A program made the translations under genes and the position numbers. DNA of 64,000 bases from Acidobacteriota bacterium (lineage in GTDB: Bacteria; Acidobacteriota; Polarisedimenticolia; J045). The DNA is taken from NCBI GenBank assembly GCA_030949985.1, contig JAUZRX010000021.1:62001-126000 (forward strand), read 5' to 3'. Below the pieces are notes generated by a model that saw only the letters and a list, made by a program, of their open reading frames with translations, was not told where the DNA came from and searched no databases. Shown piece by piece: positions 1 through 64,000 of the stretch (positions are counted from its first letter, which is position 1; every line of letters starts with the position of its first letter).

Positions 1-1240
1 CCTGGCCTCCGCCCCGCCTCCGGCGGGGACGAAAGCGCGGGAAAGCACCGCGGTGATCGCCGGGGACCTGGCTGTGGTGGTGGAAGAGCCGATCGTCGCC
101 GCCGGGCGGCGACTGGGTACGGTGCGCGCCGGCATCCTGGTCGGCCGACTCTTCTTCGAGCAGACTTCCCGGGATCTCCACGCTCCCCTGGCGGTCTACC
201 GCGAAGGTCGCCTGCTCCACCACACCTTCCCCGCGGACCCCCCGCCTCCCGGCGGCGCACCCCGCCCGGCGGCGCTGTTTCGCACCTGGTCACCGGACGA
301 CAAGCACCCGGGCTTCGAAATCGCCTACCTGCCCGAAGCCGGTCCCGCCGCCAGCGAACTCTGGCTCGCAGCGGGAGCCTCGCTCGAACCCCTGCAGGAT
401 GCCCGGCGGCGCTACCTGGCGCTGGTCTCGGCCCTGGGTACCGGTGGCCTGGCCCTGGTGATGCTCAGCGTAGGGGGCTTCGTCGTCATCGGCAGCCGAC
501 GGGAGCGACGCCTGAGGCTGCAGCGGGACGAGGCTCTGCACCGCTCGGAGGGTCTTTCCGACCGCCTTTCCCACCTCACGGCGGTGGTCCACGACATCAA
601 GGCCCCCGTGGGCGGCATCCAACTGCGCTGCGAGTCCCTCGCCGAGGAGAGCGACGACCCCGACCTGCGGGCCGCGCTGGACCAGGTCATCGACACCTGC
701 GAGAAACTCAACCTCTACCTGGTCAATGTGCTGACAGCGGCTCGAGCCGAGGAAGGACCGATCGTTCCCCAGCGGGGGGTGGTCCTGGTTCCGGGGCTGC
801 TCGAGGAGGTCGCCGAGCACGTGGCGACCCTCGCCCAACGCCGGGGGATCGCCCTCGAGACAGCGGCCGGCGAGAATCTCCCCCCCCTGCACGCGGACGC
901 CCTGTTGATCGAACGGGCCCTGTGGAACCTGGCCTCCAACGCTCTCGCCGCCACTCCCCGCGGCGGACGGGTGACCCTCTTTGCCGAGCCTGATGGCGAG
1001 CAAGGCATACGGATCGGCGTTCGGGACACCGGGCCCGGTTTCGATCCCCTTCCCGTCGACCAGGTCTTCTCCAGGGCCCGCCCCACGGTGCGCAACGCCT
1101 CGATCAAGGCCGGCAGCACCGGCCTCGGCCTGTTCATCGTCGCCCGCATCGCGGAAGCCCACGGCGGCCGCGCCGTCGCGCGGCACCGGCCCGAGGGCGG
1201 CGCCGAGGTCTTCATGGATCTGCCTGTCGGGAAGGCCTGA
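1..1240 (+). CDS. Sensor histidine kinase, 5' end outside window
   Basis: Two-component sensor kinase, predicted to autophosphorylate on His and pass the phosphate to a response regulator. The frame is open from the left edge, so the gene very likely starts upstream; the GTG at 53 is only the first in-window start. Counting from there, a membrane segment lies at about residues 121-145, followed by a short linker and an H-box (VVHDIKAP, His about 180). The ATPase domain shows the N box (NLASNALAA), G1 (DTGPGF) and G2 (GSTGLGLFIV). The part before the membrane segment would be an extracytoplasmic sensor. No response regulator lies downstream; the partner may be upstream. The kinase class is clear from the motifs, the signal is unknown. 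Confidence 0.9.
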   Translation, partial: LASAPPPAGTKARESTAVIAGDLAVVVEEPIVAAGRRLGTVRAGILVGRLFFEQTSRDLHAPLAVYREGRLLHHTFPADPPPPGGAPRPAALFRTWSPDDKHPGFEIAYLPEAGPAASELWLAAGASLEPLQDARRRYLALVSALGTGGLALVMLSVGGFVVIGSRRERRLRLQRDEALHRSEGLSDRLSHLTAVVHDIKAPVGGIQLRCESLAEESDDPDLRAALDQVIDTCEKLNLYLVNVLTAARAEEGPIVPQRGVVLVPGLLEEVAEHVATLAQRRGIALETAAGENLPPLHADALLIERALWNLASNALAATPRGGRVTLFAEPDGEQGIRIGVRDTGPGFDPLPVDQVFSRARPTVRNASIKAGSTGLGLFIVARIAEAHGGRAVARHRPEGGAEVFMDLPVGKA

Positions 1241-1242
1241 CG

Positions 1243-1401
1243 ATGGCCCACTTCGCGCTGGTTGCCGTTGTCATCGCCCGGAACGGCCGCCGAGCCGACG
1301 ATCCGCCCGAATCGAGCCGACCCGCCGATCGCCGGCCGGGGCGGCGGCTTCCCACCGGGGCCTCGTCTCATACCTGGAAGTTTCACGCGCCTGGGCTGTA
1401 G
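1243..1401 (+). other. 52-codon ORF just after the kinase, doubtful
   Basis: An ATG two bases after the kinase stop opens a 52-codon frame with a hydrophobic start (MAHFALVAVVIA) followed by an Arg/Pro-rich, low-complexity tail. No domain is recognised and the tail looks like translated GC-rich intergenic DNA. It may be a small coupled gene, the remnant of a truncated gene, or nothing. Confidence 0.15.
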
Positions 1402-1420
1402 TTCCCATGCCCGGTGTGCG

Positions 1421-2968
1421 TCACTCGGAGAGGTAGAGTCCGGCTCCGGGACCGAGGGGAATGCCCGCCAGCAGCCAGGCCACGAGCAGCAGCATCCAGG
1501 TCAGCAGGAAGGCCATCGAGTAGGGCAGCATGGCGGCGATCACCGTCCCGATGCCGGCCCTGGGATCGTAACGCTGGACGAAGGCGACGATCAGGGCGAA
1601 GAAGGACATCATTGGAGAGATCAGGTTGGTCACGCTGTCACCGATGCGGTAGACCCCCTGCACCAGCTCCGGTGAGTAGCCCAGCAGCATGAACATGGGA
1701 ATGAAAATCGGGGCCATGAAAGCCCACTTGGCCGAAGCGCTGCCCATGCAGAGGTTGATGATCGCCGTCAAGACGATGAAGGCCAGCATCAGGGGGATCG
1801 GCCCGAGGCCCGAGGCCCGGAGCAGATCAGCCCCCTTGATGGCGAAGATGATCCCCAGGTTGGTGTACTTGAAATAAGCCACGAACTGGGCCGCGAAAAA
1901 GACGAGGACCATGAACAGCCCCAGAGTCTCCATCGACTCCTTCATACCCTGGACCACGTCCGTGTCGCTGCGGAAGGAGCCGGACGCCAGGCCGTAGGCC
2001 AGTCCGGCCAGGAATCCGCCGAGAAAGATGAAGACGACGATCCCGTGCATGAACGGAGAGTGGAGAATGCTGCCCGTCTCGGCCTCGCGCAGGATCCCAC
2101 CTGCGGGCAGGAGCCCGATGAGAACCAGCGCCGCGAGCAGCAGGGTGACGAGCAACGCCCATCGCAAACCGCGCTTTTCCTCGGGGGTCAGGGCTCGCAC
2201 TTCGTCGCCGTCGTCGGCCGGTGCCCCCCGGTAGGATCCGAGCCGCGGCTCGACGATGCTCTCGGTAACCCAGGTCCCGACCCCCGCGATCAGGAAAGTC
2301 GAGACCACCATGAAGTAGTAGTTGCAGGCGGGAGACAGGCTGTAGGCCGGATCGATGATGCGGGCGGCTTCCTGGCTGATGCCGGCCAGCAGCGGATCGA
2401 TGGTCCCCAGCAGCAGGTTGGCGCTGAATCCACCCGAGACCCCGGCAAAGGCGGCCGCCAACCCGGCAATGGGGTGCCGGCCGACCGAGAGGAAGATCAC
2501 CGCCCCCATCGGCACGAGCAGGACATAGCCCACGTCACTGGCCATGTTGGACATCACACCCGCGAAGACGAGCGCAAAGGTCAGCAGGCGCCGTGGCGCG
2601 GCATGAACCAGCGAGCGCAGGGCCGTACCGATCAGGCCGCTCTTTTCCGCCACCCCGACGCCGAGCATCGCCACCAGGACCGTGCCGAGCGGGGCGAATC
2701 CGGTGAAATTGACGATGGTGTTGTCCAGGATCCAATGCAGGCCGTCACGCGAGATCAGGTTGACAGGCAGGACGGTCACACCATCCCGCGGGTTGACCGC
2801 CGCGAGTCCCATCCGGCTCGCCGCCCAGGAGAGTACGATCAGTCCGAGGGAAAAAAACGCGAAAAGTGTGGCGGGATGGGGGAGGGCATTGCCGACCCCC
2901 TCGACCGTGGCGAGAAAACGCGCCACGAACGACGGGCGGGAAGCGGACCTGGCCTTCTTCCGCGCCAT
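1421..2968 (-). CDS. AbgT family transporter
   Basis: Polytopic inner-membrane protein of 515 residues. The N-terminal motif ([11 protein letters not shown]), the overall length and the dozen or so hydrophobic segments fit the AbgT family. Members take up p-aminobenzoyl-glutamate, and some are reported to export sulfonamides. The C-terminal half keeps the family-like stretches [12 protein letters not shown] and [13 protein letters not shown]. The gene starts 5 bases after the stop of the NAD synthetase gene, so the two are almost certainly co-transcribed. No p-aminobenzoyl-glutamate hydrolase lies next to it, so the substrate is uncertain (folate breakdown product, dipeptide or drug). The family call is firm, the substrate is not. 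Confidence 0.9.
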
Positions 2969-2973
2969 CGGAT

Positions 2974-4662
2974 TCAGCGGGTCCAGCCCTGGGCGATGGG
3001 CATGCGGCGACCGCGGCCGAAGGCGACGGAGGTAACCTTCAGGCCGATGGCGGCCTGTTTGCGCTTGTACTCGTTGCGGGTGATCAGGCGAACGATGCGA
3101 CCGACGAGTTCAGGATCGAAGCCGGTGGCCTCCGCGATGGTCGCGGCCGAGTGCCGATCTTCCACGTAGCGCTGCACGATCTCGTCGAGCACGTCGTAGG
3201 GCGGCAGGGAATCGCTGTCCCGCTGGTCGGGAGCCAGCTCTGCGCTGGGTGGCTTGGTGATCGTGCTTTCCGGAATCGGCGGCCCGGCCAGGCCGCACTC
3301 GGACGGACGGGCATCGAGCAGCCGGGCAAGGCGGTAGACCTGGGTCTTGGCCACGTCGGAGAGCACCGCCAGGCCACCGTTCATGTCGCCGTAGAGGGTA
3401 CAGTAGCCCACCGCGAGTTCGCTCTTGTTACCCGTGGTCAGCACGATGGCGCCACTGCGGTTGGAAAGGGCCATCAGCACCGTGCCACGGACCCGGGCTT
3501 GAAGGTTCTCTTCGGCCAGGTCCGGCAGGCGCTCGCCGAGCCGGGCCTCCCCGTTTTCGCGAAAGGCCGCGTCGAGAAGCTCGCGGAACCCCTCGAAGGC
3601 AGCAGAAATGGGAATCACCTGGTAGGCGATCCCCAGGCGCCGAGCCAGTTCCTCGGCGTCGCGCAGGGAATGCTCCGAGGAGTATTTACCGGGCAGGGCC
3701 ACCCCGCGCACCCGCCCCGGCCCCAGGGCGGCGACGGCCAGGGCGGCGGTGACCGCCGAGTCGATGCCCCCCGACAGGCCGATCAACGCCTTGTCGAACC
3801 CGGTCTTGCGCAGGTAGTCCGCGATGCCCAGGCGCAAGGCCTTGAAGAGTTCGAGATCCAGGTCGCCCTCTTCCTCCGCCCCCGGCGTATCGTCGGCGAC
3901 AGCGGGCAACTCCACCACCAGGGGCTCGGAATCGAAGGCCCGGGAACCCGCGACGCACGCTCCCCCCGGTGCGTAGACGCTCAAACGCCCGTCGAAGACC
4001 AGGTCGTCGTTGCCCCCGAGCTGGTTGACGGAGACCATCGTCACGCGGTGGCGCCGCGCGTGCGCGGCGAGGATCCGCTGGTGTCGCCTTTGCTTGCCCA
4101 GGACGAAGGGGCTGGCAGACGGTGAGACGACGATCTCGGCGCCCCGGGCCGCCAGGTCGGCGACGGGGTCACTCCCCTCCCGATAACGGGCGGCGAAACC
4201 CGCGTCTTCCCCTTTCCACAAATCTTCGCAGATGGAAAGCCCCACGCGCCGTCCGGCGATCTCGGCTACCACCGGCAGGTCGCCCGGCCGGAAATAACGG
4301 TGCTCGTCGAACACGTCGTAGGTCGGCAGCAGGCGCTTGTCGTAGAGTGCCGCCTGGCGGCCACCGGCGGCCAGAACCAGGCTGTTGGCCAGCCCTCCCG
4401 GGACAGGACGGGGGAAACCGATCACCGCGGCGGGCCCGTCCGCCGTCAGGCGTGTCAAATTCGCCACGGCCCGGCCGCAGGCCTCGATGAAGGCCCCCTC
4501 GAGCAAGAGATCCCGGGGAGGATAGCCGCAGACCGCCAGCTCTGGAAAGACGACCAGGTCGGCTCCCTGGCGACGGGCCGTGGCCAGGCCCTCCTCGATG
4601 AGGCGGGCGTTGCCCTCCACGTCGCCGACAGTGGGATTCAATGCGATCAGGACCAGGCGCAT
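2974..4662 (-). CDS. nadE: Glutamine-dependent NAD+ synthetase
   Basis: Last step of NAD biosynthesis: deamido-NAD + ATP + glutamine give NAD. The 562-residue protein has two domains. The N-terminal nitrilase-fold glutaminase shows its triad: Glu41 in [11 protein letters not shown], Lys109 in [10 protein letters not shown] and Cys145 in LSICEDLW. The C-terminal synthetase carries the PP-loop LSGGIDSA near residue 300 and the TTGNKSE motif. The ATG at 4662 gives the expected N-terminus ([14 protein letters not shown]). It is the first gene of a two-gene minus-strand unit with the AbgT transporter and diverges from the aminopeptidase gene across about 170 bases. Confidence 0.96.
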
Positions 4663-4785
4663 GGGACATCATACCCCGAGCCCCGGGAGCCGACCGGTGC
4701 CTTAAGCCCGCCACCTGTCCGCAGACCGCGGCGATGAGCCCCGCGCCCCCCCGGCCCCGCGCTTCCTTCCCGCGGGGTGGCTCGG

Positions 4786-4791
4786 TAGAAT
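4786..4791 (+). promoter_or_regulatory. Candidate -10 element for the M29 gene
   Basis: TAGAAT, a 5-of-6 match to the housekeeping -10 consensus, lies 42 bases before the ATG at 4834. No convincing -35 sits 16-18 bases upstream. Similar hexamers occur before topB and hypC in this window. Confidence 0.35.
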
Positions 4792-4833
4792 CCGGCTCCC
4801 CCCCCAACGCCTTTCTCCGCGGAGACTTCAGCC

Positions 4834-6021
4834 ATGGACAGCGGCATCTCGAAAAAAGACCTGGAAACCTGGGCCGACTACCTTCTCGACCACTCCCTGG
4901 GAGGCATCCGCCCCGAAGACGTGGTGATGCTCAAGGGGGAGCCCATCACCTGGCCCCTGCTCTCGATCCTCCAGGACAAGGTCTTCGCCGCCGGAGCCGT
5001 CGCCGATCTGAACCTGGTGGCTCCGGACAACGACCGGGGCAAGGTCTGGGGCGCGTCCATCGCGCGCCATGGCACCATCGCGCAGATCGAGCGGGTCCCG
5101 GCCTGGCATCGCCAGCGCTACGAGGCGATGACCAAGTACCTCGAGGTCCTCGGCGCCGAATGCCCCGACCTTTTCACCGGATTGCCCGAAGAAACGGCCC
5201 AGGCGGTGATGCGGGTCGACGAACCGATCAAGGAGATCCGGCTGCTCAAGCCCTGGGTGATCACCCTCTACCCGACCCAGGCCTTCGCCGATCTCGAGGA
5301 GATGAGTCTCGAGGAGTACACCCGGGTGATCGTCTCCGCCTCCACCACCGACCCCCTGCAGCTCGAGCGTATCGAAGCGCCGCTGCACGAGTTGATGTCC
5401 CGCACCCGCACCATCCGGGTCGTCACCGCGCATCCCGACGGGAGGGAGCTGACCCTGCGACTCTCCATCGCCGGCCGCAACGTGATCAAGTGCACCGGCA
5501 AGCGCAACTTCCCCGACGGAGAGGTCTTCACCAGCCCCGACGCCCGCAGCGTGGAAGGCGAAATCTTCGTCGACATGCCTGTGTTCTACGGCGGAACGAC
5601 GATTCGCGGTGTCTACCTGCGCTTCGTCGACGGCGTGATCCAGGAATACTCGGCCCTCGAAGGCGGCGACGCCCTGGCCAAGATCATCGAGACCGACGAC
5701 GGCTCCCATCGCCTCGGTGAAATCGCCCTGGGTATGAACGCTGGCATCGAGAAGGTGCTGCGCCATCCGCTCTTCGTCGAGAAGGTGGGCGGCACCCTGC
5801 ACATCGCCATCGGCGCGAGTTACCCCGAGTGCTTCGTCGACGACCCCGCCTCCGGGGAAGGCCGGCGGCGCTGCGACGAGCTGTACCGCGAGGGCCTGCT
5901 CAACCGCTCGGCCCAACACGTGGACATCGTCACCGACTTCCGGCCGGGAGGCGCGGGAAGAGCCGTGTACTTCGACGACACCCGCCTCGAGGTGCGTGAC
6001 AGGATCTGGGTCGCCCCTTGA
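4834..6021 (+). CDS. M29 family aminopeptidase (AmpS/thermophilic type)
   Basis: Cytoplasmic metal-dependent aminopeptidase that removes N-terminal residues from peptides. Length (395 residues) and C-terminal motifs match family M29: EYSALEGGDAL, RLGEIALGMNAG, GGTLHIAIGASYPE and AQHVDIVTDF, which together carry the Glu, His and Asp ligands of the dinuclear metal site. The ATG at 4834 follows GGAG at about 11 bases. The OPT peptide transporter gene begins 56 bases downstream on the same strand, so import and intracellular trimming of peptides probably share one transcript. Specificity cannot be read from the sequence. Confidence 0.93.
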   Translation: MDSGISKKDLETWADYLLDHSLGGIRPEDVVMLKGEPITWPLLSILQDKVFAAGAVADLNLVAPDNDRGKVWGASIARHGTIAQIERVPAWHRQRYEAMTKYLEVLGAECPDLFTGLPEETAQAVMRVDEPIKEIRLLKPWVITLYPTQAFADLEEMSLEEYTRVIVSASTTDPLQLERIEAPLHELMSRTRTIRVVTAHPDGRELTLRLSIAGRNVIKCTGKRNFPDGEVFTSPDARSVEGEIFVDMPVFYGGTTIRGVYLRFVDGVIQEYSALEGGDALAKIIETDDGSHRLGEIALGMNAGIEKVLRHPLFVEKVGGTLHIAIGASYPECFVDDPASGEGRRRCDELYREGLLNRSAQHVDIVTDFRPGGAGRAVYFDDTRLEVRDRIWVAP

Positions 6022-6077
6022 CGGGCCGGACACGACAGAGATTGCAGTCGCAGGGAATCGAACCGGGAGAGACAGAA

Positions 6078-8177
6078 ATGGAAGCCCAACAGGACAAGAG
6101 CAGCGTACTGCCAGAGAACGCCTTTCGTGAACTCAAGCCGGGCGAGGTCTACCAACCGATTGTACCCGCCGACATCTCGACGCCCGAAGTCACGCTGCGC
6201 TCGGTGCTGCTCGGCCTGGGTGCGGTGGTGCTCTTCACCTTCGCCGCGGCCTACATCGGGCTGAAGACGGGCAACGTGATCGAAACGTCGATTCCCATCG
6301 CGATCCTCGCGGTGGCCATCGGCAACACCCTGATGCGCATGATGACCGACCGGCGCAACACCCTGCTCGAAAACGTCATCATCCAGTCCCTGGGGCAGGC
6401 TTCGGGAGTGGTCGTCGCCGGGGCTATCTTCACCATCCCCGCCCTCTACATCAATCAGCTCAACCCGAACTTCCTGCAGATCTTCCTGTCCTGCCTGCTC
6501 GGCGGCTTCCTCGGCGTGGTGCTGCTGATCCCCCTCCGGCGTTACTTCTGTGTCGAACTCCACGGCCAACTCCCCTTCCCCGAGGCCACCGCCATCGTCA
6601 ACGTCCTGGCCACCGGAGAAAAGGCGAAGGGATCGGCGGGCATCGTCCTCGGCCTGGCCTTCAGCCTGGGCTTCGTCTACGACCTTTTCGTGGAGTTCGT
6701 GCATCTCTGGAACGGCCACCTCAGCTCGCAGCACCTCTTCGGCCGCTTCGGCAGGGCCTTGGCGGAAAAGCGCTTCGAGCTGCGGCTCAACGCCACGGCG
6801 GTGTACTTCGGCCTGGGCTACATCATCGGTCCGCGCTACGCCGGCATCATCGCCGCCGGGTCGGTACTGTCCTACCTGGTGTTCGTACCGATGATCTTCT
6901 ACGTCGGATCCGGCATGCAGCTCCCGGTGGCTCCGGAAACCAGTCGCCTGATCGCAGAAATGAATGCGGCAGACATCTGGGGCACTTACGCCCGCCCGGT
7001 GGGCATCGGCTGCATCGCCATCGCGGGGCTGATCGGCATCATCAAGATGGGCAAGATCATCCTCTCCTCGTTGACGCTGGCCTTCAAAGGCCTGGTGGGC
7101 AGCCACCCGATCGACGCGGCGCTGCGAACCGACCGGGACATCTCCCCCAAAAACACCTTTCTGATCCAGGTCGGTGCCGCCGTCGGCATGCTGTTGCTGT
7201 TCTGGTGGGTCAGCGGCTCGATCAAGTACGCCCTGATCGGCACGCTGATCACCTTTGTCCTGGCCTTTCTCTTCACCCCCGTCGCCGCCCGTGCGATCGC
7301 TATCGTGGGCGTCAACCCGGTGTCGGGCATGACCCTGATCACCCTGATCATCGCCTGCCTGGCCCTGGTGGCCGCGGGCCTCGGCGGAGACGCCCTGGGA
7401 CAGACCATCGCCCTGATCATCGGTTGCGCGGTGTGCACGGCCCTGTCCACATCCGGAGCCTTCGTCTCCGACCTGAAGATCGGCTTCTGGACCGGCGCCA
7501 GCCCTTTTCAACAGCAGCGCTGGAAGTACCTGGGTATCGTGGTCGCCTCGCTCTGCGTAGGAGCGATCATCTGGGTGATGAATGACGCCTACGGTTTCCT
7601 TGTCGAGGAGGGCGGGCGCATGGTGCCCAATCCCGACATGCCGGCTCCCCAGGGCAACCTGATGGCCGCCATCGTCTCGGGCGTGATGGGTGGCAAGGAG
7701 CAGCCCCTGCTGCTCTACGCCCTGGGCGGCGTGATGGCGGTGCTGCTGGAAATGGCCTCGGTGCCGGCCCTGGCCTTCGGACTGGGCATGTACCTGCCCA
7801 TCGAAATCAACATGGCCGTCTTCGCCGGTGCCGGCGTGGGAGCGATCATCTCCAACTCCGGAGGCAGCGAAAAGGTGCGCAAGGCCCGGGCCAAACAGGG
7901 CACGCTGATCGCTTCGGGCGTGATGGCGGGAGCGGCCATCGTCGGCACCGTGGGCGCATTCGGCAAGCTTCCCGTTCTGGGCCAGCCGATCAACCTCATC
8001 GACCTCGAGCACCTGGCCGAGGCCGGGCAGTGGACAGGCATGCTGGCCTACTTGGAGGGTTTCTGGGGCCAGGCGGTCAGCGTGCTCTTCTTCCTGATCC
8101 TCTCCTGGCTGTGCTATCGCCTGGCGGCCAAGGGTGCCGCCTGGCAGATGGCCGAGGATGCCGAGGACGGATCCTGA
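6078..8177 (+). CDS. OPT family oligopeptide transporter
   Basis: Inner-membrane transporter of 699 residues with more than a dozen hydrophobic segments and OPT-family landmarks, including the early YIGLKTGNVIETSIPIA stretch and LPFPEATAIVNVL. OPT members are proton-coupled carriers of small peptides or, in the YSL branch, metal chelates. A TTG at 6018 in the same frame would overlap the previous stop, but the ATG at 6078 is preferred because it follows a purine-rich GGGAGAGACAG leader. It lies directly behind the M29 aminopeptidase, which favours peptide uptake as the role. Confidence 0.92.
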   Translation: MEAQQDKSSVLPENAFRELKPGEVYQPIVPADISTPEVTLRSVLLGLGAVVLFTFAAAYIGLKTGNVIETSIPIAILAVAIGNTLMRMMTDRRNTLLENVIIQSLGQASGVVVAGAIFTIPALYINQLNPNFLQIFLSCLLGGFLGVVLLIPLRRYFCVELHGQLPFPEATAIVNVLATGEKAKGSAGIVLGLAFSLGFVYDLFVEFVHLWNGHLSSQHLFGRFGRALAEKRFELRLNATAVYFGLGYIIGPRYAGIIAAGSVLSYLVFVPMIFYVGSGMQLPVAPETSRLIAEMNAADIWGTYARPVGIGCIAIAGLIGIIKMGKIILSSLTLAFKGLVGSHPIDAALRTDRDISPKNTFLIQVGAAVGMLLLFWWVSGSIKYALIGTLITFVLAFLFTPVAARAIAIVGVNPVSGMTLITLIIACLALVAAGLGGDALGQTIALIIGCAVCTALSTSGAFVSDLKIGFWTGASPFQQQRWKYLGIVVASLCVGAIIWVMNDAYGFLVEEGGRMVPNPDMPAPQGNLMAAIVSGVMGGKEQPLLLYALGGVMAVLLEMASVPALAFGLGMYLPIEINMAVFAGAGVGAIISNSGGSEKVRKARAKQGTLIASGVMAGAAIVGTVGAFGKLPVLGQPINLIDLEHLAEAGQWTGMLAYLEGFWGQAVSVLFFLILSWLCYRLAAKGAAWQMAEDAEDGS

Positions 8178-8189
8178 CCGGTCGCCCCC

Positions 8190-8636
8190 ATGGCTGACGC
8201 GGGGCCGGATCGGCTCGAAATCACCCCTGCGCTGAGCATCCCGCTGCGGGAGTTGGAAATCACCTTCGCCCGCAGCGGGGGCCCCGGCGGCCAACATGTG
8301 AACAAGGTCGAGACGCGGGTGATCGTTCGCTTTCCCGTCGCCGCCAGTCCCAGCCTCACGCCCCGGCAGAAGGCCCGCATCACCCACAAGCTCGCCACGC
8401 GGATCGACCGCCGGGGCGTGCTGCGCGTGACCTGCTCGCAGCACCGCAGTCGGCACGCCAACCGGCGGGAGGCTCTCGGGCGACTCGCCAAGCTGCTGGC
8501 CGGCGCCCTGCACCGGGATCCCCCCCGGCTGGCGTCGGCGATACCGCAAGCCCAGCGGCGGCGGCGCCTGGAAGATAAACGCCGCCTCGCCCGGCTCAAG
8601 CAAGCTCGGCGCAGACCCCGAAGCGACGAGAGCTGA
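8190..8636 (+). CDS. arfB: ArfB-type peptidyl-tRNA hydrolase (ribosome rescue)
   Basis: Small release-factor-like protein of 148 residues. The catalytic GGQ is in GGPGGQHVNKVET, residues about 30-42, and there is no codon-recognition domain. The basic C-terminal tail (RRRRLEDKRRLARLKQ and following) resembles the ArfB/YaeJ tail that enters the empty mRNA channel of stalled ribosomes, so the predicted role is hydrolysis of peptidyl-tRNA on non-stop complexes. It starts 12 bases after the OPT gene stop and probably rides on that transcript. Confidence 0.92.
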   Translation: MADAGPDRLEITPALSIPLRELEITFARSGGPGGQHVNKVETRVIVRFPVAASPSLTPRQKARITHKLATRIDRRGVLRVTCSQHRSRHANRREALGRLAKLLAGALHRDPPRLASAIPQAQRRRRLEDKRRLARLKQARRRPRSDES

Positions 8637-8713
8637 CGGCAGGACCGCCACCCCCGATTCGGCGGGTCCGGGAGACTCTGGTAATCTCTGCCGAGTTCTT
8701 CACGGAGATCACC

Positions 8714-11700
8714 ATGCGCCGCTGCCTCTTCGTTCTGACCCTGTTTTGCCTCCTTTTCCCCGGCCACGCCCCGTCCATCGCATCCGCAAAAAAGGACGAA
8801 AGTCGACTCGACGCGTCGACCTTCGAGGGCCTCGAGCTGCGTGCCATCGGCCCGGCGCTGATGTCGGGACGCATCGCCGACATCGCCATCCATCCCGAAC
8901 GCCAGAGCACCTGGTACGTGGCCGTCGGCTCCGGTGGGGTGTGGAAGACCACCAATCGCGGCACGACATGGACTCCCGTTTTCGACGGACAGACGGCCTA
9001 CTCCATCGGCTGCGTGACCATCGACCCGAACGACCCCGACGTGATTTACGTGGGCACCGGCGAAAACGTAGGGGGCCGCCACGTGGGCTGGGGCGATGGC
9101 GTCTACCGCTCTCGCGACGGCGGGGAAAGCTGGGAGAAGCTCGGCCTCGAGAAAACCGAGCACATCTCCAGGATCATCGTCGATCCACGAGACTCGCGGG
9201 TGCTCTACGTTGCCGCCCAGGGCCCGCTGTGGGCGGAGGGCGGTCAACGCGGCCTGTACAAGAGCACCGATGGCGGCGCGAGCTTCGAGAAGATTCTCGG
9301 CGATGACCGGTGGACGGGAGTGACCGACCTGGTGGTCGATCCTCGTGACCCGGACCGGCTCTATGCCGCCACCTGGCAGCGGCAGCGCACCGTGGCGGCG
9401 TACATCAGCGGCGGGCCGGGGTCGGGCATCCACAAATCCACGGACGGGGGCACAACCTGGCGGCGGCTGAAGAAGGGTTTGCCCGAAAAAGACATGGGGA
9501 AAATCGGCCTGGCCATTTCCCCGCAGAACCCGGATGTGCTCTATGCCGTCATCGAACTCGAGCGCCGCACGGGGGGCTTTTTCCGGTCCGCCAATCGGGG
9601 CGAGAGCTGGACCAAGATGTCCGATGCCGTCGGGCGGGCCACCGGACCCCACTACTACAACGAGCTGGCCGCCTCGCCCCACGCCTTCGACCGGGTTTAC
9701 CTGCTGGACGTCCGGGTGCAGGTCACCGAGGACGGCGGCCGGACCTTCCGCGAAATGAAAGAAGTCGCCAAGCACAGCGACAATCACGCCCTGGCCTTCG
9801 ACCCCAACGATCCAGACTACCTGCTGGCGGGTACCGATGGCGGACTCTACGAAAGCTATGACCTGGAGCAGAGCTGGCGCTTCGTGGCCAACCTGCCCGT
9901 GACCCAGTTCTACAAGCTGGCCGTCGACGACGATTTGCCCTTCTACAACGTCTACGGCGGTACCCAGGACAACAATACCCAGGGCGGTCCCTCCCGCACC
10001 GACACGGTCAACGGCATTCGCAACGCGGACTGGTTCATCACGCTCTACGCCGACGGCCACCAGCCGGCGGTCGAGCCGGGCAACCCCGACATCGTCTACT
10101 CCGAGTGGCAGCAGGGAAACCTGGTCCGCTACGACCGAACCACCGGCGAGATCGTCTACATTCAACCTCAACCCGAACCGGGGGATCCCCCCGAGCGTTT
10201 CAACTGGGACGCACCGATCCTGATCAGCCCCCACGCACCCACGCGGCTGTACTACGGCAGCCAGAGGCTGTGGCGCTCCAATGATCGGGGCGATAGCTGG
10301 AAGCCTGTCAGCGGGGACCTGACTCGCAATGAAAATCGCCTCCTGTTACCCCTGATGGGGCGGCAGTGGAGCTGGGATTCGAGCTGGGACCTGGCGGCCA
10401 TGTCCCATTACAACACCATCACCTCCATCGCGGAGTCACCCTTGGTCGAGGGTTTGCTCTACGTGGGCACCGACGACGGTCTGCTGGCGATCAGTGAAGA
10501 TGGAGGGCAGCAGTGGCGGAGGATCGAGGTCGACGCGTTGCCCGGAGCGCCGGCCCGCGCCTTCGTCAACGACATCAAGGCCGATCTCCACGATCCCGAC
10601 ACGCTCTACGTGGCCCTCGATGCTCACAAGCAGGGTGACTTCACTCCTTACCTGTATCGCAGCACCGACCGCGGCAAGACCTGGCGTTCGATCGCCGGCG
10701 ACCTGCCGGAAGATCACGTGGTCTGGCGCATCGTCCAGGATCACGTCAAGCCGGAACTGCTCTTCGCCGGCACCGAGTTTGGATTGTTCTTCACCATCGA
10801 CGGCGGCGGGCGATGGATCGAGCTCACCGGACAGGTGCCGACGATCCCCTTCCGCGACCTGGCGATCCAGCGGCGTGAGAACGACCTGGTGGGGGCGACA
10901 TTCGGTCGGGGTTTCTACGTCCTCGACGACTACACACCGCTACGGCAGGTCAACGAGACGATGCTGGCCGCGGAGGCGACGCTTTTTCCCGTTCGCAGGG
11001 CCTGGTGGTACATCCAGCGACGCCCCCTGGGGCAGAAGGGCCAGGCCTCCCAGGGCGCCTCCTACTTCACCGCCGAGAACCCGCCCTTCGGCGCAGTGTT
11101 CACCTACTACCTGGCCGAAGACCTCGTCTCCCGCACCGAGCAGCGGCAGAAGCGGGAGAAAGAACTGAAGAAGAAGGGCGCCGACACTCCCGTGCCTTCC
11201 TTCGACGAACTGGAAGCCGAACGCCGGGAAGAAGAGCCCCAGGTCTTGCTCGTGGTCCGTGACGTCGACGGTCAGGTGGTCCGTCGCCTGCAGGGAGAGA
11301 CCAGCGCCGGTTTTCATCGCACGGCCTGGGACCTGCGCTTTCCCAATCGCCGGGCCCTGGGAGCCGGACGTCGCAACGGACCCGACGAGGAACCCAGGGG
11401 ATTCCTCGCGGCGCCCGGCAGTTACACGGTCACGCTGGTCAAGCGCGTCGATGGCAAAGTCATCCCCCTCGCGGGTCCCGAGACCTTCGAGGTCGTGCGC
11501 ATGCGCGAGGGTGTACTCCCCGGCAGCAGCCCGGAGCAGACCGTTGCCTTCCTCCAGCAGGCAGCAGAGCTTCAGCGAGCGGTCACTGGCGCGGGCCTCT
11601 CTCTGGCCGAGGCCTCGGGCCGCGTCGCGGCTCTGCGCGATGCCCTCGAGCGCTCTGCCATCGAGCCGGGCGGCGAGCTGGACATGGCGGTGCGCGATCT

Positions 11701-12004
11701 CCAGCAGCAGCTCCATCGGGTCCAGGAGGCGATGGGCGGCAACACCTCCCGGCGCAGCATCGGCGAGCCCATGGCACCATCGGTGATGCGGCGCCTCGAC
11801 GTGGTGATCACCGGCAATCGCCTGTCGACCTACGGCCCCACGCCGACCCACCGCCGCAGCCTGGAGATCGCACTCGAGCAATTCGCCACCTTGCGCGAAA
11901 AGCTGCACCAGCTCATCGACGTGGCCTTGCCGGCCCTCGAGAAGCGCCTGGACGAAGCCGGCGTCCCCTGGACACCGGGACGCGAGGTGCCGAAAGCGCC
12001 CTGA
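8714..12004 (+). CDS. Secreted VPS10/sortilin-like Asp-box repeat protein
   Basis: A 1096-residue exported protein with a clear signal peptide (hydrophobic core LFVLTLFCLLF, probable cleavage after SIASA). Residues about 60-700 carry some ten Asp-box motifs of the type S-x-D-x-G-x-x-W, for example RSRDGGESW, KSTDGGTTW, RSTDRGKTW and RSNDRGDSW, which build sialidase/VPS10-type beta-propellers. A Lys/Glu-rich segment near 810-850 and a C-terminal helical region follow. Such proteins are often annotated as glycosyl hydrolases, but no catalytic residues can be assigned here; a binding or surface role is as likely. The ATG at 8714 follows GGAG. It is the first of a run of secreted-protein genes. 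Confidence 0.88.
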   Translation: MRRCLFVLTLFCLLFPGHAPSIASAKKDESRLDASTFEGLELRAIGPALMSGRIADIAIHPERQSTWYVAVGSGGVWKTTNRGTTWTPVFDGQTAYSIGCVTIDPNDPDVIYVGTGENVGGRHVGWGDGVYRSRDGGESWEKLGLEKTEHISRIIVDPRDSRVLYVAAQGPLWAEGGQRGLYKSTDGGASFEKILGDDRWTGVTDLVVDPRDPDRLYAATWQRQRTVAAYISGGPGSGIHKSTDGGTTWRRLKKGLPEKDMGKIGLAISPQNPDVLYAVIELERRTGGFFRSANRGESWTKMSDAVGRATGPHYYNELAASPHAFDRVYLLDVRVQVTEDGGRTFREMKEVAKHSDNHALAFDPNDPDYLLAGTDGGLYESYDLEQSWRFVANLPVTQFYKLAVDDDLPFYNVYGGTQDNNTQGGPSRTDTVNGIRNADWFITLYADGHQPAVEPGNPDIVYSEWQQGNLVRYDRTTGEIVYIQPQPEPGDPPERFNWDAPILISPHAPTRLYYGSQRLWRSNDRGDSWKPVSGDLTRNENRLLLPLMGRQWSWDSSWDLAAMSHYNTITSIAESPLVEGLLYVGTDDGLLAISEDGGQQWRRIEVDALPGAPARAFVNDIKADLHDPDTLYVALDAHKQGDFTPYLYRSTDRGKTWRSIAGDLPEDHVVWRIVQDHVKPELLFAGTEFGLFFTIDGGGRWIELTGQVPTIPFRDLAIQRRENDLVGATFGRGFYVLDDYTPLRQVNETMLAAEATLFPVRRAWWYIQRRPLGQKGQASQGASYFTAENPPFGAVFTYYLAEDLVSRTEQRQKREKELKKKGADTPVPSFDELEAERREEEPQVLLVVRDVDGQVVRRLQGETSAGFHRTAWDLRFPNRRALGAGRRNGPDEEPRGFLAAPGSYTVTLVKRVDGKVIPLAGPETFEVVRMREGVLPGSSPEQTVAFLQQAAELQRAVTGAGLSLAEASGRVAALRDALERSAIEPGGELDMAVRDLQQQLHRVQEAMGGNTSRRSIGEPMAPSVMRRLDVVITGNRLSTYGPTPTHRRSLEIALEQFATLREKLHQLIDVALPALEKRLDEAGVPWTPGREVPKAP

Positions 12005-12443
12005 ACCCGGTTGCCACCGCCTTCTTCCCGGATCCACCTCCGACCGGTGCCGGGGCGAGCCAACATGGCAACAGCTCGCGGCGTTCGGACGGAAGCCGAG
12101 AATCCACCACGCTCCAGCGAGTTGGATTTCGTCCATTCCCAGCACGCCGCACTTCCCAACGGGGACCCCAAAACCCCTGCCCGAGGCCGGCAGGCGGCGA
12201 AAGCCATGCAAAATACAGGCTCTCGCTTCGAGTTGCGAACGGATCGGATCGACCAGCGATGTCTTTTCTACATGAGACCTTGACATGGGGGGGGGTATAC
12301 ATGTCCTGTCGATCGAGAGTGCGCCGACCGGGCCAGCGGACGAAAGCAGTGCCGTACCCCGGATCCAGGAAGCCTGGTCGGAAGAGGGGGCATCTCCGGA
12401 AAAGGTCCAGCAGCCGGTCTCGCCCATTCAAAAGGAGGCTTGA
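12005..12443 (+). other. 439-bp intergenic region with G9 tract in an inverted repeat
   Basis: No credible gene was found here. The main feature is GACATG at 12282-12287 and CATGTC at 12300-12305, a 6-bp inverted repeat whose 12-base spacer holds a run of nine G followed by TATA. It lies about 140 bases before the Cys-rich gene at 12444. It could be an operator or RNA structure. A strong AGGAGG ribosome binding site closes the region. Confidence 0.4.
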
Positions 12444-13007
12444 ATGAGCGAAGTACCGACCCTCGTCTCGCCCCTCCTTCTCGCCGCTGGCTTCGGCGCC
12501 GGCATGGCGCGGGCGGACGGCGATGTCTGGGCAGGGGGCATCACCGTGACCGCCGTCGGCGGCAATCAATACGAGGTGTCCGTCAGCTATGGCGCGAGCT
12601 GGAGTTCGACCCAGGGGGAGTTCACCTACACGTTGCTGCTGACCCACAAGCGGAATGACCAGGTCCCGGGTACGCCGATCAACCTCGGGGAGACGATCCA
12701 CCCCGCCGATGTCTGCGACGCCGTGTGCGGTGGTAGCTGCGGGACGGGCAAGTGCCACTACACGATCGGAAAGGACCCGACCCTCTACGAGGGCTCCTGC
12801 GGCTGGCTGAAGAAACTCTGTCCGGAGGAAGGCGAAGCCAAGCACACGCTCGATGGCTGTAGCTGCAATCGATCCGACGGCGGTGCGGCCAGCTCGAGTC
12901 TGCTGACCTTGATTGCCGGTAACACCTTGACCTTCAGTGTCACTCCCTCTCCCGGCTTCGACGAGACGAACCTGGACAACAACGTTCCGACGGTCACGAT
13001 TCAGTAG
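12444..13007 (+). CDS. Small Cys-rich secreted protein, unknown function
   Basis: A 187-residue protein; the ATG at 12444 has a consensus AGGAGG 7 bases upstream. The N-terminus (LVSPLLLAAGFGAGMARA) looks like a short signal peptide. The middle carries eight cysteines between residues about 93 and 140 (VCDAVCGGSCGTGKCH ... GSC ... LC ... GCSCN), suggesting a disulphide-rich loop domain. The C-terminal strand pattern (FSVTPSPGFDETNLDNN) resembles the end of CARDB-like beta-sandwich domains. A decayed paralogue follows at 13033. No function is recognised; export and disulphide bonding are inferred from sequence only. Confidence 0.72.
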   Translation: MSEVPTLVSPLLLAAGFGAGMARADGDVWAGGITVTAVGGNQYEVSVSYGASWSSTQGEFTYTLLLTHKRNDQVPGTPINLGETIHPADVCDAVCGGSCGTGKCHYTIGKDPTLYEGSCGWLKKLCPEEGEAKHTLDGCSCNRSDGGAASSSLLTLIAGNTLTFSVTPSPGFDETNLDNNVPTVTIQ

Positions 13008-13032
13008 CCGTCACGCCGTGGAGGAGACGATC

Positions 13033-13336
13033 ATGACTCTCAAGAGAACTCTCGTACGGTCCGCGCTCCGATAGCTCAAGCAGCTGCGGAAATGGCTGCC
13101 ACGTCCAGTCCCGTACAGGGTCGTGCTACGTCGGGGCCACGAAGGGCGAGTGCGAGACGATGATCGAGAACTGCGACAGCAAGGACGGATGGAGGAGTTG
13201 CCTGTGTAATCTCCCGTCGGGGAGAATCGATCTGCTGGATCTCCTCGCGGGTGACGTTTTCGAGCTGTCCGTGGAGCCCGTCGGCGCCAACGACATCGAT
13301 ACGGCGAACAACACCCTGAGACTCGCCTTCAACTGA
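13033..13336 (+). pseudogene. Decayed paralogue of the Cys-rich secreted protein
   Basis: A GGAGGAGACGATC leader and ATG at 13033 open a signal-peptide-like start (MTLKRTLVRSALR) that stops at TAG 13072-13074. In another frame, codons from about 13037 to the TGA at 13334-13336 encode a Cys-rich segment matching the upstream gene: SCGNGCH against SCGTGKCH, then GSC, a Cys pair in CLCN against CSCN, and an ending FELSVEPVGANDIDTANN against FSVTPSPGFDETNLDNN. The N-terminal half is missing and the frame is shifted, so this is a deletion remnant of a tandem duplicate. Confidence 0.75.
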
Positions 13337-13356
13337 GCGGCTGCGCTCGGCCCGGA

Positions 13357-13388
13357 CGCCCCCTCACCGGGTTCAGGCCGAGGGGGCG
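13357..13388 (+). terminator. Hairpin after the Cys-rich pair
   Basis: CGCCCCCTC at 13357-13365 pairs perfectly with GAGGGGGCG at 13380-13388 around a 14-base loop, followed by CTGCCTTCTCTC. The 3' side is pyrimidine-rich but not a T run, so intrinsic termination is likely rather than certain. Confidence 0.45.
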
Positions 13389-13695
13389 CTGCCTTCTCTC
13401 TAGCCGGGCCGGCGACCGGATTTTCGCTGCGGCCAGGAGTTCTGGACGGACCCGGTAGTCCGGGTCCTCGCCGACGACTGCGGAGGCCATCTCGGAGAGG
13501 GTTTCCGGCTGATTCTCGGCAGTTTCCGCGCCGCACGGGAGAAGTGCATCAGCTGACCCCGCGGTTTCCGGTTCCCCGACAGCGTCGACTCGAGACAGCC
13601 CGGGGAACCCCTCTTCCTTACCCAGGCGCCCCTGGAGGAGCTCTTTTTTCCTTCCAGGAGCTGGGGGCGCGTCCTTCGCGGAGCGCGACCTGGTT

Positions 13696-13714
13696 CGCAA
13701 AATTGCGTTATAGT
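13696..13714 (+). promoter_or_regulatory. Candidate promoter/operator for the first S8 peptidase gene
   Basis: TATAGT (13709-13714, 5 of 6 to the -10 consensus) is preceded at once by the inverted repeat CGCAA-AA-TTGCG (13696-13707). No good -35 is visible at 17 bases. The patch is clearly AT-richer than its surroundings and lies 55 bases before the ATG at 13770. Confidence 0.4.
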
Positions 13715-13769
13715 TCAGAGTTTTCGGGGCTTGCCCGCGGGGCGGCTCCACGGGAAGCCGGGATTGACC

Positions 13770-16700
13770 ATGCTTCGCTGCGTTCCGAGAGAACTGGGGG
13801 CCGCCGCATCCCGGCTGGCGCTGATCACCCTGTGCGGGTGGAGCCTCCTGTGCGGGTGGAGCCTCGCATCGGCGGCACAGGTCGAGGTGCGGGTGCTCGA
13901 GAGTCAGGGTACCAGCCAGGTCCTGGTGCGCGTCGAGCGCGATGGAACCCCTGGCCCCTGGAGCGCGCTCGATCGCTTCCCCGGGCGGGCCGAGCCGGGC
14001 CCCGCCGGTGCCGATCCCCGAGGCCGGGCCCTGTTCGCCACCTGGACCCGCTCCGACGGCAGCCGCTACGACAGCTTCAGCCGCGACGGCGGCGGGCACT
14101 GGGCTCCGGCCCGGCTGCGCCGAGGCGGCGTCAGCCTGCGGGCTGGCGTCATCGTTCCCGGCGGGCCGGCTCCCCCGGCGCCCGCCGCCTGGCGCCTGCC
14201 GGCGGGTGGCCGGCTTTTCGTCGTGGCCCTCGCATCCCGCAGCCTGCCCGAGTTCCGCGCCGCCCTGGCCGAGGCCGGCGCCGAAATCCTGGCCACCGTT
14301 CCCCGGGATGGGCACCTGCTGCGCTGCGATCCTGCGCGCGTGGAGACAATCGCCACCCTTGAATTCGTGGAGGCGATCGTGCCCTTCCATCCTTGGTACC
14401 GCCTTTCCCGGGAGGTCCAGCGTTGGGTGCTCGAAGCTCCGCCGGACGACCGGCGCCCCCTGCGCCTGACGGTGGCCGGCTGGGGCCTCGAGGCCAAGAC
14501 CCTTCTCGCCGAGCGGGCCCGCGCCCTGGGCGCGGAAGTCCTGGCCCTGGCCGAGAGCGGCAGAACCCTCGAGATCCTCGCCGACCGGGTGCAGCTCGAG
14601 GTCCTCGCCCGCAGCGACCGGCTGCTGTGGGTCGACCCCCAGACGCCGTCAGAGACCGACATGGACCTGCTGCGGGAAGATTCCGGCCGCGTGTGGATCG
14701 AGAACGACGCCGGCACCTGCGGGCAGGGGGTGCGGGGCGAGGTGCTCGACTCCGGCTTCGACGAGGCCCACCAGGATTTCGACGGAGTGATGCTCCACGG
14801 CCCCCACGACCTGATGAATCATGGCTCGAGCACCTACGGCATCGTCTTCAGCAACGGGAGACGGGATGGCGACGGCGACGCCCGGGCCGAAGGTCTGCTT
14901 TCCTGCGCCGAACAGGGAATCTTCGCCGACAAGGACGAACTGACCGACCGCTTCGCCCACACCCGGCAGCTTCTCGACTACCCCTATTACGCGTCGTTCC
15001 AGACCAACTCCTGGGGGCACACCCGGACCACGGCCTACACCAGTTACTCCCAGGAAATGGACGACATCGTCTGGCAGCTCGACCTGGCCATCACCCAGTC
15101 CCAGTCCAACTCGGGCACCCGCTCCAGCCGCCCGGAAGCCTGGGCCAAGAACGTGATATCGGTCGGCGCGATCAAGCACGGTAACAGTCTCGATCCGGCA
15201 GACGATTTCTGGGGCGGGGCGTCCTCGATCGGGCCCGCGGAAGACGGTCGCATCAAGCCGGACGTCTGCTACTGGGGCGATCACATCTACACCACCGTCA
15301 CCGGGGGCTACCGACCCGATTTCAACGGCACGTCAGCGGCCACCCCGGCCGTTGCGGGCATCCTCGGCCTGCAGATCCAGATGTGGTCGGAGAATGTCTG
15401 GAACACCCATCCGGTGGGTGAGAACGTCTTCCAGCGCCGCCCCCATGCAGCCACCAGCAAGGCGCTGCTGATCAACAGCGCCCGCCAGTACCCTTTCACG
15501 GGAAGCGACCACGACCTGACCCGCACCCACCAGGGATGGGGCCGACCGGGAGTGCGCAGCGCCAAGGAGTCCGCCGCCCGCTCGATGGTGATCGACGAGA
15601 GCACGGCACTACAGGTGGGACAGAGCGCCTTCTACGACGTGGAAGTCATCGCCGGCGAGAGCGAGCTGAAGATCACGATGGTCTACACCGATCCCCCAGG
15701 TACGCTTTCGGCGGCCATGCACCGCATCAACGACCTGGATCTGCTGGTCACCGCACCGACGGGAGAGCTGTTCTACGGCAACCAGGGGTTGGACGTGGGC
15801 ACGGCATCGGCTCCCGGCGGAACCCCCGACGATCTCAACACGGTAGAGAACGTCTTCGTTCCCTTCCCGGAAGCCGGACTCTGGCGCATCGAGGTGCGCG
15901 CGGTGGAGATCAACCAGGACGAGCACACGGCAACCCCGGAAGACGACGCGGTCTTCGCCCTGGTGGTCTCGGGAGCGACGGGCAGTGACGCCTGTGCCCC
16001 CGGCCCCGCCCCCACCGGCCTGACCGCCGCGGCGGCGGCCGACAACCAGGTCCAGCTCCGGTGGGACGCGACCAGCGACGGCATCGAATACCTGGTCTAT
16101 CGCTCCCGCGAGAGTTGCAGCGCCGGTTTCGAACAGATCGCGGTGGTCCCCACGACCACGCACCTGGACGAACCGGTATCCGGCGGGGTGACCTATCACT
16201 ACCAGGTGCGCTCGAAAAACGGCTGTGGCGGCGTTTCCGACGCTTCGGCCTGCGCCGACGCGACGCCCACGGGCTCTTGTGTCGATCCCCCGGCGTTCGA
16301 CGGCTTGACGGAGGCTCGAGACCTCGGTCAGCAGACCTGCACCATCGAGCTGCGCTGGAACGCCGCTGCGCCTCGCTGCAGCAGCCAGGTGCGGTACAAC
16401 ATCTACCGCAGTACGGATCCGGCCTTCGTCCCCGACCCTTCCAACCGGATCGCCGCCTGCGTCGACGGCGCGAGCTGGAGTGACAGCAGTCTCGATGACG
16501 GGGTGGTCCACTACTGGGTGGTCCGCGCCGAAGATACGGGTGCCGCGGGCAGTGGCCCCTGCGGCGGCGTGGAAGACGGCAACCTGGTGCGCCGCTCCGC
16601 GGCAGCCAGCGGCCCGGACCTGGTGCTTTTCAGCGATGACTTCGAAACTCTTCAGCCCTGGATTCTCGAAGGGGAATGGGAGATCGGCCCGCCCCAGGGC

Positions 16701-17546
16701 CTTGGCGGGTCCCTGCTCGGCGGTCCGGATCCGGAAGTGGCCTGGGAAGGAAGCCGGGTCCTGGGTCTCGATCTCAGCGGCCTGGGAAGCTATGCGGGCA
16801 ACTACGAACCGGACATCTCCGAGTGGGCCACCAGCCCGGCCTTCGATGCCTCGGGGCAGAACACCGTCAAGCTGCGCTTCTGGCGCTGGCTGGGGGTGGA
16901 GGAGAACAGCGCCGATCTGGCGCTGCTCGAGGCTTTCGACGGCAGCGCGTGGAACGAGATCTGGCGCAATCCCCACCTGACCCTGTCGGACAAGAACTGG
17001 GCTCTCGAGGTCTTCGACCTGAGCAGTGTTCTCGCGGGGGTCGCCGATGCCCGAGTGCGATTCGGCGTGATCAGCAGTTTCACGCGGAGCTTCTGCGGCT
17101 GGAACGTGGACAAGCTGGAGGTCTACTCGCCGACCACCTGCCAGGCCGGCTCCATCGCACCTCCACCGGTTCCCGACGGGCGTTTCGTTCCCGGCTCGCC
17201 GATGCTGGCCGCCCGGGGCATCGAGGCGGGATTCGTCGATCTCCAGTGGGATGTCACCAGCTGTCCGGGCAGTCGCTTCAATCTTTTCTACGGCGACTCG
17301 GACGATCTACCCCTCTACACGTATTTCGGTGCGTCCTGCGATCTCGACCTCTCGGGTGCGGATTCAAGGGCCCTGCCCGATCCCCCCCCGGGCAAGTTCA
17401 CCTGGTGGCTGATCGCGGCGGCAGAGGGCGGCGTCGACGGCGCCCATGGATACCGCTCCGACGGCACGCTGCGCGACGCGGACGGACTGGGCCTGTGCAG
17501 CTTGGGCCGCCAGGACACGACGGCAAATTGCCAGGCCGGCCCCTGA
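13770..17546 (+). CDS. Secreted S8 family serine peptidase with Fn3-like tail
   Basis: Exported subtilisin-like protease of 1258 residues. The ATG at 13770 gives a signal peptide with core LITLCGWSLLCGWSLASA; an in-frame TTG at 13731 would add a poor leader. After a roughly 300-residue pro-region come the triad residues: Asp327 (VLDSGFD), His351 (MNHGSSTYG) and Ser522 (GTSAATPAVAG). The His motif differs from the usual HGTH. Downstream are a proprotein-convertase-P-like beta domain (about 590-740), Cys-containing Fn3-like units, and a jelly-roll-like domain (WEIGPP ... LGSYAGNYEPD) shared with the next gene. Likely an extracellular protein-degrading enzyme; cell-bound or free cannot be told. 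Confidence 0.9.
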   Translation: MLRCVPRELGAAASRLALITLCGWSLLCGWSLASAAQVEVRVLESQGTSQVLVRVERDGTPGPWSALDRFPGRAEPGPAGADPRGRALFATWTRSDGSRYDSFSRDGGGHWAPARLRRGGVSLRAGVIVPGGPAPPAPAAWRLPAGGRLFVVALASRSLPEFRAALAEAGAEILATVPRDGHLLRCDPARVETIATLEFVEAIVPFHPWYRLSREVQRWVLEAPPDDRRPLRLTVAGWGLEAKTLLAERARALGAEVLALAESGRTLEILADRVQLEVLARSDRLLWVDPQTPSETDMDLLREDSGRVWIENDAGTCGQGVRGEVLDSGFDEAHQDFDGVMLHGPHDLMNHGSSTYGIVFSNGRRDGDGDARAEGLLSCAEQGIFADKDELTDRFAHTRQLLDYPYYASFQTNSWGHTRTTAYTSYSQEMDDIVWQLDLAITQSQSNSGTRSSRPEAWAKNVISVGAIKHGNSLDPADDFWGGASSIGPAEDGRIKPDVCYWGDHIYTTVTGGYRPDFNGTSAATPAVAGILGLQIQMWSENVWNTHPVGENVFQRRPHAATSKALLINSARQYPFTGSDHDLTRTHQGWGRPGVRSAKESAARSMVIDESTALQVGQSAFYDVEVIAGESELKITMVYTDPPGTLSAAMHRINDLDLLVTAPTGELFYGNQGLDVGTASAPGGTPDDLNTVENVFVPFPEAGLWRIEVRAVEINQDEHTATPEDDAVFALVVSGATGSDACAPGPAPTGLTAAAAADNQVQLRWDATSDGIEYLVYRSRESCSAGFEQIAVVPTTTHLDEPVSGGVTYHYQVRSKNGCGGVSDASACADATPTGSCVDPPAFDGLTEARDLGQQTCTIELRWNAAAPRCSSQVRYNIYRSTDPAFVPDPSNRIAACVDGASWSDSSLDDGVVHYWVVRAEDTGAAGSGPCGGVEDGNLVRRSAAASGPDLVLFSDDFETLQPWILEGEWEIGPPQGLGGSLLGGPDPEVAWEGSRVLGLDLSGLGSYAGNYEPDISEWATSPAFDASGQNTVKLRFWRWLGVEENSADLALLEAFDGSAWNEIWRNPHLTLSDKNWALEVFDLSSVLAGVADARVRFGVISSFTRSFCGWNVDKLEVYSPTTCQAGSIAPPPVPDGRFVPGSPMLAARGIEAGFVDLQWDVTSCPGSRFNLFYGDSDDLPLYTYFGASCDLDLSGADSRALPDPPPGKFTWWLIAAAEGGVDGAHGYRSDGTLRDADGLGLCSLGRQDTTANCQAGP
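13830..13865 (+). repeat. Perfect 18-bp tandem duplication in signal peptide
   Basis: The unit CTGTGCGGGTGGAGCCTC occurs twice, at 13830-13847 and 13848-13865. It duplicates the residues LCGWSL in the hydrophobic core of the signal peptide without breaking the frame. Confidence 0.95.
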
Positions 17547-17691
17547 CCGGCCCCCGCCCCGGGAACTTTTCGGCCATCCATGGACTGAAGTCGCGTCCAG
17601 CGGAGAGATCCCCGGAAATCGAGCCTCCGGAGACACGCTTGCCTTGGCCCGGCATGTGGGTACATAAAGGGCAATCCTCTGGAGGTCCGAG

Positions 17692-20600
17692 ATGTTCCAC
17701 GCCCCCCGTCACCTGACCGTAGCTCTCGTTTTGTGCCTGCTCGCGGGCCTCGTTCCGTCGCCCTTCGCCGCCGAAGACGACTCGCCCAAGTGGCGTGGCG
17801 AGTTGGCCGAGGTGATCCGCAACGCGGCGCCCGGCGAACGGATCCCCGTCAGCATCATCCTCGGTGAACAACTCCATGGCGAGGCCCTCAGGGCCCACGC
17901 CGAAGGCATCAAGGATCCTGACCGGCGGCGGCGCATTCTCGCGGACGCGCTGAAAAACTTCGCCCGTCAGCATCAGGCCCGCCTGCGCCTGCGACTCGAA
18001 CAAGCCGACCGGGCCGGCCAGGTGCGACGGCTGCGTTTCCTCTGGATCGGCAACATCGTGGCCGCCGATCTGCCCGTGGGCCTGATTCGTGAGATCACCG
18101 CCTATCCGGAAGTCGATCACCTCAATTGGGAACCCAAGCGGGACGTTTTCATCGGCCCCCGGATGACCCCTGAAATCCTTCCCGACAATCCCCTCACCCG
18201 CTACCGGGGCAACGCCGGCACGGACGAGATCGAATGCGGCGTGGACCTGATGCAGGCTCCGCGAGTCTGGAACGAGCTGGGCAACACTGGTGAGGGGGCC
18301 GTGATCGCGATGATCGACTCGGGGACTTGCTGGAGCCACTCAGACATCGAGAACCAGATCTGGGTCAACCCTGGAGAAGACCTCGACGGCGACGGGGTGG
18401 TGATGGACCCCGACGACCAGAACGGCATCGATGACGACGGTAACGGCTACGTCGACGACCTGATCGGTTACGACATCGGCAACGGCGACAACGATCCCAA
18501 CGACGACGATTCACACGGCTCCCACACCTCCGGCACCGTGGCCGGAGACGGCACCGCCGGAACCCAGGCCGGCATGGCCCCCGATGCCCGGGTGATGATT
18601 CTTCGGGTGGGCTTGCAGTTCTCCGACGAACCTGATGTGTGGGAGGCCATGCAATACGCCGCCGACAACGGCGCCGACGCGATCTCCATGAGTCTCGGCT
18701 GGCCTCACGACCAGAACCCCGACCGCGCCACTTGGCGTACCAACTGCGAGAACACCATCGACCTCGGAACCGCGATGGTCATCGCCGCCGGCAACGAAGG
18801 CTCCGGAAACGAACCGGACAATATCCGGACGCCGGGCGACGTGCCCCGGGTGATCACCGTCGGCGCCACCAACTGCAGCGATCAGGCGGCTTCCTTCTCC
18901 AGCCGTGGACCGGTCACCTGGCAGGACGTACCGCCTTACAACGACTACCCCTACCCGCCGGGCCTGATCAAGCCGGACGTGGCGGCCCCGGGCGTGGACA
19001 CCAAGTCGCACAACCTCTGCAGCGGTTATTCGATCAAATCCGGTACTTCCATGGCCACCCCCCACGTGGCCGGTGCCGTGGCCCTGATGAAGAGTTCGAA
19101 CCCCGGCCTGACCCACGACGACCTCAAGGCGATCCTCGAGGACACGTCCATCGACCTCGGTGAGCCGGGCAAGGACAACACCTATGGTTCAGGCCGCGTC
19201 GATGCCTACGAGGCGGTGCTGCAGAGTGCTTCGTCCGATGGAAGAATCAGCATCCGGGAAACCGCCACAGCGTGCAGCGACGTGCTCCACATCACCCTCT
19301 CGGACACGGACCTCAAAGGCACCGGTACCCACGTCGTCGAGGTCACCTCCGAAACAGAACCCAACGGAGAAAGCGTGACTCTCACCGAGACTTCCGCCAC
19401 CTCTGGAGTGTTCAAGGGTGAGATCAGCACCGATCCGGGCCCGCCGACCACCGACGGCCTGATCCAGGTCGCCGACGGGGACACGGTCGTGGTGACCTAC
19501 ATCGACGCGGACGACGGCCAGGGAGGCACCAACGTGGAGAAGACCGACACCTCCGCCGTCGATTGCCGGGGACCGGTGATCAGCGCTGTGGAAACGACGG
19601 ACATCGACAACACGTCGGCTACCATCCGCTGGACCACCGATGAGCAGTCGGACAGCCTCGTGCGCTACGACACGACGCGGCCCCCGGGCCTGGAGGCCGG
19701 CGACAGCGCCCGGGTCACCCAGCACGCCGTCCCCTTGACCGGCCTCGCGGAGTGCACGGTCTACTATTACGACGTGACCAGCGCCGACAGCCTGGCCAAC
19801 TCCACAACCGATGACAACAACGGTCAGTACTATCGCTTCGAAACCTACGGTGACTTCGCGGATATTGGCATCGCACCCTGCCATCAGGGGCAGATCACCC
19901 TCGATCAGTCGATCTACGCCTGCTCCGACACGGTCACGGTTTCGGTCACCGATCTCGACTTGAACACCGACTCCGGTCTCGTCGAGACCGTCTCGGTCAA
20001 GGTATCGAGCTCCGCCGAGCCCGACGGCGAGTGGATCGTCCTCACCGAGGAGAACGCCAACAGTGCCCGCTTCGTCGGCTCGATCGACATGGCTCCCGGC
20101 GCGGCGATCGCGGGCGATGGTCTGCTGCAGGCCGGTGACGGCAACCTGGTCACCGCCACCTACCATGACGCCGACGACGGCACGGGCTCGCCGGCGACCA
20201 CCTCGCGTACCTCCACCACGGACTGCGCGGCGCCGGTCGGCAGCGGCGTGGCCATCTCTCGCCTGGCCCACAGCTGGGCCGAAATCTCCTGGACCACGGA
20301 CGAGCCCTCCACGACCCGTCTCGAGTACGGACCCGACGCCCAGTTGGGCAACCTTGTCGAAGACAGTGCCCTGAGTACGAGTCATACGGTCTTCATCGAC
20401 GGCTTCGATGCCTGTCAGACCGTCTTCTTCAGGGTGGGAGGCACGGACGCGTACGGGAACGACCTGCAACTCGACACGGGCAACGGTCCCTTCCACTTCA
20501 GCACCATGGAAGTCCCCGGCCTCTATTTCTACGAGGGCTTCGAGCAAGGGGTCGGCGAGTGGATCCTCGGCACCGAATGGGAAATCGCGTCTCCTGCGGG

Positions 20601-21657
20601 CAAGGGCGGCAGCCGCGGCAACCCCGACCCCGGCGCCGCGTTCGTCGGCGCCTCGGTGCTCGGCCTGGATCTCTCGGGAACCGGATCCTACGCGGGCGAC
20701 TACGAACCGAACGCCCACTCCGCCGCCGCCTCGGGACGCATCCTCTGCAGCAACTGCCAGAACACGGAGTTGATTTTCCGCCGTTACCTCAACGTCCAGA
20801 GTTCGGACAACGCGGAACTGGCCGTCATCAGCAACGGCAAGGACGTCGTCTGGAACAACGGCGGAGCGACGATCACCGAAAACGGCTGGACCGAACAACG
20901 CTATGACATCAGCGCCTTCGCCGACGGAAAACCCTTTATCCAGCTTCGCTTCTCCATCGATGCCGACGGCTCCGCGCAGTACAGCGGCTGGAATGTGGAC
21001 GAGTTGATCGTCAAGGACGGCTCCCTGGCCGACTACACGGCCTGCGGCGACTGCGGGGCGGCCCCCTCGGGCCGGGGCTTGAATGCCGCGGAAGATGTCG
21101 ATGCCTGCGGAACGGCGGGCATCCGGGTCGAGTGGGAAGCCGCGACCTCGTGGGGCACGGGCACTTCGGGCACCTATGCCCTCTACCGCGGCACGACCCC
21201 GGATTTCGTACCGGACAGCGGCACCCTGGTCGCCGCGGGCCTGACCGACACGTTCTACCAGGACGACAACGCTCCGGTGGACACCACCGTGTGGTACCTG
21301 GTGCGCGCGGAGAACGACGAAACCTGTTCATCGGGCCCCAACAACGGCGGGCTTCTGGACGACAACGACAACCGGCTGTCGGCGATCGATACCACCTCCC
21401 GACCGGCCGCCGGCTCCCCCGCCGATTCCCTGCGGGTCGCGAAGGTCAACGACGCCCATGCCCGCCTGAGCTGGCAACCGACTCCCGACACGGCCCACTT
21501 CATCGTCCGCCGGTCGGAATCGCCGGACATGGCCGGCGCGCTGGACCTGGGACAGACCCCCGAAACCTGGATCGAAGACCGGGATGCCCTGACCAACGCG
21601 AAGCACTTCTTCTACAAGGTGGTGGCGGTCAATCCCTGCGGCCAGGAAACGCCCTGA
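17692..21657 (+). CDS. Secreted S8 family serine peptidase with duplicated beta modules
   Basis: Exported subtilase of 1321 residues with a signal peptide (VALVLCLLAGLVPSPFAA). An inhibitor-like propeptide is followed by a standard catalytic domain: Asp209 (AMIDSGTCW), His275 (DSHGSHTSGTVAG) and Ser453 (SGTSMATPHVAGA). An Asp-rich insert (DLDGDGVVMDPDDQNG) between the first two is a likely Ca-binding site. After the protease come two copies of a module of about 215 residues, each a 'CSD...TYHDADDG' beta unit plus an Fn3-like unit with SW/RWTTDE. A jelly-roll-like domain (GSYAGDYEP) follows, and a final Fn3 unit ends in VVAVNPCGQETP. The ATG follows GGAGGTCCGAG. It lies 145 bases after the other S8 gene. 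Confidence 0.93.
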   Translation: MFHAPRHLTVALVLCLLAGLVPSPFAAEDDSPKWRGELAEVIRNAAPGERIPVSIILGEQLHGEALRAHAEGIKDPDRRRRILADALKNFARQHQARLRLRLEQADRAGQVRRLRFLWIGNIVAADLPVGLIREITAYPEVDHLNWEPKRDVFIGPRMTPEILPDNPLTRYRGNAGTDEIECGVDLMQAPRVWNELGNTGEGAVIAMIDSGTCWSHSDIENQIWVNPGEDLDGDGVVMDPDDQNGIDDDGNGYVDDLIGYDIGNGDNDPNDDDSHGSHTSGTVAGDGTAGTQAGMAPDARVMILRVGLQFSDEPDVWEAMQYAADNGADAISMSLGWPHDQNPDRATWRTNCENTIDLGTAMVIAAGNEGSGNEPDNIRTPGDVPRVITVGATNCSDQAASFSSRGPVTWQDVPPYNDYPYPPGLIKPDVAAPGVDTKSHNLCSGYSIKSGTSMATPHVAGAVALMKSSNPGLTHDDLKAILEDTSIDLGEPGKDNTYGSGRVDAYEAVLQSASSDGRISIRETATACSDVLHITLSDTDLKGTGTHVVEVTSETEPNGESVTLTETSATSGVFKGEISTDPGPPTTDGLIQVADGDTVVVTYIDADDGQGGTNVEKTDTSAVDCRGPVISAVETTDIDNTSATIRWTTDEQSDSLVRYDTTRPPGLEAGDSARVTQHAVPLTGLAECTVYYYDVTSADSLANSTTDDNNGQYYRFETYGDFADIGIAPCHQGQITLDQSIYACSDTVTVSVTDLDLNTDSGLVETVSVKVSSSAEPDGEWIVLTEENANSARFVGSIDMAPGAAIAGDGLLQAGDGNLVTATYHDADDGTGSPATTSRTSTTDCAAPVGSGVAISRLAHSWAEISWTTDEPSTTRLEYGPDAQLGNLVEDSALSTSHTVFIDGFDACQTVFFRVGGTDAYGNDLQLDTGNGPFHFSTMEVPGLYFYEGFEQGVGEWILGTEWEIASPAGKGGSRGNPDPGAAFVGASVLGLDLSGTGSYAGDYEPNAHSAAASGRILCSNCQNTELIFRRYLNVQSSDNAELAVISNGKDVVWNNGGATITENGWTEQRYDISAFADGKPFIQLRFSIDADGSAQYSGWNVDELIVKDGSLADYTACGDCGAAPSGRGLNAAEDVDACGTAGIRVEWEAATSWGTGTSGTYALYRGTTPDFVPDSGTLVAAGLTDTFYQDDNAPVDTTVWYLVRAENDETCSSGPNNGGLLDDNDNRLSAIDTTSRPAAGSPADSLRVAKVNDAHARLSWQPTPDTAHFIVRRSESPDMAGALDLGQTPETWIEDRDALTNAKHFFYKVVAVNPCGQETP
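19261..20340 (+). repeat. Two-copy protein module inside the second S8 peptidase
   Basis: Two divergent copies of one module follow each other. Copy 1 begins near 19270 (TACSDVLHITLSDTDL) and copy 2 near 19915 (YACSDTVTVSVTDLDL). Each runs through VTYIDADDG or ATYHDADDG and then an Fn3-like part with WTTDE. The copies have diverged at DNA level, so the duplication is old. Confidence 0.8.
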
Positions 21658-21685
21658 GCCGCGCACGGCACGGCCGACCGCCGGG

Positions 21686-21720
21686 CGCACCTTCTTCCAG
21701 CGAGGCCTGGAAGGGGTGCG
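21686..21720. terminator. Hairpin between convergent genes
   Basis: CGCACC (21686-21691) and TTCCAG (21695-21700) pair with CTGGAA (21707-21712) and GGTGCG (21715-21720) around a 6-base loop, with a small internal loop. It lies between the S8 peptidase gene and the oppositely oriented AI-2E family gene and can serve both. Confidence 0.55.
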
Positions 21721-21783
21721 TTCTCCGCGGTCGGGAAAGCGAGGGAACTCCCGGTGCCGCCCGAGGCGGGCCGCCGTGTCCCT

Positions 21784-22827
21784 TCAGGAAGCGTCGGGAG
21801 GCTGGGCGTCGAGCAACACGCCGGCCCAGCGAAAATCGCCGCTGTTCTCGAGGGCGATCTTGACGATCATCGTCAGGGGCACCGAAAGCAACATCCCCAG
21901 GGGCCCCCAGACCCAGCCCCAGAAGACCATCGAGAGGAAGACGACGAGAGTCGACAGGCCCAGCCGGCGGCCCATGAAGTAGGGCTCGACCACGTTGCCC
22001 AGAAGCATGTTCACCACGGTGTAGATCACCGCCACGGCGATGGCCCGGCCGACACCGTACTGGACGACGGCCAGCAGCACCGTGGGCAGGGCCGCGAGCA
22101 CCGAGCCGAGCTGCGGAATGTAGTTGAGCATGAAGGCCAGGAGTCCCCAGAGCAGGGGGAAGTCGATTCCCAGCAGCCAGAGGCTCAGCCCCACGATCAC
22201 GCCGGTAGCCATGCTGATGATGGTCTTGATCACCAGGTAGCGCTGAATCTCGACCCGGATCCGGGAATACCAGCCGTGCTCCTCCCTCCCGTTACCGAAG
22301 GCGGCACGCAGCTTGCCTGGCAGAACCGCCGCCTCGAAGAGAATGAAGACCATCAAAAGCAGGATCAGGACCGTCTTGGAAAGCAGGGAAGTGGCGATGC
22401 GAAACAGGTCTCCGGCCATCTTGATCACGATGCCCGGGTTGATCATCTCGGTGGTGACCTCCCGCGGGATTTCGATCCCGCGGGCCTGGAGCCAGGTGGT
22501 CAGGGAATCGACGATGACCTGCAGACGCTGCTGGTAGCGCGGCGCCGCCTCCGAGAAACCCGTGACCGAGCCGCCGACGAGGGTAACCATCCCCGTGAGC
22601 ACGAGGAGCACCGACAAAAAGGTGAGCATCACCGCCAGCGCCCGTGGAACCCGCCGGCTCTGCAACCAGTTCAGCAGGGGAAGACTGAGGACCGCGAGAA
22701 AGACGGAGACGAGCAGGGGCTGAAGCAGCGTCGCCGCCGCCTTGAGACCCGCGACGACGACCACGACCCCGGCCAGGGTCAGCAAGACCCTCAGCCCTGC
22801 CCCACTCTGACGTTGGCTTGTCTCCAT
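21784..22827 (-). CDS. AI-2E family transporter / PerM-like permease
   Basis: Inner-membrane protein of 347 residues. Paired N-terminal hydrophobic segments, a central soluble loop and C-terminal segments with GIDFPLLWGLLAFMLNYIP and the family-typical FMGRRLGLSTLVVFLSMVFWGW identify the AI-2E/PerM family. Members include TqsA (autoinducer-2 export) and ion antiporters, so the substrate is not predictable here. The frame stays open upstream to 22911, but the ATG at 22827 is preferred: GGAGACGG precedes it and the extra residues are Ala/Arg-rich. It appears to be a single-gene unit, convergent with the S8 peptidase gene. Confidence 0.9.
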   Translation of the reverse strand: METSQRQSGAGLRVLLTLAGVVVVVAGLKAAATLLQPLLVSVFLAVLSLPLLNWLQSRRVPRALAVMLTFLSVLLVLTGMVTLVGGSVTGFSEAAPRYQQRLQVIVDSLTTWLQARGIEIPREVTTEMINPGIVIKMAGDLFRIATSLLSKTVLILLLMVFILFEAAVLPGKLRAAFGNGREEHGWYSRIRVEIQRYLVIKTIISMATGVIVGLSLWLLGIDFPLLWGLLAFMLNYIPQLGSVLAALPTVLLAVVQYGVGRAIAVAVIYTVVNMLLGNVVEPYFMGRRLGLSTLVVFLSMVFWGWVWGPLGMLLSVPLTMIVKIALENSGDFRWAGVLLDAQPPDAS

Positions 22828-23195
22828 GACCGGTCCGTCTCCGGTGAGCGGTGCCGCGGCCTGCCGCCGCGCCGCCTCGGACGGCAGGCAGCATAACAGC
22901 CCCCCGGCCACGGGGAAACAGCCTCAGCCGGGTGGCGGCAGGGGATCGGGTCCATTGGTCGCGGTGCGGCCGCGAGCACACGGCCCCGGGGCGCGCTCCC
23001 TCGTCGGGTTCTCCATGGTGCCTCTTTCCTCGGCGCGCGAAGACGGGCTCGAGACTGCAAGCCGGCACCGTGCCGGTTCACCGAACCCAAGGGTGGAGCG
23101 CAAGAGAGCCGGCCGGTGTCGAAAAGCGGCGTTTCGCCCGGCAACTCCACCGCCGGCCGGCGCGGAGGATTCCCCGCGACGCAGCAGGGGAGGCG
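22828..23195. other. 368-bp region without a gene
   Basis: The stretch between the start of the AI-2E family gene and the end of lepA, both minus strand, has no convincing coding frame. It holds the palindrome CGCCGGCCGGCG at 23151-23162, just beyond the lepA stop, which might form part of a 3' structure. The leader of the permease gene must lie near 22830-22900, but no promoter motif stands out. Confidence 0.4.
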
Positions 23196-24995
23196 TCAGT
23201 CTTCGAGTTTCAGCACCGCCAGGAAGGCCTCCTGGGGGACATGGACCTGGCCGACCTGCTTCATGCGCTTCTTTCCTTCTTTCTGCTTTTCGAGGAGTTT
23301 GCGCTTGCGGCTGACGTCACCACCGTAACACTTGGCCAGAACGTTCTTGCGCAGGGCCTTGACGTTGGTGCGGGAGATCACCCGGGAACCCACCGCCGCC
23401 TGGATCGCCACCTCGAACTGCTGGCGGGGAATCAACTCTTTGAGCTTGGAGGCCAACTTCTGACCCCGGCGATAGGTCTCGTCCGCATGCATGATCACGG
23501 AGAGGGCATCGACGCTCTGTCCATTGACCAGCAGATCCAGCTTGACCAGGTTCGACCGACGCCAACCGATCAACTCGTAGTCGTAACTCGCGTAGCCCCG
23601 GCTGGCCGACTTGAGGCGGTCGTAGAAGTCTGTGACCACTTCGGCAAGGGGCAACTCGTATTCCAGCAACACTCTGCCCGGCCCCACGTAGCGCAGTTCA
23701 CGCTGCTCGCCGCGACGTTCCTCGAGCAGCTTCAGCAGCGGGCCAACGTAGTCCTGGGGGGTGAGAATCGTGGCCTTGATGAACGGCTCTTCGATCCACT
23801 CGTATTCCTGGACCGGCGGCAACTTGGCCGGCGAGTGGATCTCCAGGTACTCGCCGTTCTTGAGCTTGACCTTGTAGGGGACCCCCGGTGCGGTGGTCAC
23901 CAGGTCCAGGTCGAACTCTCTTTCCAGCCGGGACTGGATGATCTCCATGTGCAGCAACCCCAGGAAGCCGCAGCGGAACCCGAACCCCAGGGCGTCGGAG
24001 ACTTCGGGCTCGAACTCGAAAGAGGAGTCGTTGAGCCGCAGCTTGTCGAGAGCGTCGCGCAATGTCGTGTAGTCGGCGGGATCGGAGGGGTAGAGCCCCG
24101 AGAAGACGAGAGGCTTGATCTCCTGAAACCCCGGAAAGGCCACGGCGGTCGGCCGAAGCGCCTCGGTGATCGTATCGCCGATCTTGACCTCGTGGACCTG
24201 CTTGATGCCGGCGACCACCCAGCCCACCTCACCCACGGAGAGGGCATCGCAGGACTCCTGCTTGGGGGAGAAGATCCCCAACGCTTCGACCTGGTACTCG
24301 CCCCTGGTCGCCATCAGCAGGATCCGCTGGCCGGGGGTGATCGTCCCGTCGATCACCCGGATCAGCATGTAGGCCCCACGGTAGCTGTCGTACCAGGAGT
24401 CGAAGATCATCGCTTTGAGGGGCGCCTCGGGATCACCCTGGGGAGCCGGCATGCGCTCGACGATGGCCTCGAGGATCTCCTCGATACCCTGGCCGCTTTT
24501 CGCCGAGGCCAGCAAAGCCTCTTCGGCCGGCAAACCGATGATTTCCTCCACCTGTTCGAGCACACGGTCGGGTTCGGCGGAGGGCAGATCGATCTTGTTG
24601 ACCACGGTCACGATCTGCAGGTCGTTCTCCACCGCCAGGTAAGCGTTGGCCAGCGTCTGGGCCTCGACCCCCTGGGCGGCATCGACGATCAAAAGCGCTC
24701 CCTCGCAGGCCGCCAGGGAGCGGGAAACCTCGTAGCTGAAATCCACGTGACCGGGGGTGTCGATCAGGTTGAGCCGATACTCCTGACCGTCCCGGGCCCG
24801 GTAAGGCAGGGTCACGGCGTGGGACTTGATCGTGATACCACGCTCTCGTTCGAGGTCCATCGAGTCGAGGGCCTGTTCGACCAGGTCTCGCTTGGCCACG
24901 GCCCCGGTCAGCTCGAGCAGCCGGTCGGACAGGGTTGTCTTCCCGTGATCGATGTGGGCAATGATGCTGAAATTACGGATCTTCTCGGAAATCAT
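23196..24995 (-). CDS. lepA: Translation elongation factor 4 (LepA)
   Basis: Ribosome-associated GTPase of 599 residues, the usual LepA length. G motifs are in order: G1 AHIDHGKTT (from residue 14), the switch II motif DTPGHVDF, and [11 protein letters not shown] (the G4 motif). EF-G-like domains and the LepA-specific C-terminal domain follow, with [26 protein letters not shown] near the end. LepA is thought to aid translation under stress or 30S maturation. A good promoter with TATAAT lies 57 bases upstream, with a stem-loop in the leader. The gene appears monocistronic. Confidence 0.97.
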
Positions 24996-25019
24996 CGTCG
25001 GGCCGGCCGCGCTCCAGAG

Positions 25020-25042
25020 ACCCGGGTCCGAAAAACCCGGGT
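25020..25042 (-). other. Stem-loop in the lepA leader
   Basis: ACCCGGGT occurs at 25020-25027 and 25035-25042. It is self-complementary, so the two copies can form an 8-bp stem around a 7-base loop near the 5' end of the predicted lepA mRNA. It could protect the transcript or modulate initiation. The structure is read from sequence; the role is inferred. Confidence 0.5.
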
Positions 25043-25051
25043 AGTCGGCGA

Positions 25052-25080
25052 ATTATAAGGAAAGCAGCCGGCTTTGCGAA
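25052..25080 (-). promoter_or_regulatory. Sigma-70 type promoter for lepA
   Basis: On the minus strand, TTCGCA (25080-25075; 4 of 6 to -35) is followed after 17 bases by a perfect TATAAT (25057-25052). Transcription would start near 25045, about 50 bases before the lepA ATG. This is the clearest housekeeping promoter in the window. Confidence 0.65.
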
Positions 25081-25136
25081 CGCCGAGGCTCGCCGGGCCA
25101 GGCCCCCGGCGTCGAAAAGACTCCGGCGACGGACGG

Positions 25137-26291
25137 CTAGCTGTCGGTCTGCCCCGGCGGGAAGATCGTCACCCCCTTCTCGCGCAACCACTCGGCCACC
25201 CTGCGTCCATCACTGGTGGTGAACACCACCCCCGTGTAGCCCTTCGATTCCGCCACCCGCGAGGCGGCGGAGATGGCGAAGTTACGCTGAGCCGGGCCGA
25301 GACGATCCCACTGGGCGGCATCGAGGGTCACGAAGAGGCTCGGCGGCCGAACCAGAATCTCGCGGACCTCGGTGACGGTGCGGAAATCGCCGAGGCCCAG
25401 GCGTTCAATCCGGGGCTTCTGCATCATCGGCCAGAACACGAGCACGGCCCAGGCCGCGGCCAGGGTGAGCAGGACGGCCGTGTAGAGGCGCACCTTGCCC
25501 GTCTCTACCGTGCCGCCGATCGGGGCCGAGTGAATCACCGCCTGGGAGCCGAAGGCCTCGCTTCGAGGACGGCGGCGGCGGCGTTTTTTCTTGGGCTCGG
25601 GGAGGATCGCGTCACCGGGCACGGCGAGGAACTCCTGGGCCAGTTCCTCGGCTTCGGCCTTTTCGTCGTCATCGAGCACATCCCGCAAGGCATCCGTGAC
25701 GCTCTTGAGGCGATTCCGAAGCTGGGAGAGCCGCTTGGCCGGCGCCATCTCCCCCGAGACCACCATGCGGTCGATGACCTTCTGGAGTTCGCGCCCCACC
25801 GCCTTGCCCACCGCCTCGGTCAGCACGACCTCCCGCCGGAGTCCGGGCGGAACCGTGGCCCCCGATGCCCCCACCTGACGCAACTGGTCCACAAGCACCA
25901 GGCAGCGGGCCTGCACGGCAATCGCGTCGGCCACGCGCAACACCCAGCCCTGCTCTCCGGCCCCGCCCTTCTCGAGAACGAGCAGGCAGGTCTCGCGCTC
26001 CCACCGGGTGATGTGCAGGCTGTCTTCGCCGATGCGAAGCTGGCTGGGGGTTTCGAGGTCCCGGTGCGCGGCCAGCAGCTGCTGGAGCTTTCCCAGAAAC
26101 GGCTCGAGGGCCGCCACGCGGCGCGGGTCGAGGGGAGGCTCGACAGCCTGGGTCGACTCGTCCTCGCCCGCGGCAGTTTCCGCGCTTTCCGTGAACTCCT
26201 CCGAGGCGGCGGAGTCGAGAGCCGGGGACCCCCCGGTGACGTCTTGCTCTTCTCGCGGGGCTTCAACAGGTTCAGGGGCCAGAACGCTCAC
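25137..26291 (-). CDS. Unknown single-pass membrane protein
   Basis: A 384-residue protein not recognised as a known family. An acidic, Glu/Ala-rich N-terminus (1-55) is followed by a largely helical domain (about 60-225), a very basic patch (PEPKKKRRRRRPRSE near 235-250), one membrane segment (LYTAVLLTLAAAWAVLVFW near 275-293) and a C-terminal alpha/beta domain of about 90 residues (LFVTLDAAQWDRLG ... GYTGVVFTTSDGRRVAEWL). The basic patch before the helix predicts an inside N-terminus and an exported C-domain. The GTG start follows GAGG. It lies 24 bases after the pilin-like gene, so the two are probably one operon and may act at the same envelope machine. Confidence 0.7.
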   Translation of the reverse strand: MSVLAPEPVEAPREEQDVTGGSPALDSAASEEFTESAETAAGEDESTQAVEPPLDPRRVAALEPFLGKLQQLLAAHRDLETPSQLRIGEDSLHITRWERETCLLVLEKGGAGEQGWVLRVADAIAVQARCLVLVDQLRQVGASGATVPPGLRREVVLTEAVGKAVGRELQKVIDRMVVSGEMAPAKRLSQLRNRLKSVTDALRDVLDDDEKAEAEELAQEFLAVPGDAILPEPKKKRRRRRPRSEAFGSQAVIHSAPIGGTVETGKVRLYTAVLLTLAAAWAVLVFWPMMQKPRIERLGLGDFRTVTEVREILVRPPSLFVTLDAAQWDRLGPAQRNFAISAASRVAESKGYTGVVFTTSDGRRVAEWLREKGVTIFPPGQTDS

Positions 26292-26315
26292 TTGATGGAC
26301 CTCGTCGGGGGGGGA

Positions 26316-26852
26316 TCAGAGGTTCTTCTGAACACCGTTTTCGTAGGCGAAGACGCCGTCGAGATAGGTTCCTCCGGACAAGGGAGCATTGTCGGAGTCG
26401 CAGATCAGGAACCGAATGCTCTGGTCCTTGCTCAAGGTCATCTCGAGCCAGAACTCCTGGTTCTGCCCCTGGTCGTCGGGAGACCCGTAGGCATCGGCTT
26501 GCTCACCAAGCAGCCGCGCCCCCAGGTTGCCGACGTAGTAGCGGTTGCGGCGCAGGGGTTCGAAGGTGTCCAGCTCGAAGGCATCGGCGCCCGCCGTGCT
26601 GGGATACTGGCTCCTGTCCAGGTAATAGTTCTTGAACGCGGTGTGGATCGTCCGACCCTCGGAGACCACGGCCTTCAATTCCGACTGCACGATGGCTCGC
26701 TGAAGCAACGGAATGGCGATCGCGCTGAGGACACCGATGATCCCGGTGACCATCAGCAGCTCGAGCAGGGTGAAACCGCGTTCCCGCGGCCCGGCGCTTT
26801 TCCCGGAGGCCGTCTTGCTTCGAGATGCGGCCCGGTGGCCGTCACAGATCAT
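26316..26852 (-). CDS. Type IV pilin-like / pseudopilin protein
   Basis: A 178-residue prepilin. After a 26-residue basic leader, the cleavage motif G-FTLLELLMV with Glu at mature position 5 (residue 31) is followed by a hydrophobic helix (TGIIGVLSAIAIPLLQRA) and a polar C-domain. Prepilin peptidase would cut after Gly26. The helix and the QYPSTAGADAF segment resemble type IV pilins or type II secretion pseudopilins; no other pilus gene is nearby, so which system it serves is open. It precedes the 384-residue membrane protein gene by 24 bases. Confidence 0.85.
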   Translation of the reverse strand: MICDGHRAASRSKTASGKSAGPRERGFTLLELLMVTGIIGVLSAIAIPLLQRAIVQSELKAVVSEGRTIHTAFKNYYLDRSQYPSTAGADAFELDTFEPLRRNRYYVGNLGARLLGEQADAYGSPDDQGQNQEFWLEMTLSKDQSIRFLICDSDNAPLSGGTYLDGVFAYENGVQKNL

Positions 26853-26881
26853 CTTCGCCAGACTCCAAGCTCCCCAGTTTC

Positions 26882-26910
26882 AAGTTAGGTAGCCGGGGCG
26901 GGAAGGTCAA
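26882..26910 (-). promoter_or_regulatory. Candidate promoter for the pilin-like operon
   Basis: On the minus strand, TTGACC (26910-26905, 5 of 6 to -35) is spaced 17 bases from TAACTT (26887-26882, 3 of 6 to -10). It lies 30 bases upstream of the ATG at 26852. The -35 is good, the -10 weak. Confidence 0.4.
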
Positions 26911-26996
26911 CGCTTCCTCGAGCTTTTCGTTTTTCCTTGCCGGCCCGGGCGGGGTTGCTCAGACTGAGGCCCGGTTCGTTACGGAGACTCCCGGTC

Positions 26997-27851
26997 ATGC
27001 CCGAACTTCCCGAGGTGGAAACAGTGGTCCGCCAGCTCAGGCCACAGGTCACCGGACGCCACCTGAAGCGTTTGCAGGTGTTCGATCCGCGCCTGAAACC
27101 CGGCCGGGCACCCCGCCTGCCCGGCAGCCGCATCCACCGCGTCCTGCGGGTGGGCAAGCAAGTGCTCTTCGAAGTGGGGCGAAAACAGCCCGAGAAAGCG
27201 CCGGGGCGGGCTTTTCTCGCCTGCCACCTGCGAATGACCGGGCGCCTGATCTGGAAGCCGAAGCGGGACGACCGGGGGCCTCATCTCCGGGCTACCCTGG
27301 TCCTCGAAGACGGCGTCGTGGACTTCATCGATCCCAGGCGATTCGGCACCCTGCGCTGGCTGCGCCGCATCGAGGAGGCCGAGCCGGGGGGCATCGATCC
27401 ACTCTCGCCGGCCTTCACCGCGCCGGTCCTCCGGCGACTTCTCGCAGGCAGCCGGCAGGAACTCAAGGTCTGGCTGCTACGCCAGGACCGCCTCGCGGGC
27501 CTGGGCAACATCTATGCCTGCGAAATCCTCCACCGGGCGGGCCTGGCCCCCCGCCGAGCGGCCGGCCGGCTCTCCGCGGCGGAGATCCAGCGCCTTTTCG
27601 GGGCCATCGGGGAGATCCTCGACGCGGCGATCGAAAAGTGCGGAACGACTTTCTCGGACTTTCAGGACGCCCGGGGTGAGCAGGGGGACTACCAGGCGAT
27701 GCTCGAAGTCTACGGCCGTGAAGGCGAAGGTTGCCGACGCTGTCGGCGCGGCAAGATCCGGAGAATCGTCCAGCAGCAGCGAAGCACCTTCTTCTGCCCC
27801 GTATGCCAGAACCGGCGACACCGACGGGCAGGCCCCGGGAAAGCCGGGTAG
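26997..27851 (+). CDS. mutM: Formamidopyrimidine-DNA glycosylase
   Basis: Base-excision repair enzyme that removes oxidised purines such as 8-oxoguanine and nicks the abasic site. The start at 26997 is fixed by the family N-terminus MPELPEVETV, where Pro2 is the catalytic nucleophile and Glu3 is essential; the preceding GGAG fits. The 284-residue length is normal. The H2TH region contains GLGNIYACEILHRAGL, and the C-terminal zinc finger has four Cys (CRRCRRGKIRR ... FFCPVCQ). It is divergent from the pilin-like operon and apparently alone. Confidence 0.96.
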   Translation: MPELPEVETVVRQLRPQVTGRHLKRLQVFDPRLKPGRAPRLPGSRIHRVLRVGKQVLFEVGRKQPEKAPGRAFLACHLRMTGRLIWKPKRDDRGPHLRATLVLEDGVVDFIDPRRFGTLRWLRRIEEAEPGGIDPLSPAFTAPVLRRLLAGSRQELKVWLLRQDRLAGLGNIYACEILHRAGLAPRRAAGRLSAAEIQRLFGAIGEILDAAIEKCGTTFSDFQDARGEQGDYQAMLEVYGREGEGCRRCRRGKIRRIVQQQRSTFFCPVCQNRRHRRAGPGKAG

Positions 27852-28407
27852 GAGGTCGGCGGAAGATCCTCAGAAGAAGACCCCCGGAAGAAGACTCTCG
27901 GAAGCAAATTCGCGGAAGCAAATTCTTGGGGAAAAAAACAGGAAGGCCGGACGATTCCGCCCGGCCCGAGAAACGAGAAGCTCTAGCGTGCTCTCTTTGC
28001 CCTGCTTGCCTGCCCTCCCTAGAAGCAATCGGGATGCCAAGACTCACCGAAATGACAAACTCATCTCTTTCAACAGGATAGAAAGATCCCGGGAAGCGGC
28101 CGGAGCTGAATCTTCTCAATCTGCGAGTGCCAGGAGCGGGGTGCTTCTCAATCTGAGAAGCCGGGGGGCCCTCTTCCGCGGATGCAAGCGCCTTCCAGCA
28201 ACAGGCTTCGAACAGGATCACACGGATACGATAAATTTCAAGATCTGTCGGATTGTACCCGGAATCATGACTTTTTTTCTTACAACTTGACGCCATCAGC
28301 GTATCTTTCCGGGCACTGGACCTCGGGCGCGGGCCCGGCCCCCAAAGCCCCCTGTGCTGTGCGCAACGAGGCCTGTTTCCAACAAGTTGGGGAAGGGGAA
28401 CAAAACC
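27852..28407 (+). other. 556-bp AT-richer intergenic region with short repeats and a hairpin
   Basis: No gene is supported. The stretch is visibly AT-richer than the rest of the window. It begins with imperfect direct repeats (CGGAAGAAGAC and then two CGGAAGCAAATTC copies, 27877-27924). It has a perfect hairpin GCTTCTCA-atc-TGAGAAGC at 28143-28161, whose sequence CTTCTCAATCTG also occurs just upstream as a direct repeat, and a T7 tract near 28269. It is the upstream region of the secreted propeller-like gene and may hold regulation or be foreign DNA. Confidence 0.45.
28143..28161. other. Perfect 8-bp hairpin
   Basis: GCTTCTCA (28143-28150) pairs with TGAGAAGC (28154-28161) across a 3-base loop. 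It could be a terminator for mutM or a leader structure of the next gene; no T run follows directly. Confidence 0.4.
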
Positions 28408-30105
28408 ATGAAAAAGAAACTCGCACTCTGCTGCGTCCTGCTGGTCGGGAGTTCCTGGATCCTGGCCGGCTCCTTCCACCCCGGCGGCGACCGCCTTGTG
28501 GTCGACCCGGGAGGCGGCGAGCGGACGACACCCGCTGTCGACACCACGCCACCCGACGCCGTCACCAAGCTCACCACGGCCTCCGGTGACATGCAGGTGG
28601 CGCTGGAGTGGGCGACGCCCGGTGATAGCGACTACGCCGGCACGCTGGTCCTGCGCCACGAAGGATCACCTGTACCGGACTCGCCGGTGGACGGCACGAC
28701 CTACGGGGTCGGCGACGCCGTAGGCGCCAGCGTCGTGGCCTGCGTGACCACCTCGTCAGCCCTCGAATGCACCGACAACACGGTCACCAACGACCTGGCC
28801 TATTACTTCTCGGCTTTTGCTTTCGACACCGCCCGCAACTACGCCAGCGGTACCGAGACCGTCGGTCACCCTCGCTCCGCGGCGGAGGTCAAGTGGGCCT
28901 TCACCACCAGCGCGTCCAGCCTGGCTCCCGTCGGCGTGGTCCCCCTGCAGCACGTGGTGGGTATCGGCAACGATCAACTGCTGCACCGCTTCAGGGCCAG
29001 TGACGGCATCCGCGGGTCGTGGTCGTCTCCCCTCGTCGGAGGAGCGGTCCAGGATCGCCCGATGGTCGGCGATCTGGACGCCGGCCCGGCGATGGACCTG
29101 ACCGCGTTCCTCACCGCCCAGGACGGGCGGGTCTACCGCTACGCCCTCGACGACGGAACCGCCACCTTCGAAGGAAGCGCCGACGCGGTCACGGATGCCG
29201 GCTGCACCAGCGGCATTCTCCAGGCCGGGCCGGTGATCATGGTGGACGCCTTCGACTCCAATGCCAACAACGATGACGACGCGGTGATCGTCGTCACCCG
29301 CTGCGGCGCCACCGACAACAAGGTCCTGCTCTACTCCCACGACCTGGCCACGCTCCACGACAGTTACGATGGTGGGGTCGATGGGCTGGGCATCGCCAAC
29401 GCATCACCGCTGGTGATCTACCGCGACACGGCCAACAACATCGTCTTCGTACCCGTCCGATCAGACGGTGGAGAATCGGTGGTCGCCCTGGAAGTCAAGT
29501 CCGGACCCGCCTTCGACTCGCCGCCTTACGGAACGATCACCGGCATCGGCGACATCGACGCCCGACCCGCCATGGTCCGACGCAACACGGATCGTTTCAT
29601 CATCTTCGGCAACACTCTCGGCGAGCTCTATCTCTACAGCGCAACGGTGCGTGACGGATCCTCCCTCCGGCAGCTCGATACCTTGACCACGACCACCGGG
29701 GACGGCCCCGTCAAGGGTATCGCCGTCAGTACCGGCGCTCGTCAGCCCAACGGCTTCTACGAGAACTGGGTGCTATGGACCACCGACACGACCGTGCACG
29801 GGATCCAGATCGGCGGCGATGGACGCTTCAAGGACTCGAGCTACTGGTCGATCAGCCTCGGCGGCCCCTCCCGACCCCTGGTTCTGCGCTGGGTCGGTGG
29901 CACTTCCAACACTTTGGCCTACGTGGGCTCCACGGACGGCTACCTCTACGAACTCGACGCTTCCAACGGTAACACGGTCCGCACCTTCCTCGTGGAAACG
30001 GGCAAGACCGTGGGAGATCCCAGTTTCGACTACAACGACGGTACCCAGCAAGGCCTTGTCGTGGGTACTTCCAGCGGCGCGTTCTACCGCGTCAACCTGG
30101 ACTGA
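28408..30105 (+). CDS. Secreted beta-propeller-like repeat protein, unknown function
   Basis: A 565-residue exported protein. The ATG at 28408 follows a GGGGAAGGGGAA leader and opens a signal peptide (MKKKLALCCVLLVGSSWILAG). Residues about 50-150 form an Fn3-like domain (ALEWATPGDSDYAGTLVLR). The rest consists of repeating beta units such as GDLDAGPAMDLTAFLTAQDG, TLGELYLYSATV and YVGSTDGYLYELDASNG, which resemble PQQ/quinoprotein-like propeller blades. No cofactor site can be assigned. The next gene follows 11 bases later, so they probably work together at the cell surface. Confidence 0.75.
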   Translation: MKKKLALCCVLLVGSSWILAGSFHPGGDRLVVDPGGGERTTPAVDTTPPDAVTKLTTASGDMQVALEWATPGDSDYAGTLVLRHEGSPVPDSPVDGTTYGVGDAVGASVVACVTTSSALECTDNTVTNDLAYYFSAFAFDTARNYASGTETVGHPRSAAEVKWAFTTSASSLAPVGVVPLQHVVGIGNDQLLHRFRASDGIRGSWSSPLVGGAVQDRPMVGDLDAGPAMDLTAFLTAQDGRVYRYALDDGTATFEGSADAVTDAGCTSGILQAGPVIMVDAFDSNANNDDDAVIVVTRCGATDNKVLLYSHDLATLHDSYDGGVDGLGIANASPLVIYRDTANNIVFVPVRSDGGESVVALEVKSGPAFDSPPYGTITGIGDIDARPAMVRRNTDRFIIFGNTLGELYLYSATVRDGSSLRQLDTLTTTTGDGPVKGIAVSTGARQPNGFYENWVLWTTDTTVHGIQIGGDGRFKDSSYWSISLGGPSRPLVLRWVGGTSNTLAYVGSTDGYLYELDASNGNTVRTFLVETGKTVGDPSFDYNDGTQQGLVVGTSSGAFYRVNLD

Positions 30106-30116
30106 GGGAGGGATCC

Positions 30117-30803
30117 ATGAAGATGCCGACAACGACCACCCCCCGCATGGCGCGCTGCAGCGCCCTGATCGCCCTCCTGGCCCTGGCGGCGCCGCTGGCC
30201 CTGGCGGAACTTCCCGGCCGCAGCATGCTGCGGCGGACGCCCCGCGCTTCACTGATGGCCGCGTCTCCGGCCGATGCCGCCCCCCTGACCGGCGTGCTGG
30301 TCACCGACATCGACCCCGCGAAAGTAGCGGCCGGCGAGGGGGTGAGTCTGCACCCCGGCTGGAACGGCCCCTTCCACGCCCACCAGACCCTGGCGGTCTG
30401 GGTGGTCACGGTGATGGACCGCCGGAGTCTCGGCTCTGACGGCCTGGACGTGGTCACGCGCTTCATTCTGCCTGACGGCAGCCTCTACCAGACCATGACG
30501 ACCCCGGTGGACCCGAACGCCGCGCCAGGCGGCATGGTCGAGCGGCCGGATCTCTCCCCCGTTCCCGTGAAGGTCGTCAGGCCGATGCCCTTCGGCCTGT
30601 TCGGACCCCACATCGGTGACGGCGGTTTCAGCCTCGATCCGCAGGAACTGCGGATGAGCACGTTCACCTCCGTGATGCTCCCCGTCAGCGGAACCTGGAT
30701 CACCCGCCACAACCTCTACGGCGACTGGACCGTGGAGGTGCGCCTGGTGCGTGACGGCAAGGAGATCGGGCGTACCCGCAGGGTTTTCTACATCGGGCTC
30801 TGA
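30117..30803 (+). CDS. Secreted protein, unknown function
   Basis: A 228-residue protein with a strong GAGGGAGG ribosome binding site and a signal peptide (CSALIALLALAAPLALAE). The mature part looks like a single beta-sandwich: strands around FHAHQTLAVWVVTVMD, a Pro-rich loop, and a C-terminal GDWTVEVRLVRDGKEIGR that resembles ligand-binding or chaperone-like Ig folds. No family is recognised. It is the second gene of a unit with the propeller-like protein and is closed by a strong terminator at 30827. Confidence 0.7.
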   Translation: MKMPTTTTPRMARCSALIALLALAAPLALAELPGRSMLRRTPRASLMAASPADAAPLTGVLVTDIDPAKVAAGEGVSLHPGWNGPFHAHQTLAVWVVTVMDRRSLGSDGLDVVTRFILPDGSLYQTMTTPVDPNAAPGGMVERPDLSPVPVKVVRPMPFGLFGPHIGDGGFSLDPQELRMSTFTSVMLPVSGTWITRHNLYGDWTVEVRLVRDGKEIGRTRRVFYIGL

Positions 30804-30826
30804 ACCCCCGAACCCCGCCGAAAGCG

Positions 30827-30870
30827 CCCCGCGCCGGCGCCACTTCGTGGCCCTGGCGCGGGGTTCTTTC
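30827..30870 (+). terminator. Intrinsic terminator after the secreted-protein pair
   Basis: CCCCGCGCC (30827-30835) pairs with GGCGCGGGG (30855-30863); an inner GCCAC-ttc-GTGGC stem extends the hairpin, and TTCTTTC follows directly. It stands between the 228-residue protein gene and hypC. Confidence 0.7.
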
Positions 30871-30924
30871 GTGCCCCGGGGTATACTCGTCGCACCCGAC
30901 GGGCATCAAGCCGGAGTGTTGCCG

Positions 30925-31158
30925 ATGTGCCTTGCCGTACCGATGCGCCTGATCGAAGTCGACGGTGAACGCGGAGTCGCCGCCCTGGGTGAAGTGCGCC
31001 AGGCGGTCAACCTCTCCCTGGTCGAATGTCCCCGGATCGGCGAGTACGTCATCGTTCACGCCGGTTTCGCCATCGAAAAGCTGGACGTCGAAGAGGCCGA
31101 TGAACGCCTGGCCTATTTCGACGAGATCGCCGCGAAAGCGGAAGAGGAACCCCGCTAG
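30925..31158 (+). CDS. hypC: HypC/HupF-family hydrogenase maturation chaperone
   Basis: A 77-residue protein beginning with the family motif MCLAVPMRLIE; Cys2 is the residue that binds the Fe(CN)2CO precursor and the hydrogenase large subunit in known HypC proteins. The start at 30925 is set by that motif and a preceding GGAG. The rest (VRQAVNLSLVECPRIGEYVIVHAGFA) fits the small OB-like fold. TATACT at 30882-30887 is a possible -10. No other hyp gene or hydrogenase lies in this window, so its partners are elsewhere or lost. Family call firm, active role uncertain. Confidence 0.92.
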   Translation: MCLAVPMRLIEVDGERGVAALGEVRQAVNLSLVECPRIGEYVIVHAGFAIEKLDVEEADERLAYFDEIAAKAEEEPR

Positions 31159-31207
31159 TTCGAACCACCAGGCCGGAGCGGGCGGGGGCCCTTTCGGGAG
31201 TCGCAAC

Positions 31208-32224
31208 ATGGCCGCTGCCCGCTGGCTGTCGTCGATGACCCTCCTGGTTGCCGCGCTCGTCCTCGCCGGGGCCTGCGCTCCCGCCCCGAGCCCGGAGCCC
31301 GAGCCTCCCGGGACCTGGGCCCTGGCCATTCACGGCGGCGCGGGAGCCATCCCGCGAGACAGTCCTCAAGATCTCCAGCAGGCCTACCGCCGGAGCCTGT
31401 CCAACGCCCTGGAGACCGGGCGGCGCATGCTCGCCGAAGGTGCCGCCAGCCTGGACGTGGTAGAGACCGTGATTCGCCGACTGGAAGACGATCCCCTGTT
31501 CAACGCGGGCCGCGGAGCGGTCTACACCCATGACGGCCGCCACGAACTCGATGCCGCTCTGATGCGAGGCGAGGACCTGGCCTGCGGCGCCGTGGCGGCT
31601 CTGCGCACCGTTCGCCACCCGATCACCCTGGCCCGCCGGGTGATGGAGCGCACGCGTCACATCCTCCTGGTGGGAGAAGGAGCCGAGGCCTTTGCCGACG
31701 AGACAGGCGTCGAGCGCGTGGATCCCGCCTTCTTCGACACGGAAAGGCGCCGCCGGCAGTGGCTCGAATTCCTCGAGCGGTCCCGTCACCATGGCCCGGC
31801 GAACGAGGAAAGGAGCACGGTCGGGGTGGTGGCCCTCGACCGCCGCGGCCACCTGGCGGCGGGCACTTCCACCGGTGGACTGACCGGCAAACGCTTCGGC
31901 CGCGTCGGTGACGTGCCGCTGATCGGCGCCGGCACCTACGCCGACGACCGCTCCTGCGCGGTTTCCTGCACGGGAGTGGGTGAGGCATTCATCCGTCACA
32001 GCGTGGCGCACTCGATTTCGGCCCTGATGAGCCTGGCAGGCATGGACGTGCAGCAGGCCGCGCGAAGGATGATCCACGACGTGCTCGAGCCCGGCGTGGG
32101 AGGAGTGATCGCGGTGGGCCGGGACGGCACCCTGGCCCTCGAGTTCAACACCCCGGGCATGTACAGGGGGGCGGCGAACTCCAAGGGCTTGTTCCAGGTC
32201 GGCATCTGGGAAGACGGGCCGTGA
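31208..32224 (+). CDS. Isoaspartyl peptidase/L-asparaginase (T2), exported
   Basis: Ntn-hydrolase of 338 residues that would hydrolyse L-asparagine or beta-aspartyl peptides. The N-terminal GGAG motif (AIHGGAGAI), the DPLFNAGRGAVYT segment and the autocleavage site STVGVVALD (nucleophile Thr204) are present, as is the downstream substrate loop GTSTGGLTGKRFGRVGD. The N-terminus (LLVAALVLAGACAPAPSPEP) is a probable lipoprotein signal with an Ala-Gly-Ala-Cys lipobox, unusual because most T2 enzymes are cytoplasmic. The next gene starts with a GTG that overlaps the stop codon. Confidence 0.92.
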   Translation: MAAARWLSSMTLLVAALVLAGACAPAPSPEPEPPGTWALAIHGGAGAIPRDSPQDLQQAYRRSLSNALETGRRMLAEGAASLDVVETVIRRLEDDPLFNAGRGAVYTHDGRHELDAALMRGEDLACGAVAALRTVRHPITLARRVMERTRHILLVGEGAEAFADETGVERVDPAFFDTERRRRQWLEFLERSRHHGPANEERSTVGVVALDRRGHLAAGTSTGGLTGKRFGRVGDVPLIGAGTYADDRSCAVSCTGVGEAFIRHSVAHSISALMSLAGMDVQQAARRMIHDVLEPGVGGVIAVGRDGTLALEFNTPGMYRGAANSKGLFQVGIWEDGP

Positions 32225-33678
32225 AGCGACCCGCCCGGCAAGCAAGCCTTTTCCTGGCCACCGCACTGCTGTGTGCCGGCATTCCCGTCCCTGCCTCCGA
32301 ACAGGCAGACGGGGTTTCCGCGATCGCGTGCCGGGGCGCGGGCGGTCCGACGCTCCTTCTCGAGGCCGGTCGCGTGCTGCTGCTACCCTCCCGCCGCACG
32401 CTCCTCCAGCCCCGACCGGCAGCCGTGTCCATGGCCTGCGACGATGACCTGCTGGTGCTGGGGCTGCCCGGACCCAGGGGCGGCGAGGTGCAAGCCTACG
32501 AGAGGCGGGGTTCGACCGTGTCGACCACCCCCTTCTTGAAGATCCCGCTGCGCTTCGTCCCCACGGACCTTCACCTGGTGGCCGGAACCGCCGTCGCGCC
32601 ACGGGAACGCAGGAGAGGCTTCGAACTTGGCCTGCTCGACCTCGGCGGAAAGGAGCGCTGGATCCACCGCCCTCTGCCGGCACGACCGGCCGCCCTGGGG
32701 CCGGCTCCCGGGGGAGGCGCCCTGCTGGTGGCCGTCGGAAAGGACCTGCGCTCGTACTCCCTCGGCACCTTTCTCTCGCGAGATATCCTCCCCTTCGGGA
32801 ATCGGATCACCGCCTTCGCCAGCCGCGAGGACAGCCCCCGCCTGGTGGTGGCCACCGGTCGTCGCGTCATGGCGGTGAACACCGGGGATCCTCGCCAGCG
32901 GGGCTCCCTGCCCCTGCGGGCCGAGATCACCCTGCCGGGCCAGGTCGTCAAACTCGCCCTGCCCGCCGGGGAAGGACCGCCCGTGGCCCTGGTGGAAAGC
33001 CCGCCCTCGGTGGTTTTCCTCTCTCCCGGCTCCCTGGCCCCGCTGGAGTCCTTCGCCCTCGATCGCGCCGCGGCCACCCTGATCGCCGAGGAGCCCGGCA
33101 AGGCGCTGGCGGTCTTCCCGGAGGGTGGCGTCCGGCAGCTTCGATTGCGCGTCCCGTGGCGAACGCTCCGGGACCGGCCGCCGTCTCCGGCCCAGCCCAC
33201 GCGCCCCCCGACGCCTCCCGAACCCGCGCTGCCGGCGGCTCCCCGCGCCGCGCCCTCGCCTGCGCCGACGCCGGACGCTCTCCCCAGCCCCGTGGATCCG
33301 CCCCCCGCACCCTCCGCCGCTGTTCCTCCCGAGATCCCCGCCGTCGTCGCGCCTCGGGGGCCGGTCCAGCCGCCCCTCGATCTCGGCCGTCTTCCCGGCG
33401 GCACGGTGGCCGGAGCGCTCGAGGGCAAGGCCGCCTTGGTCAGGGAAGTCGTCTTTCAGGGACCCGACGACCTGCTCCGCGTAGAGCTGAGAGTCGCCCC
33501 GGAGAAGATCGGCGAGCGCTTCTATTACCGCGCCGAGAAGCTGCCCGAAGGTGACTACCGGGTCGTCCCCATGGGCTCCGGAGGAAGCAGCCTGCGCTGC
33601 CGCCCCCCTTTCGCCACTGTGCACGTGGGACCCGCTGAAGGAACGCGGGCCGACTTCCACATCCTGGGTCGCTGGTAA
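32221..33678 (+). CDS. Secreted protein with Pro-rich linker, unknown function
   Basis: A 485-residue protein whose GTG start overlaps the TGA of the asparaginase-like gene by 4 bases, so translation is probably coupled. A signal peptide (ASLFLATALLCAGIPVPAS) is followed by about 285 residues of propeller-like beta repeats, a Pro/Ala-rich linker (about 320-375) and a small C-terminal beta domain ending in GPAEGTRADFHILGRW. No family is recognised. Coupling suggests a role alongside the exported asparaginase or isoaspartyl peptidase, but this is inference. Confidence 0.7.
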   Translation: MKRPARQASLFLATALLCAGIPVPASEQADGVSAIACRGAGGPTLLLEAGRVLLLPSRRTLLQPRPAAVSMACDDDLLVLGLPGPRGGEVQAYERRGSTVSTTPFLKIPLRFVPTDLHLVAGTAVAPRERRRGFELGLLDLGGKERWIHRPLPARPAALGPAPGGGALLVAVGKDLRSYSLGTFLSRDILPFGNRITAFASREDSPRLVVATGRRVMAVNTGDPRQRGSLPLRAEITLPGQVVKLALPAGEGPPVALVESPPSVVFLSPGSLAPLESFALDRAAATLIAEEPGKALAVFPEGGVRQLRLRVPWRTLRDRPPSPAQPTRPPTPPEPALPAAPRAAPSPAPTPDALPSPVDPPPAPSAAVPPEIPAVVAPRGPVQPPLDLGRLPGGTVAGALEGKAALVREVVFQGPDDLLRVELRVAPEKIGERFYYRAEKLPEGDYRVVPMGSGGSSLRCRPPFATVHVGPAEGTRADFHILGRW

Positions 33679-33894
33679 AACCCTTTGCCGGCCTCGCGGC
33701 CGTTCTTGCAGCGCAGCCTTGCGGACCCGGGTCCCCGGTCACGGGCGGCTCCGATCATGCCGGTCGCGCCGATCGTCCGGGGGCCTTGCGTGGCGGGAGT
33801 CCGGGTCCTGAAAATAGGCGGCCGCCGGACCGTTCCATCCGGACGGGCCGGTCCGCCGGTGAAGCGGGCTCCATGATGGATAGCCGGGAATCTC

Positions 33895-34635
33895 ATGCGC
33901 CTGAGAGTCGTGACCTACAACATCCACCGCGCCATCGGCATCGACCGGAGATTCCGGCCGGAGCGCATCGTCCGCATCCTCTCCCACCACGACGCCGACC
34001 TGGTCCTGTTGCAAGAGGTCGACCAGGGGGTGCCGCGTTCGAAGCAACTGGACTTGGCGTGCGAACTGGCGATCCAGCTCGGCTATCCTCACTTTGCCGT
34101 GGGCCACAACGTCAGCCTGCGCAAGGGACGTTACGGTAACGCCACGCTGAGCCGCTTTCCCATCACCCGGGAACGCAACATCGACCTGACCATCGGCTCG
34201 CGCAAGCGTCGCGGTTGCCAGCATACGACGCTGTGGCTGGGGGGCGGATCCCGGAGCGACAACGTGCTGGAGGTGTTCAACCTCCACCTCGGCCTCTCCG
34301 CCCGGGAGCGGGAACTCCAGATCGGCTTGCTGCTGCGCTCCCGCGAGTTGGCTTCGCTGACCACGGACACGCCCTGCCTGATCGGGGGCGATTTCAACGA
34401 CTGGCGCTCGTTGCTCAAGCCGGTGCTGACCCAGGCCCTGGGCTTCCACTTCGACACCCAACTCAGCACAGGACGTTCGATCAAGACCTACCCCTCCTTC
34501 GCCCCTCGAGGCGGGCTCGATCGGCTCTATTCCCGGGGCCGCCTCAAGCTCCTCTCGGCCCGGCGCTGCCGCCTGCGCGAGTCCCGCGTCGCCAGCGATC
34601 ACCGCCCGATCATCGCGGACTACGAAATTCACTGA
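33895..34635 (+). CDS. Endonuclease/exonuclease/phosphatase (EEP) family protein
   Basis: A 246-residue metal-dependent phosphodiesterase of the EEP fold. The ordered motifs are RVVTYNIHRAIG (Asn), VLLQEVDQG (metal Glu), GGDFNDW (catalytic Asp/Asn) and SDHRPIIADYEI (Asp-His). The family covers DNases, sphingomyelinase-like and inositol phosphatase-like enzymes; this short form without a signal peptide is probably a cytoplasmic nuclease or phosphodiesterase. The ATG at 33895 is chosen because it begins right at the first strand. Confidence 0.9.
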   Translation: MRLRVVTYNIHRAIGIDRRFRPERIVRILSHHDADLVLLQEVDQGVPRSKQLDLACELAIQLGYPHFAVGHNVSLRKGRYGNATLSRFPITRERNIDLTIGSRKRRGCQHTTLWLGGGSRSDNVLEVFNLHLGLSARERELQIGLLLRSRELASLTTDTPCLIGGDFNDWRSLLKPVLTQALGFHFDTQLSTGRSIKTYPSFAPRGGLDRLYSRGRLKLLSARRCRLRESRVASDHRPIIADYEIH

Positions 34636-34730
34636 AAACGGGGGCCTCGAGCCAGGCTTCCAGTTCGGCCTCGAGCTGCTGTATGGTGGTCTCCCGATCT
34701 TCCAGGATCGACACCGAAGGAGGTGTGACG

Positions 34731-35237
34731 ATGAACGCCAGGCCCATTCTCACGGTCTGCGCGGCGCTCTTGGCGCTGCTCTTCCTTCCGGGCTGCCCGG
34801 AGCCGGGTGATCCCGCGGCGGATCTCGCGGCCGTCACCGGCGTACTCGACCAGATCGCCACCGCCCTGAAGGCCGCGGATGTCGAAGCGATCATGGCCCT
34901 GTACGAAGACGAGCCCGCCCCCACGGGCTACTTCGTGGCCGGCGAGATGACCGGCAAGGACACCATCCGCCAGGGCTGGGAGACCTTCTTCGCCCACAAC
35001 AAGGTGATCGCCATCGAGTTCAGCGATGTTCACAACAAGCTCGACCGGCACCTGGCGGCGATCTACTGCCTGTGGACGATGACGGTGGAAAGCGGTGGCG
35101 CCCAGCGGACCCTGAGCGGCCGGCTCACCTCGGTTCTGGGCAAGCACGAAGGGCGGTGGTACATCCATCACGACCACGTCTCGAGGCCCTTCACGATGCC
35201 GATCACGCCGACGGAGTCCGCCGAAAAGGCGCCGTAG
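34731..35237 (+). CDS. NTF2-like (SnoaL/DUF4440 type) lipoprotein
   Basis: A 168-residue protein with a consensus AAGGAGG 9 bases before ATG 34731. The signal ends in a lipobox-like LLFLPGC, so it is probably a lipoprotein anchored at Cys21. The mature part is a single NTF2-like cone: a helix with LDQIATALKAADVEAIMALY and strands ending GRWYIHHDHVSRPF. Such domains often act in small-molecule binding; no active site can be named. Confidence 0.85.
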   Translation: MNARPILTVCAALLALLFLPGCPEPGDPAADLAAVTGVLDQIATALKAADVEAIMALYEDEPAPTGYFVAGEMTGKDTIRQGWETFFAHNKVIAIEFSDVHNKLDRHLAAIYCLWTMTVESGGAQRTLSGRLTSVLGKHEGRWYIHHDHVSRPFTMPITPTESAEKAP

Positions 35238-35256
35238 AATCCGGCAGCGGGGGCGG

Positions 35257-35832
35257 TCACGCCATGCCGCCCGAGCGCCCTCCCAGCCGCTCGCACAGGC
35301 CGTGGAGAATGCCCGCGGTCACGCCCCAGATGTGCTGCTCGTCATGCTCGAGAACCCAGAAGGTGCGTTCCTCACCCTGGTATCGAGTAGCCTGCCGGCT
35401 GTAGCAGGCCGGGTCGAGCACCGTCTCCAGGGCGACTTCGAAAATCCCGGCCACCTCCCGGGGATCGGGGCGCAGGTCGAGCGGAGGCCGGAGCAGGCCG
35501 ACCACGGGCACCACGGAGAAGCCCGTCACGGTATCGTAGGTCGGTAGAACGCCGGCCACCTCGACCCGCGCCGGATCCAGGCCGATCTCCTCCCGGGCTT
35601 CCCGCAGGGCGGTGACCACGGGGTCCGACTCGCCATCTTCGCGCCTGCCCCCGGGAAAGCTGACCTGCCCGGGATGCTGCGCGAGATGCGAGGTGCGCAG
35701 GGTCAGAAGCAATCCGGCGCCGGACTCGCGGCAGACCACGGGCACCAGCACCGCGGCGGGCAGGAGTCGCCCCCCCCTGGAGAACGCGGCTCCCCTCGCC
35801 GGCTTCAAGCAGCCCCTCAGGCGATCGATCAT
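35257..35832 (-). CDS. NUDIX hydrolase, CoA pyrophosphatase type
   Basis: A 191-residue NUDIX protein. The segment HPGQVSFPGGRREDGES followed by the NUDIX box with ALREAREEIGLDP matches the YeaB/NudL branch that cleaves coenzyme A into phosphopantetheine and 3',5'-ADP; LTLRTSHLAQHPGQVSFPGG is the branch-typical lead-in. An ATG nine codons upstream (35859) is possible, but the one at 35832 follows GAGG at a proper distance. It is divergent from ilvE and tail-to-tail with the NTF2-like lipoprotein gene. Confidence 0.9.
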   Translation of the reverse strand: MIDRLRGCLKPARGAAFSRGGRLLPAAVLVPVVCRESGAGLLLTLRTSHLAQHPGQVSFPGGRREDGESDPVVTALREAREEIGLDPARVEVAGVLPTYDTVTGFSVVPVVGLLRPPLDLRPDPREVAGIFEVALETVLDPACYSRQATRYQGEERTFWVLEHDEQHIWGVTAGILHGLCERLGGRSGGMA

Positions 35833-35923
35833 CCCGGTCCTCGATGGATGGGCGTCCATGTTGCGACGGGACCGATCTTACGGGAAGATGAGGCGTTCCC
35901 GCCGCCATTCCCAGGAGCTTTCC

Positions 35924-36997
35924 ATGGAAATCAAGATCCGGGACGCCGGGCTGACCCCGAAAGAGACCCTTGCGGAAAAAACGAAGGATCCCGGCTTCGG
36001 ACGCACCTTCTCGGACAGGATGTTCATCGCCCGCTGGAAGGATCCGGGGCCTTGGGAAAATGCCGAGATCATCCCCTACGGCCCCCTGAAACTCGACCCT
36101 GCGGCGAACGTGTTGCACTACGCCCAGGAAGTCTTCGAGGGCCTCAAGGCCTACGCCTGGGAGGACGGCCGGATCGCCCTTTTCCGGCCGGAGAAAAACG
36201 CCGAGCGCTTCAACAACTCGGCCCGACGACTCTGTATGCCCACCGTCGATCCCGACTTCTTCCTCGGGGCCGTCGAGAAACTGGTCAGCCTCGAGCGCGA
36301 TTGGATTCCGCGAGACGGCCGGGGCGCCCTCTACGTCCGCCCCACCATGATCGGCACCGAAGCGGCGCTGGGGGTCAAGGCTTCCTCCGAATACCTTTTC
36401 TATGTCATCGTCGGTCCCGTCGGGCCCTACTTCCCCACGGGCTTCAAACCGATCAAGATCCACGTCACCACCGAGTATGTCCGGGCGGCGGTCGGCGGCA
36501 TCGGCTTTGCCAAGACCTCGGGCAATTACGCCGCGAGCCTGTTGGCCGGAGAGATCGCCCGGCGGAAGGGCTGCTCCCAGGTGCTCTACCTGGACGCCAG
36601 GGAGGGGCGCTACATCGAGGAACTGGGGGGCATGAACGTCTTCTGCCGCTTTGGCGACACCCTGGCCACATCCCCCCTGACGGGCAGCATTCTGCCCGGC
36701 GTGACCCGGGACTCGATCCTTCGCCTCGCGCCCGATTTCGGCCTCAAGACGGAAGAGCGCCCGATCTCCATCGGTGAAATCAAGGAGCGGGCGGCGGACG
36801 GCTCGCTGAACGAGGTCTTCGCCGTGGGCACCGCGGCGGTCGTCACGGCCATCGGATCGCTGCTCTACGAGGACGAAGAAATCGTCATCGGCGACGGAGG
36901 CGTGGGCGAAATGGCCCAGAAGCTCTACGATCGCCTGACGGGCATCCAGTACGGCCGCCTCGAAGACCCATACGGCTGGATCCGCTTCATCGACTAG
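35924..36997 (+). CDS. ilvE: Branched-chain amino acid aminotransferase
   Basis: PLP enzyme of 357 residues (class IV fold) that transfers amino groups between branched-chain amino acids and 2-oxoglutarate. The long (eukaryote/BCAT2-like) form is indicated by the N-terminus, YAQEVFEGLKAYAW and the PLP lysine Lys197 in GFAKTSGNYA, then EELGGMNVFCRF. The ATG at 35924 follows CCAGGAG; longer upstream frames are not conserved-looking. It appears monocistronic and ends at a bidirectional terminator shared with the prolyl oligopeptidase gene. Confidence 0.94.
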   Translation: MEIKIRDAGLTPKETLAEKTKDPGFGRTFSDRMFIARWKDPGPWENAEIIPYGPLKLDPAANVLHYAQEVFEGLKAYAWEDGRIALFRPEKNAERFNNSARRLCMPTVDPDFFLGAVEKLVSLERDWIPRDGRGALYVRPTMIGTEAALGVKASSEYLFYVIVGPVGPYFPTGFKPIKIHVTTEYVRAAVGGIGFAKTSGNYAASLLAGEIARRKGCSQVLYLDAREGRYIEELGGMNVFCRFGDTLATSPLTGSILPGVTRDSILRLAPDFGLKTEERPISIGEIKERAADGSLNEVFAVGTAAVVTAIGSLLYEDEEIVIGDGGVGEMAQKLYDRLTGIQYGRLEDPYGWIRFID

Positions 36998-37004
36998 CGG
37001 CCCC

Positions 37005-37042
37005 GTTGACCGAGTCCTGGCGACGGGCGGGACTCGATCAAC
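37005..37042. terminator. Bidirectional terminator between ilvE and the S9A gene
   Basis: GTTGA-c-CGAGTCC (37005-37017) pairs with GGACTCG-a-TCAAC (37030-37042), 12 bp with one mismatch, around a 12-base loop. The 3' arm includes the stop codon of the minus-strand peptidase gene. Confidence 0.6.
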
Positions 37043-39140
37043 GACCAGCCAGTTGCCAGGCCAGGAAACTGTAGGTGTCGACCGCGTCCTCGATCTGCTC
37101 GGAGACCGGTGTGCCGCCGGCATGACCCGCCTTGGTGTGGTAGCGCAGTAAGATCGGCCGGTTCGACGCATTCGCCGCCTGGACCGCCGCCACCATCTTC
37201 CGGCCGTGGAGGGGCGCGACCCGGGTGTCACCGTCACCGGTGATCATCAGCAGCGCCGGGTACTCGGTACCCGGGCGGACATGATGGTAGGGCGAGTAGG
37301 CGTAGATCGTCTTGAACATTTCGGGGTCGTCGGCGGAGCCGTACTCGGGCACCCAGAAGCGCGCAACGAGAAACTTGTGATAGCGCACCATGTCGAGCAA
37401 CGGGTAGGCGCAGATCACCGCACGTACCAGCTCCGGCCTCTGGGTCATCACCGCACCCACCAGCAATCCGCCGTTGCTGCCACCGGATATCGCCAACCGG
37501 TCGGAATCCGTATACCCCCGCCGAATCAGAAACTCGGCCGCGGCGATGAAATCATCGAAGGTGTTCTGCTTGTTCTCGAGCATGCCGGCACGATGCCACG
37601 GCTCGCCGAACTCGCCTCCTCCGCGAATATTCGCCACCGCGTAGAGACCTCCGTCGTCGAGCCACGGAATGATGACAGGGGAAAAACGCGGCAGCTTGCT
37701 GACGTCGAACCCCCCGTAGCCGTTGAGCAGAAGGGGGCGCGGCCCATCCCCCTCCAGGCCCTTGCGTCCGACGAGAAAGAGCGGCACCCGGGTACCGTCC
37801 TTCGACTCGAACCAGAGCTGCTCGACCCGGTACTGATCGGGATCTACCGGCAGGTCGGCCCGGAACCAGGTGCTGCGCTCTCCACGGCTCACGTCGTAGC
37901 GGTAGATCGTGCTGGGAATGTGGAAGGATTGGAAGGAGAAAAAGGCCTCGGCATCCTTCCAGCGCCCCTGAAGGTTGCTCACCGTACCCAACTCGTCGAA
38001 ACGAATCTCTTCCAGCTCTCGTCCCTCGAGGTCGAATGAGCGCAGGCGCGTGACCACGTTTTCGAGGTAGTTGACGAACAGCCGCCCACCGACGAGAGCC
38101 ATCGAGCGAATCACGGCGTTCTCGCGCTCGGGGATGATCTCCCGCCACTTCTCCTGGCCCGGATCACGGGCGTCGACCACCATCACCCGACCCGAGGGCG
38201 CCTGCCAATCCGTCTGCACCACCAGCTTGCCCTCGACGATCTGTCCGAAACTCCGTGAGGGCTGGCCGGCAACGGCTACGCGGAAAGGCCCGCCGTGTCG
38301 CAAATCCTTGATGTGAATCTCGGTCGGCCCCGCCGAGCCGTGGAGCACGTGAACGAAGAGAAAGGCGCCATCATCGGAAAGCGCGGGAACGATCAGTTCC
38401 CCGGGACCGAAACCCTCCCCGAAGAGGGCCGTGTCCCGCGCCGGATCGTCGCCCAGGGCGTGGTAGTAGACCGTGGTCCCCTCTTGCGTGTAGCGGGCAT
38501 AGTAGAAGCCCTTTCCGTCAGGCGTGAACTCCGCGCTGAAGTAGCGCGAGCGCGGCATCACGTCCGGCAGATCTTCCCGCCGATCCACGTCGAAGACGCG
38601 ATACTCCACCTCGTCCTGACCGCCTTGACGTACGGCGTAGAGCATCAGCCTGCCGTCGTCGCTGACGTCGACCAGGTCGACCGAACGGGTGTTGTCTTCG
38701 GTCCAGGGATGCGGGTCGATCAGCACCTGGTCTTCACCGGTGACACCCACCCGCATGTAGATCACGTACAGGTCCTGATCTTTGGCCCGGCGCAGGAAGA
38801 AGTAGCGCCCGGCCCGCTGGATCGGAACCCCTGCGCTGTCGGTCTGCATCAGCGGTGTGAGCCTCTGCAAGAGCTGATCGCGACCGGGGAGATCACCGAG
38901 CAAGGAGTCGGTGTAGGCATTTTGCGCCTCGATCCAGGCGCGGGTCTCGGGAGATTGCTGATCCTCGAGCCAACGGTAGGGATCGACGACACGGACCCCG
39001 TGGATCTCCTCGACCACTTCTTCGATCCGGGTCTGGGGGGGAGCAGGCAAAAGGTCCTCCTTTCGGCACCCGCTGGCGGCCAAGGTGATGAGCAGGAGTG
39101 GGGTCACGACACGAACGAACAGGCGGGAGCCGGTCATCAT
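37038..39140 (-). CDS. Prolyl oligopeptidase (S9A), lipoprotein
   Basis: Serine peptidase of 700 residues that cleaves short peptides after proline. An N-terminal signal ends in a lipobox (LAASGC), placing it outside the cytoplasmic membrane. The family start (VVDPYRWLED) opens a seven-bladed propeller, followed by the alpha/beta hydrolase domain with Ser555 (SGGSNGG), Asp in GDGDTRVAP near residue 641 and His673 (KAGHAGGTP), a complete triad. It follows the aldo/keto reductase gene by 34 bases on the same strand. Confidence 0.95.
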   Translation of the reverse strand: MMTGSRLFVRVVTPLLLITLAASGCRKEDLLPAPPQTRIEEVVEEIHGVRVVDPYRWLEDQQSPETRAWIEAQNAYTDSLLGDLPGRDQLLQRLTPLMQTDSAGVPIQRAGRYFFLRRAKDQDLYVIYMRVGVTGEDQVLIDPHPWTEDNTRSVDLVDVSDDGRLMLYAVRQGGQDEVEYRVFDVDRREDLPDVMPRSRYFSAEFTPDGKGFYYARYTQEGTTVYYHALGDDPARDTALFGEGFGPGELIVPALSDDGAFLFVHVLHGSAGPTEIHIKDLRHGGPFRVAVAGQPSRSFGQIVEGKLVVQTDWQAPSGRVMVVDARDPGQEKWREIIPERENAVIRSMALVGGRLFVNYLENVVTRLRSFDLEGRELEEIRFDELGTVSNLQGRWKDAEAFFSFQSFHIPSTIYRYDVSRGERSTWFRADLPVDPDQYRVEQLWFESKDGTRVPLFLVGRKGLEGDGPRPLLLNGYGGFDVSKLPRFSPVIIPWLDDGGLYAVANIRGGGEFGEPWHRAGMLENKQNTFDDFIAAAEFLIRRGYTDSDRLAISGGSNGGLLVGAVMTQRPELVRAVICAYPLLDMVRYHKFLVARFWVPEYGSADDPEMFKTIYAYSPYHHVRPGTEYPALLMITGDGDTRVAPLHGRKMVAAVQAANASNRPILLRYHTKAGHAGGTPVSEQIEDAVDTYSFLAWQLAGR

Positions 39141-39174
39141 TCATTTCCTCCGGATTGGCGAGGCATCGTCCGCC

Positions 39175-40170
39175 TCAGGCGCGCCAGTCGGTGGGTGGAT
39201 CGGGACGATTGCCCAGGATCTCGTCGATCCGAGCCATGATCTCCGGCGTCAGCCGTGCGGCGACAGGCAGGGCGGCCATGTTCTCGGTGACCTGGGAGGG
39301 ACGAGAGGCGCCGGTGATCACGGTACTCACGTGAGGGTTGGCCAGGCACCAGGCCAGCGCCAGTTGGGCGAGGGAGCATCCCAGCTCTTCCGCCACGGGA
39401 GCCAGGGCCCGCACCTTGGCGATGGAGGCCTCGGCCCCCGGTCCGACGAGCCGTTCGCGGAGCCATTCGTAGCCGGGGAGGGACGCCCGCGTGCCCTCGG
39501 GGCAGCCATCGTTGTACTTGCCCGTGAGCAGGCCACTGGCCAGGGGGGACCAAATCGTCGTCCCCAGGCCGATGGAATCGTAGAGCGCCAGGTATTCCGC
39601 CTCGACCCGCTCACGATGAAGCATGTTGTATTGGGGTTGTTCCATGGTGGGAGGCTCGAGCCGCTCGCGGCGGGCGATGGCCCACGCCTCCATGATCTGC
39701 GCCGCGCTCCACTCGCTGGTGCCCCAGTAGAAAGCCTTTCCCTGGCGAACGACGTGATCCATGGCCCGCACGGTCTCCTCGATCGGCGTGTGCAGGTCGG
39801 GCCGATGGCAGAAGACCAGGTCCACGTAGCGCACCCCCAGCCTCTCGAGGGCGGCGTCGACTCCTTCGACGATATGCTTGCGGGAAAGGCCCCTGTCGTT
39901 GGGCCCGCCGCCCCCCCAGAAAATTTTCGTCGACAGCACCAGGTCGGAACGTTTCCAGCCCATCTTGCGCAGAATGCGGCCCATGACGATCTCCGCCTGG
40001 CCATCGGCGTAGACCTCGGCATTGTCGAAGAAGTTGACTCCCGCCTCGAAAGCCGCGGCCATGCACTCCTGGGCGGCGCTCTCGTCGATCTGTTGACCGA
40101 CGGTGACCCAGGCGCCGAAAGACAGGGCCGACACCTGCAGGCCCGACCTACCCAGCCGTCTGTATTCCAT
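39175..40170 (-). CDS. Aldo/keto reductase, Kv-beta/YghZ type
   Basis: NADPH-dependent oxidoreductase of 331 residues. The start [21 protein letters not shown] is typical of the AKR6 branch (potassium channel beta subunits and YghZ). The tetrad is present: Asp and Tyr in [10 protein letters not shown], Lys in LSTKIFWGG, His in LVFCHRPD. The frame runs far upstream under topB, but the ATG at 40170 with AGAGGA upstream is the start. It shares a divergent region of about 190 bases with topB and is followed closely by the S9A gene. The substrate is unknown; methylglyoxal-like aldehydes are typical for YghZ. Confidence 0.93.
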
Positions 40171-40311
40171 GATCGAATCCTCTCGTGGTGACCCTCTCGT
40201 TCCGGGGAGTTTGCCGATTATCGGACGAACTGCGCTCAAAACCAAAGCGCGGTGCCTCCCCGGTCCGGAACGGGGCCTTGCGAGGAGAGTGAGACGCCGC
40301 GGACGGTCGCG

Positions 40312-40317
40312 TATCAT
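40312..40317 (+). promoter_or_regulatory. Candidate -10 element for topB
   Basis: TATCAT, 5 of 6 to the -10 consensus, lies 42 bases before the GTG at 40360. No matching -35 is seen at normal spacing. Confidence 0.35.
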
Positions 40318-40359
40318 CCAGTCGTCACCCGGGGCACCGTCCGCCGGGCGGAGATTCAC

Positions 40360-43300
40360 GTGGCCGGTTTTCGCCTCATAGTCACCGAAAAACCGAGCGT
40401 CGCCCGGGACATCGCCCGGGTGCTGGGGATTTCCGGCCGAGGTGACGGCTTCATCGGCAAGGGTGCGACACGGATCTCCTGGTGCCTGGGGCACTTGCTC
40501 GAGCTGGCGCCGCCGGCGGCCTATGACGAGCGCTGGCGCTCCTGGCGGCTCGAGAACCTGCCGATCCTGGTCTCCTCGTTCCGGCTCTCTCCCCGCGAAG
40601 ACTCGAAAGACCAGTGGCGCGCCCTGCGTGCCCTGCTCACCGACCCCCACCTCGAAGAGGTGATCAACGCCTGCGATGCGGGCCGGGAGGGCGAACTGAT
40701 CTTCGCCTACGCCCGCCAGGCCTCGGGCTGCAAAGCGCCGGTGCGGCGGTTGTGGATCTCCTCGATGACCGACCAGGCGATCCGGGAAGGCTTTGACCGC
40801 CTGCGGGATGGCAGCGACTTCACCGCTCTCGAAGCCGCGGCCCGCTGTCGCAGCGAAGCCGACTGGCTGGTGGGCCTCAACGCGACCCGCGCCATGACCC
40901 TCCGGGCCCGCCGTGGCTCCGACTCCCGGCTGCTCTCCCTGGGGCGGGTGCAGACACCGACCCTGGCCCTGATCTGCCGGCGTGAACAGGAAATCGAGAA
41001 CTTCGAGCCACAGACCTTCTGGCAGGTCCGGGTGCGCTTCGCCGTCGAAGACGGATCCTTTCTGGCCACCTGGACCCGGCCGGGAGTCAAGGGGGATCAG
41101 GCGGATCGCCTGGACAGCAAACAGGCGGCGGAGGCGATCTGCTCCCGCATCGAGGGTCGCGATGGAATCGTCACCCGGGCCGACGGCCGCCGGGTCAAGG
41201 AAAAGCCCCCCCTGCTCTACGACCTGACCGCCCTGCAGAAGGAAGCCAACGCCCGCTTCGGCCTGTCGGCCCAGAAGACCCTCGACCTGGCCCAGTCGCT
41301 CTACGAAAGAAAGAAAGTCATCACCTATCCCCGGACCGACGCGCGGCACCTGGGCAGCGACCTGGTCGACACCCTGCCCGGAAGGATCAGGAGCCTGGGA
41401 TTCGGCCCCTACGAGAAGACGGCGGGGGAAATCATCGAAACCTGGCCACCGAAACTGGGCAAACGCGTGATCGATGACGCCGAGGTCTCCGACCACCACG
41501 CCATCATCCCTACGGGCAGCGATCCCCGCCGTGCGGGTCTCGACCCGGACGAGAAGAAACTCTTCGATCTGGTGGCCCGCCGCTTTCTCGCGGTCTTCCT
41601 GCCGGACGCGCTGTTTTCCGTCATGGCGGCCCGAACCTCCATCGGTGACGACCACTTCATCGCCCGGGGGCGCAGTTGCCTGGCTCCAGGATGGAGAGCC
41701 ATCGACCCGCCTCGCTCGACCAAGAAGGAACGGGAGGTGATCCTGCCCGCCCTGGAGCCGGGTATGCAGGCCCGGCAAGCCGCGCACGAGATCCGCGAAG
41801 GCCGTACCAAACCGCCGCGGCGCTACACCGAGGCCACCTTGCTGGGAGCCATGGAACGGGCCGGCGAAGGACTCGAAGAGCAGGAACTCAAGCGGGCCAT
41901 GAAACGGAACGGCCTGGGCACCCCGGCCACCCGGGCGGCGATCATCGAGACTCTCTTGCGCCGCAACTACGTACGCCGCGAGGCCGGCAGCCTGGTGCCC
42001 AGCGAAGAGGGCCGGGCCCTGATCGAATGCCTGCCGGTGGACGAGCTGCGCTCGGCACGGCTGACCGGCGCCTGGGAAGCCCAGCTGGTGGCCATCGCCG
42101 AAGGGCGTCACGACCGCGAGGAGTTCATGAAAGCGATCCGCACGCTGACCCGCCGGGTCGTCGAGGCCATCGCTTCCGCCGAGATCTCCGACGCGGGCCT
42201 CGCCACACTTTCGCGGCCGGAAGCCGCCGAGGGAGAGCCTTTCGGAAAATGCCCCTGCTGCGAAGGGGAAGTGCTGGCCGGTGCCCGGGGCTGGCGCTGT
42301 TCGGCCTGCAACCTCTCGATTCCCCGCTCCATCGCCCGGCGCGAGATTTCCGACCGGATGGCGCGCGCCCTGCTGAGCGCAAGGCGCTGCCCACCGGTCA
42401 AGGGTTTTCGCTCACGGGCCGGCAAGGAATTCCAGGCCGGGCTCGAAATCGACGAGAAGGGGGAAATCCGCTTCTTCTTTCCCGGTTCCGAGGCCCTCGG
42501 TGATTGCCCGGCCTGCGGCGAACCCGTCCGGCAGCGGGGCCGGGTCTACTCCTGCGATACGGGCCGCGACTGCCCCTTCGTGGTCTTCGCCGAAACCAGC
42601 GGACGCCGTATTCCCGAATCAAGCGTCCGGGAACTGCTCGAGAAAGGCCACTCGACTCTTCTCGAAGGCTTCGAACGTCGAGACGGAACCCGGTTCACCG
42701 GCCGGCTGGAGTGGAACGGCAGGCGGGTCGTGGTGGCGGCGCGGGATGCGCGTTCCGCCGCCGGATCGGTCGGCGCCTGCCCGCGCTGCGGCGAGGCGGT
42801 GAGCTGGCTCTCGGGAGCCTGGCGCTGCCCGGGAGACGACTTCGAACTTCCAGCCAGGATCGCCGGCCGGCGCCTGGGAGCCGACGAGGTGCGGGCGCTG
42901 CTCACGGCGGGGCGCACGCCACGGTTGTACGGGTTCCGCAAGCGGGACGGCAAGCCCTTTCGAGCGGCGCTGGTGCTGGATCTCGAAGCCAAGCGCCTGC
43001 TGACCTTCGATTTCAAGCCCGTCGAAGACGAGCCCGCCCCTTCCCTTCCGGAGGGAGCGCCCCCGCCGGCCTTCGGAAAGTGGCGGGTCTGCCCTGCCTG
43101 CTTCGAGCGGGCCGATCCCGACCCGGGCTACGTCATCGCCGGCAAGGAGGCCTGGGGCTGTTCGAAATGGAGTCGAGGCTGCACGCTGAGGATTCCATTC
43201 ATCATCGAGGGCCAGCGCCTGAACGAGGACGACGCCCGTCGCTTGCTCGGGCGCGAGAGAGCCACGCGCTATCTCCGCGGCTTGCACTCGGACCGCGGGA

Positions 43301-43383
43301 ATCTTCCCGTCAGCAGGGTCGTGCTGCGCCCCCTCGAGGATCCCTGCTGGAAGCTCGAAGCCAAGGGCGGCCGAGAGCCGTAA
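40360..43383 (+). CDS. topB: DNA topoisomerase III with extended C-terminal repeats
   Basis: Type IA topoisomerase that passes single strands and decatenates DNA. The GTG at 40360 (after GGAG) puts the Toprim start [15 protein letters not shown] at the N-terminus. [13 protein letters not shown] carries the metal-binding acids, and Tyr323 in YPRTD is the nucleophile. At 1007 residues it is about 350 longer than E. coli TopB. The extra part, from about residue 630, holds four tandem units, each a Cys-rich ribbon plus a GF-x-x-R-G/D-K-x-F-x-A-type beta repeat (topoisomerase C-terminal repeat). Unit starts are near 42249, 42505, 42778 and 43087. A class V PLP enzyme gene follows 105 bases later. 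Confidence 0.95.
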
Positions 43384-43488
43384 CCCCGGTCCGAACCGCG
43401 GCGGGCAAGTTCGACCGGGGACGGCTGGCCGCCGTCCCCGGCTGTGCGCTATGGTTGGCCCCCTACGCCGAGGAGGACACATCGGCCC

Positions 43489-45195
43489 ATGAACGCGGCT
43501 CAGCGACGCCTGATCGAAAGGATTCGTGATTCCATCATCGGGGAGGACCGCGCCCTCGATGGCCCCTACGGCCTGCGCCGCGTGACCTATGCCGATTACA
43601 CGGCCTCCGGCCGCTCGCTGTCTTTCATCGAAGACTTCATCGCCGGAGAGGTCCTGCCCCTCTACGCCAACACCCACAGCGAGACGTCCACCACGGGACG
43701 CCAAACCAGCCGTTTCCGGGAACAGGCCCGCGCCATCATCGCCGAGAGCGTGGGCGCCGGTGACGACGACGTGGTCATTTTCTGCGGCTCGGGAGCGACG
43801 GGAGCCATCAATAAGTTGATCGGTGTTCTCAACCTGCGCATTCCCGCGGAGCTGGACGCGCGCTATGGCCTGTCCCGGCGGATTCCGGCCGATGAACGGC
43901 CGGTGGTCTTCATCGGCCCCTACGAGCATCACTCCAACGAGCTGCCCTGGAGAGAAACTATCGCCGACGTGGTGGTGATCGACGAAGACGCCGACGGTCG
44001 CATCGACCAGCAGCACCTCGAGCGTGAATTGCAGAGCTACCAGCACCGTGCGCTGCTCATCGGAAGCTTCTCGGCGGCGTCGAACGTCACGGGCATCGTC
44101 TCCGACACTCGGGGCATTTCCATCCTTCTCCACCGCTATGGTGCGCTGGCGTTCTGGGATTTCGCCGCCGCGGCGCCCTACGTGCAAATCGAAATGAACC
44201 CGCGGCACGACGGCGCGGGAGGTGAACTGGCCTACAAGGACGCGATCTTCATCTCGCCCCACAAGTTCATCGGCGGACCCGGAACTCCCGGTGTGCTGGT
44301 GGTCAAGAAAGCCTTGCTGAAGAACGCCGTGCCCAGTGATCCCGGGGGGGGCACGGTTTCCTATGTCAGCAGTCTCCAGCACGACTACGTTTCCGACCCC
44401 GCGCATCGTGAAGAAGGGGGCACACCGGCGATCATCGAATCGATTCGAGCCGGCCTGGTCTTCCAGCTCAAGCAGGCCGTCGGTACGGACCTGATCGAAG
44501 AACTGGAAGCGGGTTTCGTCCGGCGTGCCATCGAGTCCTGGAGCCGCAACCCCAAGATCCAGATTCTCGGTAACCACGATTCCCAGCGGCTGTCGATCGT
44601 CTCCTTCCTGATCCGACACGGCGAACGCTTCCTGCACCACAACTTCGTCGTCGCCTTGCTCAACGATCTCTTCGGCATCCAAGCCCGTGGCGGCTGTTCC
44701 TGCGCCGGGCCATACGGCCACCGCCTGCTGGGTATCGACATCCAGCGCTCGATGCGTTTTCAAGAAGTGATCCGCGCCGGCTGCGAAGGCATCAAGCCCG
44801 GATGGGTGAGAGTCAATTTCAATTATTTCATCTCGGAAGAGGCCTTCTGCTACATCCTCGATGCCGTGCACCTGGTGGCGGAAGGCGGCTACCTGTTGCT
44901 TGACGACTACGAGTTCTCTTCGGACACGGGTCTCTGGCAGCACCGACACTGGCGCGACAAGCCGGGCCTCGGCCTGACGGATCTGAGTTACGAGCGGGGC
45001 AAACTGGAGTACCCGACGATGCATGTCGGCCAGCCCGAGAGTTGCCTTCAACGCTACCTCGAACAGGCCCGCGAGATCTTCGCGGAACGTCGCCGGCAAG
45101 GGCCGCGCACGCTCCCCCCCCCGGCCCTCGAAGAGAACCTGGAGCGCCTGCGCTGGTTTCCCCTCCCCGGAGAAGTCACCGCCGGTGCGCGCTGA
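43489..45195 (+). CDS. Class V aminotransferase-fold PLP enzyme (cysteine-desulfurase-like)
   Basis: A 568-residue PLP enzyme of fold type I. The N-terminus (RVTYADYTASGRSLSFIEDF), the cofactor loop VIFCGSGATGAINK and the PLP lysine Lys259 in SPHKFIGGPGTPG are clear. Near residue 400 the sequence GGCSCAGPYGH places Cys405 where cysteine desulfurases and selenocysteine lyases have their catalytic cysteine loop. It is longer than SufS (about 400 residues) because of a C-terminal extension of unknown role. The ATG at 43489 follows AGGAGG; the frame also runs a little upstream. Exact reaction unknown. Confidence 0.88.
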   Translation: MNAAQRRLIERIRDSIIGEDRALDGPYGLRRVTYADYTASGRSLSFIEDFIAGEVLPLYANTHSETSTTGRQTSRFREQARAIIAESVGAGDDDVVIFCGSGATGAINKLIGVLNLRIPAELDARYGLSRRIPADERPVVFIGPYEHHSNELPWRETIADVVVIDEDADGRIDQQHLERELQSYQHRALLIGSFSAASNVTGIVSDTRGISILLHRYGALAFWDFAAAAPYVQIEMNPRHDGAGGELAYKDAIFISPHKFIGGPGTPGVLVVKKALLKNAVPSDPGGGTVSYVSSLQHDYVSDPAHREEGGTPAIIESIRAGLVFQLKQAVGTDLIEELEAGFVRRAIESWSRNPKIQILGNHDSQRLSIVSFLIRHGERFLHHNFVVALLNDLFGIQARGGCSCAGPYGHRLLGIDIQRSMRFQEVIRAGCEGIKPGWVRVNFNYFISEEAFCYILDAVHLVAEGGYLLLDDYEFSSDTGLWQHRHWRDKPGLGLTDLSYERGKLEYPTMHVGQPESCLQRYLEQAREIFAERRRQGPRTLPPPALEENLERLRWFPLPGEVTAGAR

Positions 45196-45215
45196 ACGCC
45201 CACCGCGCCCCACCC

Positions 45216-45239
45216 GGTGTTGCCGCCCCGGGGCACACC
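45216..45239. terminator. Weak hairpin between convergent genes
   Basis: GGTG-t-TGCC (45216-45224) can pair with GGCA-CACC (45232-45239) with one bulged base. It lies between the PLP enzyme gene and the oppositely oriented kinase-like gene. No T run follows. Confidence 0.3.
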
Positions 45240-45264
45240 TTCCACGCCGTCCCGACCCGCAGGC

Positions 45265-45909
45265 TCAGCCCCTGCCGTCCGGGTCCGACAGGCCAAGGCC
45301 GGCGACCAGGTCTTCGGCCGTGGTCGTAAGCGTGACGGGAAGAGACAGGACCCGTACCCCGCGCCGCCGGTACCATTGCACCAGGGGCCGCGTCTCGGCT
45401 TCGTAGAGGCGCAGCTTCTCCCGAACATCTTCCGGAGCGTCATCGTCACGCCCGGCATGGTCCTCGCTCGATCCCCGACGACGGCGGGCCACACGGCCTG
45501 CGGCGACTTCTGCCGGGCAATGGAGCACGATCACGCGACTGATTTCCAGCAGGCCGCCGATCCTCCGGGCCTGGGCCACGTGTCGCGGTATGCCATTGAG
45601 AATCACCTTTCGATCCCCGGCCCGCCGCGCGAGGATCCCCTCGACGATGCGCGCAGCGAGGGGGAAATCCGCGTCGGGAAACAGGGACCTGGCGGCCAAC
45701 AGCCGCCGAACGAAAGCCTCTTCCTCGGGGCTGAGGTCCACGACCCGGCGACCGGCGGCGATCTCCCGCAGGTGATGGCCGAAGTCCAAGTGGAAGCGCC
45801 CAGTCCTCCGGGCCAGCAGCTCTCCAGTCGGCGACTTGCCCGAACCTGTGGGCCCCACAAGCAACCAGGCGTCGCTGAGCGGCCCGGCGCGTGCGCCTCG
45901 ACTCCACAT
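45265..45909 (-). CDS. Nucleoside monophosphate kinase (adenylate kinase-like)
   Basis: P-loop kinase of 214 residues, with Walker A GPTGSGKS, an NMP-binding helix region (ILNGIPRHVAQARRI, in place of the usual GFPR) and a short-lid signature with GRDDDAPEDVREKL. This is the adenylate kinase architecture, but the usual GDLLR motif reads FHLDFGHHLRE and the GFPRT motif is altered, so it may use another nucleotide or be a divergent paralogue. The ATG at 45909 is preferred over 45933 because GGAGG lies 7 bases before it. It lies downstream of the degenerate integrase. Confidence 0.75.
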   Translation of the reverse strand: MWSRGARAGPLSDAWLLVGPTGSGKSPTGELLARRTGRFHLDFGHHLREIAAGRRVVDLSPEEEAFVRRLLAARSLFPDADFPLAARIVEGILARRAGDRKVILNGIPRHVAQARRIGGLLEISRVIVLHCPAEVAAGRVARRRRGSSEDHAGRDDDAPEDVREKLRLYEAETRPLVQWYRRRGVRVLSLPVTLTTTAEDLVAGLGLSDPDGRG

Positions 45910-46060
45910 CCCTGCGCCTCCACGGGACGGCATGGACGGTGTCCGCGGAAACGCGGACGACCCGGCCCGGCCGGGATCCTATCACTCACCGGGGCGGCGG
46001 TCGTTCCACGCTGCACGAGCCACCCGTTCCCTGGCCGCGGCAGACGGGCTGCGGGCGCCG

Positions 46061-47065
46061 TCACAGGGCGTCGAGGGGCGAGCGGATGCGGGCCAGGACT
46101 TTTTCGGGCAGGCGGAGCCTTCCCAGCCCGAGCAACGCCCGCAGGTGCTCCGGCTCCACGCCGTCTTCCAACAGGTGCGCGCTGAAGGCGTGGCGCAGAC
46201 TGGGCGCTCCCACCGCGCCCCCCAGGCCGGCCCGCCGGGCCCCCTCCCGCAACCGGGCTTCCACCCGCCCTCGATGGCCGGGCAAGCCACGTCGACAATC
46301 GACCACACCAGCAGGCAATGGGGGGGACTCGGCGGGAAAGAGGAACTGCCACTCCAACCGCCGGGTCTTGCGCGGCCTCGCGTCGCCCGGGTCGGCAACC
46401 AGCACCCAGCCGCCTCCACGGCGGCGCTCTTCCAGGTGACGGCGTCGCACCCGTGCGATCTGTCGCCCGAGCGGCCGCCCGGCGCGGAAGGCGATCCAGG
46501 TGACACGCTGCCGTCGTCGACCGTCGGCGATGCGGAGCCGGGCGGACGCTGGGTCCAGGTCGCGCAGGCGCAGGGTCAGGCATTCCCCCAGGGTCAGCCC
46601 CGAGCCGTAGATCAGCAGAGCGACCAGTTGCAGACGGTCGTCGAGGCGGGCCAACCAGTGCCGCACCTCGGCCCGGGAGAGCGAACGGGGCCAGCGAAGA
46701 GACGGGTGCGCCTCGAGCAGGGCGTCGAGCCAGGGCCCGCGGCAGGCGAGCACGTGGCGGCAGAAAAAGACCAACGCCCAGGCCGCCGCGGCCGCGGCAT
46801 CCGGCCCCTCCCGCCGGGCGACTCCTTCCACGAAGAGCTGCACCGCCGCCTGTTCCACCCGCCGGCGCGGGCGGATGGCTCCAGTACGGATGAAGCGACG
46901 CGCCCAATCCAGCACCTCCCGCCGCACCCACAGACCGTAGTGCCGGGTGGCAAGCTCCTCCCCCAGGCGCGCCAGCGCTCCTGCAGGAGGACGGGTCGTG
47001 TCGGGCGGATCTCTGGCTGGCACCACAGTGAAGCGACTCCCGGGCTCCGGGCCCACACCGGTCAT
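46061..47065 (-). CDS. Degenerate integron-type tyrosine recombinase (IntI-like)
   Basis: A 334-residue uninterrupted frame of integron integrase type. The N-domain has RHYGLWVRREVLDWARRFI, like the IntI core-binding start. LIYGSGLTLGECLTLRLRDLD is box I, the IntI-specific insertion is present (LEWQFLFPA, about 225-236), and the end RSPLDAL matches the usual IntI C-terminus. The catalytic set is broken: box I Arg is Thr158, the box II His is Pro288 (Arg291-His292 remain), the following His/Trp is Leu314, and the nucleophilic Tyr is gone with about seven residues around it. It is likely inactive in recombination, yet still open. No attI or attC was seen by eye. The ATG at 47065 lacks a strong ribosome binding site. 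Confidence 0.8.
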   Translation of the reverse strand: MTGVGPEPGSRFTVVPARDPPDTTRPPAGALARLGEELATRHYGLWVRREVLDWARRFIRTGAIRPRRRVEQAAVQLFVEGVARREGPDAAAAAAWALVFFCRHVLACRGPWLDALLEAHPSLRWPRSLSRAEVRHWLARLDDRLQLVALLIYGSGLTLGECLTLRLRDLDPASARLRIADGRRRQRVTWIAFRAGRPLGRQIARVRRRHLEERRRGGGWVLVADPGDARPRKTRRLEWQFLFPAESPPLPAGVVDCRRGLPGHRGRVEARLREGARRAGLGGAVGAPSLRHAFSAHLLEDGVEPEHLRALLGLGRLRLPEKVLARIRSPLDAL

Positions 47066-47229
47066 CCAAGACGGGAAAACCGGTCACGCCAAGACCACTC
47101 CGGGAGGGACATCCCGGAAGCGAGAAGCAGGGCATCCGCCCACGCCGCGCCCCCCCCGGCTCGCGAGCCCGGGCACGGCATCGCCACGGACTCCCGGAGA
47201 GCGGCAAACGGCTCGCGGCGAACGGCGGC

Positions 47230-47991
47230 TCAGACGGGGGAACCGATCTCGATGAAACGCTGCTCGAGGCCGAAGCGACGGGCGAGATGCTCGCCGAGAG
47301 CCTGGACGCCGAAACGCTCGGTGGCGTGATGCCCCGCCGCGACGAAGTGCAGGCCTTCTTCCCGGGCGAGATGCACCATCGCCTCGCTGCTCTCGCCGGT
47401 CAGGAAGAGGTCGAGACCCATCCGCGCGGCGGTTTCCGCCGAGCGGGGATCGGCCCCGGTGACCACGCCGAAGCTCCGCAGCCGCGCCGGGCCGCCGTCG
47501 ACCACCAGGGGATCACGTCCCGTGGCCCGGGCAATACGGCCGAAGAACTCCGCGGCGTCCACGTTCTGCGCCAGCCGGCAGGCCAGACCGACGGGAACGC
47601 CCCCCGAGGGGAACGCCGGCTCCACGTCGACGGCGCCCAGGCGGCGGGCCAGAACCGCGTTGTTACCCACCTCCGGATGCCGGTCGAGGGGCAAGTGGTA
47701 GGCCAGCAGGTTGATCTCGGCCCGTAACAGCCCCTCCAGGCGGCGGCGCAGAGAGCGCTCGACACGCACACCCCGGGCGGAGTTCCAGAAAATGCCGTGG
47801 TGGACCAGCAAAGCGTCGGCCCGCCACGCCGCCGCTGCTTCGATCAGGGCCTGGCAGGCCGTGACACCCACCGCCAGGCGTTGGATCGACTCGCGTCCCT
47901 CCACCTGCAGGCCGTTGGGGCAGTAGTCCTGCACAGCGCCCGGTTCGAGATAGGTCTCGAGGTAGTCGACGACCTCGTTGCGCGCGGCCAC
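47230..47991 (-). CDS. Nif3-like dinuclear metal centre protein
   Basis: A 253-residue member of the Nif3/YbgI family, which forms toroidal hexamers with a dimetal site. The metal-binding motifs are visible: NGLQVEG near residue 27, LLVHHGIFW near 62, AYHLPLDRH near 97 and AAGHHATERFG near 220. The family is sometimes labelled GTP cyclohydrolase 1 type 2, but the reaction is not settled. It lies 164 bases upstream of the integrase gene on the same strand and diverges from ornithine aminotransferase. Confidence 0.93.
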   Translation of the reverse strand: MAARNEVVDYLETYLEPGAVQDYCPNGLQVEGRESIQRLAVGVTACQALIEAAAAWRADALLVHHGIFWNSARGVRVERSLRRRLEGLLRAEINLLAYHLPLDRHPEVGNNAVLARRLGAVDVEPAFPSGGVPVGLACRLAQNVDAAEFFGRIARATGRDPLVVDGGPARLRSFGVVTGADPRSAETAARMGLDLFLTGESSEAMVHLAREEGLHFVAAGHHATERFGVQALGEHLARRFGLEQRFIEIGSPV

Positions 47992-48134
47992 GCTTCGCCT
48001 CCTTGGCCCCCTCCCCCCTCAAGGATACCCAACCGCATGGCCTTCCGTGACCGGCTTGCCTCCGGCACCACCGGTGGCATCATGGCCCAGGCCAGTGACC
48101 CGCCCGAAGACCATCGGCTTCCAGGAGAACCGCC

Positions 48135-49364
48135 GTGACACACGCCCCCTCACCTGCCGAGTTGATCGCCACCGAGGACCGCTTCAGCGCCCACAACTAC
48201 CATCCCCTCGACGTGGTCCTGACCCGCGGTGAGGGTTGCTACGTCTGGGACGTCGAGGGGCGACGCTACCTCGACTGCCTGGCGGCCTACAGCGCCGTCA
48301 ACCAGGGCCACAATCACCCGCGGATCGTATCGGCCCTGGTCGAGCAGGCCCGAAAGCTCGCCCTGACTTCCCGCGCCTTCCGCAACGATCAGTTCGGCCC
48401 CTTCTGCGAAGAGCTGGCCACCCTGGCCGGCTACCAGAAGGTGCTGGCCATGAACTCCGGCGCCGAAGCCGTGGAAACCGCCATCAAGGCGGCCCGCAAG
48501 TGGGGCTACCAGGTCAAGGGGGTGGCGGCCGACCAGGCCGAGATCATCGTCTTCGAGAACAACTTCCACGGACGAACCGTGACCATCGTCTCCTTCTCGT
48601 CCGAGGACCAGTACAAGGACGGTTTCGGCCCCTTGACCCCGGGGTTCCGCATCCTGCCCTACGGCGACGTGGATGCGGTGGAAAAGGCCATCGGCCCCAA
48701 CACGGTGGCCGTGCTGATGGAACCCGTGCAGGGCGAGGGCGGCATCATCGTCCCTCCGGCAGGCACGCTGACCCGGCTCCAGGAGGTTTGCCGGCGGGAA
48801 CGGGTGCTGCTGATTCTCGACGAGATCCAGTCGGGCCTCGGCCGGACAGGCAAGCTCTTCGCCTACCAGCACGAACAGGGCGTGCGGCCCGATGGCCTGA
48901 TCCTGGGAAAGGCGCTTTCCGGCGGGCTCTACCCGGTCTCGGCCTTCCTCGCCGACGACGAACTCATGGGCGTGTTCAACCCCGGCGACCATGGCTCGAC
49001 CTACGGGGGCAACCCCCTGGCGGCAGCCGTGGCCCGGGAAGCCCTCAAGGTGCTGATCGACGAAGATCTACCCAACCGTGCCGCGGCCATGGGGGCGCGT
49101 TTCCGCCAGGGCCTCGAGGCCATCGCCGCTTCCGCCGTCCGCGAACTGCGGGTGATCGGCTTGTGGATCGGCATCGAATTGAACCCGGAGGCCGGCGGGG
49201 CCCGCCGCTACTGCGAGGCCCTGCAAACCGAGGGCCTGCTCTGCAAGGAAACCCATACGCACACCATCCGGGTCGCCCCTCCCCTCTGCATCACCGCCGA
49301 CCAGGTGGACGAGGCTATCGAAAAAATAGCGAAGGTGTTCGAAACCCTCCCCCCCACCCCCTGA
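48135..49364 (+). CDS. rocD: Ornithine aminotransferase
   Basis: PLP enzyme (class III) of 409 residues converting ornithine and 2-oxoglutarate to glutamate semialdehyde and glutamate, linking arginine catabolism to proline/glutamate. Landmarks: [17 protein letters not shown] at the start, [36 protein letters not shown] and PLP lysine Lys259 in GKALSGG. The NYHPLDVV motif and length favour ornithine over acetylornithine. It starts with GTG after CCAGGAG. A strong hairpin downstream (49415-49439) may end its transcript. Confidence 0.94.
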
Positions 49365-49414
49365 GGTCGGACCAGTCCCGACGTAGCCAACAGGCGAGAC
49401 AGGAACCCATATTG

Positions 49415-49439
49415 CCCCGGGGAGGACGGCTCCCCGGGG
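49415..49439 (+). promoter_or_regulatory. Strong hairpin covering the RBS of the HExxH protein gene
   Basis: CCCCGGGGAG (49415-49424) pairs perfectly with CTCCCCGGGG (49430-49439) across GACGG. The GGGGAG that would serve as ribosome binding site for the ATG at 49446 begins inside the 3' arm (49436-49441). The hairpin could be a terminator for rocD or a translational brake on the next gene; there is no T run. Confidence 0.6.
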
Positions 49440-49445
49440 AGAATC

Positions 49446-51335
49446 ATGGATCCGCATCACTGTCGGCCTGCCTACCGCCCGTCTCTGTTCACCGCGATCG
49501 TCCTGATCGGCCTGTCGCTTCCCTGGGTCCAGGTCCAGGGAGCCCCACAGGACCGGGCCGCAGCGGAAAAGGTACTGATCGCCGCCGAGGGCATGGACCC
49601 CCAGCAGCTCGAAGAACTTCTCGGTCTCGGTGGCGGCCGCCTGGTCGCCTGGGTACCCGAGCTGGAAGTGGCCCTGGCCCGGCTGCGTCCAGGAGGGGCA
49701 CCGGCGCTGGAGCGAGACGCGCGTCTACGGATCTACGGCAGCCAGGCCCGGGCCCGGATCGAGAGCGGCTCCCTGGATCCGGGAGCACGCATGGCCACCC
49801 TGGTTCTCGAGTTGACGACCCCCACGGTCGACCTCGAACCGCCTCCCGGCAGTCCTCCGCCCCAGGACGCCCTGCTGGCCCCCGAGTGGTGGGATCTCCC
49901 TCCACTCGACGAGACTCCGGAGGAAGGCGAAGCCGGGCGACCGCTGGGGGCGACCTGGCAGAACACCAGCGAGTACCTGGCCGGACGGATCAGTCTGAAC
50001 CTGCTGCTTCCCGAGAGCTGGGATCGCCAGGGCCCGGAAGCGGAGAACTGGACCGAAGCCCTGGAAACCAAGATTCTCGCCGAGACTCTCCAGGTCTGCG
50101 CGGATCTGGTCACGCTCTATCCCGGCGCCGACCTGGTCTTCACGGTGCACTTGCTTTCCGGGCGCACCGATGCGCGACTGAGGACCGAAGTCGAACCGAT
50201 CACGCTCCCCGGCCACCCGGGCCGGGCCGATGGCGCGGCCCGCTGGATCGGCGAGATCCTCGCCGGATTCGGCCTGGGCGAGACCTCGCCGCTGGTCGCC
50301 TCCCGCGCCCTGGCCGACCGGACCCGCATCGCCGATGGCAGCGACTGGGCGGTGAACCTCTTCGTGGCCAATGCCGAGCGTGACGCCGACGGACGATTCG
50401 CCGACGGACGATTCGCCTGGGCCTGGCTGGGCGGACCCCATGCCGTGCTCAGCTCGAAGGTCGGCGGCTGGGGAGCCGCTCGCTTCGACCTGGTACTCCG
50501 GCATGAACTCCACCACGTCTTCTACGCCCTCGACCAGTTCGCCGGTTCCCAGTGCGCCTGCTCCGATAGCAGCGGCTACCTGGCCGGCACCAATGAGAAC
50601 TGCGAGCTGGGTTGCCTGACCCCCGAAGCCGATGTGATGCGGGACACCTCCCTGGCGGCCAGCCCGGCCACCCGGCGCCAGGTGGGGACATTCGACTCCG
50701 ATCGCGACGGCACCCCGGACCTGCTCGAGGCCCCCCCGGAGATCAGCCTGCAAATCGACTCGCCCGACCCCTCCTGCGACGGCATTGTCGTTCTCAAGGG
50801 CACCGCCGGCGTCGGCCGACTGCCCAACGCCAACCCACTCAACGTCACCCCGCGCCGAGCCATCGGCCTGGGCCGCATCGCGCGTGTCGAGGTCCGTGTG
50901 GACAACGGCGGTTGGCAGCGCGGCCTGGTCTACCCCGCCGACGGCGCTTTCGATCAGTCGACCGAGGCCTTCGAACTGACCCTCGCCCTGGCCGGGGGCC
51001 GCCACCACGTGGAAGTCCGCGCCATCGACAGCCGCGGCAACGTCTCGAGCCCGGCCCACCGGGCGGTGGATGTCGCGGAGGCGGCCCAGCCCCTGGCAGG
51101 TCTTCGTATCGACGCGACCCGGCGAGGCACCGTCCTCAGCTGGCGGCCGACACCGGGTGCGGCCAGCTACCGGATCCGCCGGGCGACGGAACCGGGCGGC
51201 GTCGATTTCGAGCCCCCGGTGCTCGACACCGCTGCGACCTCCTGGTCGGACGCCTCTCCCGGCACCGCTTTCTACCATGTGACCGTGGTCGACGGCTGCG
51301 GCCGGGAAGTGCGGAGCCGGCCCGAAACACCCTGA
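49446..51335 (+). CDS. Secreted HExxH protein, putative zinc metallopeptidase
   Basis: A 629-residue exported protein with a signal peptide (LFTAIVLIGLSLPWVQVQGAP). It has an N-terminal domain (30-130) and an acidic linker. A central domain contains His353-Glu-Leu-His-His357 (VLRHELHHVFYALDQF), a zincin HExxH, followed by a Cys pair (CACSDSSGYLAG) and ENCELGC. Beta domains come next (Ig-like near 440-540), then a C-terminal Fn3 unit ending VTVVDGCGREVRSRPETP. This end matches that of the second S8 peptidase. No known peptidase family is recognised; the third zinc ligand is unassigned. The ATG at 49446 sits just past a hairpin. Confidence 0.72.
   Translation: MDPHHCRPAYRPSLFTAIVLIGLSLPWVQVQGAPQDRAAAEKVLIAAEGMDPQQLEELLGLGGGRLVAWVPELEVALARLRPGGAPALERDARLRIYGSQARARIESGSLDPGARMATLVLELTTPTVDLEPPPGSPPPQDALLAPEWWDLPPLDETPEEGEAGRPLGATWQNTSEYLAGRISLNLLLPESWDRQGPEAENWTEALETKILAETLQVCADLVTLYPGADLVFTVHLLSGRTDARLRTEVEPITLPGHPGRADGAARWIGEILAGFGLGETSPLVASRALADRTRIADGSDWAVNLFVANAERDADGRFADGRFAWAWLGGPHAVLSSKVGGWGAARFDLVLRHELHHVFYALDQFAGSQCACSDSSGYLAGTNENCELGCLTPEADVMRDTSLAASPATRRQVGTFDSDRDGTPDLLEAPPEISLQIDSPDPSCDGIVVLKGTAGVGRLPNANPLNVTPRRAIGLGRIARVEVRVDNGGWQRGLVYPADGAFDQSTEAFELTLALAGGRHHVEVRAIDSRGNVSSPAHRAVDVAEAAQPLAGLRIDATRRGTVLSWRPTPGAASYRIRRATEPGGVDFEPPVLDTAATSWSDASPGTAFYHVTVVDGCGREVRSRPETP
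50385..50414 (+). repeat. Perfect 15-bp tandem duplication
   Basis: GCCGACGGACGATTC occurs twice in a row (50385-50399 and 50400-50414), duplicating the residues ADGRF in frame within the HExxH protein. Confidence 0.95.
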
Positions 51336-51407
51336 CCGGGGGATTTGCCCCGCGGGCCCGGGCGGGCGAGACTCATGCGGCGGATGCCAGCCGCCGGAGG
51401 TCTGCAG

Positions 51408-51845
51408 ATGTCCCCTACGCCCGCTCAGCTGGAAGAGATCCTGGAGACATTCCGGGAGGTGGACGATCCCGAGGAGTACTTCGAACTCCTCATCGAACGG
51501 GGCCATGCTCTCGATGAACTGCCCCCCACCGAGCGCCGCGCCGACAACCGGGTCCCGGGTTGCGTTTCGGGTGTGCACATCACCGGTCGTCTCGAAGAAG
51601 GGCGGGTGTATTTCTCCGCTTCCGCCGATTCCCACCTGGTACGGGGCCTGGTGGCGATCCTTGTCGAAGGCCTTTCAGGCCTCCGGCCGGAGGAAATCCT
51701 CGCGGTCGATCCGGAGGTGCTCAAGCGGGCCGGCCTGACCCGTTCACTGACACCCTCCCGGGCCAACGCGTCGCACAACATCTTGCAGATGATGAAAGAA
51801 ATCACGCGCGGGCTGGTCGCGACCCGCGAGCGACAGGAGCGATGA
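51408..51845 (+). CDS. sufE: SufE family sulfur acceptor
   Basis: A 145-residue SufE-type protein, which takes persulfide sulfur from a cysteine desulfurase for Fe-S cluster assembly. The conserved acceptor Cys52 is in NRVPGCVSGVHI, and the C-terminus (RANASHNILQMMKEITR) matches the family. The ATG at 51408 follows GGAGG; the frame extends upstream without better evidence. No sufS/sufBCD lies next to it. The stop codon lies inside a perfect terminator hairpin. Confidence 0.94.
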   Translation: MSPTPAQLEEILETFREVDDPEEYFELLIERGHALDELPPTERRADNRVPGCVSGVHITGRLEEGRVYFSASADSHLVRGLVAILVEGLSGLRPEEILAVDPEVLKRAGLTRSLTPSRANASHNILQMMKEITRGLVATRERQER

Positions 51846-51872
51846 GGGGACTCCCTCCGGAGTCCCCTCATC
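51841..51872. terminator. Perfect bidirectional hairpin overlapping the sufE stop
   Basis: GATGAGGGGACTCC (51841-51854) pairs without mismatch to GGAGTCCCCTCATC (51859-51872) across CTCC. It contains the TGA of sufE and lies 26 bases before the end of hflC on the opposite strand. Confidence 0.75.
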
Positions 51873-51897
51873 CGCCCTCTTCCGTTGCGACGCCCCC

Positions 51898-52827
51898 TCA
51901 GCGCGCCTTCTTGAGATACCGGAGGAACTCGGCGTCGGTAGTCAGCAGCATGCGCGTATCGGAGTCCAGGGAATCTTTCCAGGTCTCGAGGGTCTTGAGG
52001 AACGCATAGAACTCGGGATCCCGGTTATAAGCCTCCGCGTAAATCCGCGTCGCTTCCGCATCGGCCTTACCCCGGATCTCCTCGGCCTTGCGGAAGGACT
52101 CGGACCGGATGCCCCGCAGTTCCTTTTCCATCTCGCCGCGGATCTCAGCACTCTTACCCTGGCCTTCCGAGCGGTAGCGCGCGGCGATGCGGCGTCGTTC
52201 AGAGACCATCCTGTTGTAGACCTCGGAGCGGACGGCATCGATGTACTCGGTTCGCTTGAAGCGGACATCGACCAGTTCGATGCCGTAGTCCGGGGTGACC
52301 TCGGCGGCCATCTCCAGGATCTCCTGTTCGAGACGGGTACGCCCGGCGGAGACCTTGAGCACCTGGGGCGGCGCGAGTTCCTTGAGCTCCTCACTGACCT
52401 CGAAAGGCCGGTTGCTCGAGCGCACGACCTCGATCAGGTCGTAGCTCGCAATCACCGTACGGGTCTTACCGTCGATGATATCGTCCAGGCGCGACTGGGC
52501 GCCGCGTTCGTTGGCCACGGCCTGCAGGTATTTCAGCGGATCGGCAATGCGCCAGCGGGCGAAGGTATCGATGAAGATATACTTCTTGTCCTTGGTCGGA
52601 ATCTGGTTGCGGTCGCCGTCCCATTCCAGCCAACGCTTGTCGAAACTATTGACCTTGTCGATGAAGGGTACTTTGAAATGCAGCCCCGGTTCGGAGATGG
52701 CATCACCGACGGGAGCGCCGAAACGGGTGATCACGACCTGCTCGGGCTCGTTGACGATGAAAAACGCCTGACCGCTGAAGACCAGCGCAACCAGGAGAAC
52801 GATGATCACGAAAAGCCGGCCTCTCAT
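51898..52827 (-). CDS. hflC: HflC, membrane protease regulatory subunit
   Basis: SPFH-family protein of 309 residues. The N-terminal membrane anchor (LFVIIVLLVALVFSGQAFFIV) is followed by the SPFH domain (VVITRFGAPVGD ... GLHFKVPFIDKV) and a coiled-coil rich in Arg/Glu/Ala with AARYRSEGQGKSAEIRGEME. With HflK it forms a large membrane ring around FtsH and tunes its proteolysis. Its start overlaps the hflK stop by 4 bases. A longer C-terminal part ends in TWKDSLDSDTRMLLTTDAEF, as in other HflC. Confidence 0.95.
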   Translation of the reverse strand: MRGRLFVIIVLLVALVFSGQAFFIVNEPEQVVITRFGAPVGDAISEPGLHFKVPFIDKVNSFDKRWLEWDGDRNQIPTKDKKYIFIDTFARWRIADPLKYLQAVANERGAQSRLDDIIDGKTRTVIASYDLIEVVRSSNRPFEVSEELKELAPPQVLKVSAGRTRLEQEILEMAAEVTPDYGIELVDVRFKRTEYIDAVRSEVYNRMVSERRRIAARYRSEGQGKSAEIRGEMEKELRGIRSESFRKAEEIRGKADAEATRIYAEAYNRDPEFYAFLKTLETWKDSLDSDTRMLLTTDAEFLRYLKKAR

Positions 52828-53855
52828 CGTCCACCTCCTTTCGGGGCGGCGGAAACCGGCGGAGACGCGGACCCTCCGGAGAGATTCAGCAAGGGAAGCA
52901 TGTTCTTCAGCTTTTCGTCCACGACAATCTTGTCGCCCATGGCCGGTAACACCGCGGCGATGGTTTCGAGGTAGATGCGCCTCCGGGTCACCCGTGGCGC
53001 CTTACGATACTCCTCGTAAAGTGCAAGGAAACGGGCCGCCTCTCCCTTCGCGTTGTTGACCCGCTCGATGGCGTAACCTTCGGCACGGCTGATTTGCTCG
53101 GCGGCTTCGCCCTGGGCTCTCGGGACCGCCTTGTTCCGTTCCGCCTCGGCCATGTTGATCAACTTTTCTCTCTCCTGCTCGGCCTGGTTGACCTCGTTGA
53201 AAGAGGCTCGGACCTGCTCGGGAGGATTGACGTCCTGGAGGACGAGCTGCTCGACCTGAATGCCGGTGTCGAACTTGTCGCACAGTTCCTGCAGCCGCCT
53301 CTTGGCGTCCTCTGCGATCTGGGCGCGGCCGATGGTCAGCACCTCGTCCACGCTGTGGTCCCCGATCACTTCACGCATGACGGCTTCGGAGAGGTCCCGG
53401 AAAGTCTCCTCCACGCTGCGCACCCGGAAGAGAAACCGGTAGGGATCACCAATGCGGTACTGCACGATCCACTCCACATCCGCCACGTTCAGGTCACCGG
53501 TGAGCATCAGGGACTCTTCCGGATAGTCCTTCCCGGAGTATCGCGTCACCCGTCCTGCTTGCAGGGTGCGAAAACCGAACTCCTGCTTGAGCTGCCGGCG
53601 GGTGGGAACCTTGTAGACCCTGTCGACGAAAGGAATCGCGACGCGGAGACCGGGCTCCATCGTAAAACCTCGGTACTTGCCAAGGCGCAGCACGACCGCT
53701 TCCTCGTCAGGGCCGACCTGGTAGAAAGAAAGGGACGCCAGCACGACGATGGCCACGGCAACGACAATCGCCAGGATCGTCTTGCGTGGCAGTTGCGAGA
53801 GTCTGGGAATCTGGATTTCTGGCGCCTCGTGGGGCCAGCGGGACTTGGTATCCAT
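52824..53855 (-). CDS. hflK: HflK, membrane protease regulatory subunit
   Basis: SPFH-family partner of HflC, 343 residues. A short N-terminal stretch with a basic start precedes the membrane segment (TILAIVVAVAIVVLASLSFYQV), then the SPFH domain (GPDEEAVVLRLGKY, EPGLRVAIPFVDRV) and a coiled-coil with NKAVPRAQGEAAEQISRAEGY. It is first in the hflK-hflC pair and follows the squalene/phytoene synthase gene by 71 bases. It lacks the Gly-rich N-terminal region of enterobacterial HflK. Confidence 0.95.
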   Translation of the reverse strand: MDTKSRWPHEAPEIQIPRLSQLPRKTILAIVVAVAIVVLASLSFYQVGPDEEAVVLRLGKYRGFTMEPGLRVAIPFVDRVYKVPTRRQLKQEFGFRTLQAGRVTRYSGKDYPEESLMLTGDLNVADVEWIVQYRIGDPYRFLFRVRSVEETFRDLSEAVMREVIGDHSVDEVLTIGRAQIAEDAKRRLQELCDKFDTGIQVEQLVLQDVNPPEQVRASFNEVNQAEQEREKLINMAEAERNKAVPRAQGEAAEQISRAEGYAIERVNNAKGEAARFLALYEEYRKAPRVTRRRIYLETIAAVLPAMGDKIVVDEKLKNMLPLLNLSGGSASPPVSAAPKGGGR

Positions 53856-53926
53856 GGTTTTTCTCCGGTTTACCGCTCGAGCGACAGCCTCCTACGCGCT
53901 CAGACGGGGAAACTTGCAGGCCCAGC

Positions 53927-54940
53927 CTACACCAGCAGGCGGGGCCCCTTCGGCAGGAGGCAAAGAAAAGCGGTGCGTAGCATCTCCCATCGGACGCTTC
54001 TCCGGGAGATTCGAATGCGCGCCGCCGGATCGAGACGCCGGGGGTGGCCCTCGAGTCGCTCGAGGGTGCGCAGCCCCAGCACGGCGGGAAGGGCGGTGGC
54101 GATCCGTACGGACCACGACCGAACGGGGATCCTCGCCGCCAAGGCCAGGCCTGCGACCAGGCCGCAGCGAGCGCGTCTCCCGTAGCGTTCAAGCACGGGG
54201 GCCAGGGGCGCGACCCATTCCCCCCGCAGCAGATCTCCGGGCTGCAGCCCTACCGCTGCCAGCTCGTCCAGGGGAAGAAAGCACACTCCCCGCCGCAGAT
54301 CACGGGGCAGGTCGCGCAGAATGTTGACCAGTTGCAGACCTCGCCCATAGCGCCGGGCCTCGACCTCCAACATGCGAAACTCCCTTGGCGAGAAGGCGTG
54401 TACGTGGCGCCGCACCAGTCGCATCCAGAACGGTCCGACACAGCCGGCGATGCCGTCGGTGTAGGCTTCCAGTGCCGGGGCATCGGGCCAGGCCGTGACA
54501 CCCGCGCGCTGCCCGGGGAGAAACCACGCCAACTCGCCTTCCATCGTTCGCAACAGGCGGGCGACGACCCGGCGAACTTCGCCGAGATCGGCCGGATCGA
54601 GAGCCTCCAGCCGGGTGAGCAAGGGCCGAATGCCGTCCAGCAGGGCTGCTTCCGCCGCGGCCACCGGATCGTCACGCCCCGAGCCCGGTCCGACACCCGC
54701 GAAATCCGGCGGTCCGGACCCGGCCCCCGCGACAGCCGCCCGAAGCGCCCGCAGCCCTTCGATCCGCTTTTCGACCGCCACCGGGCCTGTGTCTGCGATG
54801 GTGTCGGCGGCCCGAGCCAGCAGATAGGCCACCTCCACGGGCTCTCGCATGACCCCCGGCAGGGCCGCCAGCGAAAGCGCGAAGGTGCGGCTCGTCCGGC
54901 GCAGAATCTCCTGGGGGTCCGGGGAGCGATCGGAACTCAT
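53927..54940 (-). CDS. Squalene/phytoene synthase family protein
   Basis: Head-to-head prenyl transferase of 337 residues. The first Asp motif is ARAADTIADTG (about 44-54), and the second lies in GRGLQLVNILRDLPRD (about 210-225), so the catalytic Asp pairs are present. The ATG at 54940 fits the family start (SRTFALSLAALPG); the frame continues upstream in unlikely sequence. The product could be squalene or phytoene; without HpnC/E or carotenoid genes nearby this cannot be decided. Likely role: precursor for hopanoids or carotenoids. Confidence 0.88.
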   Translation of the reverse strand: MSSDRSPDPQEILRRTSRTFALSLAALPGVMREPVEVAYLLARAADTIADTGPVAVEKRIEGLRALRAAVAGAGSGPPDFAGVGPGSGRDDPVAAAEAALLDGIRPLLTRLEALDPADLGEVRRVVARLLRTMEGELAWFLPGQRAGVTAWPDAPALEAYTDGIAGCVGPFWMRLVRRHVHAFSPREFRMLEVEARRYGRGLQLVNILRDLPRDLRRGVCFLPLDELAAVGLQPGDLLRGEWVAPLAPVLERYGRRARCGLVAGLALAARIPVRSWSVRIATALPAVLGLRTLERLEGHPRRLDPAARIRISRRSVRWEMLRTAFLCLLPKGPRLLV

Positions 54941-55133
54941 CACCGGCCATCCTACCTCGAATCGCTCTTCGAGGCCCTCCGCGGGTGACGAAGGGCTCCG
55001 CCGGAAAGCCCCTTCCGTGGAGACTCGCGCCCGATCCACCGCCCCGATCGCCACGGCCCCGAAGGGCTGGCCTCCAAGGCGGCCGGCACCTAGATTGAAC
55101 CTGCGGGATCGCTCGATTTCGAGGGAGGACGAC

Positions 55134-55499
55134 GTGTACGACCAACGTGGCAACGGCCGACTCGGCGTCATCGTATGGATCGCCCTGATGGCCACCGGCG
55201 TCTTCGCCGCTGTTCGGATCATCCCGGCCAAGGTTGCCGTGTACGAGTTTCATGACTACTGCGAAAGCCAGGCCCGCTTCGCCGCCACCCGCGGCGGACG
55301 CTGGGACGAAGCCGCCTTGCGCAAGCGTATCCTGGACAAGGCCGAGGAACTGGGCCTGCCTCTGGACAAAAAGAAGGTGAAGATCAAACGCTCACGCAGC
55401 TCGGTCACAGTCAAGGTGCAGCACAAGGTGGAGGTAGACCTGGGCTTCTACCAGTGGGTCTGGGATTTCGACGAGACCTACGAGTCGCTCAGGATGTGA
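55134..55499 (+). CDS. Small DUF4845-like membrane protein
   Basis: A 121-residue protein with a GTG start after GAGGGAGGAC. One N-terminal membrane segment (LGVIVWIALMATGVFAAVRI) is followed by a short alpha/beta domain (RKRILDKAEELGLPLDKK, then strands SRSSVTVKVQHKVEVDLG). The layout resembles DUF4845 proteins, whose role is unknown. It is alone on the plus strand between minus-strand operons. Confidence 0.75.
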   Translation: MYDQRGNGRLGVIVWIALMATGVFAAVRIIPAKVAVYEFHDYCESQARFAATRGGRWDEAALRKRILDKAEELGLPLDKKKVKIKRSRSSVTVKVQHKVEVDLGFYQWVWDFDETYESLRM

Positions 55500-55615
55500 A
55501 ACCAGCCGACATCTTGCTCGGGAGGTCTTCTGGCTCGGGGGGTCTTCCGCGACGTCGACCGTCGCCATCGCCGTCCGCATCTTTCACCGCGCAGAACCGC
55601 GGCTCGCTCAGCGCC

Positions 55616-55634
55616 CGCGGGCCAGGGGCCCGCG
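55616..55634. terminator. Hairpin between convergent genes
   Basis: CGCGGGCC (55616-55623) pairs with GGCCCGCG (55627-55634) across AGG, between the DUF4845-like gene and the end of hutI. GC-only stem without a T run. Confidence 0.4.
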
Positions 55635-55723
55635 ACCATCGACGCCAAGATCGTCTCCCGCGAACCAGCCCTGGAAGAAGAGCAGGTCCACCACGAACGA
55701 TGACCGAAAGCCCGCCCGCGACC

Positions 55724-57016
55724 TCAGGCAGCAGGCGGGGGGACGGCTCCCACGTCGTGCCCGGCCGCGATGACCCGCCAGATAGGTGGTGAACCCAGGT
55801 GGTAGAGCAGATCCCTGCGGTTGGCGCTGTCGAGAATCAGCAGGTCGCAGCGCTTGCCGGGCTCGAGGCTTCCCGTAAGGCCCTCGAGGCCCGACGCGGC
55901 CGCGGCGTTGAGGGTCGCCGCCACAATGGCCTCATCGACGCTCAGGCCACAATACAGGCAGGCGAGCTGCATCATCAGGGGCAAGGACGGGGAAGGGCAA
56001 CTCCCCGGGTTGAAATCGGTCGCCACCGCCACCGCCATGCCCCCGTCCACCATCCGCCGCCCATCGGCATAGTCGTGGCTGCGCAGAAACAGGGTCGCGC
56101 CGGGCAGCAAAACCCCTACGGTCCCCGCACGGGCCAGGGCCTCGACCCCGCTCGGTGAGAGATGCTCGAGATGATCGGCGGAAACCGCGCCCATCTCCGC
56201 CGCGAGTTCGGCGCCCCCATCGGCGGCGAGCTGACCGGCATGGACTTTGATGCCCAAGCCGTGGTCCCGGGCGGCCAGAAATACCCGGCGCGCCTCCTCC
56301 ACACTGAAGGCATGCCGATCGATGAAGACGTCGACGAAGCGGGCCAGACCGCGACGTGCCACGGCCGGGATCATCTCGTCGGTCACCTGGGCCAGATACT
56401 CCTCTCGGGCGGCGGCCGAACCCCGTGCCTGGCGGGGCAACGTGTGAGCACCGAGGAAGGTACTGGTCAGGGCGAAGGGCCGCTGACGCCCCGCCGCGAG
56501 GGCCGCCTCCAGCATGCGTATCTCGGTGGCCGTCTCGAGACCGTAGCCGCTCTTGACCTCCATCGCGGTCACCCCGAAGCGAGCCAGCGCCTCCATGTGA
56601 CGCAGAGCGACTTCGCGCAGTTCTTCGAAACCGGCGGACCGGGTCGCCTCCACGGTGCGGAGAATCCCGCCCCCGCCGGCCAGGATCTCGCCGTAACTCG
56701 CCCCCGCCAGTCGTCGTTCGAACTCATCGGCGCGCCCACCGGCCCAGACCAGGTGGGTGTGGGTATCCACCAGGCCCGGCAGTACGGCCCGGCCCTCCAC
56801 GTCCAGCCGACGGGCCCCGTCGAGCATACGGATCCGGGACTCCACCTCTGCGGCGGGACCGACCCAGACGATCCTCCCCGCGCGGGCCGCCAGGGCTCCG
56901 CCCTCGATCACCGCGACCCGGGACTGCTCCCTTCCCGCGGCTGGAGCCCTCCCGGCGCAGGTCACCAGCTCCGACGCGCCGACGAGAAGGAAATCGGCGT
57001 CCGCCGGGGAACTCAC
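55724..57016 (-). CDS. hutI: Imidazolonepropionase
   Basis: Third step of histidine degradation: imidazolone-5-propionate to N-formimino-glutamate. Metal-dependent amidohydrolase of 430 residues. The metal motif VDTHTHLVWAG (near residue 84), EVKSGYGLETATEIRML and KVHAGQLA carry conserved His/Asp/Glu residues, and VAVATDFNPGSCPSPSLP is family-specific. No hutU, hutH or hutG is adjacent, so the pathway genes are scattered or beyond the window. Its start overlaps the DivIVA-like stop by 4 bases. Confidence 0.95.
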   Translation of the reverse strand: MSSPADADFLLVGASELVTCAGRAPAAGREQSRVAVIEGGALAARAGRIVWVGPAAEVESRIRMLDGARRLDVEGRAVLPGLVDTHTHLVWAGGRADEFERRLAGASYGEILAGGGGILRTVEATRSAGFEELREVALRHMEALARFGVTAMEVKSGYGLETATEIRMLEAALAAGRQRPFALTSTFLGAHTLPRQARGSAAAREEYLAQVTDEMIPAVARRGLARFVDVFIDRHAFSVEEARRVFLAARDHGLGIKVHAGQLAADGGAELAAEMGAVSADHLEHLSPSGVEALARAGTVGVLLPGATLFLRSHDYADGRRMVDGGMAVAVATDFNPGSCPSPSLPLMMQLACLYCGLSVDEAIVAATLNAAAASGLEGLTGSLEPGKRCDLLILDSANRRDLLYHLGSPPIWRVIAAGHDVGAVPPPAA

Positions 57017-57552
57017 GGGGCTTGCTCGCCCCCGGAAGACGGGGCCACGGGAGGAGGCACGGTACTGCGAGGCTGAAGCCGCTCGGCCACGCCCACTTCC
57101 TGGCGTCGCAACTCGAGCAGCCTCCGGTGCTCGTCGAGCAGGCCGGTCAGACGATGCTCGAAGGTCTCCCGCTCCACCTTGAGCCGCAGAATCTGCTGCT
57201 CGATGCGAGTCAGTTCGGAGCGGGTACGGGAGATGATCTGTTCGGCGTGACGGCGGGCTTCGGCGATGATCTGCTCGGCCTCCGCCTGAGCCATGGCTTG
57301 CTTTTCCTCGGCCAGCCGCTCGGTGGCGGCAAGGGCCTCGATCAGGGTCTTCTCCCGTTGCCGAAAATCGTCGACCTCGGCACGCAAGGCCTGCAGCGAC
57401 CGCTGGAGGTCCTCCTTCTCCAGGTTGGCCTGGGAGAGAGAGTCGGCGCAGGCGCGCAGGAAGGAGGCCACCTGGCCACGGTGGAAACCCCAGACTTGGC
57501 GACTGAAAGAGCGGGCCTCGATATCGAGCGGAGTCAACGGCATGACTGGCAT
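57013..57552 (-). CDS. DivIVA domain protein
   Basis: Coiled-coil protein of 179 residues. The DivIVA N-terminal box is present (LTPLDIEARSFSRQVWGFHRGQVASFL; the family has FxxxxxGYxxxEVDxFL), followed by a long heptad coiled-coil (about 38-150). DivIVA proteins sense negatively curved membrane and place division or wall-growth factors. It lies downstream of yggS, the usual sepF-ylmG-divIVA neighbourhood, here without sepF. The next gene (hutI) overlaps it by 4 bases. Confidence 0.88.
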   Translation of the reverse strand: MPVMPLTPLDIEARSFSRQVWGFHRGQVASFLRACADSLSQANLEKEDLQRSLQALRAEVDDFRQREKTLIEALAATERLAEEKQAMAQAEAEQIIAEARRHAEQIISRTRSELTRIEQQILRLKVERETFEHRLTGLLDEHRRLLELRRQEVGVAERLQPRSTVPPPVAPSSGGEQAP

Positions 57553-57643
57553 CTCCCCGCGTCGGGAACCGCGCCGGGCGGACGCGGCGTTCTCACCCCC
57601 GCAACGATAGGGGTTGACGGAGAAGCTGTAAAGACAGTCTCGT

Positions 57644-58339
57644 TCAGGGGGAGACGCGACCTCGCGGTCCGAAGAGAGCCGAGCCGATACGCACCATCGT
57701 CGCCCCCTCCTCGATGGCCACCTCGAAATCCGCCGACATCCCCATGGAGAGGTGTTCGAAACCGGCCCTGGGAAGGCCCAGTGCTCTCAGGCGCCGGCGC
57801 TCCTCGGCCAGCCGGCGGAAAAAAGGGCGCGTCTCCTCAGGGTCGGAAGCCGGGGGCGGAACCGTCATCAGGCCCCGCAGCTCGAGGTGCTCGAACCTGG
57901 CCAGTCCCCGCACCAGGTCTTCGAGCCGGTCGAGGCAAACGCCGCCCTTGCTCGCTTCAGCGCCCAGATTCACCTCTACCAGGACTTCCACCACCCTCCC
58001 GGTCTCTCCGCCGATACGGTCGAGAGCCTCGCCCAGTCGTAACGAGTCGACACTGTGGATCAGCACGAAGTGCTCGACGGCCCGGCGGGCCTTGTTGCGC
58101 TGGAGCCTGCCGATGAAGTGCCACCGCAGATCGGGACGCCGGGCAATCTTCGCCAGGGCTTCCTGGATGCGGTTCTCGCCGAAACTCTGGACGCCCGCCG
58201 CCCGTACCGCGTCGATCTGCTCGACGGAGTGGGTCTTGCTCACGGCGATGAGTTCGATTTCGGCGGGGTCCCGCCCTGCCCGCCGTGCTGCGCGGTCGAT
58301 TTTCTCCAACACTTCACCGACCCGCGCGGAGGTGTTCAT
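57644..58339 (-). CDS. YggS family PLP homeostasis protein
   Basis: PLP-binding single-domain protein of 231 residues (alanine racemase-like barrel without the second domain). The PLP lysine is in IAVSKTHSVEQ (near residue 34), with GENRIQEAL and WHFIGRLQRNKA following and EVNLGAEASKGG, HLSMGMSADFE and VRIGSALFGPR toward the end. The family buffers PLP and affects amino-acid balance. It overlaps the RNase HI stop by 4 bases. Confidence 0.95.
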   Translation of the reverse strand: MNTSARVGEVLEKIDRAARRAGRDPAEIELIAVSKTHSVEQIDAVRAAGVQSFGENRIQEALAKIARRPDLRWHFIGRLQRNKARRAVEHFVLIHSVDSLRLGEALDRIGGETGRVVEVLVEVNLGAEASKGGVCLDRLEDLVRGLARFEHLELRGLMTVPPPASDPEETRPFFRRLAEERRRLRALGLPRAGFEHLSMGMSADFEVAIEEGATMVRIGSALFGPRGRVSP

Positions 58340-58761
58340 GGTTCGGCAAGGCGCTCCGAGCCGGAGGAGCGGAGATCCATCGCCCGGTTGGCCAGCGCGT
58401 CCGCCGCCTTGTTCTCGGCCCGGGGCACGTGATGAATCTCGAAAGACGCCAACTTGCCCGCACGCTGCCGGACCTGGGCCAAAAGCTCCTGGAGATGGGG
58501 TTGACGCACCTTGTAGCGCCCAGTGACCTGGCGCTGGATCAGCTGGCTATCGGTGCGCACCACGACCTGGTCGGCACCGATATCGGCGGCCGCATCCAGG
58601 GCGGCGATCAGGGCGCGGTATTCAGCGACATTGTTGGTGGTTTCGCCCAGAAAGCCCCACAAATCCAGGATCTCCCGCCCGTCGAGCAGCAGGTGAACAC
58701 CCCAGCCGGCAGGACCGGGATTGCCTCGGGCACCCCCGTCGACCCAGGCTTCGATGCGCAT
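58336..58761 (-). CDS. Ribonuclease HI family protein
   Basis: A 141-residue RNase H fold that cuts RNA in RNA-DNA hybrids. The catalytic acids are Asp8 (AWVDGGARGNPG), Glu47 (NNVAEYRALI), Asp70 (VVRTDSQLI) and Asp near 123 (NKAADALAN). Its short basic protrusion resembles the RnhA/YpdQ-like bacterial/archaeal type rather than E. coli RnhA. It lies 5 bases after the zinc-ribbon gene, as in many genomes where the two are neighbours. Confidence 0.94.
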   Translation of the reverse strand: MRIEAWVDGGARGNPGPAGWGVHLLLDGREILDLWGFLGETTNNVAEYRALIAALDAAADIGADQVVVRTDSQLIQRQVTGRYKVRQPHLQELLAQVRQRAGKLASFEIHHVPRAENKAADALANRAMDLRSSGSERLAEP

Positions 58762-58766
58762 GGCCG

Positions 58767-59570
58767 TCAGGATCCTGTGGCGGCGGAATGCCCCGGGCGG
58801 GAAACCCCCTCCTTGCTACTGGGGCCTGCGGGAGGATCGGGCTCGTCCCCCGCTTCGGCCGCTACGTCGGGAACGGTGTAGAGGAAGCGCCTGCAGCTCT
58901 CGCAGGAAACCAGCTCCTCCCCCCGCTGAACCAGGTTGATCACCTGGGGCCGGAGCCGCACATGGCAGGCGCCGCAAGCTCCATGGAAAATCTTGGCCAT
59001 GGCCACGCCCTGCCGCGCCTTGAAAATCGTCTCGAAGCGACGGACGTAGGGCGCCGGAAGCCGGGCGACCAGATCCTCCTTCTGGGCGGCCAGCTCGTCG
59101 AGACGGGAGACGATGACGCTCAACTCCTGCTCGATGGCGCTCCGCTCCTGGTCGGTGCGCTCCCGCTCCGCGGCGATCCGCTCGTCGGCCTCGGCCGCGG
59201 GCCCGGACAGTTCCTCGATCCGCTCTTCGCGGCCCCCGATCTCGGTGACGATCTGGGCCAGACGGGTCTTGGTGGTGTCGATCTCGTTGAGTACAGCGCT
59301 GTACTCACGCTGGTTGCTGACTTCCATCAGCTTTCGTTGAGCCCGCTCGAGACGCTGCCGATTCTCCTGCTCGGCCTCGCGAAGCTCCGCAACTTCCTTG
59401 ACGAGAGTCTCGTGGGTCAAGCGCTCGGCCCCGATCTCCTCTATCTTCTCCTGGAAGGCCGCTTCGAGTTCAGCCAGCCGCTTGGGCACGGCGTCCCGGC
59501 GAGCGGTGAGGTCCCGGATCTCGAACGCAATCTCCTGGAGGCGTATCAGACGCTGGATGTTATCGTTCAA
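58767..59570 (-). CDS. C4-type zinc-ribbon coiled-coil protein (CT398/DUF164-like)
   Basis: A 267-residue protein: a long coiled-coil (about 10-190, with VSNQREYSAVLNEIDTTKT as the family turn) and a C-terminal Cys4 ribbon (CGACHVRLRPQ ... LVSCESCRRFL). The family is widespread next to RNase HI; its role is not settled, although nucleic-acid and motility links have been proposed. It is preceded on the same strand by the tRNA gene 32 bases away, so a joint transcript is possible. Confidence 0.9.
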   Translation of the reverse strand: MNDNIQRLIRLQEIAFEIRDLTARRDAVPKRLAELEAAFQEKIEEIGAERLTHETLVKEVAELREAEQENRQRLERAQRKLMEVSNQREYSAVLNEIDTTKTRLAQIVTEIGGREERIEELSGPAAEADERIAAERERTDQERSAIEQELSVIVSRLDELAAQKEDLVARLPAPYVRRFETIFKARQGVAMAKIFHGACGACHVRLRPQVINLVQRGEELVSCESCRRFLYTVPDVAAEAGDEPDPPAGPSSKEGVSRPGHSAATGS

Positions 59571-59602
59571 AGTCCATCCTCCGACTACCCGACGATCCCT
59601 CG

Positions 59603-59679
59603 TGGTGGGCCCACCAGGGCTCGAACCTGGGACCAGCTGATTATGAGTCAGCCGCTCTAACCATCTGAGCTATGGACCC
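59603..59679 (-). tRNA. tRNA with CAT anticodon (Met or lysidine-type Ile)
   Basis: A complete 77-base cloverleaf with encoded CCA. The acceptor arms GGGTCCA/TGGGCCC pair (one T-G). D arm GCTC...GAGC, anticodon stem GCTGA/TCAGC around loop CTCATAA, and T arm CCAGG-TTCGAGC-CCTGG are all visible. Anticodon CAT can read AUG (elongator Met) or, after lysidine modification, AUA (Ile); sequence alone does not settle it. It is not an initiator type, because the first pair G1-C72 is intact. Confidence 0.95.
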
Positions 59680-59704
59680 CAAAACCGGTAGTTTATCACA
59701 GCAC

Positions 59705-61924
59705 ATGGGGAGTTTCTCCCTTCTTTTCTGCCTGATTGCCTTTCTCCCGGGTCCCTGGCCTGGCGCCTCCGTGGGCCAAGAGGCTCCGGTGGAGCGCACC
59801 GGGAGAATGGACCTCCAGCAGGTCCACCGCGTGCAAGTCGATGTCTCTGTCATCGATCCCCGGGGCAGCCAGTGGGGCTCCGTCCGAGGCATCCCCCGGT
59901 CGGCCTTTCGACTCTGGATCGACGGCTCCCACCTCGATCCCGAAACCGACAGCCGCGTGGAATTCGACGAGATCTGCCCGGCCCCCGGCGAAGATCCAGG
60001 CGGGGCGGAGCAACGCCCAACACTCATCGTGCTGGTGGACCTGAACTTCCTCGATGCCCGGATGCGCTTCGCCGTGGCCCGGGCCCTGGATGACCTGGCC
60101 GGTGCGGCCGAACAGCACGACCTGCGGGTCAAGGTCATCACTTTTCGGCGCCAGCTGATGTCCCTTACCGACGGTTTTCGCTCCCGGCCGGAGGCGATCC
60201 GCCAGACCGCGACGCGGCTTCGGCGGACGCTCTCGGAAGGGCCGTCCCGCCAGTCCCCCGCCGCGAGGCTCGAGGCGATCGCCCGGGATCCCCAGCAGGC
60301 CATCCGGTCGCCGGACCTGCGCGGCTTCCTCGACCCGGATACCCGCCGCCTGCCGGACCGCCGCCTGCCGGCGATGGAGATCTCGCTGCCGGGCCTGGAC
60401 CTGTCGGCCGATCGCTCCCTGACAGGGCTCCAGGACGTGGCGGCGCCCACCAGCGTCCTGGCCGCGCTCGAAACCGACCCCCGCCCCTCCCTGGCCGCCC
60501 TGGAGAGCGTGCTGATCTCCCACGCGTCCCTCCCGGGCCGCAAGGCGGTGATCCTCTTCAGCAGTGGCTGGTTCGATCTGCCCGAGGAGCTCTGGATGGC
60601 CTATACCGCCGACCTTCTCCTGGCCGCCCAGAGAGGATTCGCCATCTGGACGGTGGATGCCAGGGGCCTGCTGGGATCGAGAGGGGCCGACGCCAGCTCC
60701 CGTCTGCTGGGCTACCTCTCCGCCTCCACGGGGGGCGAATTCATCGAGTCGGCGGGCCGACTCTCGGTGAGCTTCGACCGGGCTGTGGAACAGCTTTCTT
60801 GCTATTACCTTTTCAGTATTCCCGTCGCTCCCCCGGCCCGGGGATCGAGACGCCATTCGGTGACCGTGGCCCTGGACACCAAGGCCCATCCCGAGTACTG
60901 GCACTACCGGATTCGCTCCACCTCGGGCTTCACCCTGCTGGACCGGGACAAGTTAAGGACGTACAAGCGCCTGGCGGCACTGATGGAACCCACGGCCCAC
61001 CGCTTTCCAGAGGTACGGGTGACCGCCTCCTACCCGCAGAAGGAGGGCCGGAGCTACTTCACGCCGATCGAGGTCTCGGTGGTACTTGCCGACCTCTTCT
61101 TCAAGGCCCACGGCGGCACCTTCCAGGCGGAGTTGAGCTGGGAGGGCCTGGTCACAGACAGCCGCAACCAAACGATCTGCCGGCTGGGCGACGGCCGGGA
61201 GCACCAGGTTCGCGCCCGGCAGGCGCCGGCGCGCTTTCCGCCTGCGATGCTGATCCTTCGCGATCATTGCTCGCTTCCCGGTCCCGGGGTGTACCAGGTC
61301 CGCGTCCTGGTGGAGGACCTGGCCACCGGTGAAGTGGGCGCAGCCCTGGCCGAGATGGAGATTCCCGGCCCCTCGGCCGAACTGGCCACCGTTTCGGCCC
61401 TTCGGCTGGGCAGGAACAGCGGACGCGACTTCCTCCTGCCCAACACCTCCACCAGCCAGGCGGTGATCCCGCGGGACCGGGACCGCCGTGGTTTCATTCC
61501 CCTGGCGGACGGCGAGAAAGCGGCCCGCAGCGACAAGCTGATGCTGCGCTTCGTCGCCTGCAGGGTCAGCCGACCGCCGGCGGCGATACTGTTCCGCGAG
61601 GATGCGGACGGCAGCCGCAAAGTGCTCTACCAGCTCTTGCTATCCACGGGGGGCACTCTGGCGAGCGACGAGGGCAGTTGTACCGAGTACCAGGCGGTCG
61701 TCCCCGCCTCGACTCTCGCTCCGGACCACTACGGCATCGCCCTTTTCGACCGCAACGGACCACCGGCCTCCAGTAAGCAGCTCGAGCAGTGGCTCGACGC
61801 GGAGCACGCCGAAGCCCTGATCCTCTTCCAGATCGAGGCCGACCCGTACCGGGACGAGCCGCTCCAGGACCAGCAGACCCGGGATCTAAGCGCCCCCTGC
61901 TTACACCTGTTTTTTGCAATTTAG
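59705..61924 (+). CDS. Secreted VWA protein, Acidobacterial VWFA-related type
   Basis: A 739-residue exported protein. The ATG at 59705 opens a signal peptide (FSLLFCLIAFLPGPWPGASVG). Residues about 30-75 form the family lead strand (QVDVSVIDPRGSQWG), then the VWA-like domain: LIVLVDLNFLDARMRFAVA (metal-site region, with LVDLN instead of DxSxS), KAVILFSSGWFD and GFAIWTVDARG. This is the layout called the VWFA-related Acidobacterial domain. The C-terminal half is beta-rich and unassigned. An ATG at 59672 would overlap the tRNA on the other strand, so 59705 is preferred. Confidence 0.88.
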   Translation: MGSFSLLFCLIAFLPGPWPGASVGQEAPVERTGRMDLQQVHRVQVDVSVIDPRGSQWGSVRGIPRSAFRLWIDGSHLDPETDSRVEFDEICPAPGEDPGGAEQRPTLIVLVDLNFLDARMRFAVARALDDLAGAAEQHDLRVKVITFRRQLMSLTDGFRSRPEAIRQTATRLRRTLSEGPSRQSPAARLEAIARDPQQAIRSPDLRGFLDPDTRRLPDRRLPAMEISLPGLDLSADRSLTGLQDVAAPTSVLAALETDPRPSLAALESVLISHASLPGRKAVILFSSGWFDLPEELWMAYTADLLLAAQRGFAIWTVDARGLLGSRGADASSRLLGYLSASTGGEFIESAGRLSVSFDRAVEQLSCYYLFSIPVAPPARGSRRHSVTVALDTKAHPEYWHYRIRSTSGFTLLDRDKLRTYKRLAALMEPTAHRFPEVRVTASYPQKEGRSYFTPIEVSVVLADLFFKAHGGTFQAELSWEGLVTDSRNQTICRLGDGREHQVRARQAPARFPPAMLILRDHCSLPGPGVYQVRVLVEDLATGEVGAALAEMEIPGPSAELATVSALRLGRNSGRDFLLPNTSTSQAVIPRDRDRRGFIPLADGEKAARSDKLMLRFVACRVSRPPAAILFREDADGSRKVLYQLLLSTGGTLASDEGSCTEYQAVVPASTLAPDHYGIALFDRNGPPASSKQLEQWLDAEHAEALILFQIEADPYRDEPLQDQQTRDLSAPCLHLFFAI
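60343..60372 (+). repeat. 15-bp tandem duplication in the VWA gene
   Basis: CCGCCGCCTGCCGGA (60343-60357) is followed at once by CCGCCGCCTGCCGGC (60358-60372), 14 of 15 bases identical. It gives RRLPDRRLPA in the protein, in frame. Confidence 0.9.
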
Positions 61925-62026
61925 GCGCCCTGCCCTGTGGTTTTCCGCCGAAAATCAAGCTAACTTACCGCGCAGGTTTTGTCGTCTTCACCGCACTCTC
62001 ACCCATTCGCAAGAGAGGACAACGTC

Positions 62027-62260
62027 ATGGCTGATCCTTCTGCCAAGCATCCCGAGAACGCTGCGGGCAAGTTCTACGTTGACGAGAACTGCGGCGGCTG
62101 CCAGGTGTGCATCGGCACAGCTCCCGAGAACTTCCAGATGACCGACGACGACGACCACGCCTACGTGGTCAAGCAGCCGGCCAACGACGAAGAACTCGAA
62201 GCTTGCCAGGAAGCGATGGACTCCTGCCCCGACGAGGCCATCGGAGACGACGGCGAGTAG
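62027..62260 (+). CDS. Ferredoxin (single-cluster type)
   Basis: A 77-residue acidic electron carrier. The cluster ligands are C-x2-C-x2-C in ENCGGCQVC (residues about 23-29), with Cys-Pro in DSCPDEAI near the end, typical of single-cluster [4Fe-4S] ferredoxins. The ATG at 62027 follows AGAGAGGAC. Redox partners are not in the window. A strong hairpin follows the stop. Confidence 0.93.
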   Translation: MADPSAKHPENAAGKFYVDENCGGCQVCIGTAPENFQMTDDDDHAYVVKQPANDEELEACQEAMDSCPDEAIGDDGE

Positions 62261-62281
62261 CACTCGCCGGCAAGCGTCACG

Positions 62282-62310
62282 AAGAAGGCGGCCCGACGGG
62301 CCGCCTTCTT
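62282..62310. terminator. Perfect bidirectional hairpin between ferredoxin and rpoD
   Basis: AAGAAGGCGGCCC (62282-62294) pairs fully with GGGCCGCCTTCTT (62298-62310) across GAC, 28 bases before the end of rpoD on the other strand. Confidence 0.8.
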
Positions 62311-62338
62311 GGTGTTGGGATCCGAGGCGATGATCAGC

Positions 62339-64000
<1,662 letters not shown>

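Follow-up and report, generated by a model that had tools for sequence, protein, structure and literature searches.

The gene described here encodes a descendant of the integron integrases (IntI) in which five of the six catalytic residues are gone, and the protein is under purifying selection after catalysis was lost. With fair confidence, the gene is read as an exapted intI, kept by selection, whose product would most likely act as a non-catalytic DNA-binding regulator with a target other than attC or attI. Exaptation fits the data because catalysis and the DNA motif of the core-binding domain have been lost, the fold, charge and C-terminal tail have been kept, selection is evident and no integron lies nearby. 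The gene is located within the window, the whole 64 kb stretch of DNA that was analysed (64 000 nt), and is flanked on the same strand by a Nif3/DUF34 family gene and an adenylate-kinase-like gene. The only tRNA gene within the window is a tRNA-Met (CAT) at 59603–59679 on the minus strand. Coordinates are collected in the table below.

Table. Features of the dead intI locus, in window positions
Feature	Position	Strand	Basis or remark
Catalytically dead IntI descendant, probable real CDS	46061–47026	-	321 aa from GTG 47026
ORF taken from the first ATG, as in the sequence-only reading	46061–47065	-	334 codons
Probable Shine–Dalgarno sequence GGGAG	47037–47041	-	Position matched in the ortholog (L032 8283–8287)
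Codon 158 (Thr), place of catalytic Arg I	46592–46594	-	Alignment
Codon 183 (Arg), place of catalytic Lys	46517–46519	-	Alignment
Codon 288 (Pro), place of catalytic His II	46202–46204	-	Alignment; Ala in the ortholog
Codon 291 (Arg), catalytic Arg II	46193–46195	-	Alignment; sole catalytic residue retained
LEWQFLFPA, IntI-specific insertion, residues 237–245	46331–46357	-	Present in both dead copies
RSPLDAL C-terminal tail, residues 328–334	46064–46084	-	Identical in both dead copies
Nif3/DUF34 family gene, upstream neighbour	47230–47991	-	PF01784, E=6e-58; same order in G001
Adenylate-kinase-like gene, downstream neighbour	45265–45933	-	PF00406, E=8e-13

By profile comparison the protein is a descendant of an integron integrase. 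The IntI model TIGR02249 matches it at E=2.4e-35 (122 bits, short of the curated cut-off of 265), compared with 41 bits for XerD and 36 bits for XerC, scores that rule out XerC/D as the closest relatives; the general family Phage_integrase (PF00589) matches at 7e-9, and the nearest solved structure by sequence is Vibrio cholerae IntI4 (2a3v, E 5e-21). The insertion and tail that had been singled out as IntI landmarks from the sequence alone hold up as such. Retained motifs comprise the fold core, YGxGLxxxECxxLRxxD, WQxxFP, RHxFxxHLLxxG and the RSPLDAL tail, and the IntI-specific additional region of the C-terminal domain is present, with W239, F243, P244 and R259 conserved in both dead copies. 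The net charges of the two copies are +27 and +19, compared with a median of +19 for 73 active-type IntIs. An AlphaFold2 model built from an alignment of 75 sequences gives a confident predicted IntI fold (mean pLDDT 85.6) with both domains present and an ordered C-terminal tail (pLDDT about 93–96). Its top structural match is IntI 2a3v, with Z 20.6 over 276 residues, although the archaeal Xer 4a8e ties with it (Z 20.2); the large rmsd relative to 2a3v probably reflects a differing inter-domain angle in the model.

The catalytic centre was examined by aligning the protein with about 128 distinct IntIs from its phylum, the Acidobacteria. Across the six catalytic columns the dead IntI reads T-R-P-R-gap-P, whereas nearly all others read R-K-H-R-H-Y. 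Arg I, Lys and His II are replaced, and the third His and the Tyr nucleophile are absent. The replacements reported from the sequence alone (Thr158 at Arg I, Pro288 at His II, and Leu314, which adjoins the place of the missing third His) are thus confirmed, as is the general claim that the centre has been lost; to that list are added the loss of the beta-hairpin Lys (Arg183) and the retention of Arg II (Arg291). The lack of a Tyr near the end was likewise correctly noted. The only two tyrosines in the protein are Tyr43 and Tyr153; neither lies in the C-terminal nucleophile-bearing segment, which rules out a displaced nucleophile, and the Tyr-bearing segment that precedes the RSPLDAL tail is shortened and not alignable in the dead copies. 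Arg I is missing in just 3 of the approximately 128 IntIs, namely the two orthologs and one truncated homolog, all with Thr in its place (L002 and L029 besides the present copy). The replacements extend to the core-binding domain, where neither dead copy retains the motifs S-x-R-T-E-x-x-Y and VSASTQNQA. With conserved positions defined as at least 90 % identical across the 73 active-type IntIs, 107 positions qualify, of which 41 are retained in both copies, 53 are lost in both and 13 are lost in one. Given a catalytic set other than R-K-H-R-H-Y and a score below the TIGR02249 cut-off, the dead copy is, as judged from its sequence, not a member of the functional IntIs, though it is descended from IntI.

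An ortholog (L002/L032) with 61 % identity is found in G001, the only other species of the genus among the genomes compared (the family sample comprises 12 genomes). It is located in synteny, between Nif3 and the same adenylate-kinase-like gene, and all three genes are on one strand in both species. In G001 the kinase gene is set apart from the dead intI by a 2.6 kb insert (L032:4671–7306, G001:C687). On the same strand as intI, this insert carries a gene with a Fic domain, a fragment resembling Fic and an ORF of 113 aa; a relaxed attC rule finds no site in it. The catalytic columns of the ortholog read T-R-A-R-absent-absent: it too has Thr at Arg I and Arg at Lys, and it lacks His II, the third His and the Tyr. 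At 28 of the 53 jointly lost positions the change is identical (a shared replacement at 23 of them, a shared deletion at 5), and these counts suggest that the losses were mostly inherited from the common ancestor of the two species. The proposal that the loss was recent is therefore refuted, as the losses are common to the second species and were followed by purifying selection in both.

No ortholog beyond the genus was found in 396 genomes of the phylum. A search of the genome contig collection returned no ortholog beyond G001 and one spirochaete match at 30 %; viral contigs returned no ortholog, and plasmid matches are ordinary IntIs at about 29–31 %. A third IntI-like ORF (L029, L188:98–900, G008:C149, minus strand) has Thr at Arg I and Glu at His II, is truncated so that it ends before the Tyr segment, and adjoins flagellar genes. 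A tree pairs this homolog with the long branch of the two species, and trees rebuilt without either leave both unplaced; the homolog is perhaps an independent loss of catalysis.

The 334-codon frame is stop-free on the minus strand, as originally described. An open frame by itself is weak evidence of coding here, because the DNA is GC-rich and long ORFs (497 aa and 534 aa) overlap the dead intI in other frames; the evidence for a real protein is the codon test rather than the open frame. Between the two dead copies, codon positions 1, 2 and 3 differ by 86, 79 and 155 substitutions (chi-square p 6.6e-8). In a pairwise codon model omega is 0.084, and omega=1 is rejected with 2dlnL 130.8, a comparison with the ortholog that the sequence-only reading had recommended; dS is saturated (3.6), so that the value of omega is rough, but the rejection of 1 is strong. 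Each third of the gene separately shows a low omega and rejects omega=1. In the five remaining frames omega is 1 or higher; the exception is the reverse frame that shares its third position with this one, and it contains 4 stops. The values for the neighbouring adenylate-kinase-like gene and for the aminotransferase are 0.123 and 0.032. The test rests on two species, both represented by metagenome-assembled genomes, and neither dead copy contains a frameshift or stop. The excess of third-position substitutions and an omega of about 0.08 show that purifying selection continued to act on the protein once catalysis had been lost.

The start of the gene is probably downstream of the first ATG. In both orthologs GGGAG is followed after 10 nt by a start codon, GTG 47026 here and ATG at L032 8272 there, and counted from these starts both proteins are 321 aa long. 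GTG 47026 is thus the probable true start, and the 13 residues that precede it in the longer frame are probably untranslated.

No cassettes had been seen beside the gene, and several attC scans agree. Under a strict rule no attC-like sites occur in the 64 kb window or in the G001 contig; under a relaxed rule there are none around the dead intI, and the candidates that do appear are weakly paired (16–22 pairs, compared with 26–40 in true attC sites) and no closer than 8 kb. The same detector recovers arrays in the relatives G016, G018, G029, G329, G321, G395, G065 and G224. A covariance model built from attC sites of relatives detects 33 sites in G016 and another 11 in G329, yields nothing better than E 0.9 for either the window or the G001 contig, and finds no attC in the G001 genome. 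In the genome that carries the window, the whole-genome scan that had been proposed yields one weak, lone attC-like site (C70:7593–7655, L217:1501–1563, minus strand, E 0.089), and an array in this genome was accordingly rejected. By eye, the site adjoins ORF fragments resembling an IS66-type element.

A second IntI is encoded in the same genome (G000:C6:124701–125636, L031 about 6690–7655, plus strand) and has all six catalytic residues. It is located at the end of contig C6, and close to its N-terminus a TAG in frame stands at the position of the Tyr that relatives have in RLRHYSRRTE; thus, in this assembly, the uninterrupted intI is the dead copy. No second IntI was found in G001. Where attC arrays were found in this class, and likewise in G329, they follow intI on its 3′ side and share its strand (L193, L195, L197, L202), a layout that is reversed by comparison with classical integrons. 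Contigs also tend to end just 3′ of intI (G000, G002, G004, G010, G019, G024, G025, G027, G030, G033), which suggests unassembled arrays there. In L195, L193 and L202 the attC hairpins have an unpaired G on the 5′ arm of the intI-sense strand; the unpaired G of class 1 attC sites is placed differently, and integrons with the L195, L193 and L202 sites may differ in strand polarity.

In the proposed scenario, the catalytic residues and the core-binding-domain DNA motif of a chromosomal intI would both have been lost in a common ancestor of the two known species of the genus. Selection would then have maintained the protein, with its tyrosine-recombinase fold but without cutting activity. The most likely role would be that of a site-specific, oligomeric DNA-binding protein, i.e. 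a transcriptional regulator or silencer, with a DNA target that would no longer be attC or attI. DNA binding, regulation and target are what we infer for the protein, and a DNA-binding regulator is taken as most likely on the precedents of MrpR and TnsF. MrpR, a protein of the tyrosine-recombinase fold that has lost its recombinase function, represses SPbeta by binding a repeated element (PMC10516654), and TnsF of Tn6022 is an inactivated tyrosine recombinase that serves as a target selector (PMC10293859). The suggestion made from the sequence alone, a retained DNA-binding role, pointed in the right direction; binding at a former attI is the part that finds no support, as the core-binding motifs are replaced and no attC is present there. 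Unchanged attI binding is unlikely because the core-binding-domain DNA motif of active IntIs has been lost, and since this motif is conserved in active IntIs, DNA binding itself might be lost. A conserved operator was not apparent, as the inverted repeats of the two upstream regions do not correspond; the 9-mer GTCTTGGAT is common to both regions, which may be a chance match. The more specific idea that the protein is a chromosomal regulator made from IntI, acting on host genes independently of integrons and forming the founding case of a domesticated integrase, is put forward tentatively, at somewhat less than even confidence.

Other explanations can be set against this one. The dead protein could instead silence integrons, either by occupying attI/attC or by mixing with an active IntI, and so block cassette recombination as a dominant negative. 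Both copies keep the LEWQFLFPA insertion and the RSPLDAL tail, which could hold protomers together, and the second IntI with its full catalytic set would be a candidate partner. However, that partner is interrupted by TAG in a genome with a single weak attC-like site, G001 has the dead copy yet neither a second IntI nor an attC match was found there, and the DNA-contact motifs STQNQA and S-RTE--Y are lost; this silencing role is judged unlikely. A structural or protein–protein role that does without DNA binding, for example as a partner of the Nif3 or adenylate-kinase-like protein with which it may be co-transcribed, would agree with the shared strand of the three genes in both species, with the lost core-binding motif and with TnsF, whose remnant catalytic domain has been proposed to contact TniQ (PMC10293859). 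Such a role is quite improbable in view of the insert between dead intI and kinase gene in G001, the separate contigs on which Nif3 and the kinase gene lie in other family members having both, and the strongly positive charge that persists.

Decay has a certain appeal, since the stem branch is very long (5.07 changes per site) and about a third of intI genes were pseudogenes in a 2008 survey (PMC2426708). A pseudogene left open by chance in GC-rich DNA is nonetheless very improbable: none of its marks (a stop, a frameshift or omega near 1) is seen in either species, the codon model points to constraint between the species after the shared loss, the start and ribosome site are conserved, and the surveyed intI pseudogenes were not generally conserved between species (PMC2426708). 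Activity with a displaced nucleophile could appeal to the retained Arg II and fold, but it has almost no chance of being correct when Tyr43 and Tyr153 are the only tyrosines, both outside the nucleophile-bearing segment, and Arg I, Lys, His II and the third His are gone from both copies. The preferred reading remains the exapted, non-catalytic regulator.

Compared with functional IntI (TIGR02249, 2a3v), the dead copy shares the two-domain fold, the WQxxFP insertion, the LRHxFxxHLL motif and the C-terminal SPLD tail, but lacks five of the six catalytic residues, the core-binding motif and adjacent attC sites, and has a shortened Tyr segment. The AlphaFold2 model also matches MrpR (YopR) of SPbeta (8bpz, Z 10.8; 8a0a, Z 10.3) and SroF of phi3T (9rgl, Z 13.3), although likeness of fold at Z 10–13 shows no function. 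The combination that marks MrpR-like repressors, a kept fold with lost catalysis, is found in the predicted model; unlike the dead IntI, however, MrpR keeps Lys and Tyr and has a known DNA target (PMC10516654), and MrpR and SroF are phage repressors without IntI features. TnsF is likewise a co-opted tyrosine recombinase with a lost catalytic centre, but it is transposon-borne and has zinc fingers and a second core-binding domain, whereas the dead IntI is a single chromosomal gene with neither. In intI pseudogenes, i.e. the inactive intI genes of the survey (PMC2426708), and in inactivated intI1, which has been read as an escape from cost (PMC3510236), recombination is no longer possible either; those genes are broken by stops or frameshifts, whereas the dead copy has an intact frame, occurs in both species and is held under purifying selection. 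Crypton-derived DUF3504 domains of animals (PMC3212892) are also domesticated tyrosine recombinases without most of the R-H-R-Y tetrad, but are eukaryotic and originate in Crypton transposons.

A conserved, open, selection-kept but catalytically dead IntI was not found described in the open-access papers searched, which does not prove that no description exists. The reuse of a dead tyrosine recombinase is a known kind of event; a version that starts from an integron integrase seems to be new. If annotated only by family name, the gene would be labelled as either an active integrase or a pseudogene, wrongly in both cases, and it provides a cloneable protein for asking what a non-cutting IntI does. 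Inactivated integrases are normally taken as decay. In this case catalysis appears to have been lost before the two species diverged, and the protein has been maintained ever since. This pattern suggests that domestication, already known for tyrosine recombinases of phages and transposons, can also happen to an integron integrase.
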